A stretch of DNA of 64,000 nucleotides from Enterococcus florum (GTDB lineage: Bacteria > Bacillota > Bacilli > Lactobacillales > Enterococcaceae), in NCBI RefSeq assembly GCF_004309355.1, contig NZ_BJCC01000007.1, positions 62,001-126,000 of the forward strand. The letters run 5' to 3'. The notes under the pieces are model-generated. The model had not been told where the DNA came from, searched no databases, and worked only from the letters and a program-made list of their open reading frames with translations. Positions 1 to 64,000 of this stretch are shown here, piece after piece. The translations under genes and the position numbers were made by a program. The number at the start of each line of letters is the position of its first letter. The stretch's first letter is position 1.

Positions 1-547
1 TGAACTCTTTTCTCAAGTTAAGACTTTCCTTGAACTTTCGTTTTTGTCGATGTCTGTATCTTCTGAATTCAGAAGCCTGTTTATCAGCCTTTTGGTTTTC
101 ACTATTGCAAAGGAGCCGTCATTTTGACCAAACGGAGTACTTTAACTTTTTCCAAAAGGCTTTACCTTATAGACATCGGCCGATATCGAATGCTGTTTGA
201 CAATCAAACTAGCAAAAAAAGAGAAACATCCCTCTCGCCAATTGTTCAACTCGAAAACTGAAACCTTCAGAACCACCAACCGCTTTGCACTGGACTTGGA
301 AGCCGTCCCATAAAAGATGCCCATGATAGAGCAAAGAGCTATTTCTGCAAAAACAGCGGCCAAGGTGCTCGTCAAAGAATCTCCGAGCAAGAGCAGTTTT
401 TCACCAAAAATTTTTCTCAGCAGACTGCGAAAAAGAATCCTGGAAAAACATAAACCATAAAAAAATCCGCCAGATCCCCGCTAGAGGGAATAGGGATACG
501 TCCTTTGAAAACCAAGATTGAATCTGAAGAATAGCACAAAATAAAAA
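1..547. other. Stretch without a convincing gene
   Basis: I see no gene I can defend here. On the plus strand a frame is open from base 2 to a TGA at 125-127 and could be the tail of a gene entering from the left, but it has no recognisable motif. On the minus strand a hydrophobic 82-codon frame (142-390) has only a TTG start and no ribosome binding site. A second minus-strand frame upstream of it, around 425-540, also encodes hydrophobic residues and runs into a stop, so the two together could be a decayed, frameshifted membrane protein gene. That is only an impression. Confidence 0.3.
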
Positions 548-582
548 AGCAATTTCTCCATCTTATCAGATAGAAAATTGCT
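543..582 (-). terminator. Intrinsic terminator of the Bce-type transporter operon
   Basis: Inverted repeat AGCAATTT (548-555) / AAATTGCT (575-582). On the minus strand the hairpin is followed by a run of T. It lies just downstream of the permease stop codon at 603. Confidence 0.75.
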
Positions 583-602
583 TCCTAACTACAAATTTGG
601 AC

Positions 603-2609
603 TTATTTCAACAGTTTCCGCTGGTAACGATAAGTAATATAGAAGAAACTGGTATAAACAGCCAACAGAATACCGCAAAACAGGTAAACGAACCAATAAT
701 CAGCATTTTCGACCAATCGTGCAAGAACATAGATCGCAAAAAAGCTGTGACCGACACCCAAGATCGCAGATGGGAAAAACATCCATTGATTTTCCCGGAA
801 AATCAGCCAATTGCGCTGCTTTCTGGAAATCCCAAGATTTTTTAACAGCTGATAGTGCCTTTGACGACCCTTCATGTCTGATAATTGCCGCAAACTGATC
901 GTACTGGCGGTAATAATGATGAAGGTCATCGTGACAAAGGTGGTTACAAACAGCAGCAGTCCAGTTCGATTTCTGGTGGTTTGATAGGTCTCTGGATAAG
1001 AAACATAATTGACTCGATAAACGGCGTTGTCTCCTTCGCCTTCAGTGATCGTTCCAATAATTGTTCCTTGTTGGAACTGCAGATCGTTTTGAATCGGCGC
1101 GATCCAATCCATTGACAGTGTGTGTTTAAGCTGATTTTCAAGCTGAGACTGGTCCGCTTCTGCTACTTGAACAGCGGTTACCGTATAGCTGATCCCTTCC
1201 GTTTGCCGAAACAGCTCGTCAGAAACAACAAAGAGGTTACGGCTATACCGCAGGTTCCAATCCCCTAAGTTATTATTTTTGATACCTTGAACACGCAACG
1301 AGTGCTGACTCAGCTCCAGCTCAGGGCTGTACCGCAGATAATCATTGAACACGGTTTGCGAAGAAATCAACAAAACCGTATCCAATTCATTTGAAAGTTT
1401 GACCGCAGGGACTCGCGGGTTCATTCTTCGAAAAGCTTGGTATTCCGATAAAGCGATCAAATCGACGGTGGTCGGCGGCTCCTCTTGATCCAATTGACCT
1501 ATAATCACCAAAGGTGTTTTAGCACCTGCTGCCTTAAAATGCAGATCCTGCTGCTGAGTGATCGGTATCCCAATGATCTCTGGCTGAATGTCCTGCCATG
1601 ATCGCTGATCAATCATCAGTGAAACCGGTGCTGATTCAGTGATACCATTCATTTGAATCGAGACAAGCGCGGCGATTCCGCCCAGAAAAGTCAACGCCAA
1701 GCCTAGTAAAATCGTTACCGACGCTAGAAAAAAACGTTCGGTATATAGTTGCTTTTGCCCTTCACTTTTAGACAAGAACCGCAGCGTCTGATAGTCAGAA
1801 TGCGTTCGTCTGGCCAGGAACCAGCGAATAGTAAAGCTGAAAAAAAGGTAGGTCCCTAACACGCAAACGAGGAAAATGCCAACCATTAAAAAGAGCGTTC
1901 CGGTAAATAAGTCGTGTCCCTGTGCCAAAATCTTTACTAAGAAAGGAAAATTCAAAGCAGCCCCCCAGCCGAAAAGGATTAGTGCACAGCCGATAACTCC
2001 GCCGAACTTTTGCAGCTTCGAGAGCCGCATCTGCCTGCGTGTATCCGCTCTTTTTCTTTTCATTGAAGACAAGCTGTGCTTCGAAATACGCCATAATACC
2101 TGAAGCGAGACCACGCTTAAAATAAAGAGCATGACCAAAGCCGTCGTCCAGACCCCTCTGATGGATAAGAAAAAATTGACATTGATCGCAAGACCCATTG
2201 CCTTTAATAAGATCATGCTAAACATCCGCGAAAGCAAGATCCCTAAAACAATACCGGCAATAAAAGACAGTCCGCCAATGAAAAATAATTCTAAAATGAA
2301 CAATAAACAGATCTGATCATACTTCAGACCATATAAGTGAAAAATTGCGATATCCTTGCGGCGGCTTTCGATAAAGTAGTGACTGGTGCTCAACAGAAAA
2401 AACAGCAGCACCATCCCAATCATCACACTGCCAAAGGCCAAGAAATTCACGATATTCGTCGTGTTGCCCACTTGGCGGACCAGCGGCTGTTCATAGGTCA
2501 TCGTCGTGAACGAATAGTAGACCATCACGGCAAAAGACATACTGAAGAAAAACAACAGGTAGCCTCGGGACTGCTTTTTAAAGCTTTGCCAGGCCAGTTT
2601 AATCAGCAT
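603..2609 (-). CDS. BceB-type ABC transporter permease (FtsX family)
   Basis: Membrane subunit of a BceAB-type transporter, a family that detoxifies or senses cell-wall peptide antibiotics such as bacitracin. The 668-residue protein has the expected layout: an N-terminal group of membrane segments, a large extracytoplasmic domain at roughly residues 310-520, and three membrane segments at the C terminus. FtsX-like segments lie at both ends. I chose the ATG at 2609 because a GGAGGTGGAGG ribosome binding site sits just upstream; an in-frame GTG at 2624 has none. The start overlaps the end of the ATPase gene by 11 nt, so the two are translationally coupled. No two-component system lies next to it in this window, unlike many Bce modules. 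Substrate is unknown. Confidence 0.88.
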   Translation of the reverse strand: MLIKLAWQSFKKQSRGYLLFFFSMSFAVMVYYSFTTMTYEQPLVRQVGNTTNIVNFLAFGSVMIGMVLLFFLLSTSHYFIESRRKDIAIFHLYGLKYDQICLLFILELFFIGGLSFIAGIVLGILLSRMFSMILLKAMGLAINVNFFLSIRGVWTTALVMLFILSVVSLQVLWRISKHSLSSMKRKRADTRRQMRLSKLQKFGGVIGCALILFGWGAALNFPFLVKILAQGHDLFTGTLFLMVGIFLVCVLGTYLFFSFTIRWFLARRTHSDYQTLRFLSKSEGQKQLYTERFFLASVTILLGLALTFLGGIAALVSIQMNGITESAPVSLMIDQRSWQDIQPEIIGIPITQQQDLHFKAAGAKTPLVIIGQLDQEEPPTTVDLIALSEYQAFRRMNPRVPAVKLSNELDTVLLISSQTVFNDYLRYSPELELSQHSLRVQGIKNNNLGDWNLRYSRNLFVVSDELFRQTEGISYTVTAVQVAEADQSQLENQLKHTLSMDWIAPIQNDLQFQQGTIIGTITEGEGDNAVYRVNYVSYPETYQTTRNRTGLLLFVTTFVTMTFIIITASTISLRQLSDMKGRQRHYQLLKNLGISRKQRNWLIFRENQWMFFPSAILGVGHSFFAIYVLARLVENADYWFVYLFCGILLAVYTSFFYITYRYQRKLLK

Positions 2610-3366
2610 TGGTCTTTCCTCCACCTCCGATGGTCGCCTGCATATCGATTACCTTTTCAAAAAAGACCTTGCGGGAAGAACGCCGCACGATTTCCGCGTA
2701 AAAGCGTCCGTCTTTGATAAACAACACCCGATTGCAATAGCTTGCCGTATATGGATCATGTGTCACCATCAAAATCGTCGTGTCCTCATGCAAATTGACT
2801 TCTGATAAATAATGCAGAAAATCTGCGGCTGACTTGGAGTCTAAAGCCCCTGTCGGTTCATCCGCGAACAAGAGCTTAGGTTTAGTGATCAGTGCCCTGG
2901 CTGCAGCAGTGCGCTGTCTCTGGCCGATTGAAATTTCTTCCGGGTACCGATCCAACAAGGATTCGATCGAAAGCAGCTTCGCCAAATGAGCTAACCGCTC
3001 CTGCATCTGTGAATTAGGCATTCGATCGACGGTCAGCGGCAGCAGGATATTGTCTGCGACAGTCAGACTATCGATCAAATTAAAATCTTGGAAGATGAAC
3101 CCCAGATTTTCCCGACGAAAATCCGTCAAACGGTTCTCACGCATCTTGCTAATGTCTACTCCAGCGATTTTCACCTGTCCCATAGAAGGCAGCAGGACGG
3201 TAGACAAGATGCTCAGCAGTGTTGTTTTTCCAGCACCACTAGGTCCCATGATACCGACGAACTCACCAGACTCAATCGAAAAGCTTAGGTCATTTAGAAC
3301 AGTGATTTTGTTGCTGCGTCCTCCATAATTCTTGGTCAAATGATTTACTTCAATTATTTTTTTCAT
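2599..3366 (-). CDS. BceA-type ABC transporter ATP-binding protein
   Basis: Cytoplasmic ATPase (255 residues) that powers the downstream permease. Walker A is GPSGAGKTT (residues 41-49) and Walker B is LLFADEPTG followed by a GALDSKSA segment typical of the MacB/Bce class. The signature motif reads SIGQRQR rather than the textbook SGGQQQR; the second signature position is Ile in place of Gly. The gene is first in a two-gene operon with the permease, overlapping by 11 nt. A 19-bp perfect inverted repeat lies about 125 bp upstream (3490-3508) and may be the regulator site. Confidence 0.9.
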   Translation of the reverse strand: MKKIIEVNHLTKNYGGRSNKITVLNDLSFSIESGEFVGIMGPSGAGKTTLLSILSTVLLPSMGQVKIAGVDISKMRENRLTDFRRENLGFIFQDFNLIDSLTVADNILLPLTVDRMPNSQMQERLAHLAKLLSIESLLDRYPEEISIGQRQRTAAARALITKPKLLFADEPTGALDSKSAADFLHYLSEVNLHEDTTILMVTHDPYTASYCNRVLFIKDGRFYAEIVRRSSRKVFFEKVIDMQATIGGGGKTNAD

Positions 3367-3489
3367 GGTTCAAACGTGCTGAAGCTTGAGCTTAAGCCGT
3401 TCGTCTCACTTCCTTTGCGGTTTTAAAAAAATTCTGCTAAAAATCCCAGCGATTTTTTCTATTTTTATGGTATCATATCTAAGGTGAAT

Positions 3490-3508
3490 GCAGGTGTCAG
3501 ACACCTGC
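3490..3508. promoter_or_regulatory. Perfect 9-1-9 inverted repeat upstream of the Bce-type operon
   Basis: GCAGGTGTC (3490-3498), one A, then GACACCTGC (3500-3508). It lies in the divergent region between the ABC operon (minus) and nrdD (plus), about 124 bp upstream of the ATPase start. The repeat lacks a T-run, so a protein-binding site is more likely than a terminator. A TATGAT-like -10 for the minus-strand operon lies nearby at about 3472-3477. The regulator is unknown. Confidence 0.45.
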
Positions 3509-3594
3509 TAAATTTCTTACGTTTTTGTCACTTTTTCTTTTGTTATTTTACTTCAGAAAAAACGGCATGGTGGATTGCTTTCATTTTAATTTTC

Positions 3595-3630
3595 ACAATC
3601 GGACACACTATATATAGTGTGTCCGATTGT
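3595..3630 (+). promoter_or_regulatory. NrdR box inside a 36-bp perfect palindrome
   Basis: The 16-mer ACACTATATATAGTGT (3605-3620) fits the known NrdR box consensus acaCwAtATaTwGtgt exactly. The symmetry continues outward without a mismatch from 3595 to 3630, giving 18-bp arms. A T-run (3630-3636) follows directly, so the RNA would also resemble an intrinsic terminator hairpin if a transcript started upstream. NrdR is the ATP/dATP-sensing repressor of ribonucleotide reductase genes, which fits the nrdD gene downstream. Confidence 0.85.
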
Positions 3631-3646
3631 TTTTTTCAAAAAATAT

Positions 3647-3662
3647 ATACTATATATCGTTG
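3647..3662 (+). promoter_or_regulatory. Second NrdR box
   Basis: ATACTATATATCGTTG matches the first box at 12 of 16 positions. The two boxes are 42 bp apart start to start, a whole number (four) of helical turns, as expected for cooperative NrdR binding. It overlaps the proposed nrdD -35 element. Confidence 0.75.
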
Positions 3663-3688
3663 CAACCTTCCTCAAAATACTATATGAT
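3660..3688 (+). promoter_or_regulatory. Probable nrdD promoter
   Basis: TTGCAA (3660-3665), a 17-bp spacer, then TATGAT (3683-3688). The -35 overlaps the second NrdR box, so NrdR binding would block RNA polymerase. Confidence 0.6.
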
Positions 3689-3722
3689 AATTAATGAACT
3701 TTAAGGAATGGAGCTGATAGAG

Positions 3723-5912
3723 ATGATGGAAATCAAAACAAATGATACAGCCACTGATTTTCAACCGACGCTCAAAACGATGCGTGTAGTCAAACGAGAC
3801 GGACGTCATACCTCATTTGATGATCAAAAAATTTATGACGCGTTGATCAAAGCGGAGACCAAGATCCATGGAACGATCGACCCATTGACGTATGAACGGA
3901 TCCAGCGTATCGTGGAACGAGTCGATGCAGAAATCGCTCAACGTTTCACGGACAATGTGAAAATATATGAGATCCAAAACATCGTTGAACACACCTTGCT
4001 GGAAAACAATGAATACGAATTAGCAGAGGAATACATCAATTACCGGACTCGCCGCGACTTTGCCCGCAGCAAGGCAACCGATATCAACTTTACGATCAGC
4101 AAGTTGATCAACAAAGACCAATCTGTCGTCAACGAAAATGCCAACAAGGACAGCGATGTCTTCAATACCCAGCGCGACCTGACAGCCGGGATCGTTGGAA
4201 AATCAATCGGATTGAAAATGTTGCCGCCGCATGTGGCTAACGCCCATCAAAAAGGCGATATTCATTACCATGATTTGGACTATCATCCGTACACACCAAT
4301 GACCAACTGCTGCCTGATCGACTTCAAAGGCATGCTGAACAACGGGTTTAAAATCGGGAATGCGGAAGTCGAAAGCCCTAAATCAATTCAAACAGCAACA
4401 GCACAAATTTCACAGATCATTGCCAATGTGGCTTCTAGTCAGTATGGCGGCTGTTCTGCCGATCGTGTCGATGAACTGTTAGCACCTTTTGCCCGTTTGA
4501 ACTATGCTAAACATCTAAAAGATGCGGAAGAGTGGATTGACAACGCAGACCGCCGTGAAGAATTTGCGCGACAAAAAACTCGCAAAGACATTTACGATGC
4601 GATGCAAAGTCTGGAATATGAGATCAACACTTTGTTTACCTCCAACGGTCAAACACCATTCACTTCATTAGGCTTTGGTCTGGGGACTGACTGGTTCGAA
4701 CGCGAGATCCAAAAAGCGATCCTGCAAATTCGGATCGACGGGCTGGGCAGTGAAAAACGCACTGCGATCTTCCCTAAACTGATCTTCACATTAAGACGCG
4801 GGGTAAACTTGGAAGCCCAAGACCCGAACTACGATGTGAAGCAATTAGCATTGGAATGTGCGACAAAACGGATGTATCCAGATATTCTAAACTACGATAG
4901 ACTGATTGAATTAACTGGCAGCTTCAAAGTCCCAATGGGATGTCGTTCCTTCCTGCAAGGCTGGAAAGACGAAAACGGTGAAGAAGTCAATGTTGGCCGG
5001 ATGAATCTAGGCGTCGTGACCTTGAACCTGCCGCGGATCGCTATGGAAACGGCCGGCGACAAAGAGAAATTCTGGCATCTGCTGGAAGAACGTTTGGAAA
5101 CCGCTAAAGATGCTTTGGTCTTCCGAGTAGAACGCTGCAAGGAAGCCACACCGGCAAATGCACCTATTTTATATCAATATGGTGCTTTCGGCAAACGTCT
5201 GAAACGCACTGATTCCGTCAACGAGCTGTTCAAAAACAAGCGTGCGACTATTTCCCTTGGGTATATCGGACTGTATGAAGTAGCAGCAGCCTTTTATGGT
5301 GGAGAATGGGAATCCAATCCAGAAGCAAAAGCTTTCACGTTGGATATCTTAAAGAACCTGAAGCTGCACACTGATTCTTGGGGCAATGAATATGGCTACC
5401 ACTTTAGTGTATATTCAACACCTAGTGAAAGCCTGACAGATCGTTTCTGTCGTCTAGACTTAGAGCGCTTCGGCATCGTTGAAAACATTACCGACAAAGA
5501 ATACTATACAAACAGCTTCCATTACGATGTTCGTAAGGATCCAACACCGTTTGAAAAATTGGATTTTGAAAAAGATTATCCAAAATACTGCTCCGGTGGA
5601 TTTATCCATTACTGTGAATATCCAGTGCTTCAACAAAATCCAACCGCATTGGAAGCAGTGTGGGATTATGGCTACGACCGAATCGGCTACTTGGGTACCA
5701 ACACACCGATCGATCATTGCTACGAATGCGGCTACGAAGGCGACTTCCATCCAACGAAGCGCGGCTTTGAATGCCCGCAATGCGGCAACCACGATCCAAA
5801 AAGCTGTGATGTGGTGAAGCGGACCTGCGGATATCTAGGAAATCCACAACAGCGTCCAATGGTTCATGGACGCCATAAAGAAATTTCTTCACGGGTCAAA
5901 CACATGGATTAA
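3723..5912 (+). CDS. nrdD: Anaerobic (class III) ribonucleoside-triphosphate reductase
   Basis: Reduces NTPs to dNTPs without oxygen, using a glycyl radical and formate chemistry. At the N terminus (about residues 20-110) lies an ATP-cone, starting at VVKRDGRHTSFDDQKIYDAL. The C terminus has the zinc site CYECG...CPQCG and the glycyl radical motif RTCGYLG, with the radical Gly at about residue 703. I prefer ATG 3723 (729 residues) because the AAGGAATGGAG ribosome binding site is properly spaced from it; ATG 3708 lies inside that site. The gene is full length. NrdR boxes and a promoter precede it, a terminator follows, and the activase gene nrdG is next. Confidence 0.97.
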   Translation: MMEIKTNDTATDFQPTLKTMRVVKRDGRHTSFDDQKIYDALIKAETKIHGTIDPLTYERIQRIVERVDAEIAQRFTDNVKIYEIQNIVEHTLLENNEYELAEEYINYRTRRDFARSKATDINFTISKLINKDQSVVNENANKDSDVFNTQRDLTAGIVGKSIGLKMLPPHVANAHQKGDIHYHDLDYHPYTPMTNCCLIDFKGMLNNGFKIGNAEVESPKSIQTATAQISQIIANVASSQYGGCSADRVDELLAPFARLNYAKHLKDAEEWIDNADRREEFARQKTRKDIYDAMQSLEYEINTLFTSNGQTPFTSLGFGLGTDWFEREIQKAILQIRIDGLGSEKRTAIFPKLIFTLRRGVNLEAQDPNYDVKQLALECATKRMYPDILNYDRLIELTGSFKVPMGCRSFLQGWKDENGEEVNVGRMNLGVVTLNLPRIAMETAGDKEKFWHLLEERLETAKDALVFRVERCKEATPANAPILYQYGAFGKRLKRTDSVNELFKNKRATISLGYIGLYEVAAAFYGGEWESNPEAKAFTLDILKNLKLHTDSWGNEYGYHFSVYSTPSESLTDRFCRLDLERFGIVENITDKEYYTNSFHYDVRKDPTPFEKLDFEKDYPKYCSGGFIHYCEYPVLQQNPTALEAVWDYGYDRIGYLGTNTPIDHCYECGYEGDFHPTKRGFECPQCGNHDPKSCDVVKRTCGYLGNPQQRPMVHGRHKEISSRVKHMD

Positions 5913-5918
5913 TAAGCA

Positions 5919-5957
5919 TGGGAGAAAGATCTTGGATCTGTTTCTCCCACGCTTTTT
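5919..5957 (+). terminator. Terminator between nrdD and nrdG
   Basis: GGGAGAAA / TTTCTCCC hairpin followed by GCTTTTTT. It should reduce nrdG expression relative to nrdD, as NrdG is needed in smaller amounts; that consequence is inferred. Confidence 0.7.
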
Positions 5958-6000
5958 TCTAACCCTGATGCCCTTAACTGAAAGAAACTAGGTGAATGAT

Positions 6001-6603
6001 ATGCGCAATCCACAACCGAAAGAATGGCTGGCCAGCGAGCTGAGTCAAAATTTCATCGCTGATTACAAGGCTTTTAATTTTGTTGATGGTGAAGGGGTCC
6101 GCAACAGTTTATACGTCAGCGGTTGTCCGTTTGCCTGCGAAGGCTGCTTTAACGAAGCCGCTCAGAATTTCCGTTATGGCAAACCCTACACGTCAGAAAT
6201 AGAAGATCAACTGATTCGAGATACAGCCCATGACTACGTACAAGGCATCACTTTTTTAGGAGGCGAACCGTTTCTGAATACGGAGGTTTGTCTGCGAGTG
6301 ATCAAGCGAATGAAGCAGGAATTTGGCGACACCAAAGACATCTGGTCCTGGAGCGGCTACACATTTGAAGAACTCCTTATGGACAGCGAGGATAAATTGG
6401 AGATGCTGCAGCAGATCGATATTCTCGTGGATGGACGGTTTGATATCACTCAAAAGAACCTGATGCTGCAATTTCGCGGCAGTCTCAATCAACGGATTAT
6501 CGATGTCAAAAAGTCTTTGAAACAAGGCGAAGTCGTGATTTGGGAAAGGTTGAACGACTCAGAAAAGGCTTTTGAGCAAATTAAAAAGAGCAGCCTAATC
6601 TAA
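6001..6603 (+). CDS. nrdG: Anaerobic ribonucleotide reductase activating enzyme
   Basis: Radical-SAM enzyme (200 residues) that installs the glycyl radical on NrdD. The iron-sulfur motif CxxxCxxC is visible as CPFACEGC (Cys42, Cys46, Cys49), followed by the FLGGEPF segment typical of the family. I chose ATG 6001, which has a TAGGTGA site just upstream; a GTG at 5992 lies inside that site. The gene ends 4 nt inside the end of the convergent dinB gene, and no terminator separates them. Confidence 0.95.
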   Translation: MRNPQPKEWLASELSQNFIADYKAFNFVDGEGVRNSLYVSGCPFACEGCFNEAAQNFRYGKPYTSEIEDQLIRDTAHDYVQGITFLGGEPFLNTEVCLRVIKRMKQEFGDTKDIWSWSGYTFEELLMDSEDKLEMLQQIDILVDGRFDITQKNLMLQFRGSLNQRIIDVKKSLKQGEVVIWERLNDSEKAFEQIKKSSLI

Positions 6604-7721
6604 TAGGTCCGCTCTTCCCATAAAGGTAGTACGATATTTTCATAAGTCAAGGGATCTAGGTTCGTTAGGGTAATGCCCAACAGCCGGATCCCTTTTTCAA
6701 TACCGCCGATCTCTTCCCAGATCAAGCGAGCCTGTGAAAACAAGTCTTCCTTTTTGATTATGTAATAAGGGAGCGTCGCCCGTTTGGTGATCGTTGTATA
6801 ATCCGTGTAACGAATCTTGACCACAACGGTTTTCCCATGTTTTTGTACTCTTCTGGAGGACTCCTCCACCTTTTCTGCCAGCTGCCGCAATTGTGCCAAG
6901 ACCTCTTCGTCTGTCCGCAGCGGGTTGCCATAGGTATGCTCTTTGCCGACCGACTTGCGCTCTCGAGTGACACTGACTGGAGAATCATGGATACCACGAA
7001 CCTTCCGATACAAGGAGTAACCCATCTTACCGAAATTGCGAATCAGGAACATCTCATCCTTTTCATACAAATCTGCCCCTGTAAAGATCCCCAGCTCATT
7101 CATTTTAGGCACTGTCTTTTTCCCAATACCGTGAAACTCTTCGATCGGCAGCTTTTTAAGAAAATCAACCGCCTGATCCGGCATCACAACCGTCAACCCC
7201 CGCGGCTTCTGATGATCAGAGGCCAGCTTCGCCAAAAATTTATTGTAGCTGACTCCCGCAGAACAGGTCAAATGCAGTTCCTGCCAAATGTCGTGCTGGA
7301 TCATCTTGGCAATTTTGATAGCTGAAGTCGACCCGATTTTGTTCACAGTCACATCCAAATAAGCTTCATCGATAGACACCGGTTCGATCACATCGGTATA
7401 GCGGTGAAAAATCTCTCGCACTTGCTGGGAAACAGCCCGGTATTTCTCGTGATCTCCTGGCTTGAAAATAGCCTGCGGACAAAGCTCAAACGCCTTTTGG
7501 GCACTCATCGCAGAATGGATTCCATACTTTCTAGCCTTATAATTCGCTGTCGTCACGACACCTTTGCCGCCTGTATCAGAAGGATGGCGAGCGATCACAA
7601 GCGGATGCTTCGCTAATTCGGGATTGTCGCGTTCTTCCACTGATGCAAAAAAGGCATCCATGTCAATATGAATGATTTTTCGAGTTGTATCATTTTTTAA
7701 TGGAAAGTATAGCCCTCCCAT
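6600..7721 (-). CDS. dinB: DNA polymerase IV (Y family)
   Basis: Low-fidelity translesion DNA polymerase, 373 residues. The catalytic carboxylates are visible in HIDMDAFFASVEE (Asp20, Asp22 region) and SIDEAYLD (Asp118, Glu119). Helix-hairpin-helix and little-finger regions follow, as in full-length DinB. The ATG at 7721 has the site GAGGTGAG upstream; the open frame continues 11 codons further without one. I see no beta-clamp motif that I can assign with confidence at the C terminus. The stop codon overlaps that of nrdG tail to tail. Confidence 0.95.
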   Translation of the reverse strand: MGGLYFPLKNDTTRKIIHIDMDAFFASVEERDNPELAKHPLVIARHPSDTGGKGVVTTANYKARKYGIHSAMSAQKAFELCPQAIFKPGDHEKYRAVSQQVREIFHRYTDVIEPVSIDEAYLDVTVNKIGSTSAIKIAKMIQHDIWQELHLTCSAGVSYNKFLAKLASDHQKPRGLTVVMPDQAVDFLKKLPIEEFHGIGKKTVPKMNELGIFTGADLYEKDEMFLIRNFGKMGYSLYRKVRGIHDSPVSVTRERKSVGKEHTYGNPLRTDEEVLAQLRQLAEKVEESSRRVQKHGKTVVVKIRYTDYTTITKRATLPYYIIKKEDLFSQARLIWEEIGGIEKGIRLLGITLTNLDPLTYENIVLPLWEERTY

Positions 7722-7808
7722 CGCACTCACCTCATTCTTATTATACCCGAACACGCGTTCACAAACAAATAAGAATCCTCTAACAGACCAATAGAGACAG
7801 GAATAAGC

Positions 7809-8192
7809 TTAGTCTAATAATTCCGCCTGTTGTGCCTTCGTCAGCTTTTTGAAAACCAACTCGTGCGAAACTCGAATCATCGCTTCGATTTCCTCATCCG
7901 ATAATTCATCAGAAGCCAATTTGATAGAATTCCAGTGCTTCTTATTCGCATAGTATCCGGGAATGATCGTCTGCGGATACATTTCCCTTAATTCCTCATT
8001 TTTCTGCGGATCATTTTTCAAAGTAATCAGAGCTTCTGGAGTTGCCTCAGGGCTCATCATGCCAAACTGTTTGCCCATCAAGTCAAAATAATTGGTCTCC
8101 CAATCCTCCCGAAAATAAACCTTGGCTCCTGTTAGTGAATTGCCGAATTTTTTGAATCGTTCGATACGTTGCTGAATCGCTTGATTTTCCAT
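7809..8192 (-). CDS. MmcQ/YjbR family protein
   Basis: A 127-residue protein resembling the MmcQ/YjbR family (CyaY-like fold). The characteristic features are the C-terminal block with YYANKKHWNSIKL and the helix LSDEEIEAMIRVSHELV. Some members are annotated as DNA-binding, but the biological role of the family is not settled. The ATG at 8192 follows AGGAGGCAGCAT. It is transcribed alone or with upstream genes; no terminator was seen directly after it. Confidence 0.75.
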   Translation of the reverse strand: MENQAIQQRIERFKKFGNSLTGAKVYFREDWETNYFDLMGKQFGMMSPEATPEALITLKNDPQKNEELREMYPQTIIPGYYANKKHWNSIKLASDELSDEEIEAMIRVSHELVFKKLTKAQQAELLD

Positions 8193-8278
8193 ATGCTGCC
8201 TCCTCGAATAAGTAATTATCTTCATTTTTTGTATCTTGTTTTTGATGGAAATGAAGTCGCTGTAAAAAGCAGAACTGA

Positions 8279-8306
8279 CAAAATAAACAGCCGTTAAGCT
8301 GTTTAT
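8279..8306 (-). terminator. Terminator of the Phd-like gene
   Basis: ATAAACAGC (8283-8291) / GCTGTTTAT (8298-8306), followed on the minus strand by TTTT. It overlaps the stop codon of the Phd-like gene. Confidence 0.65.
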
Positions 8307-8830
8307 CTTTCGATCAAATTGACTTTTCGAACTACTAAACGGTCTGTCCCTCGGCGCAGGTCTTCTAGGTCGCCGACGATTTCTGCGTAAATGGTTTTAT
8401 GGTTTTCTCTTCGGCGTAGTTGGTAAATAATTTTGCCAACCTCCCCGAGTTCTTTGACCATCTCAGTGACTCCGCCAAAGCCGGTTTTTTTCGTAATAAA
8501 GCCCAATTGAACCATTCGTTCATCCAATTGCCGAGCAGAGATGACCGCGCCTTTGGCAACGACGGAGCGCAAAGCTGCAGCCAATTCTTCTAATTCTTCT
8601 GGCACTGGTAATTCACGTTCAACTGGCTGGTATTGTTTATCTCTCAACTCAGTCAATTCTTCCAATAATTGCTCGTATTGTTCCTTGGTCAGCATGACTC
8701 CCGCGATTTTTTCGCGGTTAAAAATATACACACCGGTCCCCGCTTTGCGTGCCTGAGCAAAGACATCCATTGGCGATTTTTTCACTTCGGTAATAGAAGA
8801 CGTTGGAACGTCCAACTTTTTTAATTCCAT
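8303..8830 (-). CDS. Phd/YefM-like antitoxin-fold protein without adjacent toxin
   Basis: A 175-residue protein. Residues about 10-60 (SITEVKKSPMDVFAQARKAG, then VYIFNREKIAGVMLTKEQYE) resemble the Phd/YefM DNA-binding antitoxin fold. A linker rich in Glu, Leu and Pro follows. The C-terminal 90 residues, ending IYQLRRRENHKTIYAEIVGDLEDLRRGTDR, I do not recognise. Phd antitoxins are usually 70-90 residues and paired with a toxin. Here there is no toxin gene on either side, so a stand-alone regulator is as likely as an antitoxin. The gene has its own terminator. Confidence 0.65.
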   Translation of the reverse strand: MELKKLDVPTSSITEVKKSPMDVFAQARKAGTGVYIFNREKIAGVMLTKEQYEQLLEELTELRDKQYQPVERELPVPEELEELAAALRSVVAKGAVISARQLDERMVQLGFITKKTGFGGVTEMVKELGEVGKIIYQLRRRENHKTIYAEIVGDLEDLRRGTDRLVVRKVNLIER

Positions 8831-8991
8831 ACGATTCTCCCCTTCAGACTAGTTCTATTCATTATAGCATTTCCACGAAAACAACAAAACCTTTAACCTG
8901 TGATTGGTTCCAGTCTCCGCTTTTAAACTGCTTTGCACTCATGTCCTTAGGTGCTGTCTTCAAACAGGTCATCACGAATCATTTTTAAATC

Positions 8992-9023
8992 AAAAAGAGT
9001 GGTTATCTGTAAGAGATAACCAC
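8992..9023 (-). terminator. Terminator of the cop operon
   Basis: GTGGTTATC (8999-9007) / GATAACCAC (9015-9023), followed on the minus strand by CTTTTTG. It lies just after the copB stop codon at 9031. Confidence 0.8.
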
Positions 9024-9030
9024 CTTTGTT

Positions 9031-11103
9031 TTAGACATTTAGCAATAGCGCATTGATCGCCACGATGATCGTACTTAACGACATCAAGACTGCACCAACT
9101 GCTGGGCTCAGGAGGATTCCTATCGGAGCCAAGATCCCCGCTGCCAGTGGAATCGCAAGGATATTATAGCCTGCACCCCACCATAGGTTTTGTACCATTT
9201 TACGGCGCGTCTTTTTGGCTAGATCAATGAACTTAAGAATATCCTCTAACGCACTGCTGGTCAAAATCACATCAGCTGAATCAATGGCGATATCAGTGCC
9301 TGAGCCGATCGCTATCCCAATGGATGCTCTTGCCAGTGAAGGGGCGTCGTTGATGCCATCGCCTACCATCATCACCTTTTTGCCTTGTTTTACATAAGAT
9401 TGGATGTTCTTTTCTTTGTCCTCTGGCAATAGCTCACTGTAAAATTCCGTTAAGCCCAAATAGGCTGCGATAGCTTGAGCAGCTTTTTTGTTGTCTCCAG
9501 TAATCATGACTGGCCGCAAGCCTTTGGCCTTCAATGCAGCAATAAAGTCCTTCGCCCCCGCTTTGATCGTGTCACCCATCGCAAAAAACGCCACTAATTG
9601 ATTCTCCAGCAATAGAAAAGAGATCGTATTGCCTTGTTCCTGATACTGTTTCAGAGCCGCTTCATCAATAGTCAATCCGCGTTTTTCGATTTCTTTCTGA
9701 TTGGCTAAAACAACTTTTTTCCCTTGAACATTTCCGGTAACTCCGACACCTTCCAGTGTTTTGACTTCCTCTGCTGAGTAGGCGTCAAGTTTTTGTTCGG
9801 CTAGATAATTCATCACACCGATCGCCAAAGGATGGTTGGTTTGCGCTTCTAACGCACCGATATACCGCAGTGCTTCCTCGCGGTCTAACGAATCTGTTAA
9901 CAATTCAACACCTGTAACAGTAAATCTGCCTTCCGTTAAGGTTCCAGTTTTATCTAAGAAAATGTATTCCATCTGATTGACTTGCTCCAACGCTTGCCGA
10001 TTTTTCAACAACAAACCATTGCGCGCTGCTAAGGATGTGGAACGAGCAATGACCAAGGGAATAGCCAGTCCGAGTGCGTGGGGACAAGCGATGATAAATA
10101 CCGTCACCATGCGATTCAACGCTTGTGGCAGATCATCGATGAACAGCCAAACAATGAAGCTCAAAATCCCGACCACCAAGGCAACATAAAACAACCACTT
10201 AGCGACACGATCGGACAAGGTTTCAAGTTTAGATTTTTCTGCTTGAGCTTCCTTGACCATCTTCATTACTTTCGCCAGATAGCCGTCCTCACCAGTTCCA
10301 GAGACACGGATCTCGATCGTGCCGCTGCCATTGACCGATCCGCCGATTACAGAGTTGCTGACTGTCTTAGCAACGCCCTTCGACTCGCCTGTGACTGCGG
10401 ATTCATCTACTGTGGTCGAGCCTTTTAAAATCGTGCCATCGGTTGGCATCTTGTCGCCCGCTCGAACCAATAATCGATCACCCTTTTTGACCTCCTGCAA
10501 ATTCACCCGCTTCGTTTGTCCATCTGCCTGCAGCAAAGTAACTTCATCTGGCAGCAGCTCAGCCAATTTTTGCAACGCATTGCTGGCATTTGACACAGCA
10601 TTCATCTCTACCCAATGACCCAAAAGCATAATAACAATCAGTGTGGCCAGCTCCCAGAAGAAATCCATCACGTGACCAGCTGGATTGACCAAGTTCGCTA
10701 CAAAAGAATACACACTGTAAATATACGCAACAACGATCCCCATCGTGATTAAGGTCATCATCGCCGGGCTTTTGGCTTTTAGTTCACTCTTGGCCCCAGC
10801 GAAAAATGGCTGTCCTCCGTAAAAGAACAGGATCGTTGCCAAAACTAAAACGAGCCATTCCGAGCCAGGAAAGGTGATCTGAAAAGGAATCTCGATCCCC
10901 ATCATTGGCGACATCAAAAGAATTGGAATCGCCAAAATCAACGACAGCCAAAATTTCTTTTTGAAATTTCCCATGTGCATTGAGTGATCCATGCCTTCCA
11001 TGTCGTGGTGATCCATTTCTGATGAATGAGTCATGTGTGTTGAATGGTCCATGTTCTTCCTGTCATGAGCTGAATGCTCATGCTTTTCTTTTTTTTGTCC
11101 CAT
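9031..11103 (-). CDS. copB: Copper/silver-exporting P1B ATPase CopB
   Basis: Membrane pump of 690 residues that exports copper or silver ions. The N terminus (residues 1-45) is rich in His and Met (ten His), typical of CopB in place of a CxxC domain. The membrane metal site is CPH (residues 340-342), the CopB hallmark. Phosphorylation motif DKTGTLT has Asp at residue 384, TGES lies at about 238-241, and GDGIND is near the C terminus. ATG 11103 follows AGGAGGAATTCGAC. It is the last gene of copY-copZ-copA-copB, 95 bp after copA, as in E. hirae. Confidence 0.95.
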   Translation of the reverse strand: MGQKKEKHEHSAHDRKNMDHSTHMTHSSEMDHHDMEGMDHSMHMGNFKKKFWLSLILAIPILLMSPMMGIEIPFQITFPGSEWLVLVLATILFFYGGQPFFAGAKSELKAKSPAMMTLITMGIVVAYIYSVYSFVANLVNPAGHVMDFFWELATLIVIMLLGHWVEMNAVSNASNALQKLAELLPDEVTLLQADGQTKRVNLQEVKKGDRLLVRAGDKMPTDGTILKGSTTVDESAVTGESKGVAKTVSNSVIGGSVNGSGTIEIRVSGTGEDGYLAKVMKMVKEAQAEKSKLETLSDRVAKWLFYVALVVGILSFIVWLFIDDLPQALNRMVTVFIIACPHALGLAIPLVIARSTSLAARNGLLLKNRQALEQVNQMEYIFLDKTGTLTEGRFTVTGVELLTDSLDREEALRYIGALEAQTNHPLAIGVMNYLAEQKLDAYSAEEVKTLEGVGVTGNVQGKKVVLANQKEIEKRGLTIDEAALKQYQEQGNTISFLLLENQLVAFFAMGDTIKAGAKDFIAALKAKGLRPVMITGDNKKAAQAIAAYLGLTEFYSELLPEDKEKNIQSYVKQGKKVMMVGDGINDAPSLARASIGIAIGSGTDIAIDSADVILTSSALEDILKFIDLAKKTRRKMVQNLWWGAGYNILAIPLAAGILAPIGILLSPAVGAVLMSLSTIIVAINALLLNV

Positions 11104-11198
11104 GTCGAATTCCTCCTATACGTAGGTGGAAATGGCTCATCATTTTACAGCAATGAATCACAGTCTAAAGGAAACTACTCTTTGGCTACGCCACTCCA

Positions 11199-13373
11199 CT
11201 AAATTTTTTTCCGGTTCAAACTCAAGGAATTGATCAGCACGCTGACTGAACTAAAGGCCATCGCACCGCCTGCAATAATCGGATTTAAAAATCCTAACGC
11301 TGCAAAAGGAATCCCAATCACATTGTAAAGAAATGCCCAAAACAAATTCTGCTTGATTTTGCGCAAGGTTAGGCGAGAAAGCTGAATACTTTGTGCAACA
11401 GCTGTTAAGTCACTCTTCATCAGCGTAATGTCCGCTGTTTCCATCGCAATATCTGTTCCGCTGCCCATCGCGATCCCAATGTCAGCCAAGGCTAAGGCTG
11501 GCGCATCGTTGATACCATCTCCTACCATGCCAACCAATTCATGTTTGTCATGCAAGTTTTTGACGATCTCAGCCTTGTTCTCCGGCAATACTTCAGCAAT
11601 GATCTCCTCTTCATTTAAACCGACCTCAGCCCCGATAAAACGGGCTGCTTGCTGATTGTCTCCTGTCACCATCTTCACGTGCAAACCGTTCTTTTTTAGC
11701 TCCTGAATGGCTTGATAAGAGGTCGTTTTGATTTGATCGCTGACGGCGACTGCCGCGATGACTGCTTGCTCATCTGCCAGAAACATGACGGTCTTGCCTT
11801 CTGCCTCCAGTGCAACCATCTCTCGCCAGGGTTCCAAGGACAACTGCCGTTCAATGATTCCCCGTTTTGAACCTACAAAATATCTTCTATTATTAATATC
11901 ACCAATAATTCCTGATCCCGTCAAACTTTTGAACTCGGAAACCGGTAAAAGTACTGATTGGTTGCTGCCATAAGCAACGATGGCTTTGGCAAGTGGATGC
12001 TCGGACTGATTTTCCAAACTGGTCAACAAGGCCAATGCTTGGTCATCGGTCGTTTTGAAATCCGTTACTACAGGCTTTCCTTCAGTGATCGTACCGGTTT
12101 TATCGAAAATGATCGTCGTTAAATGGGCAATTTTCTCCAATGCACCACCGCCCTTGATCAGAATGCCATTTTTGGCTCCCAGTCCAGTTCCAACCATGAT
12201 CGCTGTTGGCGTAGCCAAGCCTAACGCACACGGACAAGCGATTACTAAGACAGAGACACTATGCACGATCGCCTGCTGCCAATCGCCGGTGATCAATCCT
12301 GTAGCGATCAGTGTCAGCAATGCAACACCTAAAACAGTCGGCACAAATATCCGAGAAATTCGATCGGCAATCTGCTGGATTGGTGCCTTTTGACCTTGAG
12401 CTTCCTCAACCATCTTAATGATCCGGGAAAGGACTGTCATACTGCCGACTTGTGTGGTTTTCAGCTGAATGCTTCCTGTCGTATTGACTGTTCCGCCGAA
12501 AACGACCGCATCGATTGTTTTATCCACTGGCAAACTTTCTCCCGTCAGCATACTTTCATCCACCGTTGTCTGCCCAGAAACGATCATACCATCCACTGGT
12601 ATTTGTTCACCCGGTCTGACCAGCACGAGTTCATCGATCATTACTTCTTCAATCGGTATCGTCAGCTCCTTGCCTTCTCGGATCACAGAAGCAGTCTTTG
12701 CCTGTAAAGCCATCAGTTGCTTAATCGCTTCGCTGGTTTTGTTTTTGGCCTTTTGCTCCAAATACTTTCCCAGCAGGATCAGGGTGATGATCATCCCGCT
12801 GCTTTCAAAATACAGATCCGAATTGTAGGGGTTAAAAAAGCCGTTATAAACACTTAGCAGATAGGCCGCTGTCGTACCCATCGCCACCAGTACATCCATG
12901 TTGGGTGCTTTGGTTTTTAACGCATGAAAGGCCCCTTTGTAAAAGCGCATACCGATCACAAACTGCACCGGTGTGACAAGAGCCAGCTGGACCCAAGGAA
13001 GGTGAAAAAAATGAACCCATCCTGCATGACTCCCTAAAAGCATCGCGATCATGGCGATCATCAAAGGTGCTGTCAAAACAGCGCCAATCATCAGATCTCG
13101 ACGCATTTTTTGCACGTAACGCGCCTTTTCTTCTGCAATCTTTTGTTTATGAGCGTCATCAAAAACAATGGCGCCATAGCCAATGTCTTCGACCCGTTGA
13201 GCGATCTGATCAGCCGTCAGCGTTTCATCATAGCGAACAGTAGCCTTCTCCGTCGCCAAATTGACAGAAGCTTCTACAACGCCTGGCGTTTCTTTTAATT
13301 CCTTTTCGACTCGCGCCGAGCAATTGGCACAGGTCATGCCTGTGATGACGTAGGTTTCGATCGATTCAGCCAA
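11199..13373 (-). CDS. copA: Copper-translocating P1B ATPase CopA
   Basis: Copper pump of 724 residues. One heavy-metal-associated domain at the N terminus carries MTCANC (Cys15, Cys18). The membrane copper site is CPC (380-382), the phosphorylated Asp424 lies in DKTGTIT, and TGES is at 277-280. In E. hirae CopA was first proposed to import copper, but most homologues export Cu(I); direction here is not shown by sequence. The start is TTG at 13373, directly after the copZ stop codon, with GAGGTGG inside the end of copZ as ribosome binding site. This points to tight coupling to copZ translation. Confidence 0.95.
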
Positions 13374-13583
13374 TTAAACCACCTCAGTATCAAAACCTGC
13401 TGCGGTGACTTTTTCTGCGATTTGCTGCGCATTGATTTGGCTTTCATCAAATTTCACGATACCTTCGTTTTTTTTCAAATTGATTTTGACTTTGTCGATC
13501 CCCGGCAACTCATTGATTGCCTTTTCGACTGTCGCTACACAGTGATTGCAGCTCATTCCGTTGATTGTAAATTTTTGCTTCAT
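13374..13583 (-). CDS. copZ: Copper chaperone CopZ
   Basis: Small cytoplasmic copper chaperone of 69 residues with the ferredoxin-like heavy-metal-associated fold. The metal motif is MSCNHC near residues 9-14. In E. hirae CopZ delivers Cu(I) to the repressor CopY, releasing it from DNA. ATG 13583 follows GGGGAGAATTACC; the open frame continues upstream into the end of copY but has no ribosome binding site there. The upstream neighbour is copY and copA starts right at its stop codon. Confidence 0.94.
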   Translation of the reverse strand: MKQKFTINGMSCNHCVATVEKAINELPGIDKVKINLKKNEGIVKFDESQINAQQIAEKVTAAGFDTEVV

Positions 13584-13626
13584 GGTAATTCTCCCCTTTT
13601 TCATTTTTTTACTTGCTGGTTCACCT

Positions 13627-14079
13627 TTAGTCATTTAGTGAACGATGATGCTTACACTCGCATTGGCCTGGAATACAATTGCATTCGATCGTCTTGACAG
13701 GCTGCTTTTGTTGCAGCTTTTCTTGGATCAGCATCAAATCCTCTTGGGTCAGCTCCGCTTGATCAATCAGCTCGCTAATGGTTTTCCCAATCCGTTTGGC
13801 GCAGATGTGAGAAAACAAATTCTCCGTCGCACTCTTGACCGTCTCCGCTTCACTGACAGCCGGAAAATAAATGTATTTCTTACCATCCTGCTCCGTTTGC
13901 AAGGCTTCCTTTTTCACCAGACGACCCAGCAGTGTCTTGATCGTCGCTGGTTTCCACTCTTTGCTGGCACTTAAAATGTCGATAATCTCTTGTGCCGTAG
14001 CGGTCTTCAAGGTCCAGACGACTCGCATAATCTCCCATTCAGAATCACTGATCTTCACTGGTTCCAACGTTACAGACAT
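13627..14079 (-). CDS. copY: Copper-responsive repressor CopY
   Basis: BlaI/CopY family winged-helix repressor of 150 residues. The N-terminal DNA-binding domain covers roughly residues 8-75 and resembles BlaI/MecI. The C terminus has the CopY metal hook [10 protein letters not shown], a CxCxxxxCxC motif that binds Zn(II) when repressing and Cu(I) when derepressed. Two cop boxes lie in its own promoter. First gene of the cop operon; ATG 14079 follows AAGGAGGAGTCAG. Confidence 0.96.
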
Positions 14080-14098
14080 CTGACTCCTCCTTTCCGAT

Positions 14099-14108
14099 TA
14101 CATTTGTA
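14099..14108. promoter_or_regulatory. cop box 1 (CopY operator)
   Basis: TACATTTGTA, matching the known CopY consensus TACAnnTGTA. It sits between the -10 element and the copY ribosome binding site. Confidence 0.88.
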
Positions 14109-14119
14109 ATTACAGACAT

Positions 14120-14148
14120 AGTTTACATTTGTAATTGGAAAAGGTCAA
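14120..14148 (-). promoter_or_regulatory. cop operon promoter
   Basis: On the minus strand, TTGACC (14143-14148), a 17-bp spacer and TAAACT (14120-14125). The spacer holds cop box 2, so CopY binding would occlude RNA polymerase. Confidence 0.65.
14124..14133. promoter_or_regulatory. cop box 2 (CopY operator)
   Basis: TACATTTGTA again, 25 bp from box 1 and inside the promoter spacer. E. hirae also has two boxes ahead of copY. Confidence 0.88.
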
Positions 14149-14187
14149 GGAATAAGAGTAAAAAAAACGCATTTTTTTACGTGCATC

Positions 14188-14221
14188 AAAAAAAAGCGAA
14201 GTAACCTATCGATTCCTCCGC
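14188..14221 (-). terminator. Terminator of the Zn/Cd ATPase gene
   Basis: On the minus strand, GCGGAG-G-AATC / GGTT-A-CTTCGC with a GATA loop, followed by eight T. It also separates this gene from the cop promoter. Confidence 0.6.
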
Positions 14222-14236
14222 CGTTGACTGATCATT

Positions 14237-16291
14237 CTATTTTCCACTGTTCAAACAACGCATCGCATTTAACACTGCCAATACGGTTACACCGACATCG
14301 GCAAAGACCGCAGCCCCCATGGAAGCTATGCCTAAAGCGCCTAAAATGAGAACGAAAATCTTAATTCCAATAGCAAAGACAATGTTTTGCTTTACAATGC
14401 GCATCGTTTTTCTAGCGATTTTGATTGCTGCAGGAATCCTAGCCGGCTGATCATCCATAATCACCACATCCGCCGCTTCGATCGCGGCATCGCTGCCTAA
14501 GCCGCCCATAGCAATCCCTAAATCCGCTCTGGCAAGAACCGGTGCATCATTCATTCCGTCGCCTACAAAGGCCACCTTTTGATCCAAAAGCTTTTCCAAT
14601 TGGGTCACTTTATCCGCAGGCAATAGTTCGCTATAGACTTTATCCATACCAATCTTATTGCCGATGGCTTCAGCGATTGTCCGATTATCCCCTGTCAGCA
14701 TCACTGTTTGTTTGATGCCGGTTTGCTTCAATTCAGACATGGTTGTAGCCACATCGGCCTTTAATTCATCCGCAATCAGTAAATACCCCGCATACTGCTG
14801 ATCAATAGCAACATAGATCACCGTGCCAATTTCCTGCACTGGCTCAAAGACCACACCGGCCTGTTCCAGCAGTTTGGCATTTCCGACTAAGTAGTGTTGC
14901 CCTTCAACTACTGCATCGACCCCGTAACCAGCCCGTTCTTCTAAAGAAGTAACTGGCAACAGCGGTGCATGATTAGCCTTCAAAATAGATTGCGCAATCG
15001 GATGGCTGGAGTTTTGTTCAACACTGGCCACACCTTGCAGGAATTTTTCCTGATCCATTGTAGTGTCCATTTTTTGAATGGCAAAGACTCCCTTAGTCAA
15101 TGTTCCTGTTTTATCAAAGACCAAGGTTTCAATCGTCGCCAAACGTTCAATATAGTTGCTGCCCTTGATTAGAATTCCGGCTTTGCTGGCACCGCCAATT
15201 CCACCGAAGAAACTTAACGGAACGGAAATGACTAAAGCACAGGGACAAGAAATGACCAAGAAGGTCAGTGCGCGATAGACCCACATTTGGAATGGTTCAT
15301 TTAAAATCATCGGTGGTACAACTGCCAAAAGAACAGCTAAACCAACGACAATGGGGGTATAGTAACGAGCAAAGCTGGTAATGAAGTTTTCCGCGGGTGC
15401 TTTCTTGCTGCTGGCATTTTCTACTAAGTCCAGAATCTTATTGACAGTCGATTCCCCAAAAGTTGTGGTTGTCTTAACGGTTAGACGGCCACTTTGATTC
15501 ACAAAACCACTCAAAATTTCTTCTCCAACCACGACTTTTCTAGGCACAGACTCTCCTGTTAAAGCTGACGTGTCCACAAAGGATTGCCCATCAATGATTT
15601 CGCCGTCTAAAGGCACTCGCTCACCTGGATTTACGACTATCGTCTCACCGATTTTGACACTTTCCGGCGCTACTTTTTCTACTTGCCCATCAACTAAACG
15701 ATTGGCATAATCTGGACGAATTTCCAGTAAAGCACTAATTGATTTTCGGGAACGGTTCACAGCATAATCTTGGAAAAATTCACCCACTTGATAAAAGAGC
15801 ATTACCCCTACGGCTTCAGGATACTCCCCGATTGCCAGGGCACCAATCGTCGCTACAGACATCAAGAAATTTTCGTCAAAAACTTGACCCTTCAGAATAT
15901 TGGTAGCTGCTGTTTTTAACACATCCCAGCCAATCCATAAATAAACAGCTAAGTAAGCCGCAAATTTCCAAGGCATTGTCGGATCGAGTAAAACCAACGC
16001 TGCGGTGGCAACCAACGCCACTGCAATCTGAATAATTTTTCCTGTCTGACTTTCCTCTTCCTTAGGTGCCGTCAGATCTTTCATCTCGACCTCTGGCTCA
16101 AATTGATGGACCGTCCTTTCAGCCTCGTCGCAAATACGCGGCATGTCCTTTTCCGGTGCTTCAATAATCATTTTGGTCGTCATAAAATCGACAGTAGCTC
16201 GTTTTACCCCACTAATCCCCTGTACTGCATGTTCGATCTTGGCTGCGCAATGGGCACAATCCAAACCGTCTAAGCGATACGTCTTTTCCAT
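14237..16291 (-). CDS. Zn/Cd/Pb-type P1B ATPase (CadA/ZntA family)
   Basis: Heavy-metal exporter of 684 residues. The N-terminal metal domain has LDCAHC (Cys12, Cys15). The membrane site is CPC (349-351) followed by ALVISVPLSFFGGIGGASKAG, the pattern of the Zn/Cd/Pb (P1B-2) group rather than copper pumps. The phosphorylated Asp is residue 393 in DKTGTLT, and the last membrane segment carries a conserved Asp (FADVGVTVLAVLNAMR). No CadC or other regulator gene is adjacent, but the promoter holds an inverted repeat suited to an ArsR/CadC-type repressor. Which metal is exported cannot be told from sequence alone. Confidence 0.9.
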   Translation of the reverse strand: MEKTYRLDGLDCAHCAAKIEHAVQGISGVKRATVDFMTTKMIIEAPEKDMPRICDEAERTVHQFEPEVEMKDLTAPKEEESQTGKIIQIAVALVATAALVLLDPTMPWKFAAYLAVYLWIGWDVLKTAATNILKGQVFDENFLMSVATIGALAIGEYPEAVGVMLFYQVGEFFQDYAVNRSRKSISALLEIRPDYANRLVDGQVEKVAPESVKIGETIVVNPGERVPLDGEIIDGQSFVDTSALTGESVPRKVVVGEEILSGFVNQSGRLTVKTTTTFGESTVNKILDLVENASSKKAPAENFITSFARYYTPIVVGLAVLLAVVPPMILNEPFQMWVYRALTFLVISCPCALVISVPLSFFGGIGGASKAGILIKGSNYIERLATIETLVFDKTGTLTKGVFAIQKMDTTMDQEKFLQGVASVEQNSSHPIAQSILKANHAPLLPVTSLEERAGYGVDAVVEGQHYLVGNAKLLEQAGVVFEPVQEIGTVIYVAIDQQYAGYLLIADELKADVATTMSELKQTGIKQTVMLTGDNRTIAEAIGNKIGMDKVYSELLPADKVTQLEKLLDQKVAFVGDGMNDAPVLARADLGIAMGGLGSDAAIEAADVVIMDDQPARIPAAIKIARKTMRIVKQNIVFAIGIKIFVLILGALGIASMGAAVFADVGVTVLAVLNAMRCLNSGK

Positions 16292-16307
16292 GATTTGTCC
16301 CTTCTCT

Positions 16308-16360
16308 CATATGAATATCTCTTCATGTTTATTATATATGATTATGTATTCATATGTCAA
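16308..16360 (-). promoter_or_regulatory. Promoter and palindromic operator of the Zn/Cd ATPase gene
   Basis: On the minus strand, TTGACA (16355-16360), an 18-bp spacer and TATAAT (16331-16336), both consensus. A perfect 10-bp inverted repeat, CATATGAATA (16308-16317) and TATTCATATG (16347-16356), flanks the -10. AT-rich inverted repeats in this position are typical of ArsR/SmtB-family metal repressors. Confidence 0.65.
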
Positions 16361-16414
16361 TAACAAAAAATAATCTGTTGCGTTTTGCTGTTTCGATATC
16401 TTTCTTGAAAGTAA

Positions 16415-16443
16415 CAAAAAAAGCCGTCACCACCTGACAGCTT
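16415..16443 (-). terminator. Terminator of the TraX-family gene
   Basis: On the minus strand, AGCTGTCA / TGACGGCT with GGTG loop, followed by seven T. Confidence 0.65.
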
Positions 16444-16448
16444 TCATC

Positions 16449-17171
16449 CTATCTTTGAATCCATTCCCGAAGGAGGGCCAACAAAAGCAAATGGCCTGGA
16501 TAATAAGCATAAAACAAATACTTCATTGGGCGGCCACGCTGCCCGTTGTAGTTTTTCAACAGCAGAACACTCAGTGTACCACCCATATAGGCAAACCCAA
16601 GCTGCGGAAGACCAGTTTCCAGCGATCCGCCAGAAACAATGATCGGCAGAAAAACGAATAGAGTCATCAAAAGAATCGAGGGCACCAAGGGAAGAATATA
16701 ACGAGCCCATTTTCCAGGGACTATATAATACAGCAGAACCATTGGAAGACCGATTAGGCCCCAATCCATGACTACGGAAAGCAGTGTTAAGCCAATAAAA
16801 ATGCTCCAAAAGCCAAGACGATTTTTCATACGGTCATACAAGTATAGGACTACCAGCCCTAAAAATAATGTAAATAATACATTCAGAACAAATGAATGCA
16901 TCGCCCAAGCAAAGGGAACAAATGCAAGAAGTGCAAATAGGAGCAGCCGCTGCCCATACCGTTTCACATTCGATGTATGCTTATACCCTTCAACCAACAA
17001 GTAAGCCATGATCGGAAACGTGATTCCTCCACAAGAATAAAAGAGGATACGAATCCCTAAAGACAACTGCGGCGCAAATACGATCGCAATATGGTCCAGT
17101 GTCATGCCGATGATCGCCAACAGCTTCAAGGTCGCTGCGTCAAGCCTCCTGTTTTCAATGCTATTATCCAT
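16449..17171 (-). CDS. TraX family membrane protein
   Basis: Integral membrane protein of 240 residues with about seven to eight hydrophobic segments. The N-terminal block LKLLAIIGMTLDHIA, followed by the RILFYSCGGITFPIMAYLLV segment, fits the TraX family. TraX was named for F-pilin N-acetylation in conjugation, but chromosomal Firmicute members lie outside any transfer region, as here, and are probably acyltransferase-like enzymes of unknown substrate. ATG 17171 follows AAAGGATGAATTT. It is a single-gene unit with its own terminator. Confidence 0.85.
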   Translation of the reverse strand: MDNSIENRRLDAATLKLLAIIGMTLDHIAIVFAPQLSLGIRILFYSCGGITFPIMAYLLVEGYKHTSNVKRYGQRLLLFALLAFVPFAWAMHSFVLNVLFTLFLGLVVLYLYDRMKNRLGFWSIFIGLTLLSVVMDWGLIGLPMVLLYYIVPGKWARYILPLVPSILLMTLFVFLPIIVSGGSLETGLPQLGFAYMGGTLSVLLLKNYNGQRGRPMKYLFYAYYPGHLLLLALLREWIQR

Positions 17172-17301
17172 AAATTCATCCTTTGCCTTTTTCCTTTCAT
17201 TATATCAGATGAATCCGAAGGGAAATGATGGGAATTTTTATTTCACGAACCAGCCCTTCCTACTTCTGATTGACAAAAAAGCTAGCTTCATTTTATGGAA
17301 A

Positions 17302-17310
17302 TGCTATACT
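17302..17310 (+). promoter_or_regulatory. Extended -10 promoter of the small membrane protein gene
   Basis: TGCTATACT, an extended -10 element, 34 bp upstream of the ATG at 17344. No good -35 at the usual distance. Confidence 0.45.
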
Positions 17311-17343
17311 TAGAGGTATCAACGGAGCAAGGAGTAAGAATTT

Positions 17344-17619
17344 ATGATGCCGTCAAAAGAGATCCGACGTATTAAAATAATTGCCGATTTTTTGCTGATT
17401 TCCTACGGATACTTTATGTTTTCAAGAACCAGCTCAGGCTTGGGCTTTTATGTTGTTACCTTCTTTCTGTTAGTGAGCAGCGTTTTTTTGCGAGATCTGC
17501 TGCCTCAAGAAAACAGACTGGGCGCTACCTTTTTAAAAAGAAAGTATCGTTTTCTAGAATTTAGTTTTGAATTGATTGTGATATTTGGAATGATCTGGTT
17601 GCTGGTTAAAATAAGCTGA
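17344..17619 (+). CDS. Small membrane protein, unknown function
   Basis: A 91-residue protein that I do not recognise. It has three likely membrane segments (about residues 12-28, 31-48 and 72-90) separated by short charged loops with basic residues. The start is supported by AGGAG nine bases upstream of a double ATG, an extended -10 promoter upstream and a bidirectional terminator after the stop, so it looks like a real stand-alone gene. Confidence 0.7.
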   Translation: MMPSKEIRRIKIIADFLLISYGYFMFSRTSSGLGFYVVTFFLLVSSVFLRDLLPQENRLGATFLKRKYRFLEFSFELIVIFGMIWLLVKIS

Positions 17620-17631
17620 GGCTTCCTAACA

Positions 17632-17663
17632 AAAAAGCGATCCTCACTGCAGGATCGCTTTTT
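17632..17663. terminator. Bidirectional terminator between convergent genes
   Basis: AAAAAGCGATCCT (17632-17644) / AGGATCGCTTTTT (17651-17663), a perfect stem with A and T runs on its two sides. Serves the small membrane gene and the DUF2200 gene. Confidence 0.85.
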
Positions 17664-18019
17664 CACACATCGTTCCGCAAAATCTTTTCCATCTTTTTCC
17701 CTTTCGCCAGCTCATCAATCAGCTTGTCTAAATAGCGGATTTCCCGCATTAAGGGATCTTCGACTTCTTCCACACGTATACCGCAAACAACGCCTTTAAT
17801 TAATTCTCGCGACGGATTCATCGCAGGGGCCTCAGCAAAGAAGGTTCTGAAATCAGCCTTGGATTCCAGCTGCCCCTCCAATTCTTTCTGGCTATAACCA
17901 GTTAACCAGCGAAAAATTTCGTCGACCTCTGCCTTGGTACGGCCTTTCTTCTCAGCCTTAGTCACATAATGGGGATAGACACTGGCTACGCTCATGGTGA
18001 AAATGCGATGCTCTGCCAT
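17663..18019 (-). CDS. DUF2200 family protein
   Basis: A 118-residue cytoplasmic protein of the DUF2200 family, recognised from the opening block [19 protein letters not shown] and the [14 protein letters not shown] segment. Function is unknown. ATG 18019 follows CCAGGAGGTTTCT. Its stop codon borders the bidirectional terminator. Confidence 0.85.
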
Positions 18020-18078
18020 AGAAACCTCCTGGTAAGTGTTTTCTTTAGTTTACAAGAACCCACTCTTATTTAGCAAAT

Positions 18079-19401
18079 TTAAACCTCCGATGCTTTTCGT
18101 TTTGCTTCCGCTACAAACCGGTCCATTTGCTGGTAAAGCGTTGTTCGTAATGCTTGGACATCCTTTTTAACTAATTGCTTTTCTTTAACTAGCTGCTGGC
18201 CGTTCACCCATACATCCGACACGTTGCTGGCACTGGCTGAATAAACCAAAGCTGAATAGGCGTCAAAGATCGGGAACATATTCACTGACTGGGTTTCTAC
18301 TAAGGTAAGATCGGCTTGTTTTCCAACTTCTAAAGAACCTACTTGATCAAACAAGCCCAGCGTCTTAGCGCCGCCCGCTGTAGCCAGACAGACAATTTCT
18401 CTCGCCGGAAAAGCGCTGCGATCTGCTAAATATGTCTTATGGAAATTAGCAAACATCCGCATCTGGGTAAATAAGTCTAAGGTATTGCCGCTGCTTGGCC
18501 CGTCTGTACCTAAACCAACTGTTATCTGATGCTTCAGCATATCCCCGACAGGTGCTACCCCTTTGGCTGATTTAGTATTAGCTCCGATACAATGAGCCAC
18601 TCGCACCTGCTCTTTGTACTGTTCAACTAAAGCCATATCCTCCTCGGTCATAAAAATACAATGAGCCATCACAAAGTCTTGCTCAAAGTAACCTAATCCA
18701 TGAAGGAAAGCGATTGGCGTTTGCTGATGCTTCTTGGCAAACTCCTCCATCTCATAAGTCATTTCCTCAACATGCATCGTGATTGGTGCGTGATATTTAC
18801 GGCTTAACTTCACGATCGCTTCTAAGGTTTTTAGGTCATTGGTATTCGGTGCATGAGGTGCAATCATCGGCGTAATCATTTCGTGGCCTTGCCATTTCTG
18901 GATAAACTGCTCACAATAGGCGAGCGCCTCACCCGCATTTTTCGCATCACAGGTAGCCATGTCCATGATGGTCTCCCCTAATAAAGCCCGAACCTGCATC
19001 CGTTCAGCAGCCTGAGCTACCTGATCTTCAAAATAGTACATGTCGCAAAAAGCCGTCACACCACTCAAAAGCATTTCTGCCATGGCATATTCCGCTGAAG
19101 TCCGTACTAATTCAGGTGTCATCACCTGTTCCAAGGGAAAAAGAAAGCGCCGTAGACGATCTGGCACATCATCTCCCAAGGAACGAAAGGGAATCATCCC
19201 CGTATGAGTATGGGTATTGATCATCCCCGGTAATAAAATGCCCTTTTTGCCGTCAATCACTCGATCCGCCTGAGGGAGCGAATCAGTCATCTCCCCCAAC
19301 TGGCTAATCTGATTATCCTCTATTAAAAGATACCCATTCTGGTATTCTGTCCATTTTTCATCCATCGTGAGAATATGGACATTTTTAATCAGCTGCTTCA
19401 T
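18079..19401 (-). CDS. Amidohydrolase, MTA/SAH deaminase (TRZ/ATZ) family
   Basis: Metal-dependent deaminase of 440 residues in the MtaD/SsnA group, which remove amino groups from methylthioadenosine, S-adenosylhomocysteine, guanine or related ring compounds. The metal ligands are seen in NTHTHTG (about residue 62), in the HVEEMTYE and MAHCIF segments, and in the GTDGPSS loop near residue 300. The N-terminal [13 protein letters not shown] strand and the C-terminal beta barrel ([15 protein letters not shown]) complete the fold. It overlaps the end of the adenine deaminase gene by 17 nt, so both probably serve purine salvage together. Exact substrate is inferred only. Confidence 0.85.
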
Positions 19402-21124
19402 TGAGTAACACTCCGTCCTCTGGGAAAACCACTGGATAGAAGGTTTGGTTTTTCGTATCCATCATGCCTTTATCGGTCACCTTGATAGCTGGTGAAACCG
19501 GCAACGATAAAGTGGAGAAGGACATGATTTCGTTCATATTTTCATATCCTAAGGCCTGCATCGCTGCTCGAACCTTCTGCAAATCATGTCCTAACTCACT
19601 AACCGGTGCTTGAGACAAAATCCCGCCAATCGGCAGTGGACAAGTGGCTGTGACTTTCCCATCTTCTACTACCACATAGCCACCCTGAATTTCTAACAGC
19701 TTATGCTGTGCGGCCAAAATAGAAGCTTCGTCATTTCCCATGACCATCAGGTTGTGATGATCATGAGCCCAAGTCGTTGCGATAGCGCCCTTAGCTGTAA
19801 TCGGCTGACTCATTAAGGCGTATGCGATATTTCCATTGATGCCATAGCGTTCCATTACCAACAGCAAACTACAGTCAGCCGTCTCTAAATCAAGAACCCC
19901 ATTTACTACCGGTATTTCTTTGACGATCGGTTGGGTAAAGGTCCCAATAATCTGTTTTTGAATCACATTGCAGCGAACAGTTTCTTTGTCTGTTTGTACT
20001 TTCAGCTGCAGGTCTTCCTGCGTTAACTCACGGCAGCGAACACTCTTTTGATACTCAGCTGGGAAAGCTTCCACCACTTCAGGATGATAAAAAGCGTCGC
20101 CCTTTTGATAGACCTGCTCGCCAGACTTGTAGACAGCGGCAATTGCAAAATCCGCTAGATTATCCAGCAAAATGAAATCGGCCATTCTGCCGGGCGCAAT
20201 CATACCGCGATCATTCAAGCTCATCCGACGAGCTGGGGTATAAGTAGTCATGTAAATCGCCTGCTCCATCGGTAAGCCTGCCGCAACTGCCTTTTTCAAA
20301 TTTTCATTCAAATGACCATTTAACAAATCATCGACCATAACATCATCGGTAATAATACAAGCAAAGTCGTACAATTGGTGCTCCGTGATCACCGCCATAT
20401 TTTCCGGCGTAATTGATTTATTTTGGAACTGAATAAACAATCCTGCCTGAATTTTTTCCAATAAATGTTCAGGAAATTGATGGGTATGGTCAGACGTAAT
20501 CCCGCTGTATAGAAAATCAGCCAGTTCCTGATCGTAAATTTTCGGAATGTGTCCTTCCAACGGCATGGTTGGGCGTTCCTTTTTGCACAAAGCAATAATT
20601 TCAGCAATCAAAGAATCCGGTTCATAGGCAATACCCTTAAAATTCATGGCTTCCCCCAAACAAATGACTTGTGGGTTCTGCAGCAGTTCCCTCACTTCTG
20701 ACAAACCAATAATGCCACCAGTGGTTTCCAACTCAGGCGTGGTGGAAGGCACCGATGACGGAATTGCATGAAAAATATCCAGTTTTGTTTTGGCCGCCAT
20801 AAAATGCTTCAAGCCCTCTAAACCAAACGCATTCGCCATCTCATGAGCATCAGCAACAACCGTCGTTACCCCGTAACGCATGACTGATTCAGAGAAAATT
20901 GTTGGCGTCGTCATAGAGCTTTCAATATGCATATGAATATCCAGCAGTCCAGGGATCATGTACTGATCTTCCGCGTCAATAATCACTTCGCTGGAAAGCT
21001 GATCTACATCAGAAGAGCTGATATAATAAAATTTTTCGCCTTTAATTGCCACATGTTGCTTTTTAAATGTTCGCGTTGGTGTTTGGAACACCTGCGCATT
21101 TTTAATGATCTTGTCTACTCGCAT
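19385..21124 (-). CDS. ade: Adenine deaminase
   Basis: Converts adenine to hypoxanthine and ammonia. The 579-residue protein shows the adenine deaminase arrangement: [10 protein letters not shown] (metal ligands), [12 protein letters not shown], the EGHIPKI and SDHT segments, and a C-terminal domain with [14 protein letters not shown] and the GGIL motif. ATG 21124 follows GGGGAAAAAGC; the open frame continues 25 codons upstream without a ribosome binding site. It is the first gene of a two-gene unit with the downstream amidohydrolase. I see no purine riboswitch upstream. Confidence 0.94.
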
Positions 21125-21207
21125 GCTTTTTCCCCTAATCCTTCGTTTTCTATCCCTCATTTTAGCAAACCAAATCTCCCCTGCCAAAAGGAATTTCACA
21201 TTTTACA

Positions 21208-21247
21208 CAAAAAAAAGAGTTGGAAATAGTGCACTCCCTTCCAACTC
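21208..21247 (-). terminator. Terminator of the marR-flavin reductase-ydeI operon
   Basis: GAGTTGGAA (21217-21225) / TTCCAACTC (21239-21247), followed on the minus strand by eight T. Confidence 0.8.
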
Positions 21248-21263
21248 GCGGTGACTCATCTCA

Positions 21264-21824
21264 TTACATCGGCTTCAAATTTTGATTTAAACGATCCACC
21301 ATCCAGGCCAACCGTTTTTCGCGACCCGCATCGGTCTTGGCATCTAAGTAAGCTCGGGTATAGGTTTTCCTCACAGAAGGTGACATGGCTTCAAAATTAG
21401 TGAAGGCTGGCTCATATTTCTTCAGCAAAGCCGCAACAACTGCAATATCCTCATCAGTGATTTGCAGAGCTTTGGGCTTGTCCCACTGACCATTTTCCTT
21501 GGCTTCCTTAATTTTTGCTCGACCAAGGCTTGTCATCCGGCCTTGCTCCTCCAGTTTTTTCACCAGCTTTTTGTTTTTTTCGGACCACTTGCTGTTGGCC
21601 CGTCGGCAGGCGAAATATTTCTTGTAGGAATGGCTGTCCAAGCTTTTCATTTGGCCATCTATCCAGCCATAACAGAGTGCTTCTTCCAACGCATCGTTCG
21701 CCGAAAGAGTCGTCGGTCCACCCTTTTTCCCAAAAAGCAGCCAAACACCTTTACTGCTGGTGGCATTCTCCACTAGCCATGCCTGAAACGCAGCTCTGTC
21801 TTTAAATGTAAGAAGATCACTCAT
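21264..21824 (-). CDS. YdeI/OmpD-associated family protein
   Basis: A 186-residue protein of the YdeI/OmpD-associated family, recognised from the KGVWLLFGKK and ALCYGWIDGQMKSLD blocks followed by SKWSEKNKKLVKKLEEQGRM and a C-terminal helical tail. Some members are called bacteriocin-protection proteins, but the mechanism is unclear. ATG 21824 overlaps the stop codon of the flavin reductase gene by 8 nt, so translation is coupled. The GGTGGGTG site lies within the preceding gene. Third gene of the MarR-led operon. Confidence 0.83.
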   Translation of the reverse strand: MSDLLTFKDRAAFQAWLVENATSSKGVWLLFGKKGGPTTLSANDALEEALCYGWIDGQMKSLDSHSYKKYFACRRANSKWSEKNKKLVKKLEEQGRMTSLGRAKIKEAKENGQWDKPKALQITDEDIAVVAALLKKYEPAFTNFEAMSPSVRKTYTRAYLDAKTDAGREKRLAWMVDRLNQNLKPM

Positions 21825-22401
21825 GCGCTTCACCCACCAGCTCTTTCATCGGTTCTCCCCAATCTCCCGGAGAAGTTCCGTCCCAGTTAAAGTACGATTG
21901 TCTGACTGACAGAATCGGCAGCAGCTTTTGCATACGCTGCTCGACACTCAAGCCTTCATCACAAATATATTCCTCTGCAAGAACGTTGCGAATCTTGCAC
22001 AAAAAGACTTCTCCGTCATCTAGCAGGATCGAACGGTCGACCTCCAACTCATAGACCCACGGACTTTTCGTTAAGATCGGTACATCCAAAACACTGCCTC
22101 TTTCGACCTCGACCGAAATATCCATCTTTTCTGCTTCATACCCATTTGTATTCCCAAAATAATCTGCAATAGGTAACAATTCTTCAGTAACAAGGTTTGC
22201 GGAAAAGATGCCAGTTGCTCGAATTCGATCCTTCGTCAGCTTATCGCCCCCAATACAGGCCATTACTCCCATCTCCTTGTCAAAATAATAACTGAGCCAG
22301 CAGAACAACCCAAAATTCGCTGTGCCATCCGCTTTGTTCGTTCCATAGACAAACAAGGTTTGCGGGCAAAAATGATTGGAAAGCGGGATTGATTTTTTCA
22401 T
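21817..22401 (-). CDS. Flavin reductase-like (FMN-binding split barrel) protein
   Basis: A 194-residue protein of the flavin reductase/DIM6-NTAB group. The N-terminal block PLSNHFCPQTLFVYGTNKADG and the NFGLFCWLSYYFDKEM segment fit the FMN-binding split barrel. It probably binds FMN and transfers electrons from NAD(P)H; the partner is unknown. The start overlaps the marR stop by 4 nt (ATGA) and the end overlaps the YdeI gene by 8 nt. The MarR control suggests induction by an electrophile or aromatic compound, which is inference. Confidence 0.82.
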   Translation of the reverse strand: MKKSIPLSNHFCPQTLFVYGTNKADGTANFGLFCWLSYYFDKEMGVMACIGGDKLTKDRIRATGIFSANLVTEELLPIADYFGNTNGYEAEKMDISVEVERGSVLDVPILTKSPWVYELEVDRSILLDDGEVFLCKIRNVLAEEYICDEGLSVEQRMQKLLPILSVRQSYFNWDGTSPGDWGEPMKELVGEAHE

Positions 22402-22838
22402 AGATTCTTCTCCTTTGCGCTAAGATTAGCCAATATTCTTTGCAGCTCCTTTTCAAAGGCTGTTACTTCTTCTTCCGAAAAGCCTGCATAGTACACGTCA
22501 TTCATTTCCTGAGAAATTTTATTGTAATCGTCATTTAATTTGCGTGCGGTATCTGTCAGAGAGACCCGAATTTTCCGCTTGTCGTCCGGGTCAGAGACGC
22601 GCTGGATTAGGTTAGCTTGTTCCATCCGCCCAAGCATACTGGTCAAAGTCGTTTTCGCTAAACTGGTCATTTGCGACAACTCAACGATCGAGATATCATC
22701 CTTCTGCCACAACACATACAAAATCCGGCCCTGCGCACCATTAAATTCTTCTACACCAGCATTTGCCAGCAGGCGTTCAAAGATCCTGCCGCTGATCTGT
22801 GTAATTTGAGCCATTAAAAATCCGCCCTGAGTTTGCAC
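22398..22838 (-). CDS. MarR family transcriptional regulator
   Basis: Winged-helix regulator of about 146 residues. The DNA-binding part is visible as SIVELSQMTSLAKTTLTSML, followed by the wing DPDDKRKIRVSLT, with dimerising helices at both ends. I chose the GTG at 22838, six bases after GAGGTG; an ATG at 22814 would give a shorter protein that starts at the first dimerisation helix. It probably represses its own operon by binding the 24-bp palindrome upstream. Confidence 0.87.
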   Translation of the reverse strand: MQTQGGFLMAQITQISGRIFERLLANAGVEEFNGAQGRILYVLWQKDDISIVELSQMTSLAKTTLTSMLGRMEQANLIQRVSDPDDKRKIRVSLTDTARKLNDDYNKISQEMNDVYYAGFSEEEVTAFEKELQRILANLSAKEKNL

Positions 22839-22859
22839 ACTTCTCACCTCTACTTCCTT

Positions 22860-22883
22860 AAATAGTACTATATAGTACTATTT
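22860..22883. promoter_or_regulatory. 24-bp perfect palindrome, probable MarR operator
   Basis: The palindrome is centred between 22871 and 22872, with arms reading AAATAGTACTAT. On the minus strand a TTTACA / TACTAT promoter with an 18-bp spacer lies across it, the palindrome covering the spacer and the -10. The site is 22 bp upstream of the marR start. Confidence 0.75.
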
Positions 22884-22924
22884 TTTGTAAACTCTTTTTG
22901 AAGCAAAGACACCCATTTCTTCAC

Positions 22925-22963
22925 AAAAACGAGCCCACATCATCGCAGATGTGAGCTCGTTTT
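22925..22963 (-). terminator. Terminator of the polyamine ABC operon
   Basis: GAGCCCACATC (22931-22941) / GATGTGAGCTC (22948-22958) with T and A runs on both sides. Located just after the binding-protein gene. Confidence 0.8.
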
Positions 22964-22971
22964 TCGATTAT

Positions 22972-24060
22972 TTAGTTATTCATCGTACGGTTCCATTGGT
23001 CAATCCAAGAAGACAGATTTTCGTTGATCATCTTGAAATCAACGGCTTCTGCTCGCTCAGCGATCGCACCATATGTTTTGTTTTCTGCTTCTTCGTCGGT
23101 CAATTCAACGTCTTTGTTGGTCGGTCCTTCGTTCAGCGACAACGCTTTGGCCTTTTGGGATTCTTCGCTGATGCGGTGGTTTACGAAAGCCAGTGCCAAG
23201 TCTTTGTTTTCAGTTTCTTTTGGAATGTTGATCGTGTTGTAGTTCGCGTAAGTACCTGATTCAGGAACCACATATTCTACGTTTTCAGCAGCGCCCTTGA
23301 TGATATCGACAGCAAAATCTGCCACGACTGCTACTTCGATCTCCCCAGATTGGAACATGTTAGCTAAATCAGAAGATTTAGAGTAAGTTTTTACTACGTT
23401 TGGTTTTAATTCTTCCATTGCTTTGAAGGCAGCTTCGCCTTTGTCAGAAGCAATGTCTTTGCCTGCATGATCGCTAGCCACGTACATCATCAGTGGACCC
23501 GCAGTTACAGTGATATCTGGAACAGAAATCTTGCCTTTCAACTCGTCACTCCACAAGTCATCCCAACTGGTTATGTCTTTTCCAACTTTTTCTTTGTCGT
23601 AGACGATCCCGATACTGTTTACTGCGATCGGTACACCAGCACCGCTTTCGTAAACTTCTTTTGCACCATCAGTCAGGTTTGCCAAGTTAGGGACATCCTT
23701 TTCAGTAATATCCATAAACAAGTCGTCCTGGTTGCCTTCGGTTGAATTGTTTTGCGCCAATTCAATCACGTCCACGCCAGCTTTTGGATTGTTCTTTAAT
23801 TTGGTAAAACGGTCTGCACTGTTGCCGACTTCAAGGGTCACTTTAGCATCATTTTCTTTAGCAAAGGGGTCCATTATGTCTTTTTTCACGATATCTTCGC
23901 TCAATCCAAAGGTCGAAACGACCAATGATTTGCTGCCGGCACTTGAGCTGTTGTCATCTGAACTTCCTGTACTTCCGCCGTTGCCTGCATCACTGTTGCC
24001 GCATGCTGCCAATGCAATGCTTGCCAATGCGACCATACCCACTAAAAATTTCTTCTTCAT
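22972..24060 (-). CDS. potD: Polyamine-type ABC transporter substrate-binding lipoprotein
   Basis: Extracellular binding protein of 362 residues, anchored as a lipoprotein: the signal peptide ends in the lipobox LAAC, with Cys at about residue 20. A Ser/Gly/Asn linker follows, then a family 1/PotD-type binding fold with SLVVSTFGLSEDIVKK, GVPIAVNSIGIVYD and SWDDLW segments. PotD and PotF proteins bind spermidine or putrescine; related proteins bind other small cations or thiamine-like compounds, so the substrate is not certain. Last gene of potB-potC-potA-potD order, with a terminator after it. Confidence 0.85.
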   Translation of the reverse strand: MKKKFLVGMVALASIALAACGNSDAGNGGSTGSSDDNSSSAGSKSLVVSTFGLSEDIVKKDIMDPFAKENDAKVTLEVGNSADRFTKLKNNPKAGVDVIELAQNNSTEGNQDDLFMDITEKDVPNLANLTDGAKEVYESGAGVPIAVNSIGIVYDKEKVGKDITSWDDLWSDELKGKISVPDITVTAGPLMMYVASDHAGKDIASDKGEAAFKAMEELKPNVVKTYSKSSDLANMFQSGEIEVAVVADFAVDIIKGAAENVEYVVPESGTYANYNTINIPKETENKDLALAFVNHRISEESQKAKALSLNEGPTNKDVELTDEEAENKTYGAIAERAEAVDFKMINENLSSWIDQWNRTMNN

Positions 24061-24074
24061 CCTTTTAGCTCCTT

Positions 24075-25106
24075 TTATTTTTCTAAAATGACTAATTTTT
24101 CAGCAGGGAAGCTCAGCGCAATGCTGTCCCCTGTTTGAAACACTTGTTGGTCGCCGCCGTTGACCAGCAGCTTGCCTAATGATGACTCCACTTCATACTG
24201 ATGGCTCTTGCCTAAGAAGGTCCGCACACTGACAGTACCTTTGATTGGGCCATCGGCTGTAATTTCAATATCTTCTGGACGAATGGTTGCAACTGCTTTT
24301 TCCATTGTTCCTTGAGACAATTTGCTGAAAACAAGCGTACCATCGGTCGTTGTATAGCTTCCATCCGTATTCTTTGTTACGTCAAAAAAGTTTTCAAATC
24401 CAATAAAATGAGCCACAAACTGGGTCTTAGGTAAACGATAAATATTTTCCGGCGTATCGTATTGTTCGATCACGCCCCCATTCATGATTGCCACCTTATC
24501 TGAGATCGAGAAGCATTCTTCCTGGTCATGAGTAACGAAAACTGTCGTGATTCCTAATTGACGCTGGATCCGTTTGATCTCGATGCGCATCGCAACCCGC
24601 AATTTGGCATCTAAGTTACTCAACGGCTCGTCTAACAATAGAAGCTTTGGCTCGATAATCAAAGCGCGAGCCAGCGCGACCCGTTGCCGTTGACCACCAG
24701 AAAGTTGCTTAGGATAACGGTCGCCAAGATTTTCCAGCCCACAGATTGTTAACATGTCTGCAACTTTTTGATCCATGACTTCCTTTTTCTCTTTACGCAG
24801 TTTCAAACCAAAGGCCACATTTTCCGCAATAGTTAAATGAGGGAATAGCGCATAGCTTTGGAACACCATGCCAAAGTTCCGTTTATGCACCGGTACCTTG
24901 GTTAAATTGTCGCTATCTAAAATAAAATCTCCATCGTTCGGCTGAATCAAGCCGGCAATGACCCGCAAAGTCGTTGTTTTCCCACAACCACTTGGTCCTA
25001 ATAATGAAACCAATTCACCTTTTTCCATGGAAATATTTAAATCCTTTAGAATATCTTGCTTGCCGTCATAGCTGACGCGAATGTCGCTTAATTCTACAAA
25101 TGACAC
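24075..25106 (-). CDS. potA: Polyamine-type ABC transporter ATP-binding protein
   Basis: Cytoplasmic ATPase of 343 residues. Walker A is GPSGCGKTT, the signature LSGGQRQR, and Walker B LLLLDEP, followed by the H-loop FVTHDQEE. A C-terminal TOBE-type domain of about 100 residues (IRPEDIEI onward) is typical of PotA-class regulators. The start is GTG at 25106, eight to nine bases after AAGGAGCGAACC. Third gene of the four-gene importer operon; 15 bp separate it from the binding-protein gene. Confidence 0.9.
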   Translation of the reverse strand: MSFVELSDIRVSYDGKQDILKDLNISMEKGELVSLLGPSGCGKTTTLRVIAGLIQPNDGDFILDSDNLTKVPVHKRNFGMVFQSYALFPHLTIAENVAFGLKLRKEKKEVMDQKVADMLTICGLENLGDRYPKQLSGGQRQRVALARALIIEPKLLLLDEPLSNLDAKLRVAMRIEIKRIQRQLGITTVFVTHDQEECFSISDKVAIMNGGVIEQYDTPENIYRLPKTQFVAHFIGFENFFDVTKNTDGSYTTTDGTLVFSKLSQGTMEKAVATIRPEDIEITADGPIKGTVSVRTFLGKSHQYEVESSLGKLLVNGGDQQVFQTGDSIALSFPAEKLVILEK

Positions 25107-25156
25107 GATAGGTTCGCTCCTTGTTTATTCTTAGTTTGTAAGTGGTTGCTGGGGAT

Positions 25157-25936
25157 TTAAACGATAGATGCCAATCCCAAAGTCCGTTCAATCAAAAACA
25201 TTAAGCCAATCGTCAACAGCATCAGCATCACTGAAATCGCTGAGACCGTCGGATCATAGTTGTACTCCATATAGCTTAACAGTGAAGTCGGCAGCATCGT
25301 AACGCCTGGACCAGATAAGAACATTGACACTGGAACATTGTTAAAGGAATTAACGAAGGCCAGCATGAACGAAGCAAAAATTCCTGATGATACATTTGGC
25401 AAAACGATTTGGACAAAGGCCCGCAGACGCGTACAACCTAGCGTCCAAGCCACCTCCTCCATCGAATAATCCAGCTGCTCCATACTAGATCCGACAACTC
25501 GAATAATGTAAGGCAAACTAATCAAAAAATGTCCCATCAACAGGCCTTGAAACACTGGTAAGCCCAGTGAAACCACGATAAATTGAAATAGTGTATAACC
25601 CACGACAATTCCCGGAATCACAGTTGGGGATAAGAAAAAGCTCTTGATTAAACTACGGCCCTTCATCGGAAACCGTGCCAGCGCATAAGAAGCCGGTACC
25701 CCGACTACCAAAGCCAGCAAAGTTGCCAAAACACCGATCAGCAAACTCAAACGAAAGCTCTCCATGATCGACTCATTCATCAAGGCATTGGCATACCAAT
25801 CCAAGGTGAAGCCCTTAATCGGAAACTGGATCGCTGAAGCCGTCCCGAAAGAGGTGATCGCAATTAGTACCAAGGGTAAAAATAAGAAGGCAAATACGAG
25901 AATCGCAACAATCGTCATCCCTTTTTGTTTACGCAT
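25157..25936 (-). CDS. potC: Polyamine-type ABC transporter permease
   Basis: Membrane subunit of 259 residues with six predicted membrane segments. The EAA loop that contacts the ATPase is visible as MEEVAWTLGCTRLRAFVQIVLP at about residues 165-185. ATG 25936 lies at the end of the upstream permease gene, overlapping its stop by 8 nt, with AGGAGAG inside that gene as ribosome binding site. Corresponds to the second permease (PotC/PotI type). Confidence 0.88.
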   Translation of the reverse strand: MRKQKGMTIVAILVFAFLFLPLVLIAITSFGTASAIQFPIKGFTLDWYANALMNESIMESFRLSLLIGVLATLLALVVGVPASYALARFPMKGRSLIKSFFLSPTVIPGIVVGYTLFQFIVVSLGLPVFQGLLMGHFLISLPYIIRVVGSSMEQLDYSMEEVAWTLGCTRLRAFVQIVLPNVSSGIFASFMLAFVNSFNNVPVSMFLSGPGVTMLPTSLLSYMEYNYDPTVSAISVMLMLLTIGLMFLIERTLGLASIV

Positions 25937-26762
25937 TATGAAATTCTCTCCTATCCACTTGTTTCGCAATGAAATTCAAGACCTTCATTACTACTAAGGT
26001 CGTAACGATCATAATTAAAGCAATCACAGCCACACCGTTCCAATCTCCTAAGGTAGCTGCTCGCTGATACAAGAAAGTCGACATCAGCATTTTCTGATTC
26101 CCACCTAATAACTGCGGTGTCGTATAAGCGGTCAACGTCCCAGTGAAGACCAGAATACTTCCGACGATCGCACCAGGGATCGACAAAGGCAAAACGATTT
26201 TCAGAAAAGCGGTAAAGGGAGATGCTCCTAGTGTTTCAGCAGCCTCCAGCATTTCGCCTTCAATATTTTCCATCACACCAACTAAGGTCATGATCATCGT
26301 CGGCAAAAATAAATACACCGAGCCGATAATAATAGCAAACTCTGTGTACAACAAATTTAACGGCTGCTCAACTAATCCGGTTTTCAGCAGTAGCGTATTC
26401 AAGACTCCGTTTTTTCCCAATATATTGATCCAGGCAAAACTCCGAATCACGGAATTGGTCAGTAGCGGAAATAAAGTCATAGCCATTAGAATACCGCGCC
26501 ATTTTTTATTCAATCCAGCGATAAAATAGGCAGTCGGAATGCCAAAGATCAGCGAAACCAATGTTACAATACTTGACACACGGATGGTGCGCCAGAAAAT
26601 CCCACGATTGTACTCATCCTGGAAAAAAGCAAGGTAATTCCCAAAGCCGCCATTCTCTGGCAGAAAACTAGGGAAAATGCTTGCGATCAAAGGCATCATC
26701 AAAAAGAAGATCAGTAGGACAAGCCCTGGCAAAAGAATGAAATAAGGAACGTTTTTCTTCAT
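25929..26762 (-). CDS. potB: Polyamine-type ABC transporter permease
   Basis: Membrane subunit of 277 residues with about six membrane segments. The EAA motif reads MLEAAETLGASPFTAFLKIVLP. ATG 26762 follows GAGGAGTTTAAA; the longer open frame to 26789 has no such site. First gene of the importer operon, with a promoter 34-62 bp upstream and inverted repeats around it. Confidence 0.88.
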   Translation of the reverse strand: MKKNVPYFILLPGLVLLIFFLMMPLIASIFPSFLPENGGFGNYLAFFQDEYNRGIFWRTIRVSSIVTLVSLIFGIPTAYFIAGLNKKWRGILMAMTLFPLLTNSVIRSFAWINILGKNGVLNTLLLKTGLVEQPLNLLYTEFAIIIGSVYLFLPTMIMTLVGVMENIEGEMLEAAETLGASPFTAFLKIVLPLSIPGAIVGSILVFTGTLTAYTTPQLLGGNQKMLMSTFLYQRAATLGDWNGVAVIALIMIVTTLVVMKVLNFIAKQVDRREFHNA

Positions 26763-26795
26763 TTTAAACTCCTCGTTCGTTTTTAACATAGATGT

Positions 26796-26824
26796 AGTAT
26801 ATACGAATTTTTTCTCAGCGACAA
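26796..26824 (-). promoter_or_regulatory. Promoter of the polyamine importer operon
   Basis: On the minus strand, TTGTCG (26819-26824), a 17-bp spacer and TATACT (26796-26801). The -35 lies inside the inverted repeat GACAA (26820-26824) / TTGTC (26832-26836), which may be an operator. A second inverted repeat, AACGCTAAA (26861-26869) / TTTAGCATT (26880-26888) with one mismatch, lies upstream. Confidence 0.55.
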
Positions 26825-26888
26825 TACAATTTTGTCAATAATTCAGTCCAAAGCAATATTAACGCTAAAGTCATTAATTTTTAGCATT

Positions 26889-27236
26889 ATTTTGACTATT
26901 TTTTTCAAATGGATACAGAACATGACGTACTCGATTTCCAAGCTGCAGATATAAATGTTCGTGTTTTACTTAATTCCAGAATATTAAAAAAACGGTCATA
27001 AAAAAATGATCAAAAGAACCCTCGTCTCTTGATCATTTCGACTATTTTGCACTTTTATCGATGGCTATTTTTTGATTTTTTGAATGGCCAGTCTGGTAGA
27101 AGAATGGCTCCATACTTTCTTTTTTGATGGTCCACCTATTGCTGATAAAAGGCTTTGCTTAATTTGATAGCTCTTGCCTCAGCGGAGAATGATCCGTTCG
27201 CTTTCGAATCCTCGGATTTCCAGCTTATTTTTAATC
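26889..27236. other. Gene-free stretch between the importer operon and asnS
   Basis: No gene with a supported start was found. The stretch carries a minus-strand terminator-like hairpin (27004-27038) that belongs to no annotated gene, since the asnS terminator lies upstream of it at 27237-27276. Short minus-strand frames of 20-30 codons occur between the two hairpins but lack good ribosome binding sites. A small RNA or a gene remnant is possible. Confidence 0.35.
27004..27038 (-). terminator. Orphan terminator-like hairpin
   Basis: AAATGATCAA (27004-27013) / TTGATCATTT (27029-27038), followed on the minus strand by a T-run. No annotated gene ends into it. Confidence 0.55.
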
Positions 27237-27276
27237 AAAAAGTAAGCGACTAGACTATCTATGCCCAATCGCTTAC
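27237..27276 (-). terminator. Terminator of the dinG-asnS operon
   Basis: GTAAGCGA (27242-27249) / TCGCTTAC (27269-27276), followed on the minus strand by TTTTTGA, just after the asnS stop. Confidence 0.75.
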
Positions 27277-27285
27277 ATCTATTGC

Positions 27286-28584
27286 TTATGGATAAATTCG
27301 GTTCAACAGACGTGGGAATGGGCTTGCTTCACGAACATGTTCGATTCCCGCAAGGAAAGTGATCGTCCGTTCTAAGCCTAGTCCAAAGCCGGAATGCGGC
27401 ACGCTGCCATATCTGCGCAAATCCAAATACCATGAGTATTCTTCTTCGTCCAGACCCGCTTCACGAATTTGTTCTAGCAAGTATTCGTAATCCGTTGCCC
27501 GTTCCGAGCCGCCGATAATTTCACCATAGCCTTCTGGTGCAATCATATCTGCACAAATGACCAAATCTTCTCTCGTTGGATGTGGCTTCATGTAGAAAGG
27601 TTTGATGGCTTTTGGATAGTTCAAGATAAAGACTGGTCGGTCAAAGGAGTTGGCAATAAAGGTTTCATGGGGTGCACCAAAATCATCGCCCCATTCAATA
27701 TCATCAAAACCGTTTTTCTTCAATAATTCTACCGCATCATCATAAGAAATGCGTGGATAAGGCAATTGCGTATAGCGTTTCAAGACTTCTTTGTCGCGGC
27801 CTAAAACATCTAGTGAGTATTCACAGTTGTCTAAGACACTTTGCACTAAGTAAGCCACGTATTGCTCTTGGATTTCCAAGCTTTCTTCCTGATGCATAAA
27901 GGCCATTTCTGGCTCGATCATCCAGAACTCGATCAAATGACGACGAGTCTTAGATTTTTCTGCTCGGAAGGTTGGTCCGAATGAGAAAACTTTGCCTAAA
28001 GCCATTGCGGCAGCTTCCATGTAAAGCTGACCACTTTGTGACAAATACGCTTTTTGGTCAAAATAATTGGTTTCAAATAGATCCGTTGTGCCTTCTGGTG
28101 CTGAGCCGGTCAGGATCGGCGGATCAATTTTGACAAACCCATTGTTGTTAAAGAATTCATAGGTTGCGCGAATAATTTCGTTACGGATCAGCATGATTGC
28201 GTGTTGATGAGACGAACGCAGCCATAAATGACGGTGATCCATTAAGAAATCAACACCATGTTCCTTCGGTGTGATCGGATAATCATGACTTTCGCCAACG
28301 ACTTCAATTGATGTGACACCTAATTCATAACCAAATTTGGATCGAGTATCCTCACGAATTTCTCCTGTTACCCAAATCGAGGTTTCTTGGGTCAACTCTT
28401 TGGCAAGCTGAAAGATTTCTTCCCCTACTTCGTTTTTTACCACAACAGCTTGGAAATACGCTGTGCCGTCACGAAGCTGCAGAAAAGAAATTTTCCCGCT
28501 AGAGCGCTTGTTAGCTACCCAAGCACCAATTTTTACGGTCTCGCCAACATGGTTTTTGGCATCAATAATTTGAATCTGTTTCAC
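27286..28584 (-). CDS. asnS: Asparaginyl-tRNA synthetase
   Basis: Charges tRNA-Asn with asparagine. At 432 residues it matches the usual AsnS length. The N-terminal OB-fold anticodon domain covers about residues 1-110 ([24 protein letters not shown]). Class II motifs follow: motif 2 [24 protein letters not shown] and motif 3 [15 protein letters not shown] near the C terminus. The start is GTG at 28584 after GGAGAGACATTT. It is the last gene of dinG-ypmB-aspC-asnS, an order known from Bacillus subtilis. No T-box leader is visible. Confidence 0.96.
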
Positions 28585-28621
28585 AAATGTCTCTCCTATC
28601 TTTTATCCCGAACCGTCTTTT

Positions 28622-29809
28622 TTACTTTTGGCTATTTTCGATGAAACGGCGGATGCGAACCACTGCTTCTTCCAGATCCTCCATGCTGCTGGAATAACTC
28701 ATACGCACGTTTTCTGGTGCGCCGAAGCCTTCACCAGTTACTAAGGCAACATGTTCCTGCTCTAACAGGTCGTTGACCCAAGTCGTTACGTTGTCGTAGC
28801 CGCCAAGCTCCATTGCTCCCTTGATATTCGGGAACAGGTAGAACGCGCCCTGCGGTTTTTTCAATTTGAAGCCTGGCAACGCTGCGATTTTAGGATAGAT
28901 CGTGTTCAAGCGCTCCTCAAAGGCGATCCGCATTTCTCGAACGGTAGACTGATCTCCTAATAAGGCCTCAAGAGCAGCCGCTTGACTCACGGCAGTTGGA
29001 TTGCTCGTGGATTGAGAAACGATCGAAGCCATCCCTTTGATGATCTCTGCATTCCCGATCGCATAGCCAATGCGCCAGCCAGTCATTGCGAAGGTCTTAG
29101 AAACGCCGTTGATGATAATGGTTTGTTTCGCGATCTCGTCAGACAGCGAGGCCATATAAGGTGCATGCTTGCCATTATAAACCAATCGTGCATAGATATC
29201 ATCGGAAATGATTAAGATATCCTTTTCCACGGCCCATTCACCGATTGCCCGCAATTCGTCTTCTGTATAGATCATTCCAGTCGGGTTCGACGGAGAATTC
29301 AGCAAAATCGCTTGGGTTCTGTCCGTCAATGCCTCTTCCAGCTGCTCTACCGTGATCTTATACTCGTTTTCCAGCTTGGTCTCCACTAAAACTGGTACGC
29401 CTTCAGCCAGCTTTACTTGTTCGCCGTAGCTGACCCAATACGGAACTGGGATGATGACTTCATCTCCGGGATCTAAAATGGTCTGGAACAAGGTATACAA
29501 CGCAAATTTGGCGCCGCTGGTCACGATCACTTGATTCGGTTCAAGATCCAGCCCATAATCTCGTTTCGTTACTTGGATAATCGCCTCTTTTAATTCAGGG
29601 GTTCCGCCGGCAGCAGTATAGAAGCTGACCTTCCCGCTTTTGATTGCTTCGATCGCTGCCTCTTCAATATTGTCCGGCGTAGTAAAGTCAGGCTCACCAA
29701 CGGTCAAGCCGATCACGTTGTGTCCCTCTGCCTTTAATTTTCTTACTTTCGCCGTTGCAGCTAGAGTGACTGATGGTTCAAGTTTTTTGATACGTTTCGC
29801 TAATTTCAT
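28622..29809 (-). CDS. aspC: Aspartate aminotransferase (class I/II, PLP-dependent)
   Basis: Transfers the amino group between aspartate and 2-oxoglutarate; 395 residues. The pyridoxal-phosphate lysine is in INGVSKTFAMTGWRIGY (about residue 235), and the TSGAKFALYT, NSPSNPTGMIY and DDIYARL blocks are those of the AspB/AspC subgroup I-gamma. ATG 29809 follows GGTAGGAGTTGTTGAGG. It feeds the aspartate/asparagine branch, consistent with asnS downstream. B. subtilis calls the equivalent gene aspB. Confidence 0.93.
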   Translation of the reverse strand: MKLAKRIKKLEPSVTLAATAKVRKLKAEGHNVIGLTVGEPDFTTPDNIEEAAIEAIKSGKVSFYTAAGGTPELKEAIIQVTKRDYGLDLEPNQVIVTSGAKFALYTLFQTILDPGDEVIIPVPYWVSYGEQVKLAEGVPVLVETKLENEYKITVEQLEEALTDRTQAILLNSPSNPTGMIYTEDELRAIGEWAVEKDILIISDDIYARLVYNGKHAPYMASLSDEIAKQTIIINGVSKTFAMTGWRIGYAIGNAEIIKGMASIVSQSTSNPTAVSQAAALEALLGDQSTVREMRIAFEERLNTIYPKIAALPGFKLKKPQGAFYLFPNIKGAMELGGYDNVTTWVNDLLEQEHVALVTGEGFGAPENVRMSYSSSMEDLEEAVVRIRRFIENSQK

Positions 29810-29834
29810 CCTCAACAACTCCTACCAATTATTT

Positions 29835-30338
29835 TTAACTACCTTTGATAACATTGATTGTCTGTCCATCCTTGAAGGACAGTAAGTAATACTCGATTGA
29901 TCCATTCGCTGCTTTTCCAGTGACTTCCCACACCGCCTGGTCCTCGAAAAGACCTAACGCCGCTTGCTTGATCGAAAGATCAGGCTGTTCTTGACTGACT
30001 CGGTCTCGAGCCGACTTTTCAGACAGGCCTTCAGATAACTTCACGACATGAATCTGCTGATCGGATTTTGGAATGATCACTGCAAGTTCTTTGCCCTCCG
30101 CGTCTTGACCGACCACAGTGAAATAGGTTTTCTCCCGATTGAACCAATAAAAGTTTTCCACTGTTTTCAGATTTGTTTGCTGTTTGGCAATTTGGATCGC
30201 TTCATTTTTTGCCTGCTGTCTTGGCTGATTTGCACGAATCAACAGCATCGTTACAACGACTAAAACCGCAAATATGGCTCCAATAATGGCAACAAGACGT
30301 TTATTTACTTTTTTTGGCGCTCTTCTTCGTGTACCCAA
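29835..30338 (-). CDS. ypmB: YpmB-like membrane-anchored protein (DUF5590/PepSY)
   Basis: A 167-residue protein with a basic N terminus (RRRAPKKVNKR), one membrane segment at about residues 17-35 and an extracellular domain with two similar beta-alpha units, as in the YpmB/DUF5590 family. Function unknown. The start is a TTG at 30338 with GGGAG nine bases upstream; no ATG alternative precedes the membrane segment. Its place between dinG and aspC is the same as in B. subtilis, which supports the identification. Confidence 0.8.
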   Translation of the reverse strand: MGTRRRAPKKVNKRLVAIIGAIFAVLVVVTMLLIRANQPRQQAKNEAIQIAKQQTNLKTVENFYWFNREKTYFTVVGQDAEGKELAVIIPKSDQQIHVVKLSEGLSEKSARDRVSQEQPDLSIKQAALGLFEDQAVWEVTGKAANGSIEYYLLSFKDGQTINVIKGS

Positions 30339-30391
30339 AACGTTTGTCTCCCTTCAGATAAAACCCATTATACCAAAAGAATGCGCTGGGC

Positions 30392-33148
30392 TCACTGGTT
30401 GTTTGGATTTTTGTCGGAACTTAAGAAATCACTGAGTTCCTCCAGTACCTCGTCGAACGGCGCCTCTACGACCGGCAGCTCTTTTGGCAATGATTTGCGC
30501 AATTGGCCTCCGTATCTAGCCGTGATTAAACGCCGATCCAGCAACAGCATAACACCCTTATCGGTCTCTGAACGAATCAATCGTCCTAACGCCTGCCGCA
30601 GTCGAAGCGCTGCATGAGGAACGGATTCCTGAAAGAAGGGATTGATCCCCTGCTGCTCCAAAAAGTCGTTGCGGGCCTTTACTTGCAAGCGTTGCGGATT
30701 CTCAAACGGCAATCGTGTGACAACTAGAATTTGCAAGACCTCTCCTGGCAGATCGATTCCTTCCCAAAAGCTGTCGGCCCCAAAAAGCAGCGCATCCTCA
30801 GAAAGCAAAAAGCGCTTGAGCAATTTTTCCCGACTGCCGCCGATGCCCTGAGCCAGAACCTCTCTACCTTCATTCAGCAACGGAACCTTCATGTGATGAT
30901 AGACCCGATTCAAAATATCATGAGACGTAAACAGCACGAGAATAGGGCGTTTTTCTTTTTTTGCCAGTTGAGAGATGAGCTTGCTTAGATAGTTGGCATA
31001 TTTTTCAGGCGAGGTTTCCTGGATTGCAATCCCGTCAGTTGGGATATACAGTCGAGCTTGTTTTTCATAATCATACGGACTCGGGATTACCTTTAACGCG
31101 GTTTCAGGAATCCCCCAGCGTCTGGCAAAATAGCGTCGATCACTGCCGATTTTCATCGTGCCGCCTAAATAAAGAATCTGTTGATATCGCTGATACCAAG
31201 CCGTTTCCGGCAACAATGAAGCGGCCAAATCCTGAACATGAAAGGATTGGTCCTGTTCCTTCAGCCAATGGATATACCGTGATTTCCATTGCTCGAAAAA
31301 CAGCTCAAAGCTTTCCTTTTGGCGTTCCAGCTTGCGGTACAGATCGGTAAATTCTCCCCACTGTCCCTGCTGCTTCAAGCTGAACCGATCCTTTTCACTC
31401 ATAAAGTACGCCTGTACTTGCTGAGAGGCCTGCAGCGCTTCATCATACAACAGCGACACTCGCTGGATTAGTTTTTCTCCTTCATAAGACGATTGATCCA
31501 ACTGTTCCTTGGAGATCATCGGCTCCTTGCCGTTAGCAGCCAAACGTTTGCAGGTTTCAAACAGGTCCAGCAAGTCTTCCACCAATTCAGTCAAAATATC
31601 TTCCAATAGATCCAGCATATGTGCAGCAGAACGATCCGACTCAGCGATCCTTTTCCATTTATCAAAAGCTTCGGTCTCTGCCAGGCGATTGAGATGTTTT
31701 TTTGTATTCAGCGCACTAACTTGATGGGTACTCACTTGTTCAAGGATTCGATTCAAGTGGTGTGCTTCGTCAATGATCAAATAGGGACTTTCTGGCAATT
31801 GAAACGATCGCCGCTGCCCTTCATGCGCCAAAAAAGCATGATTGGTCACATACACATTCGATTGCTTGGCCTTCTTTTCACGGTGCCGCAAAAAATCCAC
31901 AGTATAAAAAGGACTTGCCGGACTGATGGTCTCGATGCCCTGATGTGCCACATCCCGCCAAAAAGCATGCTGCAGGCTGGTCATATTCAATTCGTCAAAA
32001 TCCCCCGTCTCTGTTTGAGTAAGCCACACCAGCACAGCCATTTGATAAAAGCTGTACTGCTTGTGCTCCGTTCTTTTTTGCAGCGTTTGCTGGTAACGTA
32101 CAAGATCGATATAATGACGACTGCTTTTCATGATCACTGCCTGCAAAGGCTGATCCAGCAATCGGTTTAATAAAGGCAGATCATGTGTGATGATCTGTTC
32201 CTGTAAAAGCAAGGAAGCAGTACTGATGACCAATGGTTTTTCCGGTGATGCCAGATAACTCATCGGTAGTAAATATCCCAAAGTCTTGCCTAGTCCGGTG
32301 GCCGCTTCAACGATGGTGTTTTTCTCTGTTTTTTTAGTGAAAAAGTCATAGACGAGGTTCATCAAACGCGATTGCTCTCGCCGAAAGACTAACTGATCCT
32401 GATACAGACGCTCCTTGGCCTTTTTTGCTCGAGGGTAGGCTTTATTGCCGTAATAAGTCTCTTCAAAAAGGGCAACAGACTTCTTTTTCAATGCGATTCC
32501 TTGAACGATCTGGAGGTCTTCTGACAGCTCCTTCGGCTGATGGGCCATTTCGTCAAATAAGTCCTGCAAATAATCACCTGTTTGAAAAGCCATGTGCTCT
32601 GTCAATCTGCTGATTTTTTCCATCGTCACCAAAGGCAGTGAGCGGATTTTCTGTTCAATCCTTAAAAACAACTGCGCCGTCACTTCCGCATCGCTGTCTG
32701 CTTGATGAGGATTACGATGCGCCAAGCCTAATTCCGTTGACAAATCACTCAAACGGAAACTCAAGGAAGTCGGCAGAAAAATCTGTGCCAGCTCCACTGT
32801 GTCGATTCCCGGGATCGTCAATGGCGGCATGCCGCACCGGGTCAATTCGTTACTTAAAAAGGTATAATCAAAGAAAATGTTGTGGGCAATAAATATCGTA
32901 TCTTCCAAAAGATTAAAAATCGTTTCAGCCACATCTTCAAAAAAAGGAGCCTGCCGAACACGCTGATTCGTGATACCTGTCAGCGTTTGAATTTGTTTAG
33001 AAATGCCTTTGTCCGGATTGATATCTGTCGCAAAACGTGTGACGATCTCTCCGTCCTCCACAAGAACACAGCCAAATTGGATGATTCGATCAGTGGCGGC
33101 ATCGGTTCCGGTTGTCTCGATATCGACAACAGCGTACGTTTTTTTCAT
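30392..33148 (-). CDS. dinG: DinG-family helicase with N-terminal 3'-5' exonuclease domain
   Basis: A 918-residue protein. Residues 1-170 form a DnaQ-like exonuclease with VDIETTGTD, HNIFFDYTFL and HQADSDAEV motifs. The rest is an XPD/DinG-type superfamily 2 helicase: Walker A region ATGLGKTLGYLLP at about residue 285, DEAH box IIDEAHHLN, and the C-terminal motif QALGRLIRSETDKG. Firmicute DinG proteins combine these domains and in Staphylococcus the protein acts as an exonuclease rather than a helicase. The iron-sulfur cysteines of E. coli DinG are not evident. First gene of the operon; ATG 33148 follows AAGGAGGATATC. Confidence 0.93.
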   Translation of the reverse strand: MKKTYAVVDIETTGTDAATDRIIQFGCVLVEDGEIVTRFATDINPDKGISKQIQTLTGITNQRVRQAPFFEDVAETIFNLLEDTIFIAHNIFFDYTFLSNELTRCGMPPLTIPGIDTVELAQIFLPTSLSFRLSDLSTELGLAHRNPHQADSDAEVTAQLFLRIEQKIRSLPLVTMEKISRLTEHMAFQTGDYLQDLFDEMAHQPKELSEDLQIVQGIALKKKSVALFEETYYGNKAYPRAKKAKERLYQDQLVFRREQSRLMNLVYDFFTKKTEKNTIVEAATGLGKTLGYLLPMSYLASPEKPLVISTASLLLQEQIITHDLPLLNRLLDQPLQAVIMKSSRHYIDLVRYQQTLQKRTEHKQYSFYQMAVLVWLTQTETGDFDELNMTSLQHAFWRDVAHQGIETISPASPFYTVDFLRHREKKAKQSNVYVTNHAFLAHEGQRRSFQLPESPYLIIDEAHHLNRILEQVSTHQVSALNTKKHLNRLAETEAFDKWKRIAESDRSAAHMLDLLEDILTELVEDLLDLFETCKRLAANGKEPMISKEQLDQSSYEGEKLIQRVSLLYDEALQASQQVQAYFMSEKDRFSLKQQGQWGEFTDLYRKLERQKESFELFFEQWKSRYIHWLKEQDQSFHVQDLAASLLPETAWYQRYQQILYLGGTMKIGSDRRYFARRWGIPETALKVIPSPYDYEKQARLYIPTDGIAIQETSPEKYANYLSKLISQLAKKEKRPILVLFTSHDILNRVYHHMKVPLLNEGREVLAQGIGGSREKLLKRFLLSEDALLFGADSFWEGIDLPGEVLQILVVTRLPFENPQRLQVKARNDFLEQQGINPFFQESVPHAALRLRQALGRLIRSETDKGVMLLLDRRLITARYGGQLRKSLPKELPVVEAPFDEVLEELSDFLSSDKNPNNQ

Positions 33149-33282
33149 GATATCCTCCTTCCTATGGAATTATAGCGGATTCTGCCGCTTTTTAACAGAC
33201 ATGACCATTAAAAAGCGGGTGCTGAACCCGTACTATCACAAAATTTCTGAACGGCTTCAGGAGATCACGCTGATTTTGAACG

Positions 33283-33313
33283 CAAAAAAACTCGAGCACA
33301 GATGTACTCGAGT
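33283..33313 (-). terminator. Terminator of the cold shock gene
   Basis: ACTCGAG / CTCGAGT hairpin (33290-33296 and 33307-33313), followed on the minus strand by a run of T. Confidence 0.75.
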
Positions 33314-33328
33314 CAGGATTGATTCAAA

Positions 33329-33529
33329 TTAAGCTTTGTTTACGTTAGTAGCTTGAGGTCCACGTTGACCGTCTTCTACGTCGAAAGTAACCGCTTGGCC
33401 TTCTTCTAACGTCTTGAAGCCGTCACCTTGGATAGCTGAGAAATGAACGAATACGTCGTTTCCGTTTTCAGCGGTAATAAATCCGTAACCTTTTTCTGCG
33501 TTGAACCATTTTACTGTACCTTGTTCCAT
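33329..33529 (-). CDS. Cold shock protein (CspA/CspB family)
   Basis: Single-stranded nucleic acid chaperone of 66 residues, an OB fold. RNA-binding motifs are KGYGFI (RNP1) and VFVHF (RNP2). ATG 33529 is eight to nine bases after AGGAGGATG; the ATG at 33538 lies directly against the ribosome binding site. A leader of over 100 nt upstream would suit cold-regulated translation, though I cannot place the promoter firmly. Single-gene unit with a terminator. Confidence 0.95.
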
Positions 33530-33717
33530 GTTAAACATCCTCCTAGGATAACTATTGATTTGTAATTACTTGCATGGTGATAAGGAAGATGTTGTTTGAA
33601 ACAAGCTTGCCATTTATTACCTAACAAAAACTACATGAATAACTATAACACATTCCTTTTGAATTCTCCACTTAATTTGCTCAAAATTTTATTTAAAACC
33701 GGATCAAACCATTTTCA

Positions 33718-34830
33718 TCAGTAGCGTAAAATCGCCAGCAGACTCTTCTCGTCAGGAGCGTCCTTTTGATCAAGGATAAAGACCTGCCCGCTGTTTTTGA
33801 TAACATGGTCGGCAATCTCATTCAATACTTGACGGCGATCGTACTCCATATCAGGATCTTCGCCGAATCCATCCACTAGATTGGAAGTCGCAATGAACAG
33901 ATGGGAGATTTTCCCTTCCTTGGCTGCCTGAGCGATATCGACCAGTTGATCGATGAATTTTTTGTTCATTAGCTTTTGATAACCGGCGGCTTCTGCGGCG
34001 GCTAATTCATCGTTGATTTTTTGAGCACCTAACTCAATATCTTTTACACCCAGCTGAGCCGGTGAAGCTGAAACAGCTGCTTGGTCAGAGTAATAGCTGT
34101 TTTTGGCAATCTTTTTAAATTGCGTTTGATTTTCTGGCAAGGCGAACAAGTACACAGGAAGCTTGTCTGGGTTGTCTAAGCCGTCCTTCAGGAAATTGTC
34201 TACAGCCTGGTAATAATTGACCCAGTCGATCTCTACTTCCTCATCCTTCGCATTCACACCATGATAGGCGATCCCTTCTTGAGAGCTTCCTTGTGAGGAA
34301 TAATTTAAGTTGCCGCCCGTCAATTCGTCTCCTAAAGCGGTCACCACATCTTTCGGTGCCCCTTCTGGAAGCGCCACTTCTTGGACCGCACGATTTTTTA
34401 CGACATATAACTTCATGGAATCACGATTCAGCCCCATGAGGTAGTAAGAATAATTGTATTGCGCGTTTTTGATGATCGCCAACAGGTAAGGCAGGTCACT
34501 GACATAATATTGATTGTCTACTTCGATATTCAAGCGATGAACATACGTTTCTTCCGCGCCTAAAATAATCGCAGCACTTTTCGTTGCGCTTCTCCAAAAG
34601 GATGGATCCGCAAGCAACCGATCGATTTTTTCTTGGAATGGTGCAAAGCTTTGATCTGCATAACGTTTCTCAAAGCGCTTTTTGGCCTCTTTTGCAAAGT
34701 TCTTCAAACGAATTTGATCCTTCTCAACCTCTTGATGCGCCACGTGGGTATTCAACATAAACGTAATAAATGGTCCCTTTGCGTCATCTGAAGTCAATTC
34801 AGCGAGTAACTTTTTACTAATCAATGCCAT
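33718..34830 (-). CDS. baeRF6-like protein (bacterial archaeo-eukaryotic release factor family)
   Basis: A 370-residue cytoplasmic protein that resembles the baeRF6 family, distant relatives of eRF1 domains. The N-terminal block with GPFITFMLNTHV, the AAIILGAEETYVHRL segment and the middle QYNYSYYLMGLNRDSMKLYVVKNRAVQEV strand region fit, as does the C-terminal HLFIATSNLVDGFGEDPD loop. Such proteins are proposed to act on ribosomes, perhaps in rescue or hibernation, but their function is not established. ATG 34830 follows AGGAGGGGTTTATTT. Single-gene unit. Confidence 0.7.
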   Translation of the reverse strand: MALISKKLLAELTSDDAKGPFITFMLNTHVAHQEVEKDQIRLKNFAKEAKKRFEKRYADQSFAPFQEKIDRLLADPSFWRSATKSAAIILGAEETYVHRLNIEVDNQYYVSDLPYLLAIIKNAQYNYSYYLMGLNRDSMKLYVVKNRAVQEVALPEGAPKDVVTALGDELTGGNLNYSSQGSSQEGIAYHGVNAKDEEVEIDWVNYYQAVDNFLKDGLDNPDKLPVYLFALPENQTQFKKIAKNSYYSDQAAVSASPAQLGVKDIELGAQKINDELAAAEAAGYQKLMNKKFIDQLVDIAQAAKEGKISHLFIATSNLVDGFGEDPDMEYDRRQVLNEIADHVIKNSGQVFILDQKDAPDEKSLLAILRY

Positions 34831-34984
34831 AAATAAACCCCTCCTAAATTAAAATCTTACAAGCTCAGTGTACCATAGGGGCATAATTCCTCGAAACGAT
34901 ACGCAAGAAAAGTCTTTATAAGCATAAAATTGTTTGAATCCTAAACGTTACTTATGTTTTTCTCATAATTTTCTTAGCAATTAA

Positions 34985-35062
34985 CTAAGCAAGTTTCATG
35001 ATTTTTTGAAGCGTTTCCTTTATGATAAAGACATACCAATTATCCCGAATTGGTTTTTTCAT
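34985..35062 (-). CDS. Possible 25-residue peptide gene
   Basis: The frame encodes MKKPIRDNWYVFIIKETLQK and five more residues, basic at the start with a short hydrophobic WYVFII core. The ribosome binding site GGTAGGAG stands five bases before the ATG at 35062, which is the main reason to list it. A strong hairpin (35100-35123) would lie in its 5' leader, and another hairpin covers its start region. I do not recognise the peptide. It could be a leader peptide, a type I toxin-like peptide or chance. Confidence 0.35.
   Translation of the reverse strand: MKKPIRDNWYVFIIKETLQKIMKLA
35034..35059 (+). terminator. Terminator-like hairpin (plus strand)
   Basis: ACCAATT / AATTGGT followed by TTTTTTC. 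First of two plus-strand terminator-like hairpins in tandem with no known gene upstream on that strand. Confidence 0.5.
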
Positions 35063-35099
35063 ACTTACTCCTACCAAGAGTAAATAACAACCTTCATTT

Positions 35100-35131
35100 C
35101 CACCATAGTGACGGCTATGGTGGTTTTTTTT
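35100..35131 (+). terminator. Strong terminator upstream of the PH/SHOCT gene
   Basis: CCACCATAG (35100-35108) / CTATGGTGG (35115-35123), followed by eight T. It insulates the promoter at 35136-35164 from upstream transcription. Confidence 0.75.
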
Positions 35132-35135
35132 GTGA

Positions 35136-35164
35136 TTGTTTGCTGCAGAAGTCTTTGCTACAAT
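35136..35164 (+). promoter_or_regulatory. Promoter of the PH/SHOCT gene
   Basis: TTGTTT (35136-35141), a 17-bp spacer and TACAAT (35159-35164) preceded by TGC (extended -10). Confidence 0.65.
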
Positions 35165-35194
35165 AAAATGAAGACTAACAAAAGGGGAATACTC

Positions 35195-35740
35195 ATGAAA
35201 CATGCTGAACAAATGTATACCTATTGCAAGGAAAGAGGCTATTTTTCCGGATCTGATCGATCATTTACCTTGAAATTGTTTGAAGTGATCGAAAAATATC
35301 TGACACCAGAAGAAGAAGTCCTTTTATGCTTTGTCGGCGTGCATAACCGTCGTTCGGCCACCAGCAACGAAGGGTTTTATGCCTACGCACTGACCAACCA
35401 GCGATTGATGATGGGCCAGAAAAAACTGCTGGGTGACGACATCAAAAGTCTTTCGCTGCAAAGCATTCAGGACATTCGCCTGCATAAAGACTCTACTACT
35501 GCTTTGCTCGAGCTCCATACTGCAGATGGTCCGATTAAGATCATGCTGACAGAATACGAATCAGAGGATATCTATCAAAGTCTCCGACACCAGCTTTTTC
35601 ATTCTGTTGATTCGTCATCGGAAAAAGGCACTCCTCCTGAATCAGCTGCCGAGCAGTTACTCAAGTTTAAAGAAATGCTGGATGATCAGCTGATTACCAA
35701 AGAAGATTTTGAAAAGTTGAAAAATGAAATTCTAAGCTAA
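35195..35740 (+). CDS. PH-like and SHOCT domain protein
   Basis: A 181-residue cytoplasmic protein. The middle part (about residues 40-130) looks like a bacterial pleckstrin-homology domain of the YokE type: EEVLLCFVGVHN, YALTNQRLMMGQKKLLG and IQDIRLHKDS are typical strands. The last 30 residues (AAEQLLKFKEMLDDQLITKEDFEKLK) match the SHOCT motif found at the ends of many bacterial proteins. Function unknown. ATG 35195 follows AAAGGGGAATACTC. The gene has its own promoter and a strong terminator. Confidence 0.8.
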   Translation: MKHAEQMYTYCKERGYFSGSDRSFTLKLFEVIEKYLTPEEEVLLCFVGVHNRRSATSNEGFYAYALTNQRLMMGQKKLLGDDIKSLSLQSIQDIRLHKDSTTALLELHTADGPIKIMLTEYESEDIYQSLRHQLFHSVDSSSEKGTPPESAAEQLLKFKEMLDDQLITKEDFEKLKNEILS

Positions 35741-35744
35741 AAAA

Positions 35745-35775
35745 CGCCCCCTGATTCTCCACGGATCAGGGGGCG
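35745..35775. terminator. Bidirectional terminator, PH/SHOCT gene and rsmI
   Basis: CGCCCCCTGAT / ATCAGGGGGCG, an 11-bp perfect GC-rich stem. On the minus strand it is followed by TTTTTT. Confidence 0.8.
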
Positions 35776-35846
35776 AAATTATTTATAAAAGGATTTGAGG
35801 CATAGCAGCTCTTCGGATTCAAAAAGAAGCCAACCTCGACAGCTTC

Positions 35847-36704
35847 TTATAGTTCATGATACGACTTGTACACATCCTGCTTTTTCAGCTGATTTCGTTT
35901 GGCAACATCTTTGATTGCTTCTTTGCTAGACTTGCCTTCACGGATCAGCTGCTCCACCTGTTCCTTTAAGGATCCTTCGATAAGGGGCTTTTCAGCAGTT
36001 TCCGTTGAGCCCGCTACCAATAAGCAGCATTCTCCTTTTAAGGGATGCTCCAAGAGATGGTCGTATACCTCTTGGACTGTCCCACGGATATATTCTTCAT
36101 ACAACTTTGTCAGCTCTCGACAAACCACGACCTCTCGCTCGCCCATGATTTCTTGAATCGTCTTCAAGGTTTCTTTGACGCGGTGCGGCGATTCGTAAAA
36201 AATCAAGGTCGCTGTCTGATACTTTAGTTCCTCCAGTTCCTTTTTTTGCTGGCTCTTCTTGCGCTGCAAAAAGCCGTAGAAATAAAAGGGCTGCGGTGAC
36301 AGACCAGAGGCGATCAACGCAGTCATTCCTGCAGTCGCACCTGGCAAAGACACGACAGCGATTTGTTCGAGAATGCAGGCCTGCACCAATTCATATCCAG
36401 GATCGCTGATGGAAGGCATTCCTGCATCACTGACCTGAGCGATCGTTTTTCCTTGCTTCAGCAGCTCGATCAGTTCAGGGATTCGTTCTTTGTAATTGTG
36501 TTCATGAAGACTTCGTTGAGGTACCTTGATCTCAAAATGATTTAACAGTTTCTGCGTATTGCGTGTGTCCTCGCTGGCGATCAGATTCACTGTTTGCAGT
36601 GTGCTGACCGCTCGAAAAGTCATATCTTCGAGATTCCCAATGGGGGTAGGAACCAAATACAATGTTCCAAATGATTGCTTGGCAAAGCTTTTTTGTGTGT
36701 GCAT
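35847..36704 (-). CDS. rsmI: 16S rRNA (cytidine(1402)-2'-O)-methyltransferase
   Basis: SAM-dependent enzyme of 285 residues that methylates the ribose of C1402 in 16S rRNA. Family motifs are LYLVPTPIGNLEDMTFRAV at the start, ASEDTRNTQKLLNHF, QVSDAGMPSISDPG and LPGATAGMTALIASGL. ATG 36704 follows AAGGAAGACCCT. A hairpin with T-run lies between yabA and this gene (36731-36756), so its expression may be partly separate from the upstream cluster. Confidence 0.96.
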   Translation of the reverse strand: MHTQKSFAKQSFGTLYLVPTPIGNLEDMTFRAVSTLQTVNLIASEDTRNTQKLLNHFEIKVPQRSLHEHNYKERIPELIELLKQGKTIAQVSDAGMPSISDPGYELVQACILEQIAVVSLPGATAGMTALIASGLSPQPFYFYGFLQRKKSQQKKELEELKYQTATLIFYESPHRVKETLKTIQEIMGEREVVVCRELTKLYEEYIRGTVQEVYDHLLEHPLKGECCLLVAGSTETAEKPLIEGSLKEQVEQLIREGKSSKEAIKDVAKRNQLKKQDVYKSYHEL

Positions 36705-36730
36705 AGGGTCTTCCTTTCTAAGAAAAGATA

Positions 36731-36756
36731 AAAAAACCGGAACAGGTGTCCCGGTT
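36731..36756 (-). terminator. Terminator or attenuator between yabA and rsmI
   Basis: AACCGG (36735-36740) / CCGGTT (36751-36756), extended by GA/TC-like pairs, followed on the minus strand by seven T. Confidence 0.65.
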
Positions 36757-37107
36757 TTATTTTCCTTGTTTGCTTTCTCGATAGATCACATCTAAGCAAA
36801 ACGCACAGGGTTCATCGTGTTCTCGTCTTGAGCCATAGAGAAGATTGCAGACGTGAAAGCCATCTTCGTAAATTTTTTCCAAGTTCATTCGGGAGATTGA
36901 CAGCTCCTGACGCTCATCCGCACTAGCGTTTTTTTGATTCACTTCGCGGATTCGTTCACGCAGGCGTTCGTTTTCCATTTCAAGCGTCGCATTTTTTTCC
37001 ACTAGTTCTAAAAGTGCGGCCTTCATTTCAACCAATTCAGTCAAATTGTGCTGCATTTTCTGCTCCAACTGATTCAGTCCGTCATAAAGCGAACGCTTAT
37101 CCATCAT
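36757..37107 (-). CDS. yabA: Replication initiation control protein YabA
   Basis: Negative regulator of DnaA that bridges DnaA and the sliding clamp DnaN; 116 residues. The N-terminal coiled coil (DGLNQLEQKMQHNLTELVEMKAALLE onward, to about residue 65) forms the tetramer. The C-terminal zinc site is visible as HVCNLLYG...CAFC. ATG 37107 overlaps the end of ricT by 11 nt and follows AGGTGAGCGTA. The placement in the tmk-holB cluster is the same as in B. subtilis. Confidence 0.95.
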   Translation of the reverse strand: MMDKRSLYDGLNQLEQKMQHNLTELVEMKAALLELVEKNATLEMENERLRERIREVNQKNASADERQELSISRMNLEKIYEDGFHVCNLLYGSRREHDEPCAFCLDVIYRESKQGK

Positions 37108-37921
37108 TACGCTCACCTGCTTTGACTGTCAATAATTCCTCATGACTGTATTCCACAGCGGTTTCTCTTCCCGGGAAACGCACCTTGACAATGCGGCTCA
37201 ACAAATTCAGTCCCACGACGCGACCTTTGCCATCCGGCGTTTCGACGTCCTTGCCGTAATCCGGCATCTCTTTTTTCGCCAATTCATATTCGCTGTTCTC
37301 ATATTTCAGGCAGCACATTAAACGGCCGCAAAGTCCTGATATTTTGGTTGGATTCAATGACAATCCTTGATCCTTCGCCATTTTGATTGACACCGGAATG
37401 AAATCTCCCAAAAAAGTCGAACAGCAAAGCTGGCGGCCGCAAGGACCGATGCCACCTAAGATTTTTGCCTCGTCACGCACCCCGATTTGGCGCAGCTCGA
37501 TTCGGGTCCGAAACACCGATGCCAGATCCTTGACCAATTCTCTAAAATCAACACGGCCATCCGCAGTAAAATAGAAGATCATTTTGCTGCGATCAAATGT
37601 ATATTCTACTTGGATCAGTTTCATTTCCAATTCATGGGCACGGATCTTCTCCTTGGCTACTTTAAATGCAGCCAGAGCATCCAGACGATTTTCCTCCGCT
37701 TTTTGCAGTTCCTTGGCAGACGCTTTATGTAAAATCGTTTTCACATCATCGGATAAATCACTCGGATCCATCTCAAGCTTGGGGATCGCCACCGTCGCGA
37801 TCTGCTGGGCTTGTTGAGACTCAACTAATACTTTGTCATTGTAACGATAATCATTTTTTCCTGGTGCATAATAGTAAATATGTCCAGCTTCACGAAAGCG
37901 TACACCGACAACTTCGACCAT
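37097..37921 (-). CDS. ricT: RicT (YaaT), PSP1-domain protein
   Basis: A 274-residue protein of the PSP1/YaaT family. In B. subtilis RicT works with RicA and RicF to speed RNA maturation by RNase Y and affects Spo0A phosphorylation. The conserved cysteine block GPCGRQLCCSTFLGDF and GLCGRLMCCLKYE holds the ligands of its iron-sulfur clusters. ATG 37921 follows AGTAGGGAAACCA. It sits between holB and yabA as expected. Confidence 0.93.
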   Translation of the reverse strand: MVEVVGVRFREAGHIYYYAPGKNDYRYNDKVLVESQQAQQIATVAIPKLEMDPSDLSDDVKTILHKASAKELQKAEENRLDALAAFKVAKEKIRAHELEMKLIQVEYTFDRSKMIFYFTADGRVDFRELVKDLASVFRTRIELRQIGVRDEAKILGGIGPCGRQLCCSTFLGDFIPVSIKMAKDQGLSLNPTKISGLCGRLMCCLKYENSEYELAKKEMPDYGKDVETPDGKGRVVGLNLLSRIVKVRFPGRETAVEYSHEELLTVKAGERNDG

Positions 37922-37949
37922 TGGTTTCCCTACTCTCTGTAAAATAACA

Positions 37950-38891
37950 TTATACAAAAACGACGTGCAATGTTATCTGTTCTGCGATTGTTTGAAAGGA
38001 TACATTTGCCTCTAATTTTTGACTGGCCAGCAGCACTTCTTCCAACACATGGTTGTAGGCAGCTGCTTTTGTTGGCTGCAGTTGAAGCAGTTCGTCCCGC
38101 TTTTCCTTGAAATAGAAAGTCAGTATCTGAAAGGCCATCTGCTGTTGGGCTTTGTCCTTAAAGACTTTCACTAATTTCTTTTGCACGTAGATGAATGCCT
38201 GCGGGTCTTTTTTTTCGAGGTATTTATACCATTGAATAACAGTATCCTTAGCATCATTAAACCACTCATCATTTGAGATTTCAACTGCTTTTGTATAACT
38301 ATTTGTTAAATTCGCTAATAGTTCTGCCGTTTTGTGCGACAATTGATTTTGCGTGATCAATTGTTCTTTCAACTGTTCAGCAGACAGTCCTTGAAAATGA
38401 ATGATCTGACAACGTGAACGAATCGTCGGCAAGATTTTGCCAAGTGCCTGTGTTTCCAAAATGATCATGAAGTTGGCAGGCGGCTCTTCTAAGAATTTTA
38501 ATAAACTGTTGGCCGAGCTGGTATTCATTTTTTCAGCTTCATGAATCAGTACGACCTTTTTGACTGTTTCAAACCCACTTTTTGCCAGTTCGCTTTGCAG
38601 TGCACGAATTTGGTCGACTTTAATGGTTTGACCTTCCGGTGCGACCTCGACCACATCCGGATGCTCGTGATTTGAGATACGCATACAATTATTACATGTT
38701 TCACAAGGCAGATCGTTTGTTAAGTTTAGACAAAACAAATGCTTTGTAAACCACAACGCCATCTCTGCTTTCCCTGTCCCTTGATCCCCTTCAAAAAGAT
38801 AAGCATGGGCTGAACGTCCATGCTTAAAACTATTTTGCAATTGACGGAAGACGATCGGCTGGATCTTCTCCAGATAGTTCGCTTCGTCCAT
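37950..38891 (-). CDS. holB: DNA polymerase III delta' subunit
   Basis: Clamp-loader subunit of 313 residues. The P-loop region GDQGTGKAEMAL is altered from a functional Walker A (Ala in place of Thr/Ser after Lys), as usual for delta', which does not hydrolyse ATP. Four cysteines (CLNLTNDLPCETCNNC) form the zinc module, and SRCQIIHF is the arginine-finger segment. ATG 38891 is 2 nt beyond the end of darA; its ribosome binding site is weak, so coupling to darA is likely. Confidence 0.93.
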   Translation of the reverse strand: MDEANYLEKIQPIVFRQLQNSFKHGRSAHAYLFEGDQGTGKAEMALWFTKHLFCLNLTNDLPCETCNNCMRISNHEHPDVVEVAPEGQTIKVDQIRALQSELAKSGFETVKKVVLIHEAEKMNTSSANSLLKFLEEPPANFMIILETQALGKILPTIRSRCQIIHFQGLSAEQLKEQLITQNQLSHKTAELLANLTNSYTKAVEISNDEWFNDAKDTVIQWYKYLEKKDPQAFIYVQKKLVKVFKDKAQQQMAFQILTFYFKEKRDELLQLQPTKAAAYNHVLEEVLLASQKLEANVSFQTIAEQITLHVVFV

Positions 38892-38892
38892 C

Positions 38893-39880
<988 letters not shown>

Positions 39881-39940
39881 ACTTTTGCCTCCATTGATTC
39901 TTATCATCCATTGTACACAAAACTGTCGTGAATTAAAAAT

Positions 39941-40537
39941 TTAGAGTTCACGACGTCCCTCTACAGCCTTTAACAAAGTGATCTCATCGGCATATTCGAT
40001 ATCGCTGCCTACGGATAAGCCATGCGCGAGTCGTGTTACTTTGATCCCTGCTGGTTTGATCAACCGCGAAAGATACATCGCCGTCGCTTCCCCCTCGGAG
40101 GTGGCATTCGTTGCAATGATGACTTCCTTCACCTCGTCATCATGCAATCGTTTGATCAGAGGCGCGATGTTGATGTCCTCCGGCCCAGTTCCTTCCATAG
40201 GAGACAGGACACCGTGCAAGACATGATATAGGCCATGGTATTCGCGAACTTTCTCCATGGACATCACGTCTTTAGGCTCCTCGACTACTAAGATCGTACT
40301 GCGGTCTCGTGTCGTATCTCGACAGATCTCGCACGGATCTTCTTCGGTTATATTGCCGCAGACACTGCAAAAATGCAGATCCCGCTTCACACTGATCAGC
40401 GAGCGGGCAAACTCATTCACCGATTCCTCTTTCATATCGATCGTAAAAAAAGCCAAACGGGTCGCTGTTTTTTGTCCGATCCCCGGCAGCTTCATGTAGC
40501 TGTCAATCAGTTTTGCGATTGGTTCTGGATATTGCAT
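39941..40537 (-). CDS. recR: Recombination protein RecR
   Basis: Acts with RecF and RecO in loading RecA at gaps. The 198-residue protein has the helix-hairpin-helix [15 protein letters not shown], the zinc finger [16 protein letters not shown] and the TOPRIM motif [11 protein letters not shown], then [18 protein letters not shown] 40537 follows AAGGAAGAAGAAC. Standard third gene of dnaX-ebfC-recR. Confidence 0.97.
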
Positions 40538-40565
40538 GTTCTTCTTCCTTTCAACTAAAGGCTGC

Positions 40566-40880
40566 TTAGAATCCAGGGAGTCCTTTAGTATACTTGCCCA
40601 TGGTTTGTTCTGTTTCTTTGCTGATCGTAGTCAAGGCATCGTTTACTGCCAAAATGATCATGTCCTGCAGCATATCTGGATCCTCCGGGTCGATCAATTC
40701 GGGATTGATCTTCATGGATTTCATCGTTTTATCTCCTGAGAAAACTACCTTGACCAGGTCATTTGTAGAACGGCCGATAAATTCTTTTTCGTTTAACGCT
40801 TCTTGCTCTTTCATCATTTCTTTTTGCATTTTCTGCATTTGTTTCATCATACCTTGCATATTGCCCATTCCGCGCATCAT
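40566..40880 (-). CDS. ebfC: YbaB/EbfC family nucleoid-associated protein
   Basis: Small DNA-binding protein of 104 residues (YaaK in B. subtilis). The N terminus is rich in Met, Gln and Lys ([20 protein letters not shown]), forming the long helices, and the [22 protein letters not shown] strand region follows. ATG 40880 follows GAGGAGACGATAGAT. The gene lies between dnaX and recR. Confidence 0.94.
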
Positions 40881-40908
40881 ATCTATCGTCTCCTCTTTAT
40901 CATTAAGT

Positions 40909-42645
40909 TTAATCGTTTTGGATCGTGACCAGGTCACCAAACAAACTTTTGGCCTGCTCGACGACTTGGTTCTCTTCAGGGATCAAATCGATCTCTCCTG
41001 AATCTGTTGGTTCATGGATTTCGACTTTTTTCTCTGCATGCTGGCTAACAAACGACTGGCGCAATTTCGGCCAGCTTTCCCGAGTAATGAAAACAAATTC
41101 GGGGGAATAATTTTGAATCATCATGCTCAACGAATTTTGCATATTTAAGCGCAATTCCTCGTTGCTGTCGGCCCGCTGGCAAACAATTTCATAATCAAAT
41201 GCGATCAGCAGCAGCTTCGGACCGGCAGCCATTGGTTCACTGGCCTTCATCATCGCACGCTGCGTCACTGGCAGGGCCATCAAGAGATCTTCCCAGACGT
41301 TTCGCACACCCTGCAGATCGTCTTTCGTCGCTTCCGTCAACACCTGATACACACGCTCCGTCGGCACCCGATACGCGCTGACCGTCTTGGCCGGACGGGC
41401 GGGGCTTTCTTCTTTTTTAGCAGTTGGTGCTGCCGGACGCTCTTTCAGTTGTTTGACTTCATTTTGCAGCTGAAGAATGGTTTGCTTCAGCTCTGCCAGC
41501 TCATTTCCAGAAACCGGCGCTACGGATTGAACGCTGTCCGGATTGGCCGCAGCAGGGCTTGCGCTGTCGGTTGAAGCTAGTTTGACAGTAGCAACCTCTA
41601 AATACACATTGGCATGATTCGTAAATCGGATCTCATTTTGCGTCTCGCTTAGAATCTTGATCATGGCATAGAAGCGTTCTGCTGCATGCTGTTCTGCCAA
41701 CTGTTTAAATGTATCTGTCAAATAAGCCGTTCGATCAGTCAGCAGCTGCGGTGCCTGCTGATACATCAATAGATCACGGCAATAAAGTAAAAGATCTTCA
41801 GTCAATCTGCGCGCTTCTTTGCCCTCGGAGAGGATCTCTTCTAGTGCATTCAGAGCCTCCGCGACATTGCGCGCCAAGCAAGCACTGATAAACCGATCCA
41901 TCATCTCTGTCGTGAGGCTTCCTGTGACTGCCAAAGCATCCTGCAGCGTGATCTTGTCAGCACTGAAGGAAATCGCCTGATCCAAAATACTGAGCGCATC
42001 GCGCATGCCGCCTTCTGCTGCCCGCGCGATGACAGTCAACGCTTGGTCTTCATAGGCCACATTGGTTTCATTCAAAATGAACGCCATCCGTCCGATGATG
42101 GCTTGGACATCAATACGTTTGAAATCAAAACGCTGTGTACGTGAGATGATCGTTGCTGGAATTTTATGGGGTTCTGTCGTTGCTAAAATGAAGATGACGT
42201 GTTCCTTGGGCTCCTCCAAGGTTTTTAACAATGCATTGAAGGCCCCAGTGGATAGCATATGGACTTCATCAATGATATACACTTTGTATTTTGCGGCTGT
42301 TGGTGCGTAATTGGCCCGATCCCGAATGAACCGGATCTCTTCTACCCCATTGTTGCTGGCAGCATCGATCTCAATCACATCTTCTTGCCGGCCTTCCGTG
42401 ATGGAACGGCACATTTCGCATTGGTTGCAGGGCTCACCATCCACGCTATTTGGACAATTGATGGCTTTCGCAAAGATTTTTGCGGCACTGGTTTTCCCCG
42501 TTCCCCGCGGGCCGGTAAACAAATAAGCGTGCGACGTTTTCTCTTGATTGATTGCATTTTTCAAGGTTTTAGTGATCGCAGCTTGTCCAACGATATCGTC
42601 AAAACGCTGCGAACGCCACACACGATAGAGTGCTTGATAGGCCAT
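40909..42645 (-). CDS. dnaX: DNA polymerase III subunit gamma/tau
   Basis: Clamp-loader ATPase of 578 residues. Walker A is [15 protein letters not shown], the zinc module is [16 protein letters not shown], Walker B is [10 protein letters not shown] and sensor 1 [11 protein letters not shown]. The region after residue 370, rich in Ala, Pro and Glu, leads to the tau-specific C terminus. ATG 42645 follows AGAGGATGGAT. I see no convincing in-frame slippery site for making gamma. First gene of the replication cluster, divergent from dacA. Confidence 0.96.
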
Positions 42646-42887
42646 ATCCATCCTCTTTTCTTTCTTAAAATCACTGATATTTATTATACGTGATTTCCCT
42701 GGAAAATACTACCGTCAAACAAAGAGCAGCGATTTGTAAAAAAAAGATTTACTCCGTTGCAGAATTCATTTTTTTTTGAATTTTGCGGAAAAATAAACTT
42801 CTTTTGTTAAATCCTTAAGAGAACAACTTGAATTCACTAAGATACTTTGCTAAACTTTTAAAGTTAAGAGAAAAAAGGAGAGTACGA

Positions 42888-44180
42888 ATGAAAAAAAAGA
42901 AACAGCTTTGGGTGTTCTTCTCGCTGTTGGTCCTCTTTTTTCAATCCCTGACTGCTGTTCCCGCACAAGCAGCTGACGATTTTTTAGTCAATGCCAATGC
43001 AGGGTTCGCCATTGATGTGGATTCGGGAAAAATTTTGTTCAATCAAAATGGAGATACCAAGCTTGAGATCGCTTCGATCACCAAAATCATCACTTCTTAT
43101 TTGGTTTTAGAGGCTGTAAAAGAACGCAAAACGACTTGGGAAACCCCCGTACCGATTTCAGCCTACGCTGAAGCTTTAAGTGCCGTTCCTGAATTATCCA
43201 ATGTCCCTTTGTACACCAGTCAAACGTATACCGTAAAGGACCTGTATGACGCCATGGTGATCCAGTCTGCGAATGCCGCAGCAGCTGCTCTGGCTGAATT
43301 GCTGGCCGGCAGCGAGCACGCTTTTGTAGATCAGATGCGGCAAAAGGTTGCCGACTGGGGAATCACAGATGCTACACTGTTGAACGCTTCAGGATTAAAT
43401 AATATGTATCTGGGAGACAATCGCTATCCAGGATCGGGCTTAGAAGATGAAAATAAATTATCTGCCCGTGATGTAGCGGTGATCGCCGATCATTTGATCA
43501 CGGATTATCCGGAATTTTTAGAAACCTCGAAAACAACAGAAGCCACGTTCGGTGAAGGAACTGAGGCACCAGTCGCATTAGAAAACTGGAATCAAATGCT
43601 TCCTGGCGGACCGAATTTTAAAGAGGGCGTTGATGGCCTCAAGACCGGGACCACTGAAAAAGCCGGCGCTTGTTTTGTCGGCACGATCCAAAAGGACGGC
43701 CGCCGCGTGATCACTGTCATTTTAAACGCTTTGAATCAACAAATCGATCCTGGTGCACGATTTGTTGAGACCAGCAATCTGATGGATTATTGCTTCAACA
43801 ATTGGCACCTGCAAGAAGTGGATTTATCGGGGCAGTCTGTCCCAGAACATGACTCTGTTCCTGTCAGCGAAGGAAAAAAAGACACTGTTGGACTTGTTTT
43901 AAAATCAAAACTGCCTGTTTGGGTCAGAAACGACATGGATTTGACACAATACACGATTCAGGCTGATTTGAATGAATCCTTGCTGGACGAAGGCAAATTA
44001 ATCGCCCCTGTCAGCAAAAATGAAAAAATCGGCAAGGCTACGATTGCATTAGCTCAGGATGATCTAGGCTACCTTGAGCCAGGTCAGGCACCTTCAACAG
44101 ACATCGTCGCAAAAAGCGATGTCGATAAGGCCAATGCTTTTGTTTTGCTATGGCAACGTATTTTAGCATTTTTCAACTAA
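42888..44180 (+). CDS. dacA: D-alanyl-D-alanine carboxypeptidase (DacA/PBP5 type)
   Basis: Secreted or membrane-bound enzyme of 430 residues that trims the terminal D-Ala of peptidoglycan stem peptides. A signal peptide runs to about residue 30 (ending VPAQAADD). Active-site motifs are SITK (Ser near residue 61), SAN and KTGTT. The C-terminal PBP5 domain and a final amphipathic/hydrophobic stretch (NAFVLLWQRILAFF) serve membrane attachment. ATG 42888 follows AAGGAGAGTACGA; the open frame starts 20 codons earlier without a site. Confidence 0.95.
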   Translation: MKKKKQLWVFFSLLVLFFQSLTAVPAQAADDFLVNANAGFAIDVDSGKILFNQNGDTKLEIASITKIITSYLVLEAVKERKTTWETPVPISAYAEALSAVPELSNVPLYTSQTYTVKDLYDAMVIQSANAAAAALAELLAGSEHAFVDQMRQKVADWGITDATLLNASGLNNMYLGDNRYPGSGLEDENKLSARDVAVIADHLITDYPEFLETSKTTEATFGEGTEAPVALENWNQMLPGGPNFKEGVDGLKTGTTEKAGACFVGTIQKDGRRVITVILNALNQQIDPGARFVETSNLMDYCFNNWHLQEVDLSGQSVPEHDSVPVSEGKKDTVGLVLKSKLPVWVRNDMDLTQYTIQADLNESLLDEGKLIAPVSKNEKIGKATIALAQDDLGYLEPGQAPSTDIVAKSDVDKANAFVLLWQRILAFFN

Positions 44181-44186
44181 CCTAAA

Positions 44187-44236
44187 ACGATCAGCTTCAG
44201 AAACCAAATTGGCGACTGAAGCTGATCGTTTTTTTA
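44187..44236. terminator. Bidirectional terminator
   Basis: ACGATCAGCTTCAG (44187-44200) / CTGAAGCTGATCGT (44216-44229), then seven T on the plus strand. Shared by dacA and the convergent GyrI-like gene. Confidence 0.85.
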
Positions 44237-44722
44237 GATTAAGGGCCGAATGGGAAAGAACAATTCCACTTCGCCTTCTGCAAAACTTGGTAAATAATGC
44301 TCTTGGACTGATCCTGCCAGCTGAACTTTTTCTAAAGGCAGTACTTGACCCAGCATCAATTCGGTGGCCTCGCCAATTTTTTCCGCCGAGGCTTTGACAG
44401 TCAGATACTCCATCGCCGGCATCTCCCAGCGAGTCCAGCCAATAGGCGCGGCGGCTTCTGCAGAAACCTGTACGCCTGCCAAATAACGTCCTTCTGTTTG
44501 CCAAGGCAGCAGCCAATTCTCCCGGTCGCTCATCAAGCCCCATAAATGCAGTTGGCTCATTTCAGTCACATTGATCAGGGGTGAAATCTCATCGAAATGG
44601 GTATTCATTTGGTCCCACAGCAGCGCTACCCACGAGCTGGCTTCCTCAGCTAGGCCTTGGCCTTCTTTTCCGATCACAACAAAACTGGGCAGCTGAATCC
44701 GGTTGATTCCTTTTATCGCCAT
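44234..44722 (-). CDS. GyrI-like / effector-binding domain protein
   Basis: A 162-residue stand-alone effector-binding (AraC-E-bind/GyrI-like) domain. Typical elements are the opening strand with VVIGKEGQG, the LWGLMSDRENW segment, the GRYLAGVQVS strand and GWTRWEMPAMEYLTV near residue 100, and the Glu-rich C terminus (GEVELFFPIRPL). Such domains bind small amphipathic molecules; some hydrolyse or sequester them. No DNA-binding domain is attached. ATG 44722 follows CAAGGAGGAAACAAA. Confidence 0.78.
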   Translation of the reverse strand: MAIKGINRIQLPSFVVIGKEGQGLAEEASSWVALLWDQMNTHFDEISPLINVTEMSQLHLWGLMSDRENWLLPWQTEGRYLAGVQVSAEAAAPIGWTRWEMPAMEYLTVKASAEKIGEATELMLGQVLPLEKVQLAGSVQEHYLPSFAEGEVELFFPIRPLI

Positions 44723-44806
44723 TTTGTTTCCTCCTTGTTGGGTTTGAGTATTTAGTTCTGAATATGTTGACGAATTTGTTATACTTGTTTTGAAAGAGGT
44801 GTTGAT

Positions 44807-46012
44807 ATGAATATTTCCCGGGATGTGATTGCATTTTTACTTTATTTCGCGTCGTTGATTGGCTTGCTCAGCGGACTTAGACGGAAACAATCCCCTAAAA
44901 AGATGCTGCGAGCACTGCAGTTTACTGGCGGCTTTCTGCTGCTTTATTTACTTTTCTTGGAAATTCAGGATCGAAGCCTCTATATGGTGATCCCTTTGTT
45001 CTTTTTTGGACTATTTTATTTTTTTTATCGACGAGACAAGCCGCGTCTGCGAAACGGCTGGCTGTTCAATCTGTTTCTGGTCAGTTTGTTCATTTACTTG
45101 ACTATCATTGCTTTTTCCACCTATTCCCTGATCATCATCGGCTTGCTGGGTCTGTTAGGAATTGCTGGTTTGCTGGTCCTACTGTTGGGCGTCTATGCAC
45201 TGGTCGCCTTTTTGATCGGCAACAGCTATCTGGTTTTCAAGCGGGAATCGCATTCCTTGCCGAATCTGCTGACTTTGATTTTGGCGCTGGGCCTTATTTT
45301 TTTATTGGTTCTTAACAACTTTGGACCCTCGATCCTTCCAGGTTGGTCGTTGACTCTGTTGACCATTCCAACCATGATTCTTGTTTACTTTTTCATCGTT
45401 TTTTGGAATTTCCTTTCGATCTCATTCATCTATCAGCTAAATGCGCCGAAGCTGAATCAGGACTATGTTATCGTTCTTGGCGCCGGCTTGTCCAATGGTG
45501 AAACCGTATCGCCGCTACTGGCCAAACGAATCGAGCGTGCGATCGCTTTTTATTGGAAGCAGAGCCGCGAGACCCTCTCTCCTCCGAAATTTATTATGTC
45601 GGGTGGACAAGGCGCAGACGAAAAGATTCCTGAAGCAGCCGCCATGAAAACCTACGCGGTGGAACAGGGAATTCCCGCAGAAGAGATTCTGATGGAAAGC
45701 CAATCGACAACGACCTTGGAAAACATGCGCTTCAGCAAAGAAATTATGGATCGCGAAAAGCCCGAGGGCTATCAAGCAATTTTCGCATCAAACAACTACC
45801 ATATTTTCCGGGCTGGAATGTATGCCGATCAGGTGGGCTTAAAAGCAGATGGCATTGGTGCCAAGACGGCTAAATATTACCTGCCCAACGCTTTTTTGCG
45901 AGAATTTGTCGCGATCCTCGTCATGAAAAAACGTGTGCATATCGTCATGTGCAGTCTGATCACACTCTTTTCTGTTTTGTTGGCGATCGCCAATTACTTA
46001 CTCACCTCTTAA
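44807..46012 (+). CDS. DUF218/YdcF family membrane protein
   Basis: A 401-residue protein. The first 200 residues carry about seven hydrophobic segments; the C-terminal part (about 218-370) is a DUF218/YdcF domain with DYVIVLGAGLSNGETVSPLLAKR and the conserved QGADEKIPEAAAMKTYAVE, STTTLENMRFS and SNNYHIFRAG blocks. SanA/ElyC members of the family act in envelope maintenance in Gram-negatives; the function in Firmicutes is unknown. ATG 44807 follows GAAAGAGGTGTTGAT. Confidence 0.87.
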   Translation: MNISRDVIAFLLYFASLIGLLSGLRRKQSPKKMLRALQFTGGFLLLYLLFLEIQDRSLYMVIPLFFFGLFYFFYRRDKPRLRNGWLFNLFLVSLFIYLTIIAFSTYSLIIIGLLGLLGIAGLLVLLLGVYALVAFLIGNSYLVFKRESHSLPNLLTLILALGLIFLLVLNNFGPSILPGWSLTLLTIPTMILVYFFIVFWNFLSISFIYQLNAPKLNQDYVIVLGAGLSNGETVSPLLAKRIERAIAFYWKQSRETLSPPKFIMSGGQGADEKIPEAAAMKTYAVEQGIPAEEILMESQSTTTLENMRFSKEIMDREKPEGYQAIFASNNYHIFRAGMYADQVGLKADGIGAKTAKYYLPNAFLREFVAILVMKKRVHIVMCSLITLFSVLLAIANYLLTS

Positions 46013-46016
46013 ATGA

Positions 46017-46046
46017 AGTCGAAACTGCCAGGTTTCGGCTTTTTTC
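46017..46046 (+). terminator. Terminator of the DUF218 gene
   Basis: AGTCGAAAC (46017-46025) / GTTTCGGCT (46032-46040) with one G-U pair, followed by TTTTT. Confidence 0.75.
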
Positions 46047-46215
46047 TATCCTCTATTATCATACCCTTTTCTCTTTCAAATAAGCGAACAAAACGATTTC
46101 TTGTCTTGTCAAAAAAGCCTAGAGAATACCGGAACTGCTGAAAGCGCCCTTTTTTAGATTGTCTTTTTGAGAGCGTCTCTTTATAAGAAAACTGTTCCTT
46201 ATTTTTATCTGCTAA

Positions 46216-46302
46216 TCATCGGTGCCGAAAATGACTTAATAACCTTGGATCACTAATCTCCTTATCCGAATTCAATCCCAGAAAATCAGATGATTCATGC
46301 AT
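46216..46302 (-). CDS. Possible 28-residue peptide gene
   Basis: ATG 46302 follows GGAGGCAAAAAC, an ideal ribosome binding site. The frame encodes MHESSDFLGLNSDKEISDPR and eight more residues. The frame is open for another 31 codons upstream of the ATG, so this could also be the end of a decayed longer gene. I do not recognise it. Confidence 0.3.
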   Translation of the reverse strand: MHESSDFLGLNSDKEISDPRLLSHFRHR

Positions 46303-46365
46303 GTTTTTGCCTCCCGTAATAACACACTGATGGTCTCGATTCACAGGCTTGTCGCCCAGAAACAG

Positions 46366-46418
46366 AAAATCCGTCACGGATAGGATTGGCAACAATCACT
46401 ACCCCAGACGGATTTTTT
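46366..46418 (+). terminator. Orphan terminator-like inverted repeat
   Basis: AAAATCCGTC (46366-46375) / GACGGATTTT (46407-46416) with T-run. The loop is long (31 nt), so it is a weaker candidate. Confidence 0.4.
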
Positions 46419-46479
46419 CCTTTTTGTTATTGAATTTCTTCAGTGACCCTGAGAGTGACTCAAGAGCCTTCTGGATTCC

Positions 46480-48822
46480 TTAATCTGCCCGCAAAGCGAT
46501 CGCTGCATCTTTCTTGGCAGCCATTCGTGCTGGGATATGTCCGCCAATCATGGTCAGCACTGTCGACACAAGAATCAATACAATGCCGTGAACGGGATTT
46601 AATTGAGCCACGTTTTCAAGCTCCGTCATGTTGTACAAAATCTGGTTGATCGGGAAGGTGGCCAACCAGGCGATCAACACACCTAAAGTCCCCGAAGCCA
46701 AGCCCAAAATGCAGGTTTCTGCGTCGAACACGCGGGTGATATCTTTTTTCCGAGCGCCCAAGGCCTTCAGCACACCGATCTCTTTGGTTCGTTCGATCAC
46801 AGAGGTATAGGTGATAATCCCAATCATGATCATGCTGGTCACCAGTGAAATGCCTGCAAAGGCTACTAAGACGTAAGTGATGGCATCCATCAATCCGCCT
46901 GTTAAGGAAGTCATCGTCCCTGCTAAATCTTGGTAGATGATCCGGTCTTCTTTACTCTTGCCTTCGTTGTACTTATCCAAATAGTTCAAGACCTCTTCTT
47001 TGTCCTGAAAGTTGTTCGGATAGATCATGATGCTGTAAGGAATGCTGTCACCGCCAAGGTAGGCCAAGGTGCTCTCTTTAGTCGACTCATCCAAAGGCTC
47101 ATTGGTCATTACATTCGTGTCGCTTTCTCTTTGTGCGGTCACGATGGCAGAATCCTGGTTCTCATTCACAATAGTTTGCGTCAGCTCATTGCTGTAGGCG
47201 ATCCCGGGTGCCAGCAGGTTCATAGTTGAATCGGATTTGACCCGCAAAATTCCGGAGATTCTCAATTCTTGATTGTCCGCTTTGTTATAGACTTCTTCGT
47301 AGTTGGTATTCGGAACAAAGTTGCCTGTGGGTAATTCTGTATAATAATCATTGTTGTGGACCAGCTTAAACGTAGTACCTACAATGTTTTTAAAGTCGAT
47401 CTTCTCGCCGTCCTTCACATCAAAGCCTAAGTTCTTTAAAGAATTGATGTTGGTGCTGTTGTTGCCGTCAACGATCAAAACCACATCCGTGGCTGCTTTA
47501 GGATATTCGCCATTCAACAGGCTGTAGTTTTCTTGCAGGAAGGTATTCTTTCCTCCGTCCAATTGTGTCGGGAAGGAAGACACACCGATCCCTGTCATAT
47601 TGGCCATCGCATTGGTCATGCCGGCGCTGGCGCTGTCAGGTGCATCGTTGGAAAGCTTGACTGGTTCCGCTGTTCCATCGACCTCTCTTAACAAATTCAT
47701 ACCGACCAATCGAGTAAAACCGATGTTGTTGCTGAGATTTGGGTCAATATTTTCAACATAATCCACGTATTCTTGATCGATCTTATTCGAATGCTGAGCC
47801 CGATCCTGGTCACTGATCTTTACGGTCACCTGATCAGTGTCTGGATAAGTCGCCTCGTCTGTTCCTAAAGCTTCACGTCGGTTTTCACTGCGGTCAGTAG
47901 CGACCTGTGAGATCGTGATTGGAAACTGTGCCAGGGTTTCTGACTGGGTTTCATCGATCTGTTTTTGAAAACCGCTGGACAAGGCCAACACGATCCCGAT
48001 GCTGATGATCCCAATACTTGAAGCAAAGGCGGTCAAAAAAGTCCGTCCCTTTTTCGTCCGCAGGTTATTAAACGACAGCTTCAAGGCAGTCATAAATTTC
48101 ATTTTGGTGCGCTTCAAAATGAATTGGTCCGATTTTGGTCGTTCCTGATGGGGATGCGAATCGCTCATAATTTTTCCATCTGAGAAACGAATAATACGGT
48201 CGGCGTATTCATCAGCGATCGAAGGGTTATGGGTCACCATGATGACTAATTTTTCTTTAGACAGCTCCTGGATCAGGTTCATAATCTGCACGCTGGTCTC
48301 CGTATCCAGAGCACCTGTCGGCTCGTCACACAACAGGATATCAGGATCATTGGCCAACGCTCGTGCAATGGCCACCCGCTGCATTTGTCCTCCGGAAAGC
48401 TGGTTCGGTCTTTTGTGCATATGCTCGCCCAAGCCGACTCTGCGCAGGGCATCCTCTGCTTTTTTGGTTTTTTCTTCTTTTGAGACACCGCTCAGGGTCA
48501 TCCCCAGCTCGACATTGTCGATAATCCCCAAATGACTGATCAGGTTATAGCTTTGGAATACAAAGCCGATTGAATTGTTTCGGTAGGCGTCCCAGTCGCC
48601 CTCTTTAAAGGTTTTGGTAGACTTTCCATTGATAACCATGTCGCCGGAATCGTAGTTGTCTAAGCCGCCGATAACGTTCAGCAAAGTGGTCTTCCCCGAG
48701 CCGCTGGCACCGAGGATCGCGACAAATTCCTGCCGACGAAATGCGACGGAGACACCATCCAGTGCTTTCGTCGTGGTGTCGCCAACGTGGTAATGTTTTT
48801 TTATATTTTTTAGTTCTAACAT
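46480..48822 (-). CDS. Fused ABC transporter ATPase-permease (MacB-like)
   Basis: A 780-residue fusion. Residues 1-230 form the ATPase: Walker A GASGSGKTT, signature LSGGQMQR, Walker B ILLCDEPTGALD. The rest is an FtsX/MacB-type permease: a membrane segment near residue 260, a long extracytoplasmic domain of about 350 residues, and three membrane segments at the end. MacB-class proteins expel peptides, lipids or antibiotics by mechanotransmission. ATG 48822 follows AAAGGAATGAACGCG. It is transcribed away from an adjacent two-component system, which probably controls it. Confidence 0.88.
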   Translation of the reverse strand: MLELKNIKKHYHVGDTTTKALDGVSVAFRRQEFVAILGASGSGKTTLLNVIGGLDNYDSGDMVINGKSTKTFKEGDWDAYRNNSIGFVFQSYNLISHLGIIDNVELGMTLSGVSKEEKTKKAEDALRRVGLGEHMHKRPNQLSGGQMQRVAIARALANDPDILLCDEPTGALDTETSVQIMNLIQELSKEKLVIMVTHNPSIADEYADRIIRFSDGKIMSDSHPHQERPKSDQFILKRTKMKFMTALKLSFNNLRTKKGRTFLTAFASSIGIISIGIVLALSSGFQKQIDETQSETLAQFPITISQVATDRSENRREALGTDEATYPDTDQVTVKISDQDRAQHSNKIDQEYVDYVENIDPNLSNNIGFTRLVGMNLLREVDGTAEPVKLSNDAPDSASAGMTNAMANMTGIGVSSFPTQLDGGKNTFLQENYSLLNGEYPKAATDVVLIVDGNNSTNINSLKNLGFDVKDGEKIDFKNIVGTTFKLVHNNDYYTELPTGNFVPNTNYEEVYNKADNQELRISGILRVKSDSTMNLLAPGIAYSNELTQTIVNENQDSAIVTAQRESDTNVMTNEPLDESTKESTLAYLGGDSIPYSIMIYPNNFQDKEEVLNYLDKYNEGKSKEDRIIYQDLAGTMTSLTGGLMDAITYVLVAFAGISLVTSMIMIGIITYTSVIERTKEIGVLKALGARKKDITRVFDAETCILGLASGTLGVLIAWLATFPINQILYNMTELENVAQLNPVHGIVLILVSTVLTMIGGHIPARMAAKKDAAIALRAD

Positions 48823-48889
48823 CGCGTTCATTCCTTTATGATTAGTATAGCGTTGAAGATAGCAGAGCTATATTAACTCAAGATGAACA

Positions 48890-48907
48890 AACTCTTCATA
48901 CTGAGTT
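48890..48907. promoter_or_regulatory. Inverted repeat in the divergent ABC/two-component promoter region
   Basis: AACTC (48890-48894), eight bases, GAGTT (48903-48907), between the ABC gene and the response regulator gene. A candidate binding site for the response regulator; evidence is position and symmetry only. Confidence 0.35.
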
Positions 48908-48953
48908 CACAACAATTAGTTACTATTATCAAGCAAAAGGGAGGTTAACGCAA

Positions 48954-49628
48954 ATGAATCACCTGTTGATCGTAGAAGATGATGAAAACTTATTATTCCT
49001 GTATCAATCGATTTTGGAGCAGCATGATTTTACCGTTTCACTGGCTGCCAATGGGCTAGAAGCGTTGGCTATTTTAGATAAACAACACATTGATTTGATG
49101 ATCACTGACATTATGATGCCAGATATGGATGGGTATGAATTGACCACCGATCTTAGAGAAGCCGGCTATGACCTGCCGATCCTGATGATCACGGCTAAGA
49201 ATTCTTTTCTAGACAAGAAAAAAGGCTTTGGCATCGGTGTCGATGATTACATGGTCAAGCCGATCGATTTGAATGAGATGGTTTTGCGGGTGGAGGCTTT
49301 GCTGCGGCGGGCCCAGATCGTTCATACGAAAACATTGCAGATGGGCAATACTCAGTTGAGCCAAGAAACGTACCAAGTACATGCACAAGGAAAAACAGAG
49401 ACTCTGCCGCAAAAAGAATTTCTGCTGCTGTATAAGCTGCTGGCTTATCCGAATAAAATTTTTACCCGCCAACAACTGATGGATGAAATCTGGGGACTAG
49501 ATTCTGACAGCGATGAGCGAACGATCGACGTGCACATCAAACGGCTGCGGCAAAAATTTCAGGACAATCCTGATTTTTCGATCGAGACCATTCGAGGGCT
49601 GGGCTACAAAGCGGTGATCTGCGCATGA
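48954..49628 (+). CDS. OmpR/PhoB-family response regulator
   Basis: A 224-residue two-domain regulator. The receiver domain has acidic residues Glu8, Asp9, Asp10, the phosphorylated Asp52 in MITDIMMPDMDG and the Lys in MITAKN. The C-terminal winged helix has LPQKEFLLLYKLLAYPNKIF and ERTIDVHIKRLRQKF, typical of the OmpR class. ATG 48954 follows GGGAGGTTAACGCAA. The stop overlaps the start of the sensor kinase gene by 4 nt. Probable target is the divergent ABC exporter. Confidence 0.93.
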   Translation: MNHLLIVEDDENLLFLYQSILEQHDFTVSLAANGLEALAILDKQHIDLMITDIMMPDMDGYELTTDLREAGYDLPILMITAKNSFLDKKKGFGIGVDDYMVKPIDLNEMVLRVEALLRRAQIVHTKTLQMGNTQLSQETYQVHAQGKTETLPQKEFLLLYKLLAYPNKIFTRQQLMDEIWGLDSDSDERTIDVHIKRLRQKFQDNPDFSIETIRGLGYKAVICA

Positions 49629-50704
49629 AAAAAAAGGTCCACTCCTCTTTAGGAATTTATTTTACCTGCATCATTTTCCTGATCATGGTCTTGACGCTGC
49701 TGGTTTTTATTTCTTCTATCTTGCTCTTGCGTCGATTTGATTTTCTGATTCCCAGTCACCGCGGCCGCCTGTTTCCACTGGCGATTATCGGCCTGATCAG
49801 TTTGATCGTGGGTTCTACTGTTTCAGCAGTCGTCACCAAACGGATTTTGAAGCCGATCGCCCAACTGCGCCAGGCGATGAACCAGGTATCCCAAGGCGAT
49901 TTCTCCATAGAACTGCCCGAATCACAAAAGGTTGAAGATGTCCAGCAGCTGTACCATGACTTCAATGTGATGGTCCGAGAGTTAAACAGCATTGAGACCC
50001 TGCGCAATGACTTTGTGTCTACCATATCTCACGAGTTCAAAACACCGGTTGCGACCATTCGCGGTTACGTGCAGCTGCTGCAAAACAATCAGCTCACCCC
50101 GCAGCAAAAAAAAGCCTACCTGGAACGTATGCTTGATGGGACCCAACAATTGTCCCAGCTGGCGGAAAATAGTTTAAAGCTGACTAAGTTGGAGACACAG
50201 GGCATTCACCTTCCCAATCAAGCCTTTCGTTTAGATGAACAAATTCGAGAGGTAATTTTATTTTTGCAGCCTAAATGGGAGGAACAAGAGATCAACCTTA
50301 ATATCGAATTGACCAAGGTGGTTTATGTTGGCAACGAGGAATTGCTGTATCAGGTCTGGCTGAACCTGTTGGACAATGCGATCAAGTATAGTCCTAACGC
50401 TAGCACCTTGAGTGTCCAGCTGGTCGTTGAGGAACAAACGATCCGTATCGCTATCTCTGATGAAGGCATCGGAATGACCCAAAAAACGCTGGCCCGGATC
50501 TTTGAAAAATTCTACCAGGCAGATACCAGCCGCCAAACCAAAGGCAATGGATTAGGCTTAGCGTTAGTCAAACAAATCATTGTTTTGCATAAAGGTACCA
50601 TCAAGGTTCAAAGTCAATTGGGCCTTGGCAGTACCTTTCAGGTCACTTTGCCAAACAACAGAAAAAAGCAAGATAAAAATCCTACTTCGTTCACAAATCC
50701 TTAA
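49625..50704 (+). CDS. Sensor histidine kinase
   Basis: Membrane sensor of 359 residues. Two membrane segments (about 12-35 and 49-70) enclose only a short extracellular loop of about 12 residues, so signal is probably sensed in the membrane or through the partner ABC transporter. A HAMP region (about 70-125), HisKA with His136 in STISHEFKTP, and HATPase motifs NLLDNAIKYSP, DEGIGM and GNGLGLALVKQI follow. It overlaps the response regulator gene by 4 nt. Confidence 0.93.
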   Translation: MKKKVHSSLGIYFTCIIFLIMVLTLLVFISSILLLRRFDFLIPSHRGRLFPLAIIGLISLIVGSTVSAVVTKRILKPIAQLRQAMNQVSQGDFSIELPESQKVEDVQQLYHDFNVMVRELNSIETLRNDFVSTISHEFKTPVATIRGYVQLLQNNQLTPQQKKAYLERMLDGTQQLSQLAENSLKLTKLETQGIHLPNQAFRLDEQIREVILFLQPKWEEQEINLNIELTKVVYVGNEELLYQVWLNLLDNAIKYSPNASTLSVQLVVEEQTIRIAISDEGIGMTQKTLARIFEKFYQADTSRQTKGNGLGLALVKQIIVLHKGTIKVQSQLGLGSTFQVTLPNNRKKQDKNPTSFTNP

Positions 50705-50745
50705 CGATTTTTAAGTATGCTGTTTATACAGAGAGGAAGATCTTC

Positions 50746-51045
50746 ATGAAACAGGAAACGAAACCTATTTACTTTATTGAAGAAACTCAAAACATCGAAG
50801 GGGCATATGTAGAAGTTCGCACCTTGTATGTCGCTGATAACAAAGAACAAGCAAAAGAAGCCTACGATCAATTGTTGAAAGAAGACACACGAAAATCCTT
50901 TGGCCTGCTATTGAATGAGTATGTCATCAAGGCAGACCACAGCTATTTTGTAAATCTGCTGCGCTCTTGGAAAAACCTGCCGGCAGAATTCTACCGTAAA
51001 ATGCAGATCATGACCTACCGCCCTTTAGCCGAATACCAAGGATAA
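50746..51045 (+). CDS. Hypothetical protein, 99 residues
   Basis: A soluble 99-residue protein that I do not recognise. It starts with a strand-like stretch (KPIYFIEETQN), then VEVRTLYVADNKEQAKEAYDQLLKED with a helix, and a C-terminal YFVNLLRSWKNLPAEFYRKM segment. ATG 50746 follows GAGAGGAAGATCTTC. It follows the sensor kinase gene by 41 bp and ends at a strong terminator, so it may be co-transcribed with the two-component system. Confidence 0.6.
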   Translation: MKQETKPIYFIEETQNIEGAYVEVRTLYVADNKEQAKEAYDQLLKEDTRKSFGLLLNEYVIKADHSYFVNLLRSWKNLPAEFYRKMQIMTYRPLAEYQG

Positions 51046-51053
51046 CCAACGAT

Positions 51054-51098
51054 CAATCAGCTAGCCCTTCTGGAAGATGACTAGCTGATTGCTTTTTT
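51054..51098. terminator. Terminator between convergent genes
   Basis: CAATCAGCTAG (51054-51064) / CTAGCTGATTG (51081-51091), then CTTTTTT on the plus strand. Confidence 0.8.
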
Positions 51099-51120
51099 GA
51101 TTCTGAAAGTGAAAAAAGTG

Positions 51121-51438
51121 TCACATCAACGACAGCAAAAAGACGGCCGCCAAACCGGTGATCACTGATAACGCCATTGATTTGGTTTTGTAGGCTACTC
51201 CGGCCACTAGAAACATAGCGATGATCCGAATATTGCCGCCCAGTTCAAAATGTTCATGACTTATGAACACATCCTTGAAGACCAAAGCCGCAAACAAAGA
51301 AATCGGCACAAATTTCATCCACTCACTGAACCAGTGAGGGACCTGACGTTGTGAAAAATACAGCATCGGCACGACTCTTGGCAGGTAAGACGCAGCAAAT
51401 AAGCACAAGATCAGACCAAAGAGCAGCAGCTTACTCAT
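51121..51438 (-). CDS. azlD: AzlD family membrane protein
   Basis: Small membrane subunit (105 residues, four hydrophobic segments) of an AzlCD-type branched-chain amino acid exporter. Typical elements are the YLPRVVPML block and the FVPISLFAALVFKDVF segment. ATG 51438 overlaps the azlC stop by 8 nt, with AGGAGG inside azlC as ribosome binding site. Confidence 0.88.
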   Translation of the reverse strand: MSKLLLFGLILCLFAASYLPRVVPMLYFSQRQVPHWFSEWMKFVPISLFAALVFKDVFISHEHFELGGNIRIIAMFLVAGVAYKTKSMALSVITGLAAVFLLSLM

Positions 51439-52162
51439 GAGGAACCTCCTCCTTGGCTGCCGGCAGCTTTTTGCCAGCTTCAGTGAAGTTACGCTCAACA
51501 AAATAGCCGATCAAGGAAGCCAGCACGGTAGCTAGAATCAGACCAAAGGTATTCTTTAAGAGCAGCACAAACAACACGGCCAAAAGCCCTGATAAGAGCC
51601 CTATCATCAGCAGCAAGCGGTTTTTCAGCTGCATCATGAACATGAAAATGAACATAGCCGTCAACGCAAAATGCACCAGCTCCGTATCGATCGCAATGAC
51701 CGAACCAAACAAGGTCCCTAAAAGCGTACTGCCTGTCCAAGCCAGCAAGGAAAGCCAATTGACCATCAAGGCCTTGCGATGCGTCCAGCTAACGTCTGTC
51801 GAAAAATGCAGATAATTAACTGCATAATTTTCATCGTTCATTGATTGTGAGAAGATCGCTAAAAAACCGCGGTTCTCCTGTTTGAAAAAATAAGAAAGAC
51901 TCGATCCCAGCAGCGCATAACGCAGCTCCAAAAAGAAAACCATTAAAATAATCGAGCTAAATGACGCATGGACCGCCAGCAGAGATACGATCAAAAATTG
52001 AGCACCTCCAGAAAAGACCAGCAGCGAAAGCAGTCCCGTCAAAAAAAGTGTGAAACCAACCTTCTGCAGCAGCATTCCGCAGGCCAGTCCAACTGGCAAA
52101 TAACTGAGGCACAAGGGCAGAACAGCCGTAAAGGCCTGCTTCCAAGATGTCTGATTTAACAT
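51431..52162 (-). CDS. azlC: AzlC family membrane protein
   Basis: Larger subunit of 243 residues with about six to eight hydrophobic segments. Family features are SYLPVGLACGMLLQKVGF near the N terminus and LELRYALLGSSLSYFF. With AzlD it exports branched-chain amino acids or analogues. ATG 52162 is nine bases after AAGGA; ATG 52168 is also possible. The operon azlCD is convergent with the hypothetical gene at 50746. Confidence 0.88.
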   Translation of the reverse strand: MLNQTSWKQAFTAVLPLCLSYLPVGLACGMLLQKVGFTLFLTGLLSLLVFSGGAQFLIVSLLAVHASFSSIILMVFFLELRYALLGSSLSYFFKQENRGFLAIFSQSMNDENYAVNYLHFSTDVSWTHRKALMVNWLSLLAWTGSTLLGTLFGSVIAIDTELVHFALTAMFIFMFMMQLKNRLLLMIGLLSGLLAVLFVLLLKNTFGLILATVLASLIGYFVERNFTEAGKKLPAAKEEVPHE

Positions 52163-52345
52163 GAACATGATTCCTTCCAAACCATCAAGATAAAAAAGCA
52201 TTCCCATTCTAACATAAAGGTGTAAGAATGTATCTGTTCATTAATCTTTTCTGAAACTGAAATTAATCTTTACGGAAACATGCTTCTTCAAGCACCATCA
52301 GTGGTCCTGTAAGGAATTGGAAAAGTAATCGCCCTTTTTGTCCGG

Positions 52346-52477
52346 CTACCTTCGCTGAATCCGATCCATCAGTCGCTTTCGCTTCTTAGATACTTCGGGT
52401 CTGGCGTTGGTCAGTTGCACATTGATCAGAGAGGTGGCTTCCGTTTCACGCACTAAGGCAAGTTCAGATTTCCCCAC
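52346..52477 (-). CDS. Possible short basic protein, uncertain
   Basis: A minus-strand frame encoding about 43 residues, ending RPEVSKKRKRLMDRIQRR, from a GTG at 52477 preceded by GGGAAAGGGAAA. The frame stays open to an ATG at 52540, but that would run through the promoter and start of the next plus-strand gene. Codon use looks coding-like and the product is strongly basic; the start is poorly supported. It may be a small gene or a remnant. Confidence 0.25.
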   Translation of the reverse strand: MGKSELALVRETEATSLINVQLTNARPEVSKKRKRLMDRIQRR

Positions 52478-52538
52478 TTTCCCTTTCCCTTCTTTTTGAA
52501 ATTGTGATAGGATAGTTCCAGAAAAGAGATGAGAATTC

Positions 52539-53228
52539 ATGCAATCCAGCTTTCACGAGCAGCGTTCCGTGGGATTGCTGCTGACGTTTAGCAGCGGCAT
52601 GATAGACAGCTACACTTATATCCGGTATGAGGCTTTTGCCTCTGCTCAAACAGGAAACTTGATCTTAGCAGTCACCCAAGCAGTGGATCACCAATGGACC
52701 AGTGTTGGAAAGAAGCTTTTATCCACCTTCTTTTTCTTTTTGGGTATTCTGTTGGCCAAATACTTGATCGACTATTTCAGAGCAAGGGAGATCCACTTTT
52801 GGCGTCTATTTTTATTGTATTTTGAAGCTGTCGTATTCTTTTTGAGCAGCTTGCCTCAGTTGGCCCCCCACCCTTCGATAATCACTGTCTTGATTGCCTT
52901 TACAACGGCGATTCAATGGGTGGCCTTTGATAAAATTAATGGACTGGCTTATACAAATCTGTTTACCACCGGAAATCTCAAAGGGGTGGCAACGAATTTG
53001 TACGACTATTTAATCCATCGCGAGGATCCGGCAAAGGAGCGTTTTTTCCATTATTCATCCGTCGTGCTCGCCTTCTTAACCGGCGTGATCGGGATGGTGG
53101 TTTCCTACCATTCCTGGGGCGAAGCTTCGATCCTGCTGGTTTCGAGCTTATTTTTGGCATTAGCCCTAAGCCAATCCTTCTTGCTCTGGCGCTTTTACCA
53201 TTACGAACACTTCCAAGACACAAAATAA
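52539..53228 (+). CDS. DUF1275 (YoaK) family membrane protein
   Basis: A 229-residue membrane protein with about six hydrophobic segments. Family blocks are TFSSGMIDSYTYIRYEAFASAQTGN (seen as two adjacent parts), the Gln/Trp-rich central AFTTAIQWVAF and the FTTGNLKGVATNL segment. Function unknown. ATG 52539 follows GAGATGAGAATTC. Single-gene unit with a shared terminator. Confidence 0.87.
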   Translation: MQSSFHEQRSVGLLLTFSSGMIDSYTYIRYEAFASAQTGNLILAVTQAVDHQWTSVGKKLLSTFFFFLGILLAKYLIDYFRAREIHFWRLFLLYFEAVVFFLSSLPQLAPHPSIITVLIAFTTAIQWVAFDKINGLAYTNLFTTGNLKGVATNLYDYLIHREDPAKERFFHYSSVVLAFLTGVIGMVVSYHSWGEASILLVSSLFLALALSQSFLLWRFYHYEHFQDTK

Positions 53229-53253
53229 TCCTGCAGTCCAGCTGCAGGATTAT
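53223..53253. terminator. Bidirectional terminator
   Basis: AATAATCCTGCAG (53223-53235) / CTGCAGGATTATT (53241-53253), a 13-bp perfect stem between the DUF1275 gene and the convergent aldehyde dehydrogenase gene. Confidence 0.8.
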
Positions 53254-53262
53254 TTCTTTAGA

Positions 53263-54723
53263 TCAAAAAGGATAGTGGCCCTTTCCAGCGTTTGTCGTGA
53301 CCCATTGTACCCGAGTAAATTCTTCCAATACCCATTCACCATTGAAACGTCCGATACCCGAATTTTTCTCTCCGCCGAACGGCGCATTCGGCTGATCATC
53401 GACTGTCAGCCCATTGATATGGCACATGCCTGCTTCGATTTCATTCGCCAGCTGTCTGCCCTTCGCTAGATCCTTGGTAAACAAAGCGCTGGACAAGCCA
53501 TATTCCGTATCGTTTGCTGCTTTAATCGCTGATTCGGTATCTTTTACTTTCAGAATCGGCAGAACCGGACCAAAAATTTCTTCGTGGAAAATCTCCAATG
53601 CCGGGTCTTCCGATACGAGTACAAAAGGTTCGATCATCTGATCCTGGATCGTGCCCTCAACTAAAAATTTGGCGCCGGCTTCTTGTGCTCTTTTAATGAT
53701 ATCCCGAATTTGATCCGTTTGCTTTTGGTTGATGATCGGACCAACCACCGTGCCCTCATTCGACGGGTCTCCAACACCTAATTCCTTCACCCTGTCCACT
53801 ACTCGATGGACAAAGTCGTCAAAAATTTCTTCAGCAACGATCGCTCGGTTGGCCGACATACAAATCTGACCAGAATGCATGAATTTGCTAACCACCAACG
53901 CATGAGCGGCTTCTTCAAGGTCAGCGTCCTCTAAGACGATAAAAGGAGAATTCCCGCCCAATTCCAAAGCCACCTGCTTAATTTTCTTGCCGCTCATCGC
54001 ATGGCTGGCAATGTTTTTTCCCACGGCTGTCGACCCAGTAAAGGAGATAAAGTCTGGGATCGGATGCTCTACGAAATAATCCCCGATCTCGCTGCCGCTG
54101 CCTACCGTCACATTGACCAGTCCTTTTGGCACGCCGGCTTCTTCGAAAATCTTAGCTGGCAAAAGACCTCCTGTCACTGGACTGTCGCTGGCCGGTTTGA
54201 TGACGACACCATTTCCTGCAGCCAAGGCTGGAGCCAACGAACGCATCGTCAAATGAAACGGAAAATTCCAAGGACTGATGATCCCAATGACTCCAACCGG
54301 GCGGTGCGTCACAAAGCTTTCCTCCTGCGGCTTATTCGTGGGCAGGAGTTTGCCTTCAAGCCGCATGGGAAAGCTGACAGCCTCTTGAGTGATTCCTTGT
54401 GCCAGACTGACTTCCAGTCCAGCCTTGATGGTTGTTGCTCCGCCTTCCTTGATCAGCCATTCTGCAATATCTGCCTGCTTCTCTTCGATCAGATTCGCTG
54501 CCTTTTGCAGGATGTCGCTGCGTTCCTGAGGCGTTTTATCCATCCAAATCCTCTGCGCTCTTTCGGCAGCTTGATAGGCTTCATCTACATCTTCGGTGCT
54601 GGCACCTTGAATTGTTAGGATCGTTTCTTGAGTGTAAGGATTTTTGTTCTCATTAACGTGCTCAGAATCCTTGCCTGTCTTCCAGTGTCCGCCAATAAAT
54701 TGCTTGTCAAACTGGTTTTCCAT
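53263..54723 (-). CDS. Aldehyde dehydrogenase family protein
   Basis: NAD(P)-dependent aldehyde dehydrogenase of 486 residues. The catalytic Cys lies in SGQICMSANR (about residue 283), the general base Glu in VALELGGNSPF, and the cofactor loop is FTGSTAVGKNI. The N-terminal SPWNFPFHL block is typical. It resembles the benzaldehyde/vanillin dehydrogenase branch, but the substrate is not certain. ATG 54723 follows GAGAGGTGAAGAAT. Confidence 0.92.
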   Translation of the reverse strand: MENQFDKQFIGGHWKTGKDSEHVNENKNPYTQETILTIQGASTEDVDEAYQAAERAQRIWMDKTPQERSDILQKAANLIEEKQADIAEWLIKEGGATTIKAGLEVSLAQGITQEAVSFPMRLEGKLLPTNKPQEESFVTHRPVGVIGIISPWNFPFHLTMRSLAPALAAGNGVVIKPASDSPVTGGLLPAKIFEEAGVPKGLVNVTVGSGSEIGDYFVEHPIPDFISFTGSTAVGKNIASHAMSGKKIKQVALELGGNSPFIVLEDADLEEAAHALVVSKFMHSGQICMSANRAIVAEEIFDDFVHRVVDRVKELGVGDPSNEGTVVGPIINQKQTDQIRDIIKRAQEAGAKFLVEGTIQDQMIEPFVLVSEDPALEIFHEEIFGPVLPILKVKDTESAIKAANDTEYGLSSALFTKDLAKGRQLANEIEAGMCHINGLTVDDQPNAPFGGEKNSGIGRFNGEWVLEEFTRVQWVTTNAGKGHYPF

Positions 54724-54843
54724 ATTCTTCACCTCTCCTACCTTCCATCATAGAATACGGTTTCAACATCTGGCAAAAAATCGGCTCATCTCATCTGCGA
54801 TATCGAAGAAACATAGGCAACCATTTCTTCTTATAACAAAAGA

Positions 54844-54870
54844 AGACAGATCCCTTTCGATCTGTCTCCA
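54844..54870 (-). terminator. Terminator of the DUF4097 gene
   Basis: AGACAGATC (54844-54852) / GATCTGTCT (54859-54867), followed on the minus strand by TCTTTTG. Confidence 0.65.
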
Positions 54871-54874
54871 GCTG

Positions 54875-55696
54875 TTATTCTTCAAAGTCAACGTCGATAT
54901 CCCCATTGGAAGTCGTTACCTTCAGGTCCTTATCCCCTGAGCCGCCCACATTTTTTAAATTATTCGAAGCATTGCTGGTGCGGCTCTCAATATCATAGTC
55001 ACTTGCTGAGCCCTTCAGTATACCTCCTACCTCGCTGTTGCTGGTTTCGATGGTCAACGACTTTTCAGCCCCCAGCTGGTCGAAATAGATGTCGCCATTG
55101 CTGGTTTTGAACCCTCCGTCTTTACAATCCAGCTCGTCGATTTCGATCGAACTGTTGCTGGTTTCAAAGTCCCCATGACCGATCGTCAGCTGATCCAAGA
55201 TCAGTTCGCCGTTGCTGGTTTTGGCTTCAAGGGTGTTTTGAACTTTCATGTCTGAAAGTTGGATCTCGCTATTGGAGCTCTGAATATTTGCCGATGACAG
55301 CGACAAATTCTCTGCCGAAACTTCGCCGTTGCTGGTTTTCACTGACAACTTTTTCAACTGATCTTTGGGTACTTCAACAATGACTTCTTCCCGCATCCGA
55401 GTGAAATTGAACCACGTGTTCCAGAAAAAGCGCGACTCTTTCTTTTTGAGTGTGACTTTTTTCCCACTGCGGTTGACTTGATATTTTTTATTCCGGGTTT
55501 CCGTATAACGAATCTTTGTGGCCTGCCCTTTTGTGCCGACAACCGTGACAGGTGTATTTTTATCTTCCACCACGATTTCTTCGATCGCTGCCCTAGTTTC
55601 AAACTGCTGCTCTGCCTGACGGTTGTGAACGTACATGCTCGTAAAACTGAAAACCGCCAAACCTACTAATACCAAACCAACCATTACCTTTTTCAT
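54875..55696 (-). CDS. DUF4097 beta-repeat envelope protein
   Basis: A 273-residue protein with an N-terminal membrane anchor (about residues 3-20) and an extracellular region made of short repeats. Repeats of the type K/E-TSN-G/S (KTSNGEV, KTSNGEL, ETSNSSI, KTSNGDI, ETSNSEV, TTSNGDI) recur every 18-25 residues, consistent with a right-handed beta helix of DUF4097. A Lys-rich stretch (KKYQVNRSGKKVTLKKKESR) precedes. ATG 55696 follows GGGAGGAACAGGT. Function unknown; some family members are under envelope-stress control. Confidence 0.82.
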   Translation of the reverse strand: MKKVMVGLVLVGLAVFSFTSMYVHNRQAEQQFETRAAIEEIVVEDKNTPVTVVGTKGQATKIRYTETRNKKYQVNRSGKKVTLKKKESRFFWNTWFNFTRMREEVIVEVPKDQLKKLSVKTSNGEVSAENLSLSSANIQSSNSEIQLSDMKVQNTLEAKTSNGELILDQLTIGHGDFETSNSSIEIDELDCKDGGFKTSNGDIYFDQLGAEKSLTIETSNSEVGGILKGSASDYDIESRTSNASNNLKNVGGSGDKDLKVTTSNGDIDVDFEE

Positions 55697-55801
55697 ACCT
55701 GTTCCTCCCAACGATGGCGCTGCCACCTTTTCCTGCTCTCTTTTCTTTAATCATAAAGCAAATGGCAGAACTCCTCCTACGGCATAGGTCTGATTTTTCT
55801 C

Positions 55802-56761
55802 TCAGACCCGTTGAACCTCTCGGTAAAAACCTGCTTTGATCTCAATAAAATCCTGGAACAGTTGAAAAAGATGGAACAGCATCGCCCGATTTTCAAAGGC
55901 TTGGCGATTTTCCGGCAGCTGCTTTTCCCGATAACGCTGATATGTTTCGTCGATCTTGCGCAAAATCGCCTGCCCATCATTCTCTTCAGCCAAGGTTTCT
56001 GCGGTAAACGAAAACAGCTCGCGCAGTTCGATCACTTCACTTTCTGTGGCCTGCAGATGGGATAACACTTCTAAAATATCTGACAGGGTCTTGATCTGCA
56101 AGCGCCGCATCGCAAAGTATTCGAAATAGTAGCTGTTCGGCGACCACAGTCGGTTTTCTTCAAATTGGAGGGCCCGTTTTTGTGCCGCTTTAATAAACTG
56201 GGCCAATGTCCGACATTCCTCGAACAAGCTTTGTTCTTTCACCTTTTGATTTAAGGAATCCGAAATATCTGCCAGCAGGCGCTTCAGCATGACCTCAGTC
56301 ACCTGCTGATCTTCTTGAATTTTTTTCTCTGTATTCGGCATGTACAAATTCGCGATCAATGCACAGCCAACGCCGAGGATCATTAACAGGTACTCGTTTA
56401 GTATCAAAGAAGGAGCCAAACTTTGACTGGACAGATAATGGGTGATCAGCACCGAGCTGACCGAAATGCCCTCGCCGATTTTAAAATAGACCGAGACGGG
56501 GATAAAGACGATCAGGTACACCCCAAAGGCTGCGGCATTGAACCCTAATATCAAAAAAGCAGCCGCCGCGATCACGGTCGCTAAAGTCAAAGAAATGATT
56601 CTATTAAAGGCCGTTCGTGCAGTCGATCGTTTAGTATTGGTGACACTCAATACGGTGATGATCGCTGCGGCCGTTGCACTTTCCAAATGCAGCACATTCG
56701 CCAACATCAAAGCGATCGGTGCGGCTATCGCTGTTTTGACGGTTCGTAACCCAAGTTTCAT
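55802..56761 (-). CDS. Aromatic acid exporter-like protein (DUF939/ArAE family)
   Basis: A 319-residue protein. The N-terminal half (about 1-140) has four to five membrane segments with the family opening GLRTVKTAIAAPIALMLANV and the AAIITVLSVTNTKRSTARTA block. The C-terminal half is helical and cytoplasmic. ArAE/FUSC-type proteins export aromatic acids, but activity of the short Gram-positive members is not proven. ATG 56761 follows AAGGAGCTTACCT. Confidence 0.83.
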   Translation of the reverse strand: MKLGLRTVKTAIAAPIALMLANVLHLESATAAAIITVLSVTNTKRSTARTAFNRIISLTLATVIAAAAFLILGFNAAAFGVYLIVFIPVSVYFKIGEGISVSSVLITHYLSSQSLAPSLILNEYLLMILGVGCALIANLYMPNTEKKIQEDQQVTEVMLKRLLADISDSLNQKVKEQSLFEECRTLAQFIKAAQKRALQFEENRLWSPNSYYFEYFAMRRLQIKTLSDILEVLSHLQATESEVIELRELFSFTAETLAEENDGQAILRKIDETYQRYREKQLPENRQAFENRAMLFHLFQLFQDFIEIKAGFYREVQRV

Positions 56762-56819
56762 AGGTAAGCTCCTTGTCTCTCATTTTTATCCATTGTACAC
56801 TATTTTGAAAATCCATATG

Positions 56820-56849
56820 TAAAAAGACTGCACCCTCAAGGATGCAGTC
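56820..56849 (-). terminator. Terminator of the NADH peroxidase gene
   Basis: GACTGCA (56826-56832) / TGCAGTC (56843-56849), followed on the minus strand by TTTTT. It lies just after the stop codon of the peroxidase gene (56858). Confidence 0.75.
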
Positions 56850-56857
56850 AAAAATAG

Positions 56858-58219
56858 TTACGCGTTGTTTTCTTGCTGCAAGGCCTTCAATCCAGCCATT
56901 CCCAGTAAATTCCACGGGGTATCGAATTCTGGTTGGAAGAAGAAATCCGCATAAGCCAGTTGCTCTACAGTAAAATGCGTTTGGATCGCAATCGAGATCG
57001 CATTGATGTTGGCTGTTAAATCTTCCTTCGACATGATTTGCGCCCCTAAGATCTCTAGATTTTCCGGATCATAGACCAGCTTGAACATCATTCGAGTCTT
57101 TAAGCTTTGCGGTACAAAATCCATCAACGTATCTTGATCCAAGAAAACGGATTTTGTTTTCATACCCAGCTTGCTGGCCATCTGATCATTCAGACCGGTT
57201 GAAGCAAATTTATAATCAAATACACGCAAAGCAGAAGAACCCTGAACACCTGGGAAAGGATGATTCGCCTCTTCCAGATTACGGACAGCATAACGACCTT
57301 GGCGGCGAGCATTAGTGGCCAGTGAAATATTGACCTCCGTCTTTCCAGGGTTGTATTGGATCAATGTGGCATCCCCTACGGCAAATACATCTGGTTCGCT
57401 GGTGCGCATATATTCATCCGTTTTGATCATGCCGCTTGGCAATAATTCCACTGCATCCTTCAGCCAGTCTGTATTCGGGCGAACGCCGGCAGACATAACC
57501 ACCATATCGGCTGGATACTCTCCTTTGTTGGTTACGACCTTTTTAACATGGCCTTCGTCATCGCCGATAAATTCAACCACTGATTCGCCCATGGCCAAGG
57601 TGATGCCGTGGTCGACCATGTCTGATTCAAGCACATCGGTGAATTGTTTGTCCAAATAAACTCCCAGCGGACGATCGATGATATCCACCAGTGTCACCTT
57701 TTTGCCAGCTACTGCAAAGGATTCTGCGGCCTCGATGCCGATATAGCCTACGCCGATTACCACGACATGCTCAATGTCCGGGTCGACCGACAGCATTTTC
57801 AAATCGATGGTGTCTTGACGCCCACGCATTGTTTTAATGTTTGCCAGATCATTTCCCGGTACTGGCAAAATGAATGGATTTGCGCCTGGACTTAAAATCA
57901 GTTTGTCATAGCTTTCTACTCGCGTTTCTCCCGTTACATGGTTCCGTACTTCTACTTGGTGTCTGTCAGGTTCTACTTTGGTAATTTCAGTATTTGTAAA
58001 CACGCGGACCCCGCGTTGTTCCATCTCTTCGGCCGTGGCATAGCGAATCGAATTCACATCTTTCACGATACCTTCGAGATACATTTGCGTGCCTCATCCC
58101 ATGAATGAGATAAAGTCGCCCTTTTCATACCACTGGATCTCCGCATCGGGCTGCGTCAGCAGTAATTCTTCCACTGCTTCATAGCCGCCGTGGGAAGAGC
58201 CTAAAACAATTACCTTCAT
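56858..58219 (-). CDS. npr: NADH peroxidase with TGA at the catalytic cysteine codon
   Basis: FAD-dependent enzyme that reduces hydrogen peroxide with NADH. ATG 58219 follows GAGGAGGAAATTGGC and opens a frame that matches E. faecalis NADH peroxidase over its full length (453 codons against about 447 residues). The FAD motif LGSSHGG, the catalytic His10, the NAD site [15 protein letters not shown] and the C-terminal dimer region [12 protein letters not shown] are all present. Codon 42, where the redox-active Cys42 belongs (FISF-x-x-Cys-G), is TGA (58094-58096). Everything after it is open and conserved. This is either a selenocysteine codon, an inactivating mutation or a sequencing error. If TGA is read as stop, the product is a 41-residue fragment; a restart at ATG 58084 would lack the FAD motif. 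Confidence 0.85.
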
Positions 58220-58419
58220 GCCAATTTCCTCCTCAATGTTTGATACACCTTAATTGTAGCGTATCTCTTGTGAAAAGAGGAGTAATAGCCCTTCGACTAT
58301 CGATCTGTCCTTTATCAGCCGGTCGCCTCTCGCACTTTCTGCCGCTTTCTTGTATAGTAATGAAGGATGAACTCGTTTCTTTTTCATTCAGTCAATCGTA
58401 ATCAAAGAGGAGTGAAACA

Positions 58420-58881
58420 ATGGAAAGCTGGCTTTTTTTAGGCATTATTTTTTTAGTGGCCCTCGCAGCAAAAAATCAGAGCCTGCTGATTGCCACTGCG
58501 GCCGTTTTATTTTTGAAGCTTTTGCCGCATTCGGATAAAATTTTAACCACTTTGAATCAAAAGGGCATCAATTGGGGAGTGACGTTGATCTCTGCAACGA
58601 TTCTAGTTCCGATCGCGACCGGCGACATCGCCTTGAAGGATCTGCTGAACACCCTGAAGTCGCCGCTTGGCTGGGTCGCCACGATCTGCGGAGTATTGGT
58701 TGCTTTGCTTTCAGCCCGAGGTGTCGGATTGATCGCCGCTTCTCCCGAAGTTACTGTCGCTCTGGTCTTCGGAACGATCGTCGGAGTAGTCTTTTTTAAA
58801 GGTGTCGCAGCGGGACCTGTGATTGCGGCCGGCATCACCTATTGCCTCATGCAAGTGATCCAAACGATCGCTGCAAAATAA
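58420..58881 (+). CDS. DUF441 family membrane protein
   Basis: A 153-residue membrane protein with four to five hydrophobic segments of the DUF441 (YeaL-like) family: LVALAAKNQSLLIATAAVL, KGINWGVTLISATILVPIATG (in two parts) and the GVGLIAASPEVTVALVFGT block. Function unknown. ATG 58420 follows AAAGAGGAGTGAAACA. Confidence 0.88.
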   Translation: MESWLFLGIIFLVALAAKNQSLLIATAAVLFLKLLPHSDKILTTLNQKGINWGVTLISATILVPIATGDIALKDLLNTLKSPLGWVATICGVLVALLSARGVGLIAASPEVTVALVFGTIVGVVFFKGVAAGPVIAAGITYCLMQVIQTIAAK

Positions 58882-58891
58882 GATGTGTTGA

Positions 58892-58917
58892 GACAAGTTT
58901 TGGCTTGTCTTTTTTTG
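58892..58917 (+). terminator. Terminator of the DUF441 gene
   Basis: GACAAG / CTTGTC hairpin followed by seven or more T. Confidence 0.75.
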
Positions 58918-58979
58918 TTGTATACAAGCGTTTTTCCGGCTTTTCTTGTATGATAGAAGGGAGGACTGGAGGAGATTCT

Positions 58980-60722
58980 ATGTCAGCCACATCAAAAACC
59001 GCACGATTAAAACAAATCGTGTCCATCGCTAATAAATATAAGCTAGTCAAGAACATTACTCAGCAAACCCACCCTGAGCTGGTCCGTGAAGCCTTTGAAG
59101 AGTTGGGCCCGACCTTCATCAAGATGGGGCAAATGATGTCTGTTCGCAACGACATTTTTCAGTTGAACTTCACAAAGGAGCTGCGCAAACTGCAGGATAA
59201 TGTCAAAACAGATCCGTTTGACAAGGTCAAGGCGCTGGTGGAAAGCGAGCTGGGCTTTGAGCTGGGAGAATTATTCAACTTCTTTGAAGAAACACCCTTT
59301 GCTTCGGCTTCGATCGCACAAGCGCATCATGCCACGTTGAAGAATGATGCGCGAGTGGTCGTTAAGGTACAGCATCCAGGAATCGATGAAGAAATCAACA
59401 GTGACCTTTCCTTATTTGAAAAAGCGCTGCCGTTAGCCAACTGGGTGCCGGAAAGCAAAGTCGTTGATTTGAAAAGCATTTTACGAGAAGTGCGCGAATC
59501 CCTGCAAAACGAATTAGATTTCAAAAAGGAGCTTCAAAACGCCGAACGCTTTTACCGCTTAAATCACGGCTGGAAGGAAGTACGCTCCCCAAAGATGGAG
59601 GAAGCTTATTCTTCCGCAAAAGTGATCGTCATGGAATTCATGCCTGGAAAAAATTTGGAGACCTTGATCAATGAATCCAATGATGCCATCGCCTATGATG
59701 GAATCACCAATCAAGAATTGAAGAAAGACATCAGTGAATTGCTGATCGATCATTTTATGAAGCAAGTTTTTGAAGACGGGTTTTTCCATGCTGATCCGCA
59801 TACAGGCAATATGCTTTTGCAGATTTTGACAGAAGTAGAAAACCAGCAGGATCAACAGCCAAAATCAAAAAAATTCCAAGGTGAATTTGCCTCAATCCCT
59901 TATCAACTTCATATTTCTAGAAATGTGTCGCTGCACCCATATCGATTAAACTTCATCGATTTTGGGATGATGGGAGAGATTTCCAGCGAGATGCAGTTGA
60001 AAATGAGCAACATGATTATTGCTATTTACAGCAAGGATACGCAGCGAATCGCCAATACTGTCCTGGCGATTTGCAAGCAAGCGGGGCCGTTTTCTGAAGA
60101 AAAATTTACCGAGGAATTGGATGACTTTTTAAAACGCTATTTAAATCTGCCCGTGAAGGAGATCGACATTCAAAAGGTCTTCTCACAAGTCATCTTGATT
60201 TGTCACGACAATAACCTGCAGATCGATGACTCCATTACGATGCTGATCAAAGCCTTTGGAACCCTTGAAGGCGTGATTGAAGAATTAAATCCTGAATTGT
60301 CTTTATTCGAGGTCATCGCTCCGTTTGCCCAAAAATATTTCATCCAACAATTTGATTTCAAGGATGAACTGCGGCAAACCAGTCTGGATTATCTGTCCAC
60401 GCTGCAGGCATTGCCGAAACTACCCAGTCAAGCATTGAATGTGCTGGACACCTTCACAAAAGGGAAAGCGAAACTAAACCTGGAGCTGAAAAACCAACGA
60501 ACACTGATCGACCGGGCAGAGGCAATGGTCAATCGACTGGTCATCGGATTGATTTTATCGGCCTTGGTGATTGGCTCTTCTTTGCTAGTACAAACCTCTC
60601 CAGACGGCCAAACATTCGTCTCAAATCTAGGGATGTTCGGCTATGGAGCGGCAGCCTTGTCGATCTTGTTTCTGGTAGCTGAAAGCTTGTATCGACGTTA
60701 TAAGAAATGGCGTGAAAAATAG
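58980..60722 (+). CDS. ABC1/UbiB-family atypical kinase-like protein
   Basis: A 580-residue protein of the AarF/ABC1/UbiB family. The KxGQ motif appears as FIKMGQMMSVR near residue 45, the Ala-rich loop as ASASIAQAHHA, the catalytic block as HADPHTGNML, and the metal motif as FIDFGMMG. The C terminus has two membrane segments (LVIGLILSALVIGSSLLV and YGAAALSILFLVAESL). UbiB proteins act in quinone or isoprenoid metabolism; the role in a bacterium without ubiquinone is unclear. ATG 58980 follows GGAGGAGATTCT. The open frame continues upstream through the end of the DUF441 gene but has no site there. Confidence 0.9.
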   Translation: MSATSKTARLKQIVSIANKYKLVKNITQQTHPELVREAFEELGPTFIKMGQMMSVRNDIFQLNFTKELRKLQDNVKTDPFDKVKALVESELGFELGELFNFFEETPFASASIAQAHHATLKNDARVVVKVQHPGIDEEINSDLSLFEKALPLANWVPESKVVDLKSILREVRESLQNELDFKKELQNAERFYRLNHGWKEVRSPKMEEAYSSAKVIVMEFMPGKNLETLINESNDAIAYDGITNQELKKDISELLIDHFMKQVFEDGFFHADPHTGNMLLQILTEVENQQDQQPKSKKFQGEFASIPYQLHISRNVSLHPYRLNFIDFGMMGEISSEMQLKMSNMIIAIYSKDTQRIANTVLAICKQAGPFSEEKFTEELDDFLKRYLNLPVKEIDIQKVFSQVILICHDNNLQIDDSITMLIKAFGTLEGVIEELNPELSLFEVIAPFAQKYFIQQFDFKDELRQTSLDYLSTLQALPKLPSQALNVLDTFTKGKAKLNLELKNQRTLIDRAEAMVNRLVIGLILSALVIGSSLLVQTSPDGQTFVSNLGMFGYGAAALSILFLVAESLYRRYKKWREK

Positions 60723-60728
60723 AGGGTT

Positions 60729-60762
60729 AAGCACGATGAGGTAGCGTTTCATCGTGCTTTTT
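60729..60762 (+). terminator. Terminator of the ABC1 gene
   Basis: AAGCACGATGA (60729-60739) / TCATCGTGCTT (60749-60759), followed by a T-run. Confidence 0.85.
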
Positions 60763-60871
60763 TGCCTTCCCGAAAATTGCACAAGCATATTTCTGTCTTA
60801 TCTTTTTAATTCCCCGTACACTTAAAGTTGTGGACAGAAGTCCTAGTCAATCAAACAAGGAGGACATTCTT

Positions 60872-61765
60872 ATGACAGAACCAACTTTAAAAGACCCTAG
60901 AACGCTTTATCGTCAAGACGGCTTTAAGAAGCAGGATCAGGATACTCCCGCATTGGAAGAAGACATGATGCCGAAGCCTGATTGTGGGGAAGAAAGCTAT
61001 CAAGGAAATCACAAGTTAGAAAATCGGCGTGTCCTGATCACCGGTGGTGATTCGGGGATCGGCCGTGCAGCCGCGATCGCGTTTGCAAGAGAAGGTGCAG
61101 ACATTGCTCTTCATTATTTACCTGGTGAAGACAAGGATGCCAAAGAAGTGGCAGCCTACATCGAAAAAGCTGGACGCAAAGCCGTATTGCTCTCGTATGA
61201 TCTGCGCGACGAATCTGCCCCGCAAGAAATCATTGATCGGACCGTCAAGGAATTAGGCGGAATCGACACGATGGTATTGAATGCTGCTCAGCAAATCTCA
61301 CACCCAGATATTACCGAATTGCCGATGGCTCAAGTCAAGGATACCTTCATGGTAAATATTATTTCCATGTTCGCTTTGGTGCAGGCCGCAGAGCCGCATT
61401 TGCCAGCAGGCAGCTCAATCATTACGACGACCTCTGTACAAGCTTTTAATCCAAGCCCTCATCTGTTGGATTATGCGACGACCAAGTCAGCGATCGCCAA
61501 CTTTACGATCGGTTTGGCAAAACAATTTTCAGAAAAAGGGATTCGCGTAAATGGTGTGGCACCTGGCCCAATTTGGACTGCACTGCAATTAGACCAAGGA
61601 CAGCCGAAGGACGCCCTGCCAGAATTTGGACAAGATTCTTTAATGCAGCGTGCCGGACAGCCTGCCGAATTAGCACCTGTTTATGTTTTTCTAGCTTCGA
61701 ATGATGCTAGCTACGTAACTGCTCAAATTTATGGCGTGACTGGCGGAGAAGCGATCAATTTATAG
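60872..61765 (+). CDS. SDR family oxidoreductase (YghA / general-stress type)
   Basis: NAD(P)-dependent short-chain dehydrogenase of 297 residues. A 45-residue N-terminal extension precedes the nucleotide motif TGGDSGIGRA. NAAQ, the catalytic Ser in TTTSVQAF and the YxxxK pair YATTK follow, then GVAPGPIWT. The extended N terminus marks the YghA/YdaD/YhdF subgroup, often stress-induced. ATG 60872 follows AAGGAGGACATTCTT. It stands ahead of the Gls24 stress operon with a terminator between. Confidence 0.9.
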   Translation: MTEPTLKDPRTLYRQDGFKKQDQDTPALEEDMMPKPDCGEESYQGNHKLENRRVLITGGDSGIGRAAAIAFAREGADIALHYLPGEDKDAKEVAAYIEKAGRKAVLLSYDLRDESAPQEIIDRTVKELGGIDTMVLNAAQQISHPDITELPMAQVKDTFMVNIISMFALVQAAEPHLPAGSSIITTTSVQAFNPSPHLLDYATTKSAIANFTIGLAKQFSEKGIRVNGVAPGPIWTALQLDQGQPKDALPEFGQDSLMQRAGQPAELAPVYVFLASNDASYVTAQIYGVTGGEAINL

Positions 61766-61773
61766 TACTGTGA

Positions 61774-61804
61774 AAGGTTGCCGAACAAGCGGCAGCCTTT
61801 TTTG
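61774..61804 (+). terminator. Terminator of the SDR gene
   Basis: AAGGTTGCCG (61774-61783) / CGGCAGCCTT (61790-61799) with one mismatch, followed by TTTTT. Confidence 0.75.
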
Positions 61805-61857
61805 TTAAGCATAGAACAAACCTATTGTCAATAGGTTTGTGAAATTTGTTAAGCATA
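61801..61857. repeat. Direct repeat pair flanking a palindrome upstream of amaP
   Basis: TTTGTTAAGCATA occurs at 61801-61813 and 61845-61857 (44 bp apart). Between them ACAAACCTATTG and CAATAGGTTTGT form a near-perfect palindrome (about 61816-61840) around one T. The unit lies 83 bp upstream of the amaP start and may be a regulatory region of the Gls24 operon. Confidence 0.6.
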
Positions 61858-61939
61858 TCATTTTACATTGCAGGCGGTTTATTTTATCATCGCATTGTAA
61901 AGTAATTCATAAATTTGACGAAAGTTAAGGAGGGGTGTT

Positions 61940-62515
61940 ATGAACAAGGGTTTGAAGTTTTTATTGATCGTTCTGTCCATCATTCTGCTGACGATATTCG
62001 TTCCGATGATTGTTATTAATTCTCATATCTTCGGTGCACAGTGGCATTTCGGACAAGCAAGGCATTTTGCTTTAACCAATTATTTCGCTCAAAATTATTT
62101 CTTTTGGCTCGCAGCGATTTTATCGATTTTATTGATCGTTGCCATCTTAGTCATCCTCTTTTTCCCAAAGACAACAGGAAAATTTACCCTGAAGGACAAC
62201 CAAGGTAAATTGTCTTTAGATAAAAGAGCCATTGAGGGATACGTTCGTTCGAGTATCAAGCAAGGAGATTTCATGGCTTCTCCAAAAGTAAATGTTAAAG
62301 CCACGAACAATAAAATCAAAGTCAAAGTCAAAGGGAACTTAAAACGCACCTCGTCGATGATCGGTAAGACTGAACTTTGGGCCACCCAGATCCAAGACGA
62401 ATTAATGCGTGTATTAGGCCCTAATGAAAAAGTCAAAGTGGACGTAAAATACGTAAACTTTGAGGAAAATCAATCCAATCAAACTCAACCGTCGGACGGG
62501 GCACGTGTAGAATAG
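61940..62515 (+). CDS. amaP: Alkaline shock response membrane anchor AmaP
   Basis: A 191-residue protein with two membrane segments (about residues 5-28 and 52-75) and a C-terminal cytoplasmic Asp23-like domain. In Staphylococcus aureus AmaP anchors Asp23 at the membrane. ATG 61940 follows AAGGAGGGGTGTT. Followed by a DUF2273 gene and the Gls24 gene, the usual operon. Confidence 0.9.
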   Translation: MNKGLKFLLIVLSIILLTIFVPMIVINSHIFGAQWHFGQARHFALTNYFAQNYFFWLAAILSILLIVAILVILFFPKTTGKFTLKDNQGKLSLDKRAIEGYVRSSIKQGDFMASPKVNVKATNNKIKVKVKGNLKRTSSMIGKTELWATQIQDELMRVLGPNEKVKVDVKYVNFEENQSNQTQPSDGARVE

Positions 62516-62523
62516 GAGGAAAT

Positions 62524-62715
62524 ATGATGCAAGAATTTATTACCAAAGACAAGCTGCCTCTTATTTTCGGAGTGCTGGGATTTATTTTGGCGGTCTTGTT
62601 TTTCACCGTTGGTTTTTTTAAAACCATATTATTGATCATTATCACTGCATTAGGCATCGCACTAGGATATTATTTGAAAAACAATGGCATCTTAGATGAA
62701 TATTTGAAAAAATAG
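62524..62715 (+). CDS. DUF2273 small membrane protein
   Basis: A 63-residue protein with two membrane segments (LIFGVLGFILAVLFFTVGFF and LLIIITALGIALGYYL) and a charged tail, as in DUF2273. It commonly lies between amaP and asp23/gls24. The gene starts 8 bp after amaP; an AGGAGG site overlaps the amaP stop. Function unknown, probably part of the membrane complex. Confidence 0.87.
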   Translation: MMQEFITKDKLPLIFGVLGFILAVLFFTVGFFKTILLIIITALGIALGYYLKNNGILDEYLKK

Positions 62716-62727
62716 GAGGAAACGAAA

Positions 62728-63276
62728 ATGGAAAACACAACAACTATGAATACAGGAGCTGCAAATACAGCAAATACAAATGTACGAGGTGAATTAACTT
62801 ACGAAGATAAGGTGATTCAAAAAATCGTCGGAATCGCAATCGAACACATCGATGGTCTGCTGACTGTAGACGGCGGATTCTTCTCGAACATCAAAGAAAA
62901 ATTGGTCAACAGTGATGACGTAACGACTGGGATCAACACTGAAGTAGGTAAAAAACAAGTCGCGGTCGACATGGACATCGTTGCTGAATACGGCAAAGAC
63001 ATCGAAAAAATCTATGATGAAATGAAAGACTTGATCGTTGAAGAAGTCAAAAACATGACGCATTTAGACGTGATCGAAGTCAACGTAAATGTGGTCGACA
63101 TCAAATCACGCGCTGAATACGAACAAGACAGTGAAACTGTGCAGGACAAAGTCGGCAGTGCCGCAGAATCCACAGGTGATTTCGCTTCAAAACAAACTAC
63201 AAAAGCACGGAAAGCAATCGGTCGCGGTACCGATAAAGTACGTGACAATGTTGAATCAGAACCACGCGTAAAATAA
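62728..63276 (+). CDS. gls24: Asp23/Gls24 family envelope stress response protein
   Basis: General stress protein of 182 residues. The Asp23 core (about residues 20-135) has the elements VIQKIVGIAIEHIDGLLTVDG, VAVDMDIVAEYGKDI and VIEVNVNVVDI. The C-terminal 45 residues are hydrophilic and rich in charged residues. Gls24 of E. faecalis is linked to bile-salt resistance and virulence. ATG 62728 follows ATAGGAGGAAACGAAA. Last gene of the operon. Confidence 0.92.
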   Translation: MENTTTMNTGAANTANTNVRGELTYEDKVIQKIVGIAIEHIDGLLTVDGGFFSNIKEKLVNSDDVTTGINTEVGKKQVAVDMDIVAEYGKDIEKIYDEMKDLIVEEVKNMTHLDVIEVNVNVVDIKSRAEYEQDSETVQDKVGSAAESTGDFASKQTTKARKAIGRGTDKVRDNVESEPRVK

Positions 63277-63289
63277 TCGACCTCAAATA

Positions 63290-63339
63290 AAAAAGGCTGT
63301 GACAAAAGTGTTTAGCCCGAAAGAGCTGCTTTTGTCACA
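63290..63339. terminator. Hairpin downstream of gls24
   Basis: GTGACAAAAG / CTTTTGTCAC with a loop of about 24 nt. It has no direct T-run on the plus strand but A-rich sequence before it, so on the minus strand it could act as terminator. It shares the GTGACA core with the stronger hairpin 63356-63389. Confidence 0.5.
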
Positions 63340-63355
63340 CCGATTATATGGTTTT

Positions 63356-63389
63356 AAAGATGCTGTGACAGTGTTGTCACAGCATCTTT
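63356..63389. terminator. Strong bidirectional terminator
   Basis: AAAGATGCTGTGACA (63356-63370) / TGTCACAGCATCTTT (63375-63389) around GTGT, with T-run on the plus strand. The last codons of the P1 peptidase gene lie in the stem. Confidence 0.8.
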
Positions 63390-64000
63390 TTATTGTAATA
63401 GTCTTGACTTGATAAATAATCCTCGTACGTCTCAGCCTCGTATACTCCGTTCAGGATAGCTTTTCTGACTGCTTCGATCGCTAAAATCGAGACTGCCTCA
63501 AATGTCGCATGGATCTTATCTGCACAAAGAACAAATAAGGTATCGCCATCATAAGTCGTATGAGCCGGACGGATCGCTCGAGCGATCCCATTGTGGCAAA
63601 TATCGGCTAGCTTGTTCACCTTAGCTTTTGGAAATGTTGCGTTGGTCATTACACAACCAATGACCGTATTGCCAGAATACATATCTCGCAAATCCTCGTA
63701 ATCTCTTAAAAAAACTTCCTCCGAACACCCCATCTTCTGTCCGTCTCGGGCACCGGCGGCCATTCGCTGGCGTTCCTCATCAAAAACATCTCCAACTGCA
63801 TTGACTGCCACGACAGCCGTGACAAATAATTCACCCTTTGTTGCGGTGTAGATGCCGATCCCGCCCTTCATAGCATTCGCTAAACCATTGACCGTTCCGA
63901 CACTTGCGCCAGTACCCGCCCCAAAGTTTCCTGATAGAAACACTTGATTAGAGAACGCAGACTGACACGCCTTGTACCCATCCTCCGCGGTCGGACGAAT
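63377..64000 (-). CDS. P1 family peptidase (DmpA/L-aminopeptidase type), C-terminal part
   Basis: Partial gene, cut at the window edge; 207 codons before the stop are visible and the frame is open to base 64000. Family features are NFGAGTGASVG, MKGGIGIYTA, LFVTAVVAVNAVGDVFD and the N-terminal nucleophile region GNTVIGCVMTNA, after which KAKVNKLADICHNGIARAI and PAHTTYDGDTLFVL follow. P1 peptidases self-cleave before the nucleophile Thr/Ser and trim N-terminal residues or D-esters. An internal GTG at 63943 is not the real start because conserved sequence continues upstream. The last codons overlap the terminator. Confidence 0.85.
   Translation of the reverse strand: MRPTAEDGYKACQSAFSNQVFLSGNFGAGTGASVGTVNGLANAMKGGIGIYTATKGELFVTAVVAVNAVGDVFDEERQRMAAGARDGQKMGCSEEVFLRDYEDLRDMYSGNTVIGCVMTNATFPKAKVNKLADICHNGIARAIRPAHTTYDGDTLFVLCADKIHATFEAVSILAIEAVRKAILNGVYEAETYEDYLSSQDYYNKKML

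Follow-up and report, generated by a model that had tools for sequence, protein, structure and literature searches.

NADH peroxidase (Npx/Npr) is a classic enzyme for a stabilised cysteine-sulfenic acid, with roles assigned to His10, Glu14, Arg303 and residue 42, its only redox residue. Here we consider an npr gene that carries an in-frame TGA at codon 42 and lies within a 64,000-nucleotide stretch of Enterococcus florum DNA, the whole of which is called the window below. Its product is about 69–70% identical to the E. faecalis NADH peroxidase (1npx/1joa) and collinear with it over the whole length, keeps His10, Glu14 and Arg303, and likewise has one redox residue at position 42. The two proteins differ at this very residue, which is Cys42 in E. 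faecalis and a predicted selenocysteine (Sec42) in the window, as well as around it (L40M, S41G and M44T). The locus matching the E. faecalis enzyme in our collection (L016) encodes one cysteine in total. The two forms also differ in genomic context: the Sec npr occurs together with selA, whereas the Cys form of the relative G021 is found in a genome without selA.

Among flavoproteins, Sec has been predicted in the FAD-dependent oxidoreductase WP_011365774.1, a CoA-disulfide reductase/NADH oxidase, according to the available parts of PMC9312934 and PMC13188914. This protein belongs to the same flavoprotein superfamily as npr and has Sec predicted in place of Cys, but it is assigned to TIGR03385 and bears the motif UGxP in the accessible part of the 2026 listing, as compared with UGTQ in the window's npr and UATQ in the orthologue L180. 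The available part of PMC1794560 names a Geobacter metallireducens NADH oxidase with Sec, which may be the same protein as WP_011365774.1. A Sec NADH peroxidase was not found in the literature searched on selenoproteins, selenocysteine, NADH peroxidase and Enterococcus, and NADH peroxidase is absent from the selenoprotein families in the accessible part of an older listing.

As for the Sec machinery, the portions available of PMC1794560 and PMC4561486 describe SelD without other markers in E. faecalis and in many Enterococcus species, respectively. The part of PMC8894896 at hand reports selA and selB in E. durans LAB18S, and the part of PMC5029168 at hand does not mention Enterococcus. Our finding of Sec-decoding genes in 19 of 20 genomes from the Enterococcus group studied here contrasts with these SelD-only descriptions.

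An In-Frame TGA at the Catalytic Codon of npr

The npr coding sequence occupies positions 56858..58219 of the minus strand, including the terminal TAA (56860-56858), and encodes 453 residues when the TGA is read as Sec. It starts with the ATG at 58219-58217, preceded by the ribosome binding site GAGGAGG (58228..58234, minus strand), as read from the sequence. The TGA at codon 42 (58094..58096, minus strand), predicted to encode Sec from the sequence and from 21 distinct orthologues, is the sole interruption of the frame before the TAA, so that the otherwise complete frame with a good ribosome binding site described in the first-pass annotation is borne out. A hairpin with a T tail resembling an intrinsic terminator lies 3′ of npr (56826..56849, minus strand); it is a consensus match only, with one such hairpin found vs. 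1.7 expected from shuffled sequences. The next gene encodes an aromatic acid exporter family protein; upstream of npr, the opposite strand carries a DUF441 gene.

The best solved match of the npr product is the E. faecalis NADH peroxidase (1joa/1npx; residues 1-450, E 8.8e-204), and in this alignment codon 42 falls on the catalytic Cys42, exactly where the TGA had been placed from the sequence alone. The product contains the Pfam domains Pyr_redox_2, Pyr_redox and Pyr_redox_dim; thus, it has an FAD/NAD fold by sequence, with NADH peroxidase as its closest solved relative. It scored below both NCBIfam cut-offs for the H2O-forming NADH oxidase/CoA-disulfide reductase class, reaching 376.9 of 600 bits with NF046103 and 318.7 of 578.8 bits with TIGR03385.

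The TGA at Codon 42 Is Shared by Related Species

We searched 86 distinct genomes, comprising 60 relatives and 29 genomes of the Vagococcus family (which we take to be Vagococcaceae), with the overlap removed, and found the codon-42 TGA in npr in 21 of them. Among the 60 relatives, the npr orthologue of 15 (78-100% identical) contains a single in-frame TGA, at codon 42 every time; 14 of these relatives are among the 20 that belong to the window's genus, and one is from another family. In the Vagococcus family, whose members were identified as Vagococcus by coding sequences identical to named records, the TGA npr is present in seven of the 29 genomes, one of which is shared with the set of 60. 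An npr without the TGA was not detected at E<=1e-150 in the 20 genus genomes or in the 29 Vagococcus-family genomes. In all, the 39 TGA loci fetched correspond to 21 distinct coding sequences, the other 18 being identical same-species copies from a second collection.

In a scan of named genomes, where the best 80 of 96 npr loci were kept, codon 42 is TGA in 18 and TGT/TGC in 61, and it could not be read in L130 because of a frame shift near the start. The 18 TGA loci among these best 80 come from Enterococcus pallens, E. avium, E. raffinosus, E. devriesei, E. hulanensis, E. viikkiensis, E. alishanensis, E. xiangfangensis, E. dongliensis and three Enterococcus without a species name, as well as from Vagococcus allomyrinae, V. 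proximus, V. fessus, V. elongatus, V. acidifermentans and V. vulneris. In an order-wide draw of 395 genomes, npr was found at E<=1e-140 in 47; 12 of these genes have one TGA, all from the Enterococcus and Vagococcus groups, 34 are stop-free, and one has a TAA. In E. raffinosus, the TGA npr resides on plasmid records of ~1-1.2 Mb (L239-L241; five records matched, three read), and a RefSeq record of such a plasmid bears a single 1359-nt CDS running across the TGA, named FAD-dependent oxidoreductase. The 86 database proteins that we found, in turn, are 369-409 aa long and have been called as fragments whose lengths imply a start after the UGA.

In the Genomes Searched, the TGA Form Occurs Only Together with selA

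None of the sel genes lies in the window, according to the first-pass annotation, but a search of the rest of the genome, as it had proposed, revealed all of them (selA, selB, selC and selD) on another contig. There, contig 8 carries prdC, prdA and prdB followed by selD, yedF, selB, a cysteine desulfurase family gene, selA and the tRNA-Sec with the anticodon TCA; the desulfurase family gene scored below the cut-off of the SclA model. The sel genes thus adjoin a Sec-dependent D-proline reductase operon (L162, L174; G000 contig 8), in which PrdC has a TGA at CxxU and PrdB at UxxC (GUGTCH), the Sec sites given for these families in the available part of PMC9312934.

Using curated cut-offs, we found selA in 21 of the 60 relatives and, within the Vagococcus family, in 14 of 29 genomes, one being shared, which gives 34 of 86 overall. 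In the 60 relatives, selB and tRNA-Sec passed their cut-offs in the same 21 genomes as selA, and selD in 27 genomes, the 21 among them; the co-occurrence with selB, tRNA-Sec and selD refers to these 60, and that in the 26 Vagococcus-family genomes added to them refers to selA. Among the 86 genomes, the TGA npr is confined to those with selA (21/34 vs. 0/52 without it), the genomes being related, so that these counts are not independent events. The remaining 13 of the 34 selA genomes have no TGA npr.

Several further observations were made on these genomes. An orphan selD, over the cut-off in the absence of selA, selB and tRNA-Sec over theirs, is present in G021, G026, G033, G037, G045 and G054, and a selD with one in-frame TGA, possibly encoding a Sec-containing SelD, lies at G043:C39:119740-120639. 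G001 has the sel genes and no TGA npr; it encodes an npr-like protein of 430 aa (L019:1501-2793; 55-56% identical) without the active-site segment. In L235 (G078), the sel genes stand beside putative genes for glycine reductase components, thioredoxin and thioredoxin reductase, as judged from translations, while L206 (G031), from a genome without a selA match, encodes a PrdB with TGT for TGA and lacks the post-UGA hairpin of the Sec forms. The TGA-bearing genomes G013, G074 and G078 show no PrdB, and we considered whether some genomes might have npr as their sole selenoprotein; this idea was dropped because the G013 assembly is split into 160 contigs and the glycine reductase-like genes of G078 lie by its sel genes.

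The Predicted Sec Form Is under Purifying Selection and Has No Cysteine

For the 21 distinct sequences, dN/dS was 0.045 over codons 1-41, 0.053 over codons 43-56 and 0.092 over codons 57-200. Purifying selection therefore acts both before and after the TGA. The first-pass annotation had offered selection or very recent loss for the lack of any further damage, and these values agree with the former.

We compared the 21 Sec rows with 63 Cys rows, the latter made up of L016-L018 and of all named loci without the TGA except L130 and L137 (60 of 62). His10 and Glu14 are present in 21/21 Sec rows and Arg303 in 20/21, and cysteine is absent from all 21 distinct Sec proteins. Around the active site, the Sec rows invariably have Met40, Gly/Ala41 and Thr44 (21/21), as against Leu40, Ser41 and Met44 in the Cys rows (63/63). 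In seven alignment columns, residue 42 included, no residue is common to the two sets.

In a quick tree built from the 21 Sec and 29 of the 63 Cys rows, with 11 residues around the active site masked, 20 of the 21 Sec rows formed one clade (99% SH-aLRT). The remaining one, L180, which is 64% identical to the window's npr, fell without clear resolution beside the Cys forms of the E. faecalis group. The masked tree thus shows two changes of state, though the Sec form may also have had a single origin.

A Candidate SECIS Hairpin Downstream of the TGA

The first-pass annotation had noted a weak stem-loop directly after the TGA and doubted it as a SECIS element, its loop lacking the expected G. The named pairs do exist: in a 30-nt fold, the hairpin (58064..58091, minus strand) is formed by CACG (58088-58091) with CGTG (58064-58067) and by GTATCT (58077-58082) with AGGTAT (58068-58073). 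The description of the loop did not fully stand, as an additional pair, T58077-A58073, closes a CGA loop (58074-58076), which lies 17 nt after the UGA and has G in the second place. This fits the rule for bacterial SECIS elements given in the available part of a 2026 review (PMC13188914), namely a G as the first or second nucleotide of a small apical loop located mostly 16-37 nt after the UGA, and answers the doubt in part. A hairpin of this kind, with the loop 16-24 nt downstream, is, however, present not only in 20/20 Sec sequences (the 21 minus one near-duplicate) but also in 63/63 Cys sequences, and covariation is poor. A 42-nt fold including the UGA prefers another structure.

The minimum free energy of the window's sequence was not below that of shuffled sequences (z 0.16 and -0.19). 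When the Sec genes were compared with their own synonymous recodings over positions 10-30, a stretch picked after the hairpin had been seen, they folded more stably: the mean z was -1.52 and 13 of 21 fell in the lowest tenth, vs. a z of -0.05 and 2/40 for the Cys controls (40 of the 63). Over stretches 1-33 and 1-42, there was no stability signal relative to synonymous recodings. RNAalifold applied to 19 sequences gave a different fold with no compensatory pairs, and hand-drawn registers contained one doubly changed cell or none. In a model of 3+3 pairs, 92.6% of the cells were paired, vs. 36-70% after sliding, and by two measures 48/500 and 40/500 shuffles did equally well. The window's own six-pair register reached 85.2% (50-66% after sliding) and did not outperform the shuffles (500/500). 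An Rfam search gave no match at the site and two chance-level matches elsewhere.

Just after codon 42, synonymous change in the Sec genes is lowish, with ranks of 18-46 out of 381 for windows that start at codons 42-45, whereas the lowest values in the gene are reached at codons 65-70 and 77-81; in the Cys genes, the stretch after codon 42 is among the highest (ranks 265-271 of 273). PrdB, encoded in the same genome and presumably served by the same Sec machinery as npr, also reads GUGT at Sec. Its post-UGA hairpin is stronger, with the loop UGAU and a 26-nt core that is identical across all 28 TGA-bearing PrdB loci that were folded; npr has no such hairpin. Taken together, the npr hairpin is a plausible SECIS candidate that fits the published rule, as the Cys controls do too, with covariation absent or weak.

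Alternative Explanations of the TGA

A single base change separates TGT or TGC from TGA, and the first-pass annotation had accordingly offered an inactivating mutation or an error as an alternative, in which case the protein would end after 41 residues. We regard such a pseudogene or sequencing error as extremely improbable, since the same TGA recurs in 21 distinct coding sequences from 21 of the 86 genomes, all with selA, as well as in the three E. raffinosus plasmid records read of the five matched, and dN/dS is 0.045 before the TGA and only 0.05-0.09 after it. Nor did the comparison of codon 42 in close relatives uncover only Cys codons, as sister species share the TGA.

The TGA might instead be a true stop followed by a restart at the ATG 58084 (residue 46); the resulting flavoprotein would be shorter and would lack the active-site residue. 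Although GAGG lies 7 nt before this ATG and the 86 database proteins of 369-409 aa fit, as judged by length, starts after the TGA, residue 46 is not Met in 3/21 orthologues (Leu in two, Gln in one), strong purifying selection acts on codons 1-41, which include His10 and the beginning of the nucleotide-binding region, and the occurrence of the TGA only with selA would be left unexplained; we therefore consider a restart very improbable. The purifying selection, together with the residue pattern, is explained neither by a pseudogene nor by a start at residue 46. Readthrough of the UGA by a near-cognate or suppressor tRNA inserting another amino acid would accord with the fact that no strong SECIS was shown; yet the TGA is present only in selA genomes, among the 60 relatives also with selB and tRNA-Sec, and it replaces a catalytic residue that is Cys in 61/62 of the other named orthologues (best 80 of 96 loci), one being unread, which makes this explanation exceedingly unlikely.

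Discussion

In this work, we obtained evidence that the TGA at codon 42 of npr very probably encodes Sec, such that a full-length selenocysteine NADH peroxidase is predicted. This reading follows from the confinement of the TGA to genomes with selA, the Cys codon in the other readable named orthologues, the purifying selection before and after the TGA and the absence of cysteine; because, among the relatives searched, the TGA is found only in species carrying selA, we predict that the gene is not broken but yields a full-length selenium protein. A Sec-containing NADH peroxidase, first suggested from the window as one possibility, has thus gained support from the sel genes, the TGA in sister species and the purifying selection.

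As to the catalytic cycle and the role of the SECIS, we infer that SelB, bound to the hairpin just after the UGA, would deliver Sec-tRNA, that hydrogen peroxide would oxidise the Sec42 selenol to a selenenic acid, and that FAD reduced by NADH, with His10 as a partner, would restore the selenol directly without a resolving thiol. It seems reasonably likely that these proteins constitute an old clade of cysteine-free, one-selenol flavoperoxidases, in which Sec42 would be the sole redox residue and FADH2 formed with NADH would reduce its selenenic acid directly, without the need for a resolving thiol, glutathione or thioredoxin.

For the annotation of this family, the prediction implies that the 86 database proteins, post-UGA fragments by length, would be devoid of the active site. 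The natural Sec and Cys versions, which are about 70% alike in related enterococci, would make it possible to test directly what advantage selenium brings to a flavin peroxidase with a single redox residue. If the prediction is true, these enterococci and vagococci would possess a naturally occurring Sec counterpart of the textbook Cys-sulfenic acid enzyme, retained only alongside the Sec machinery.
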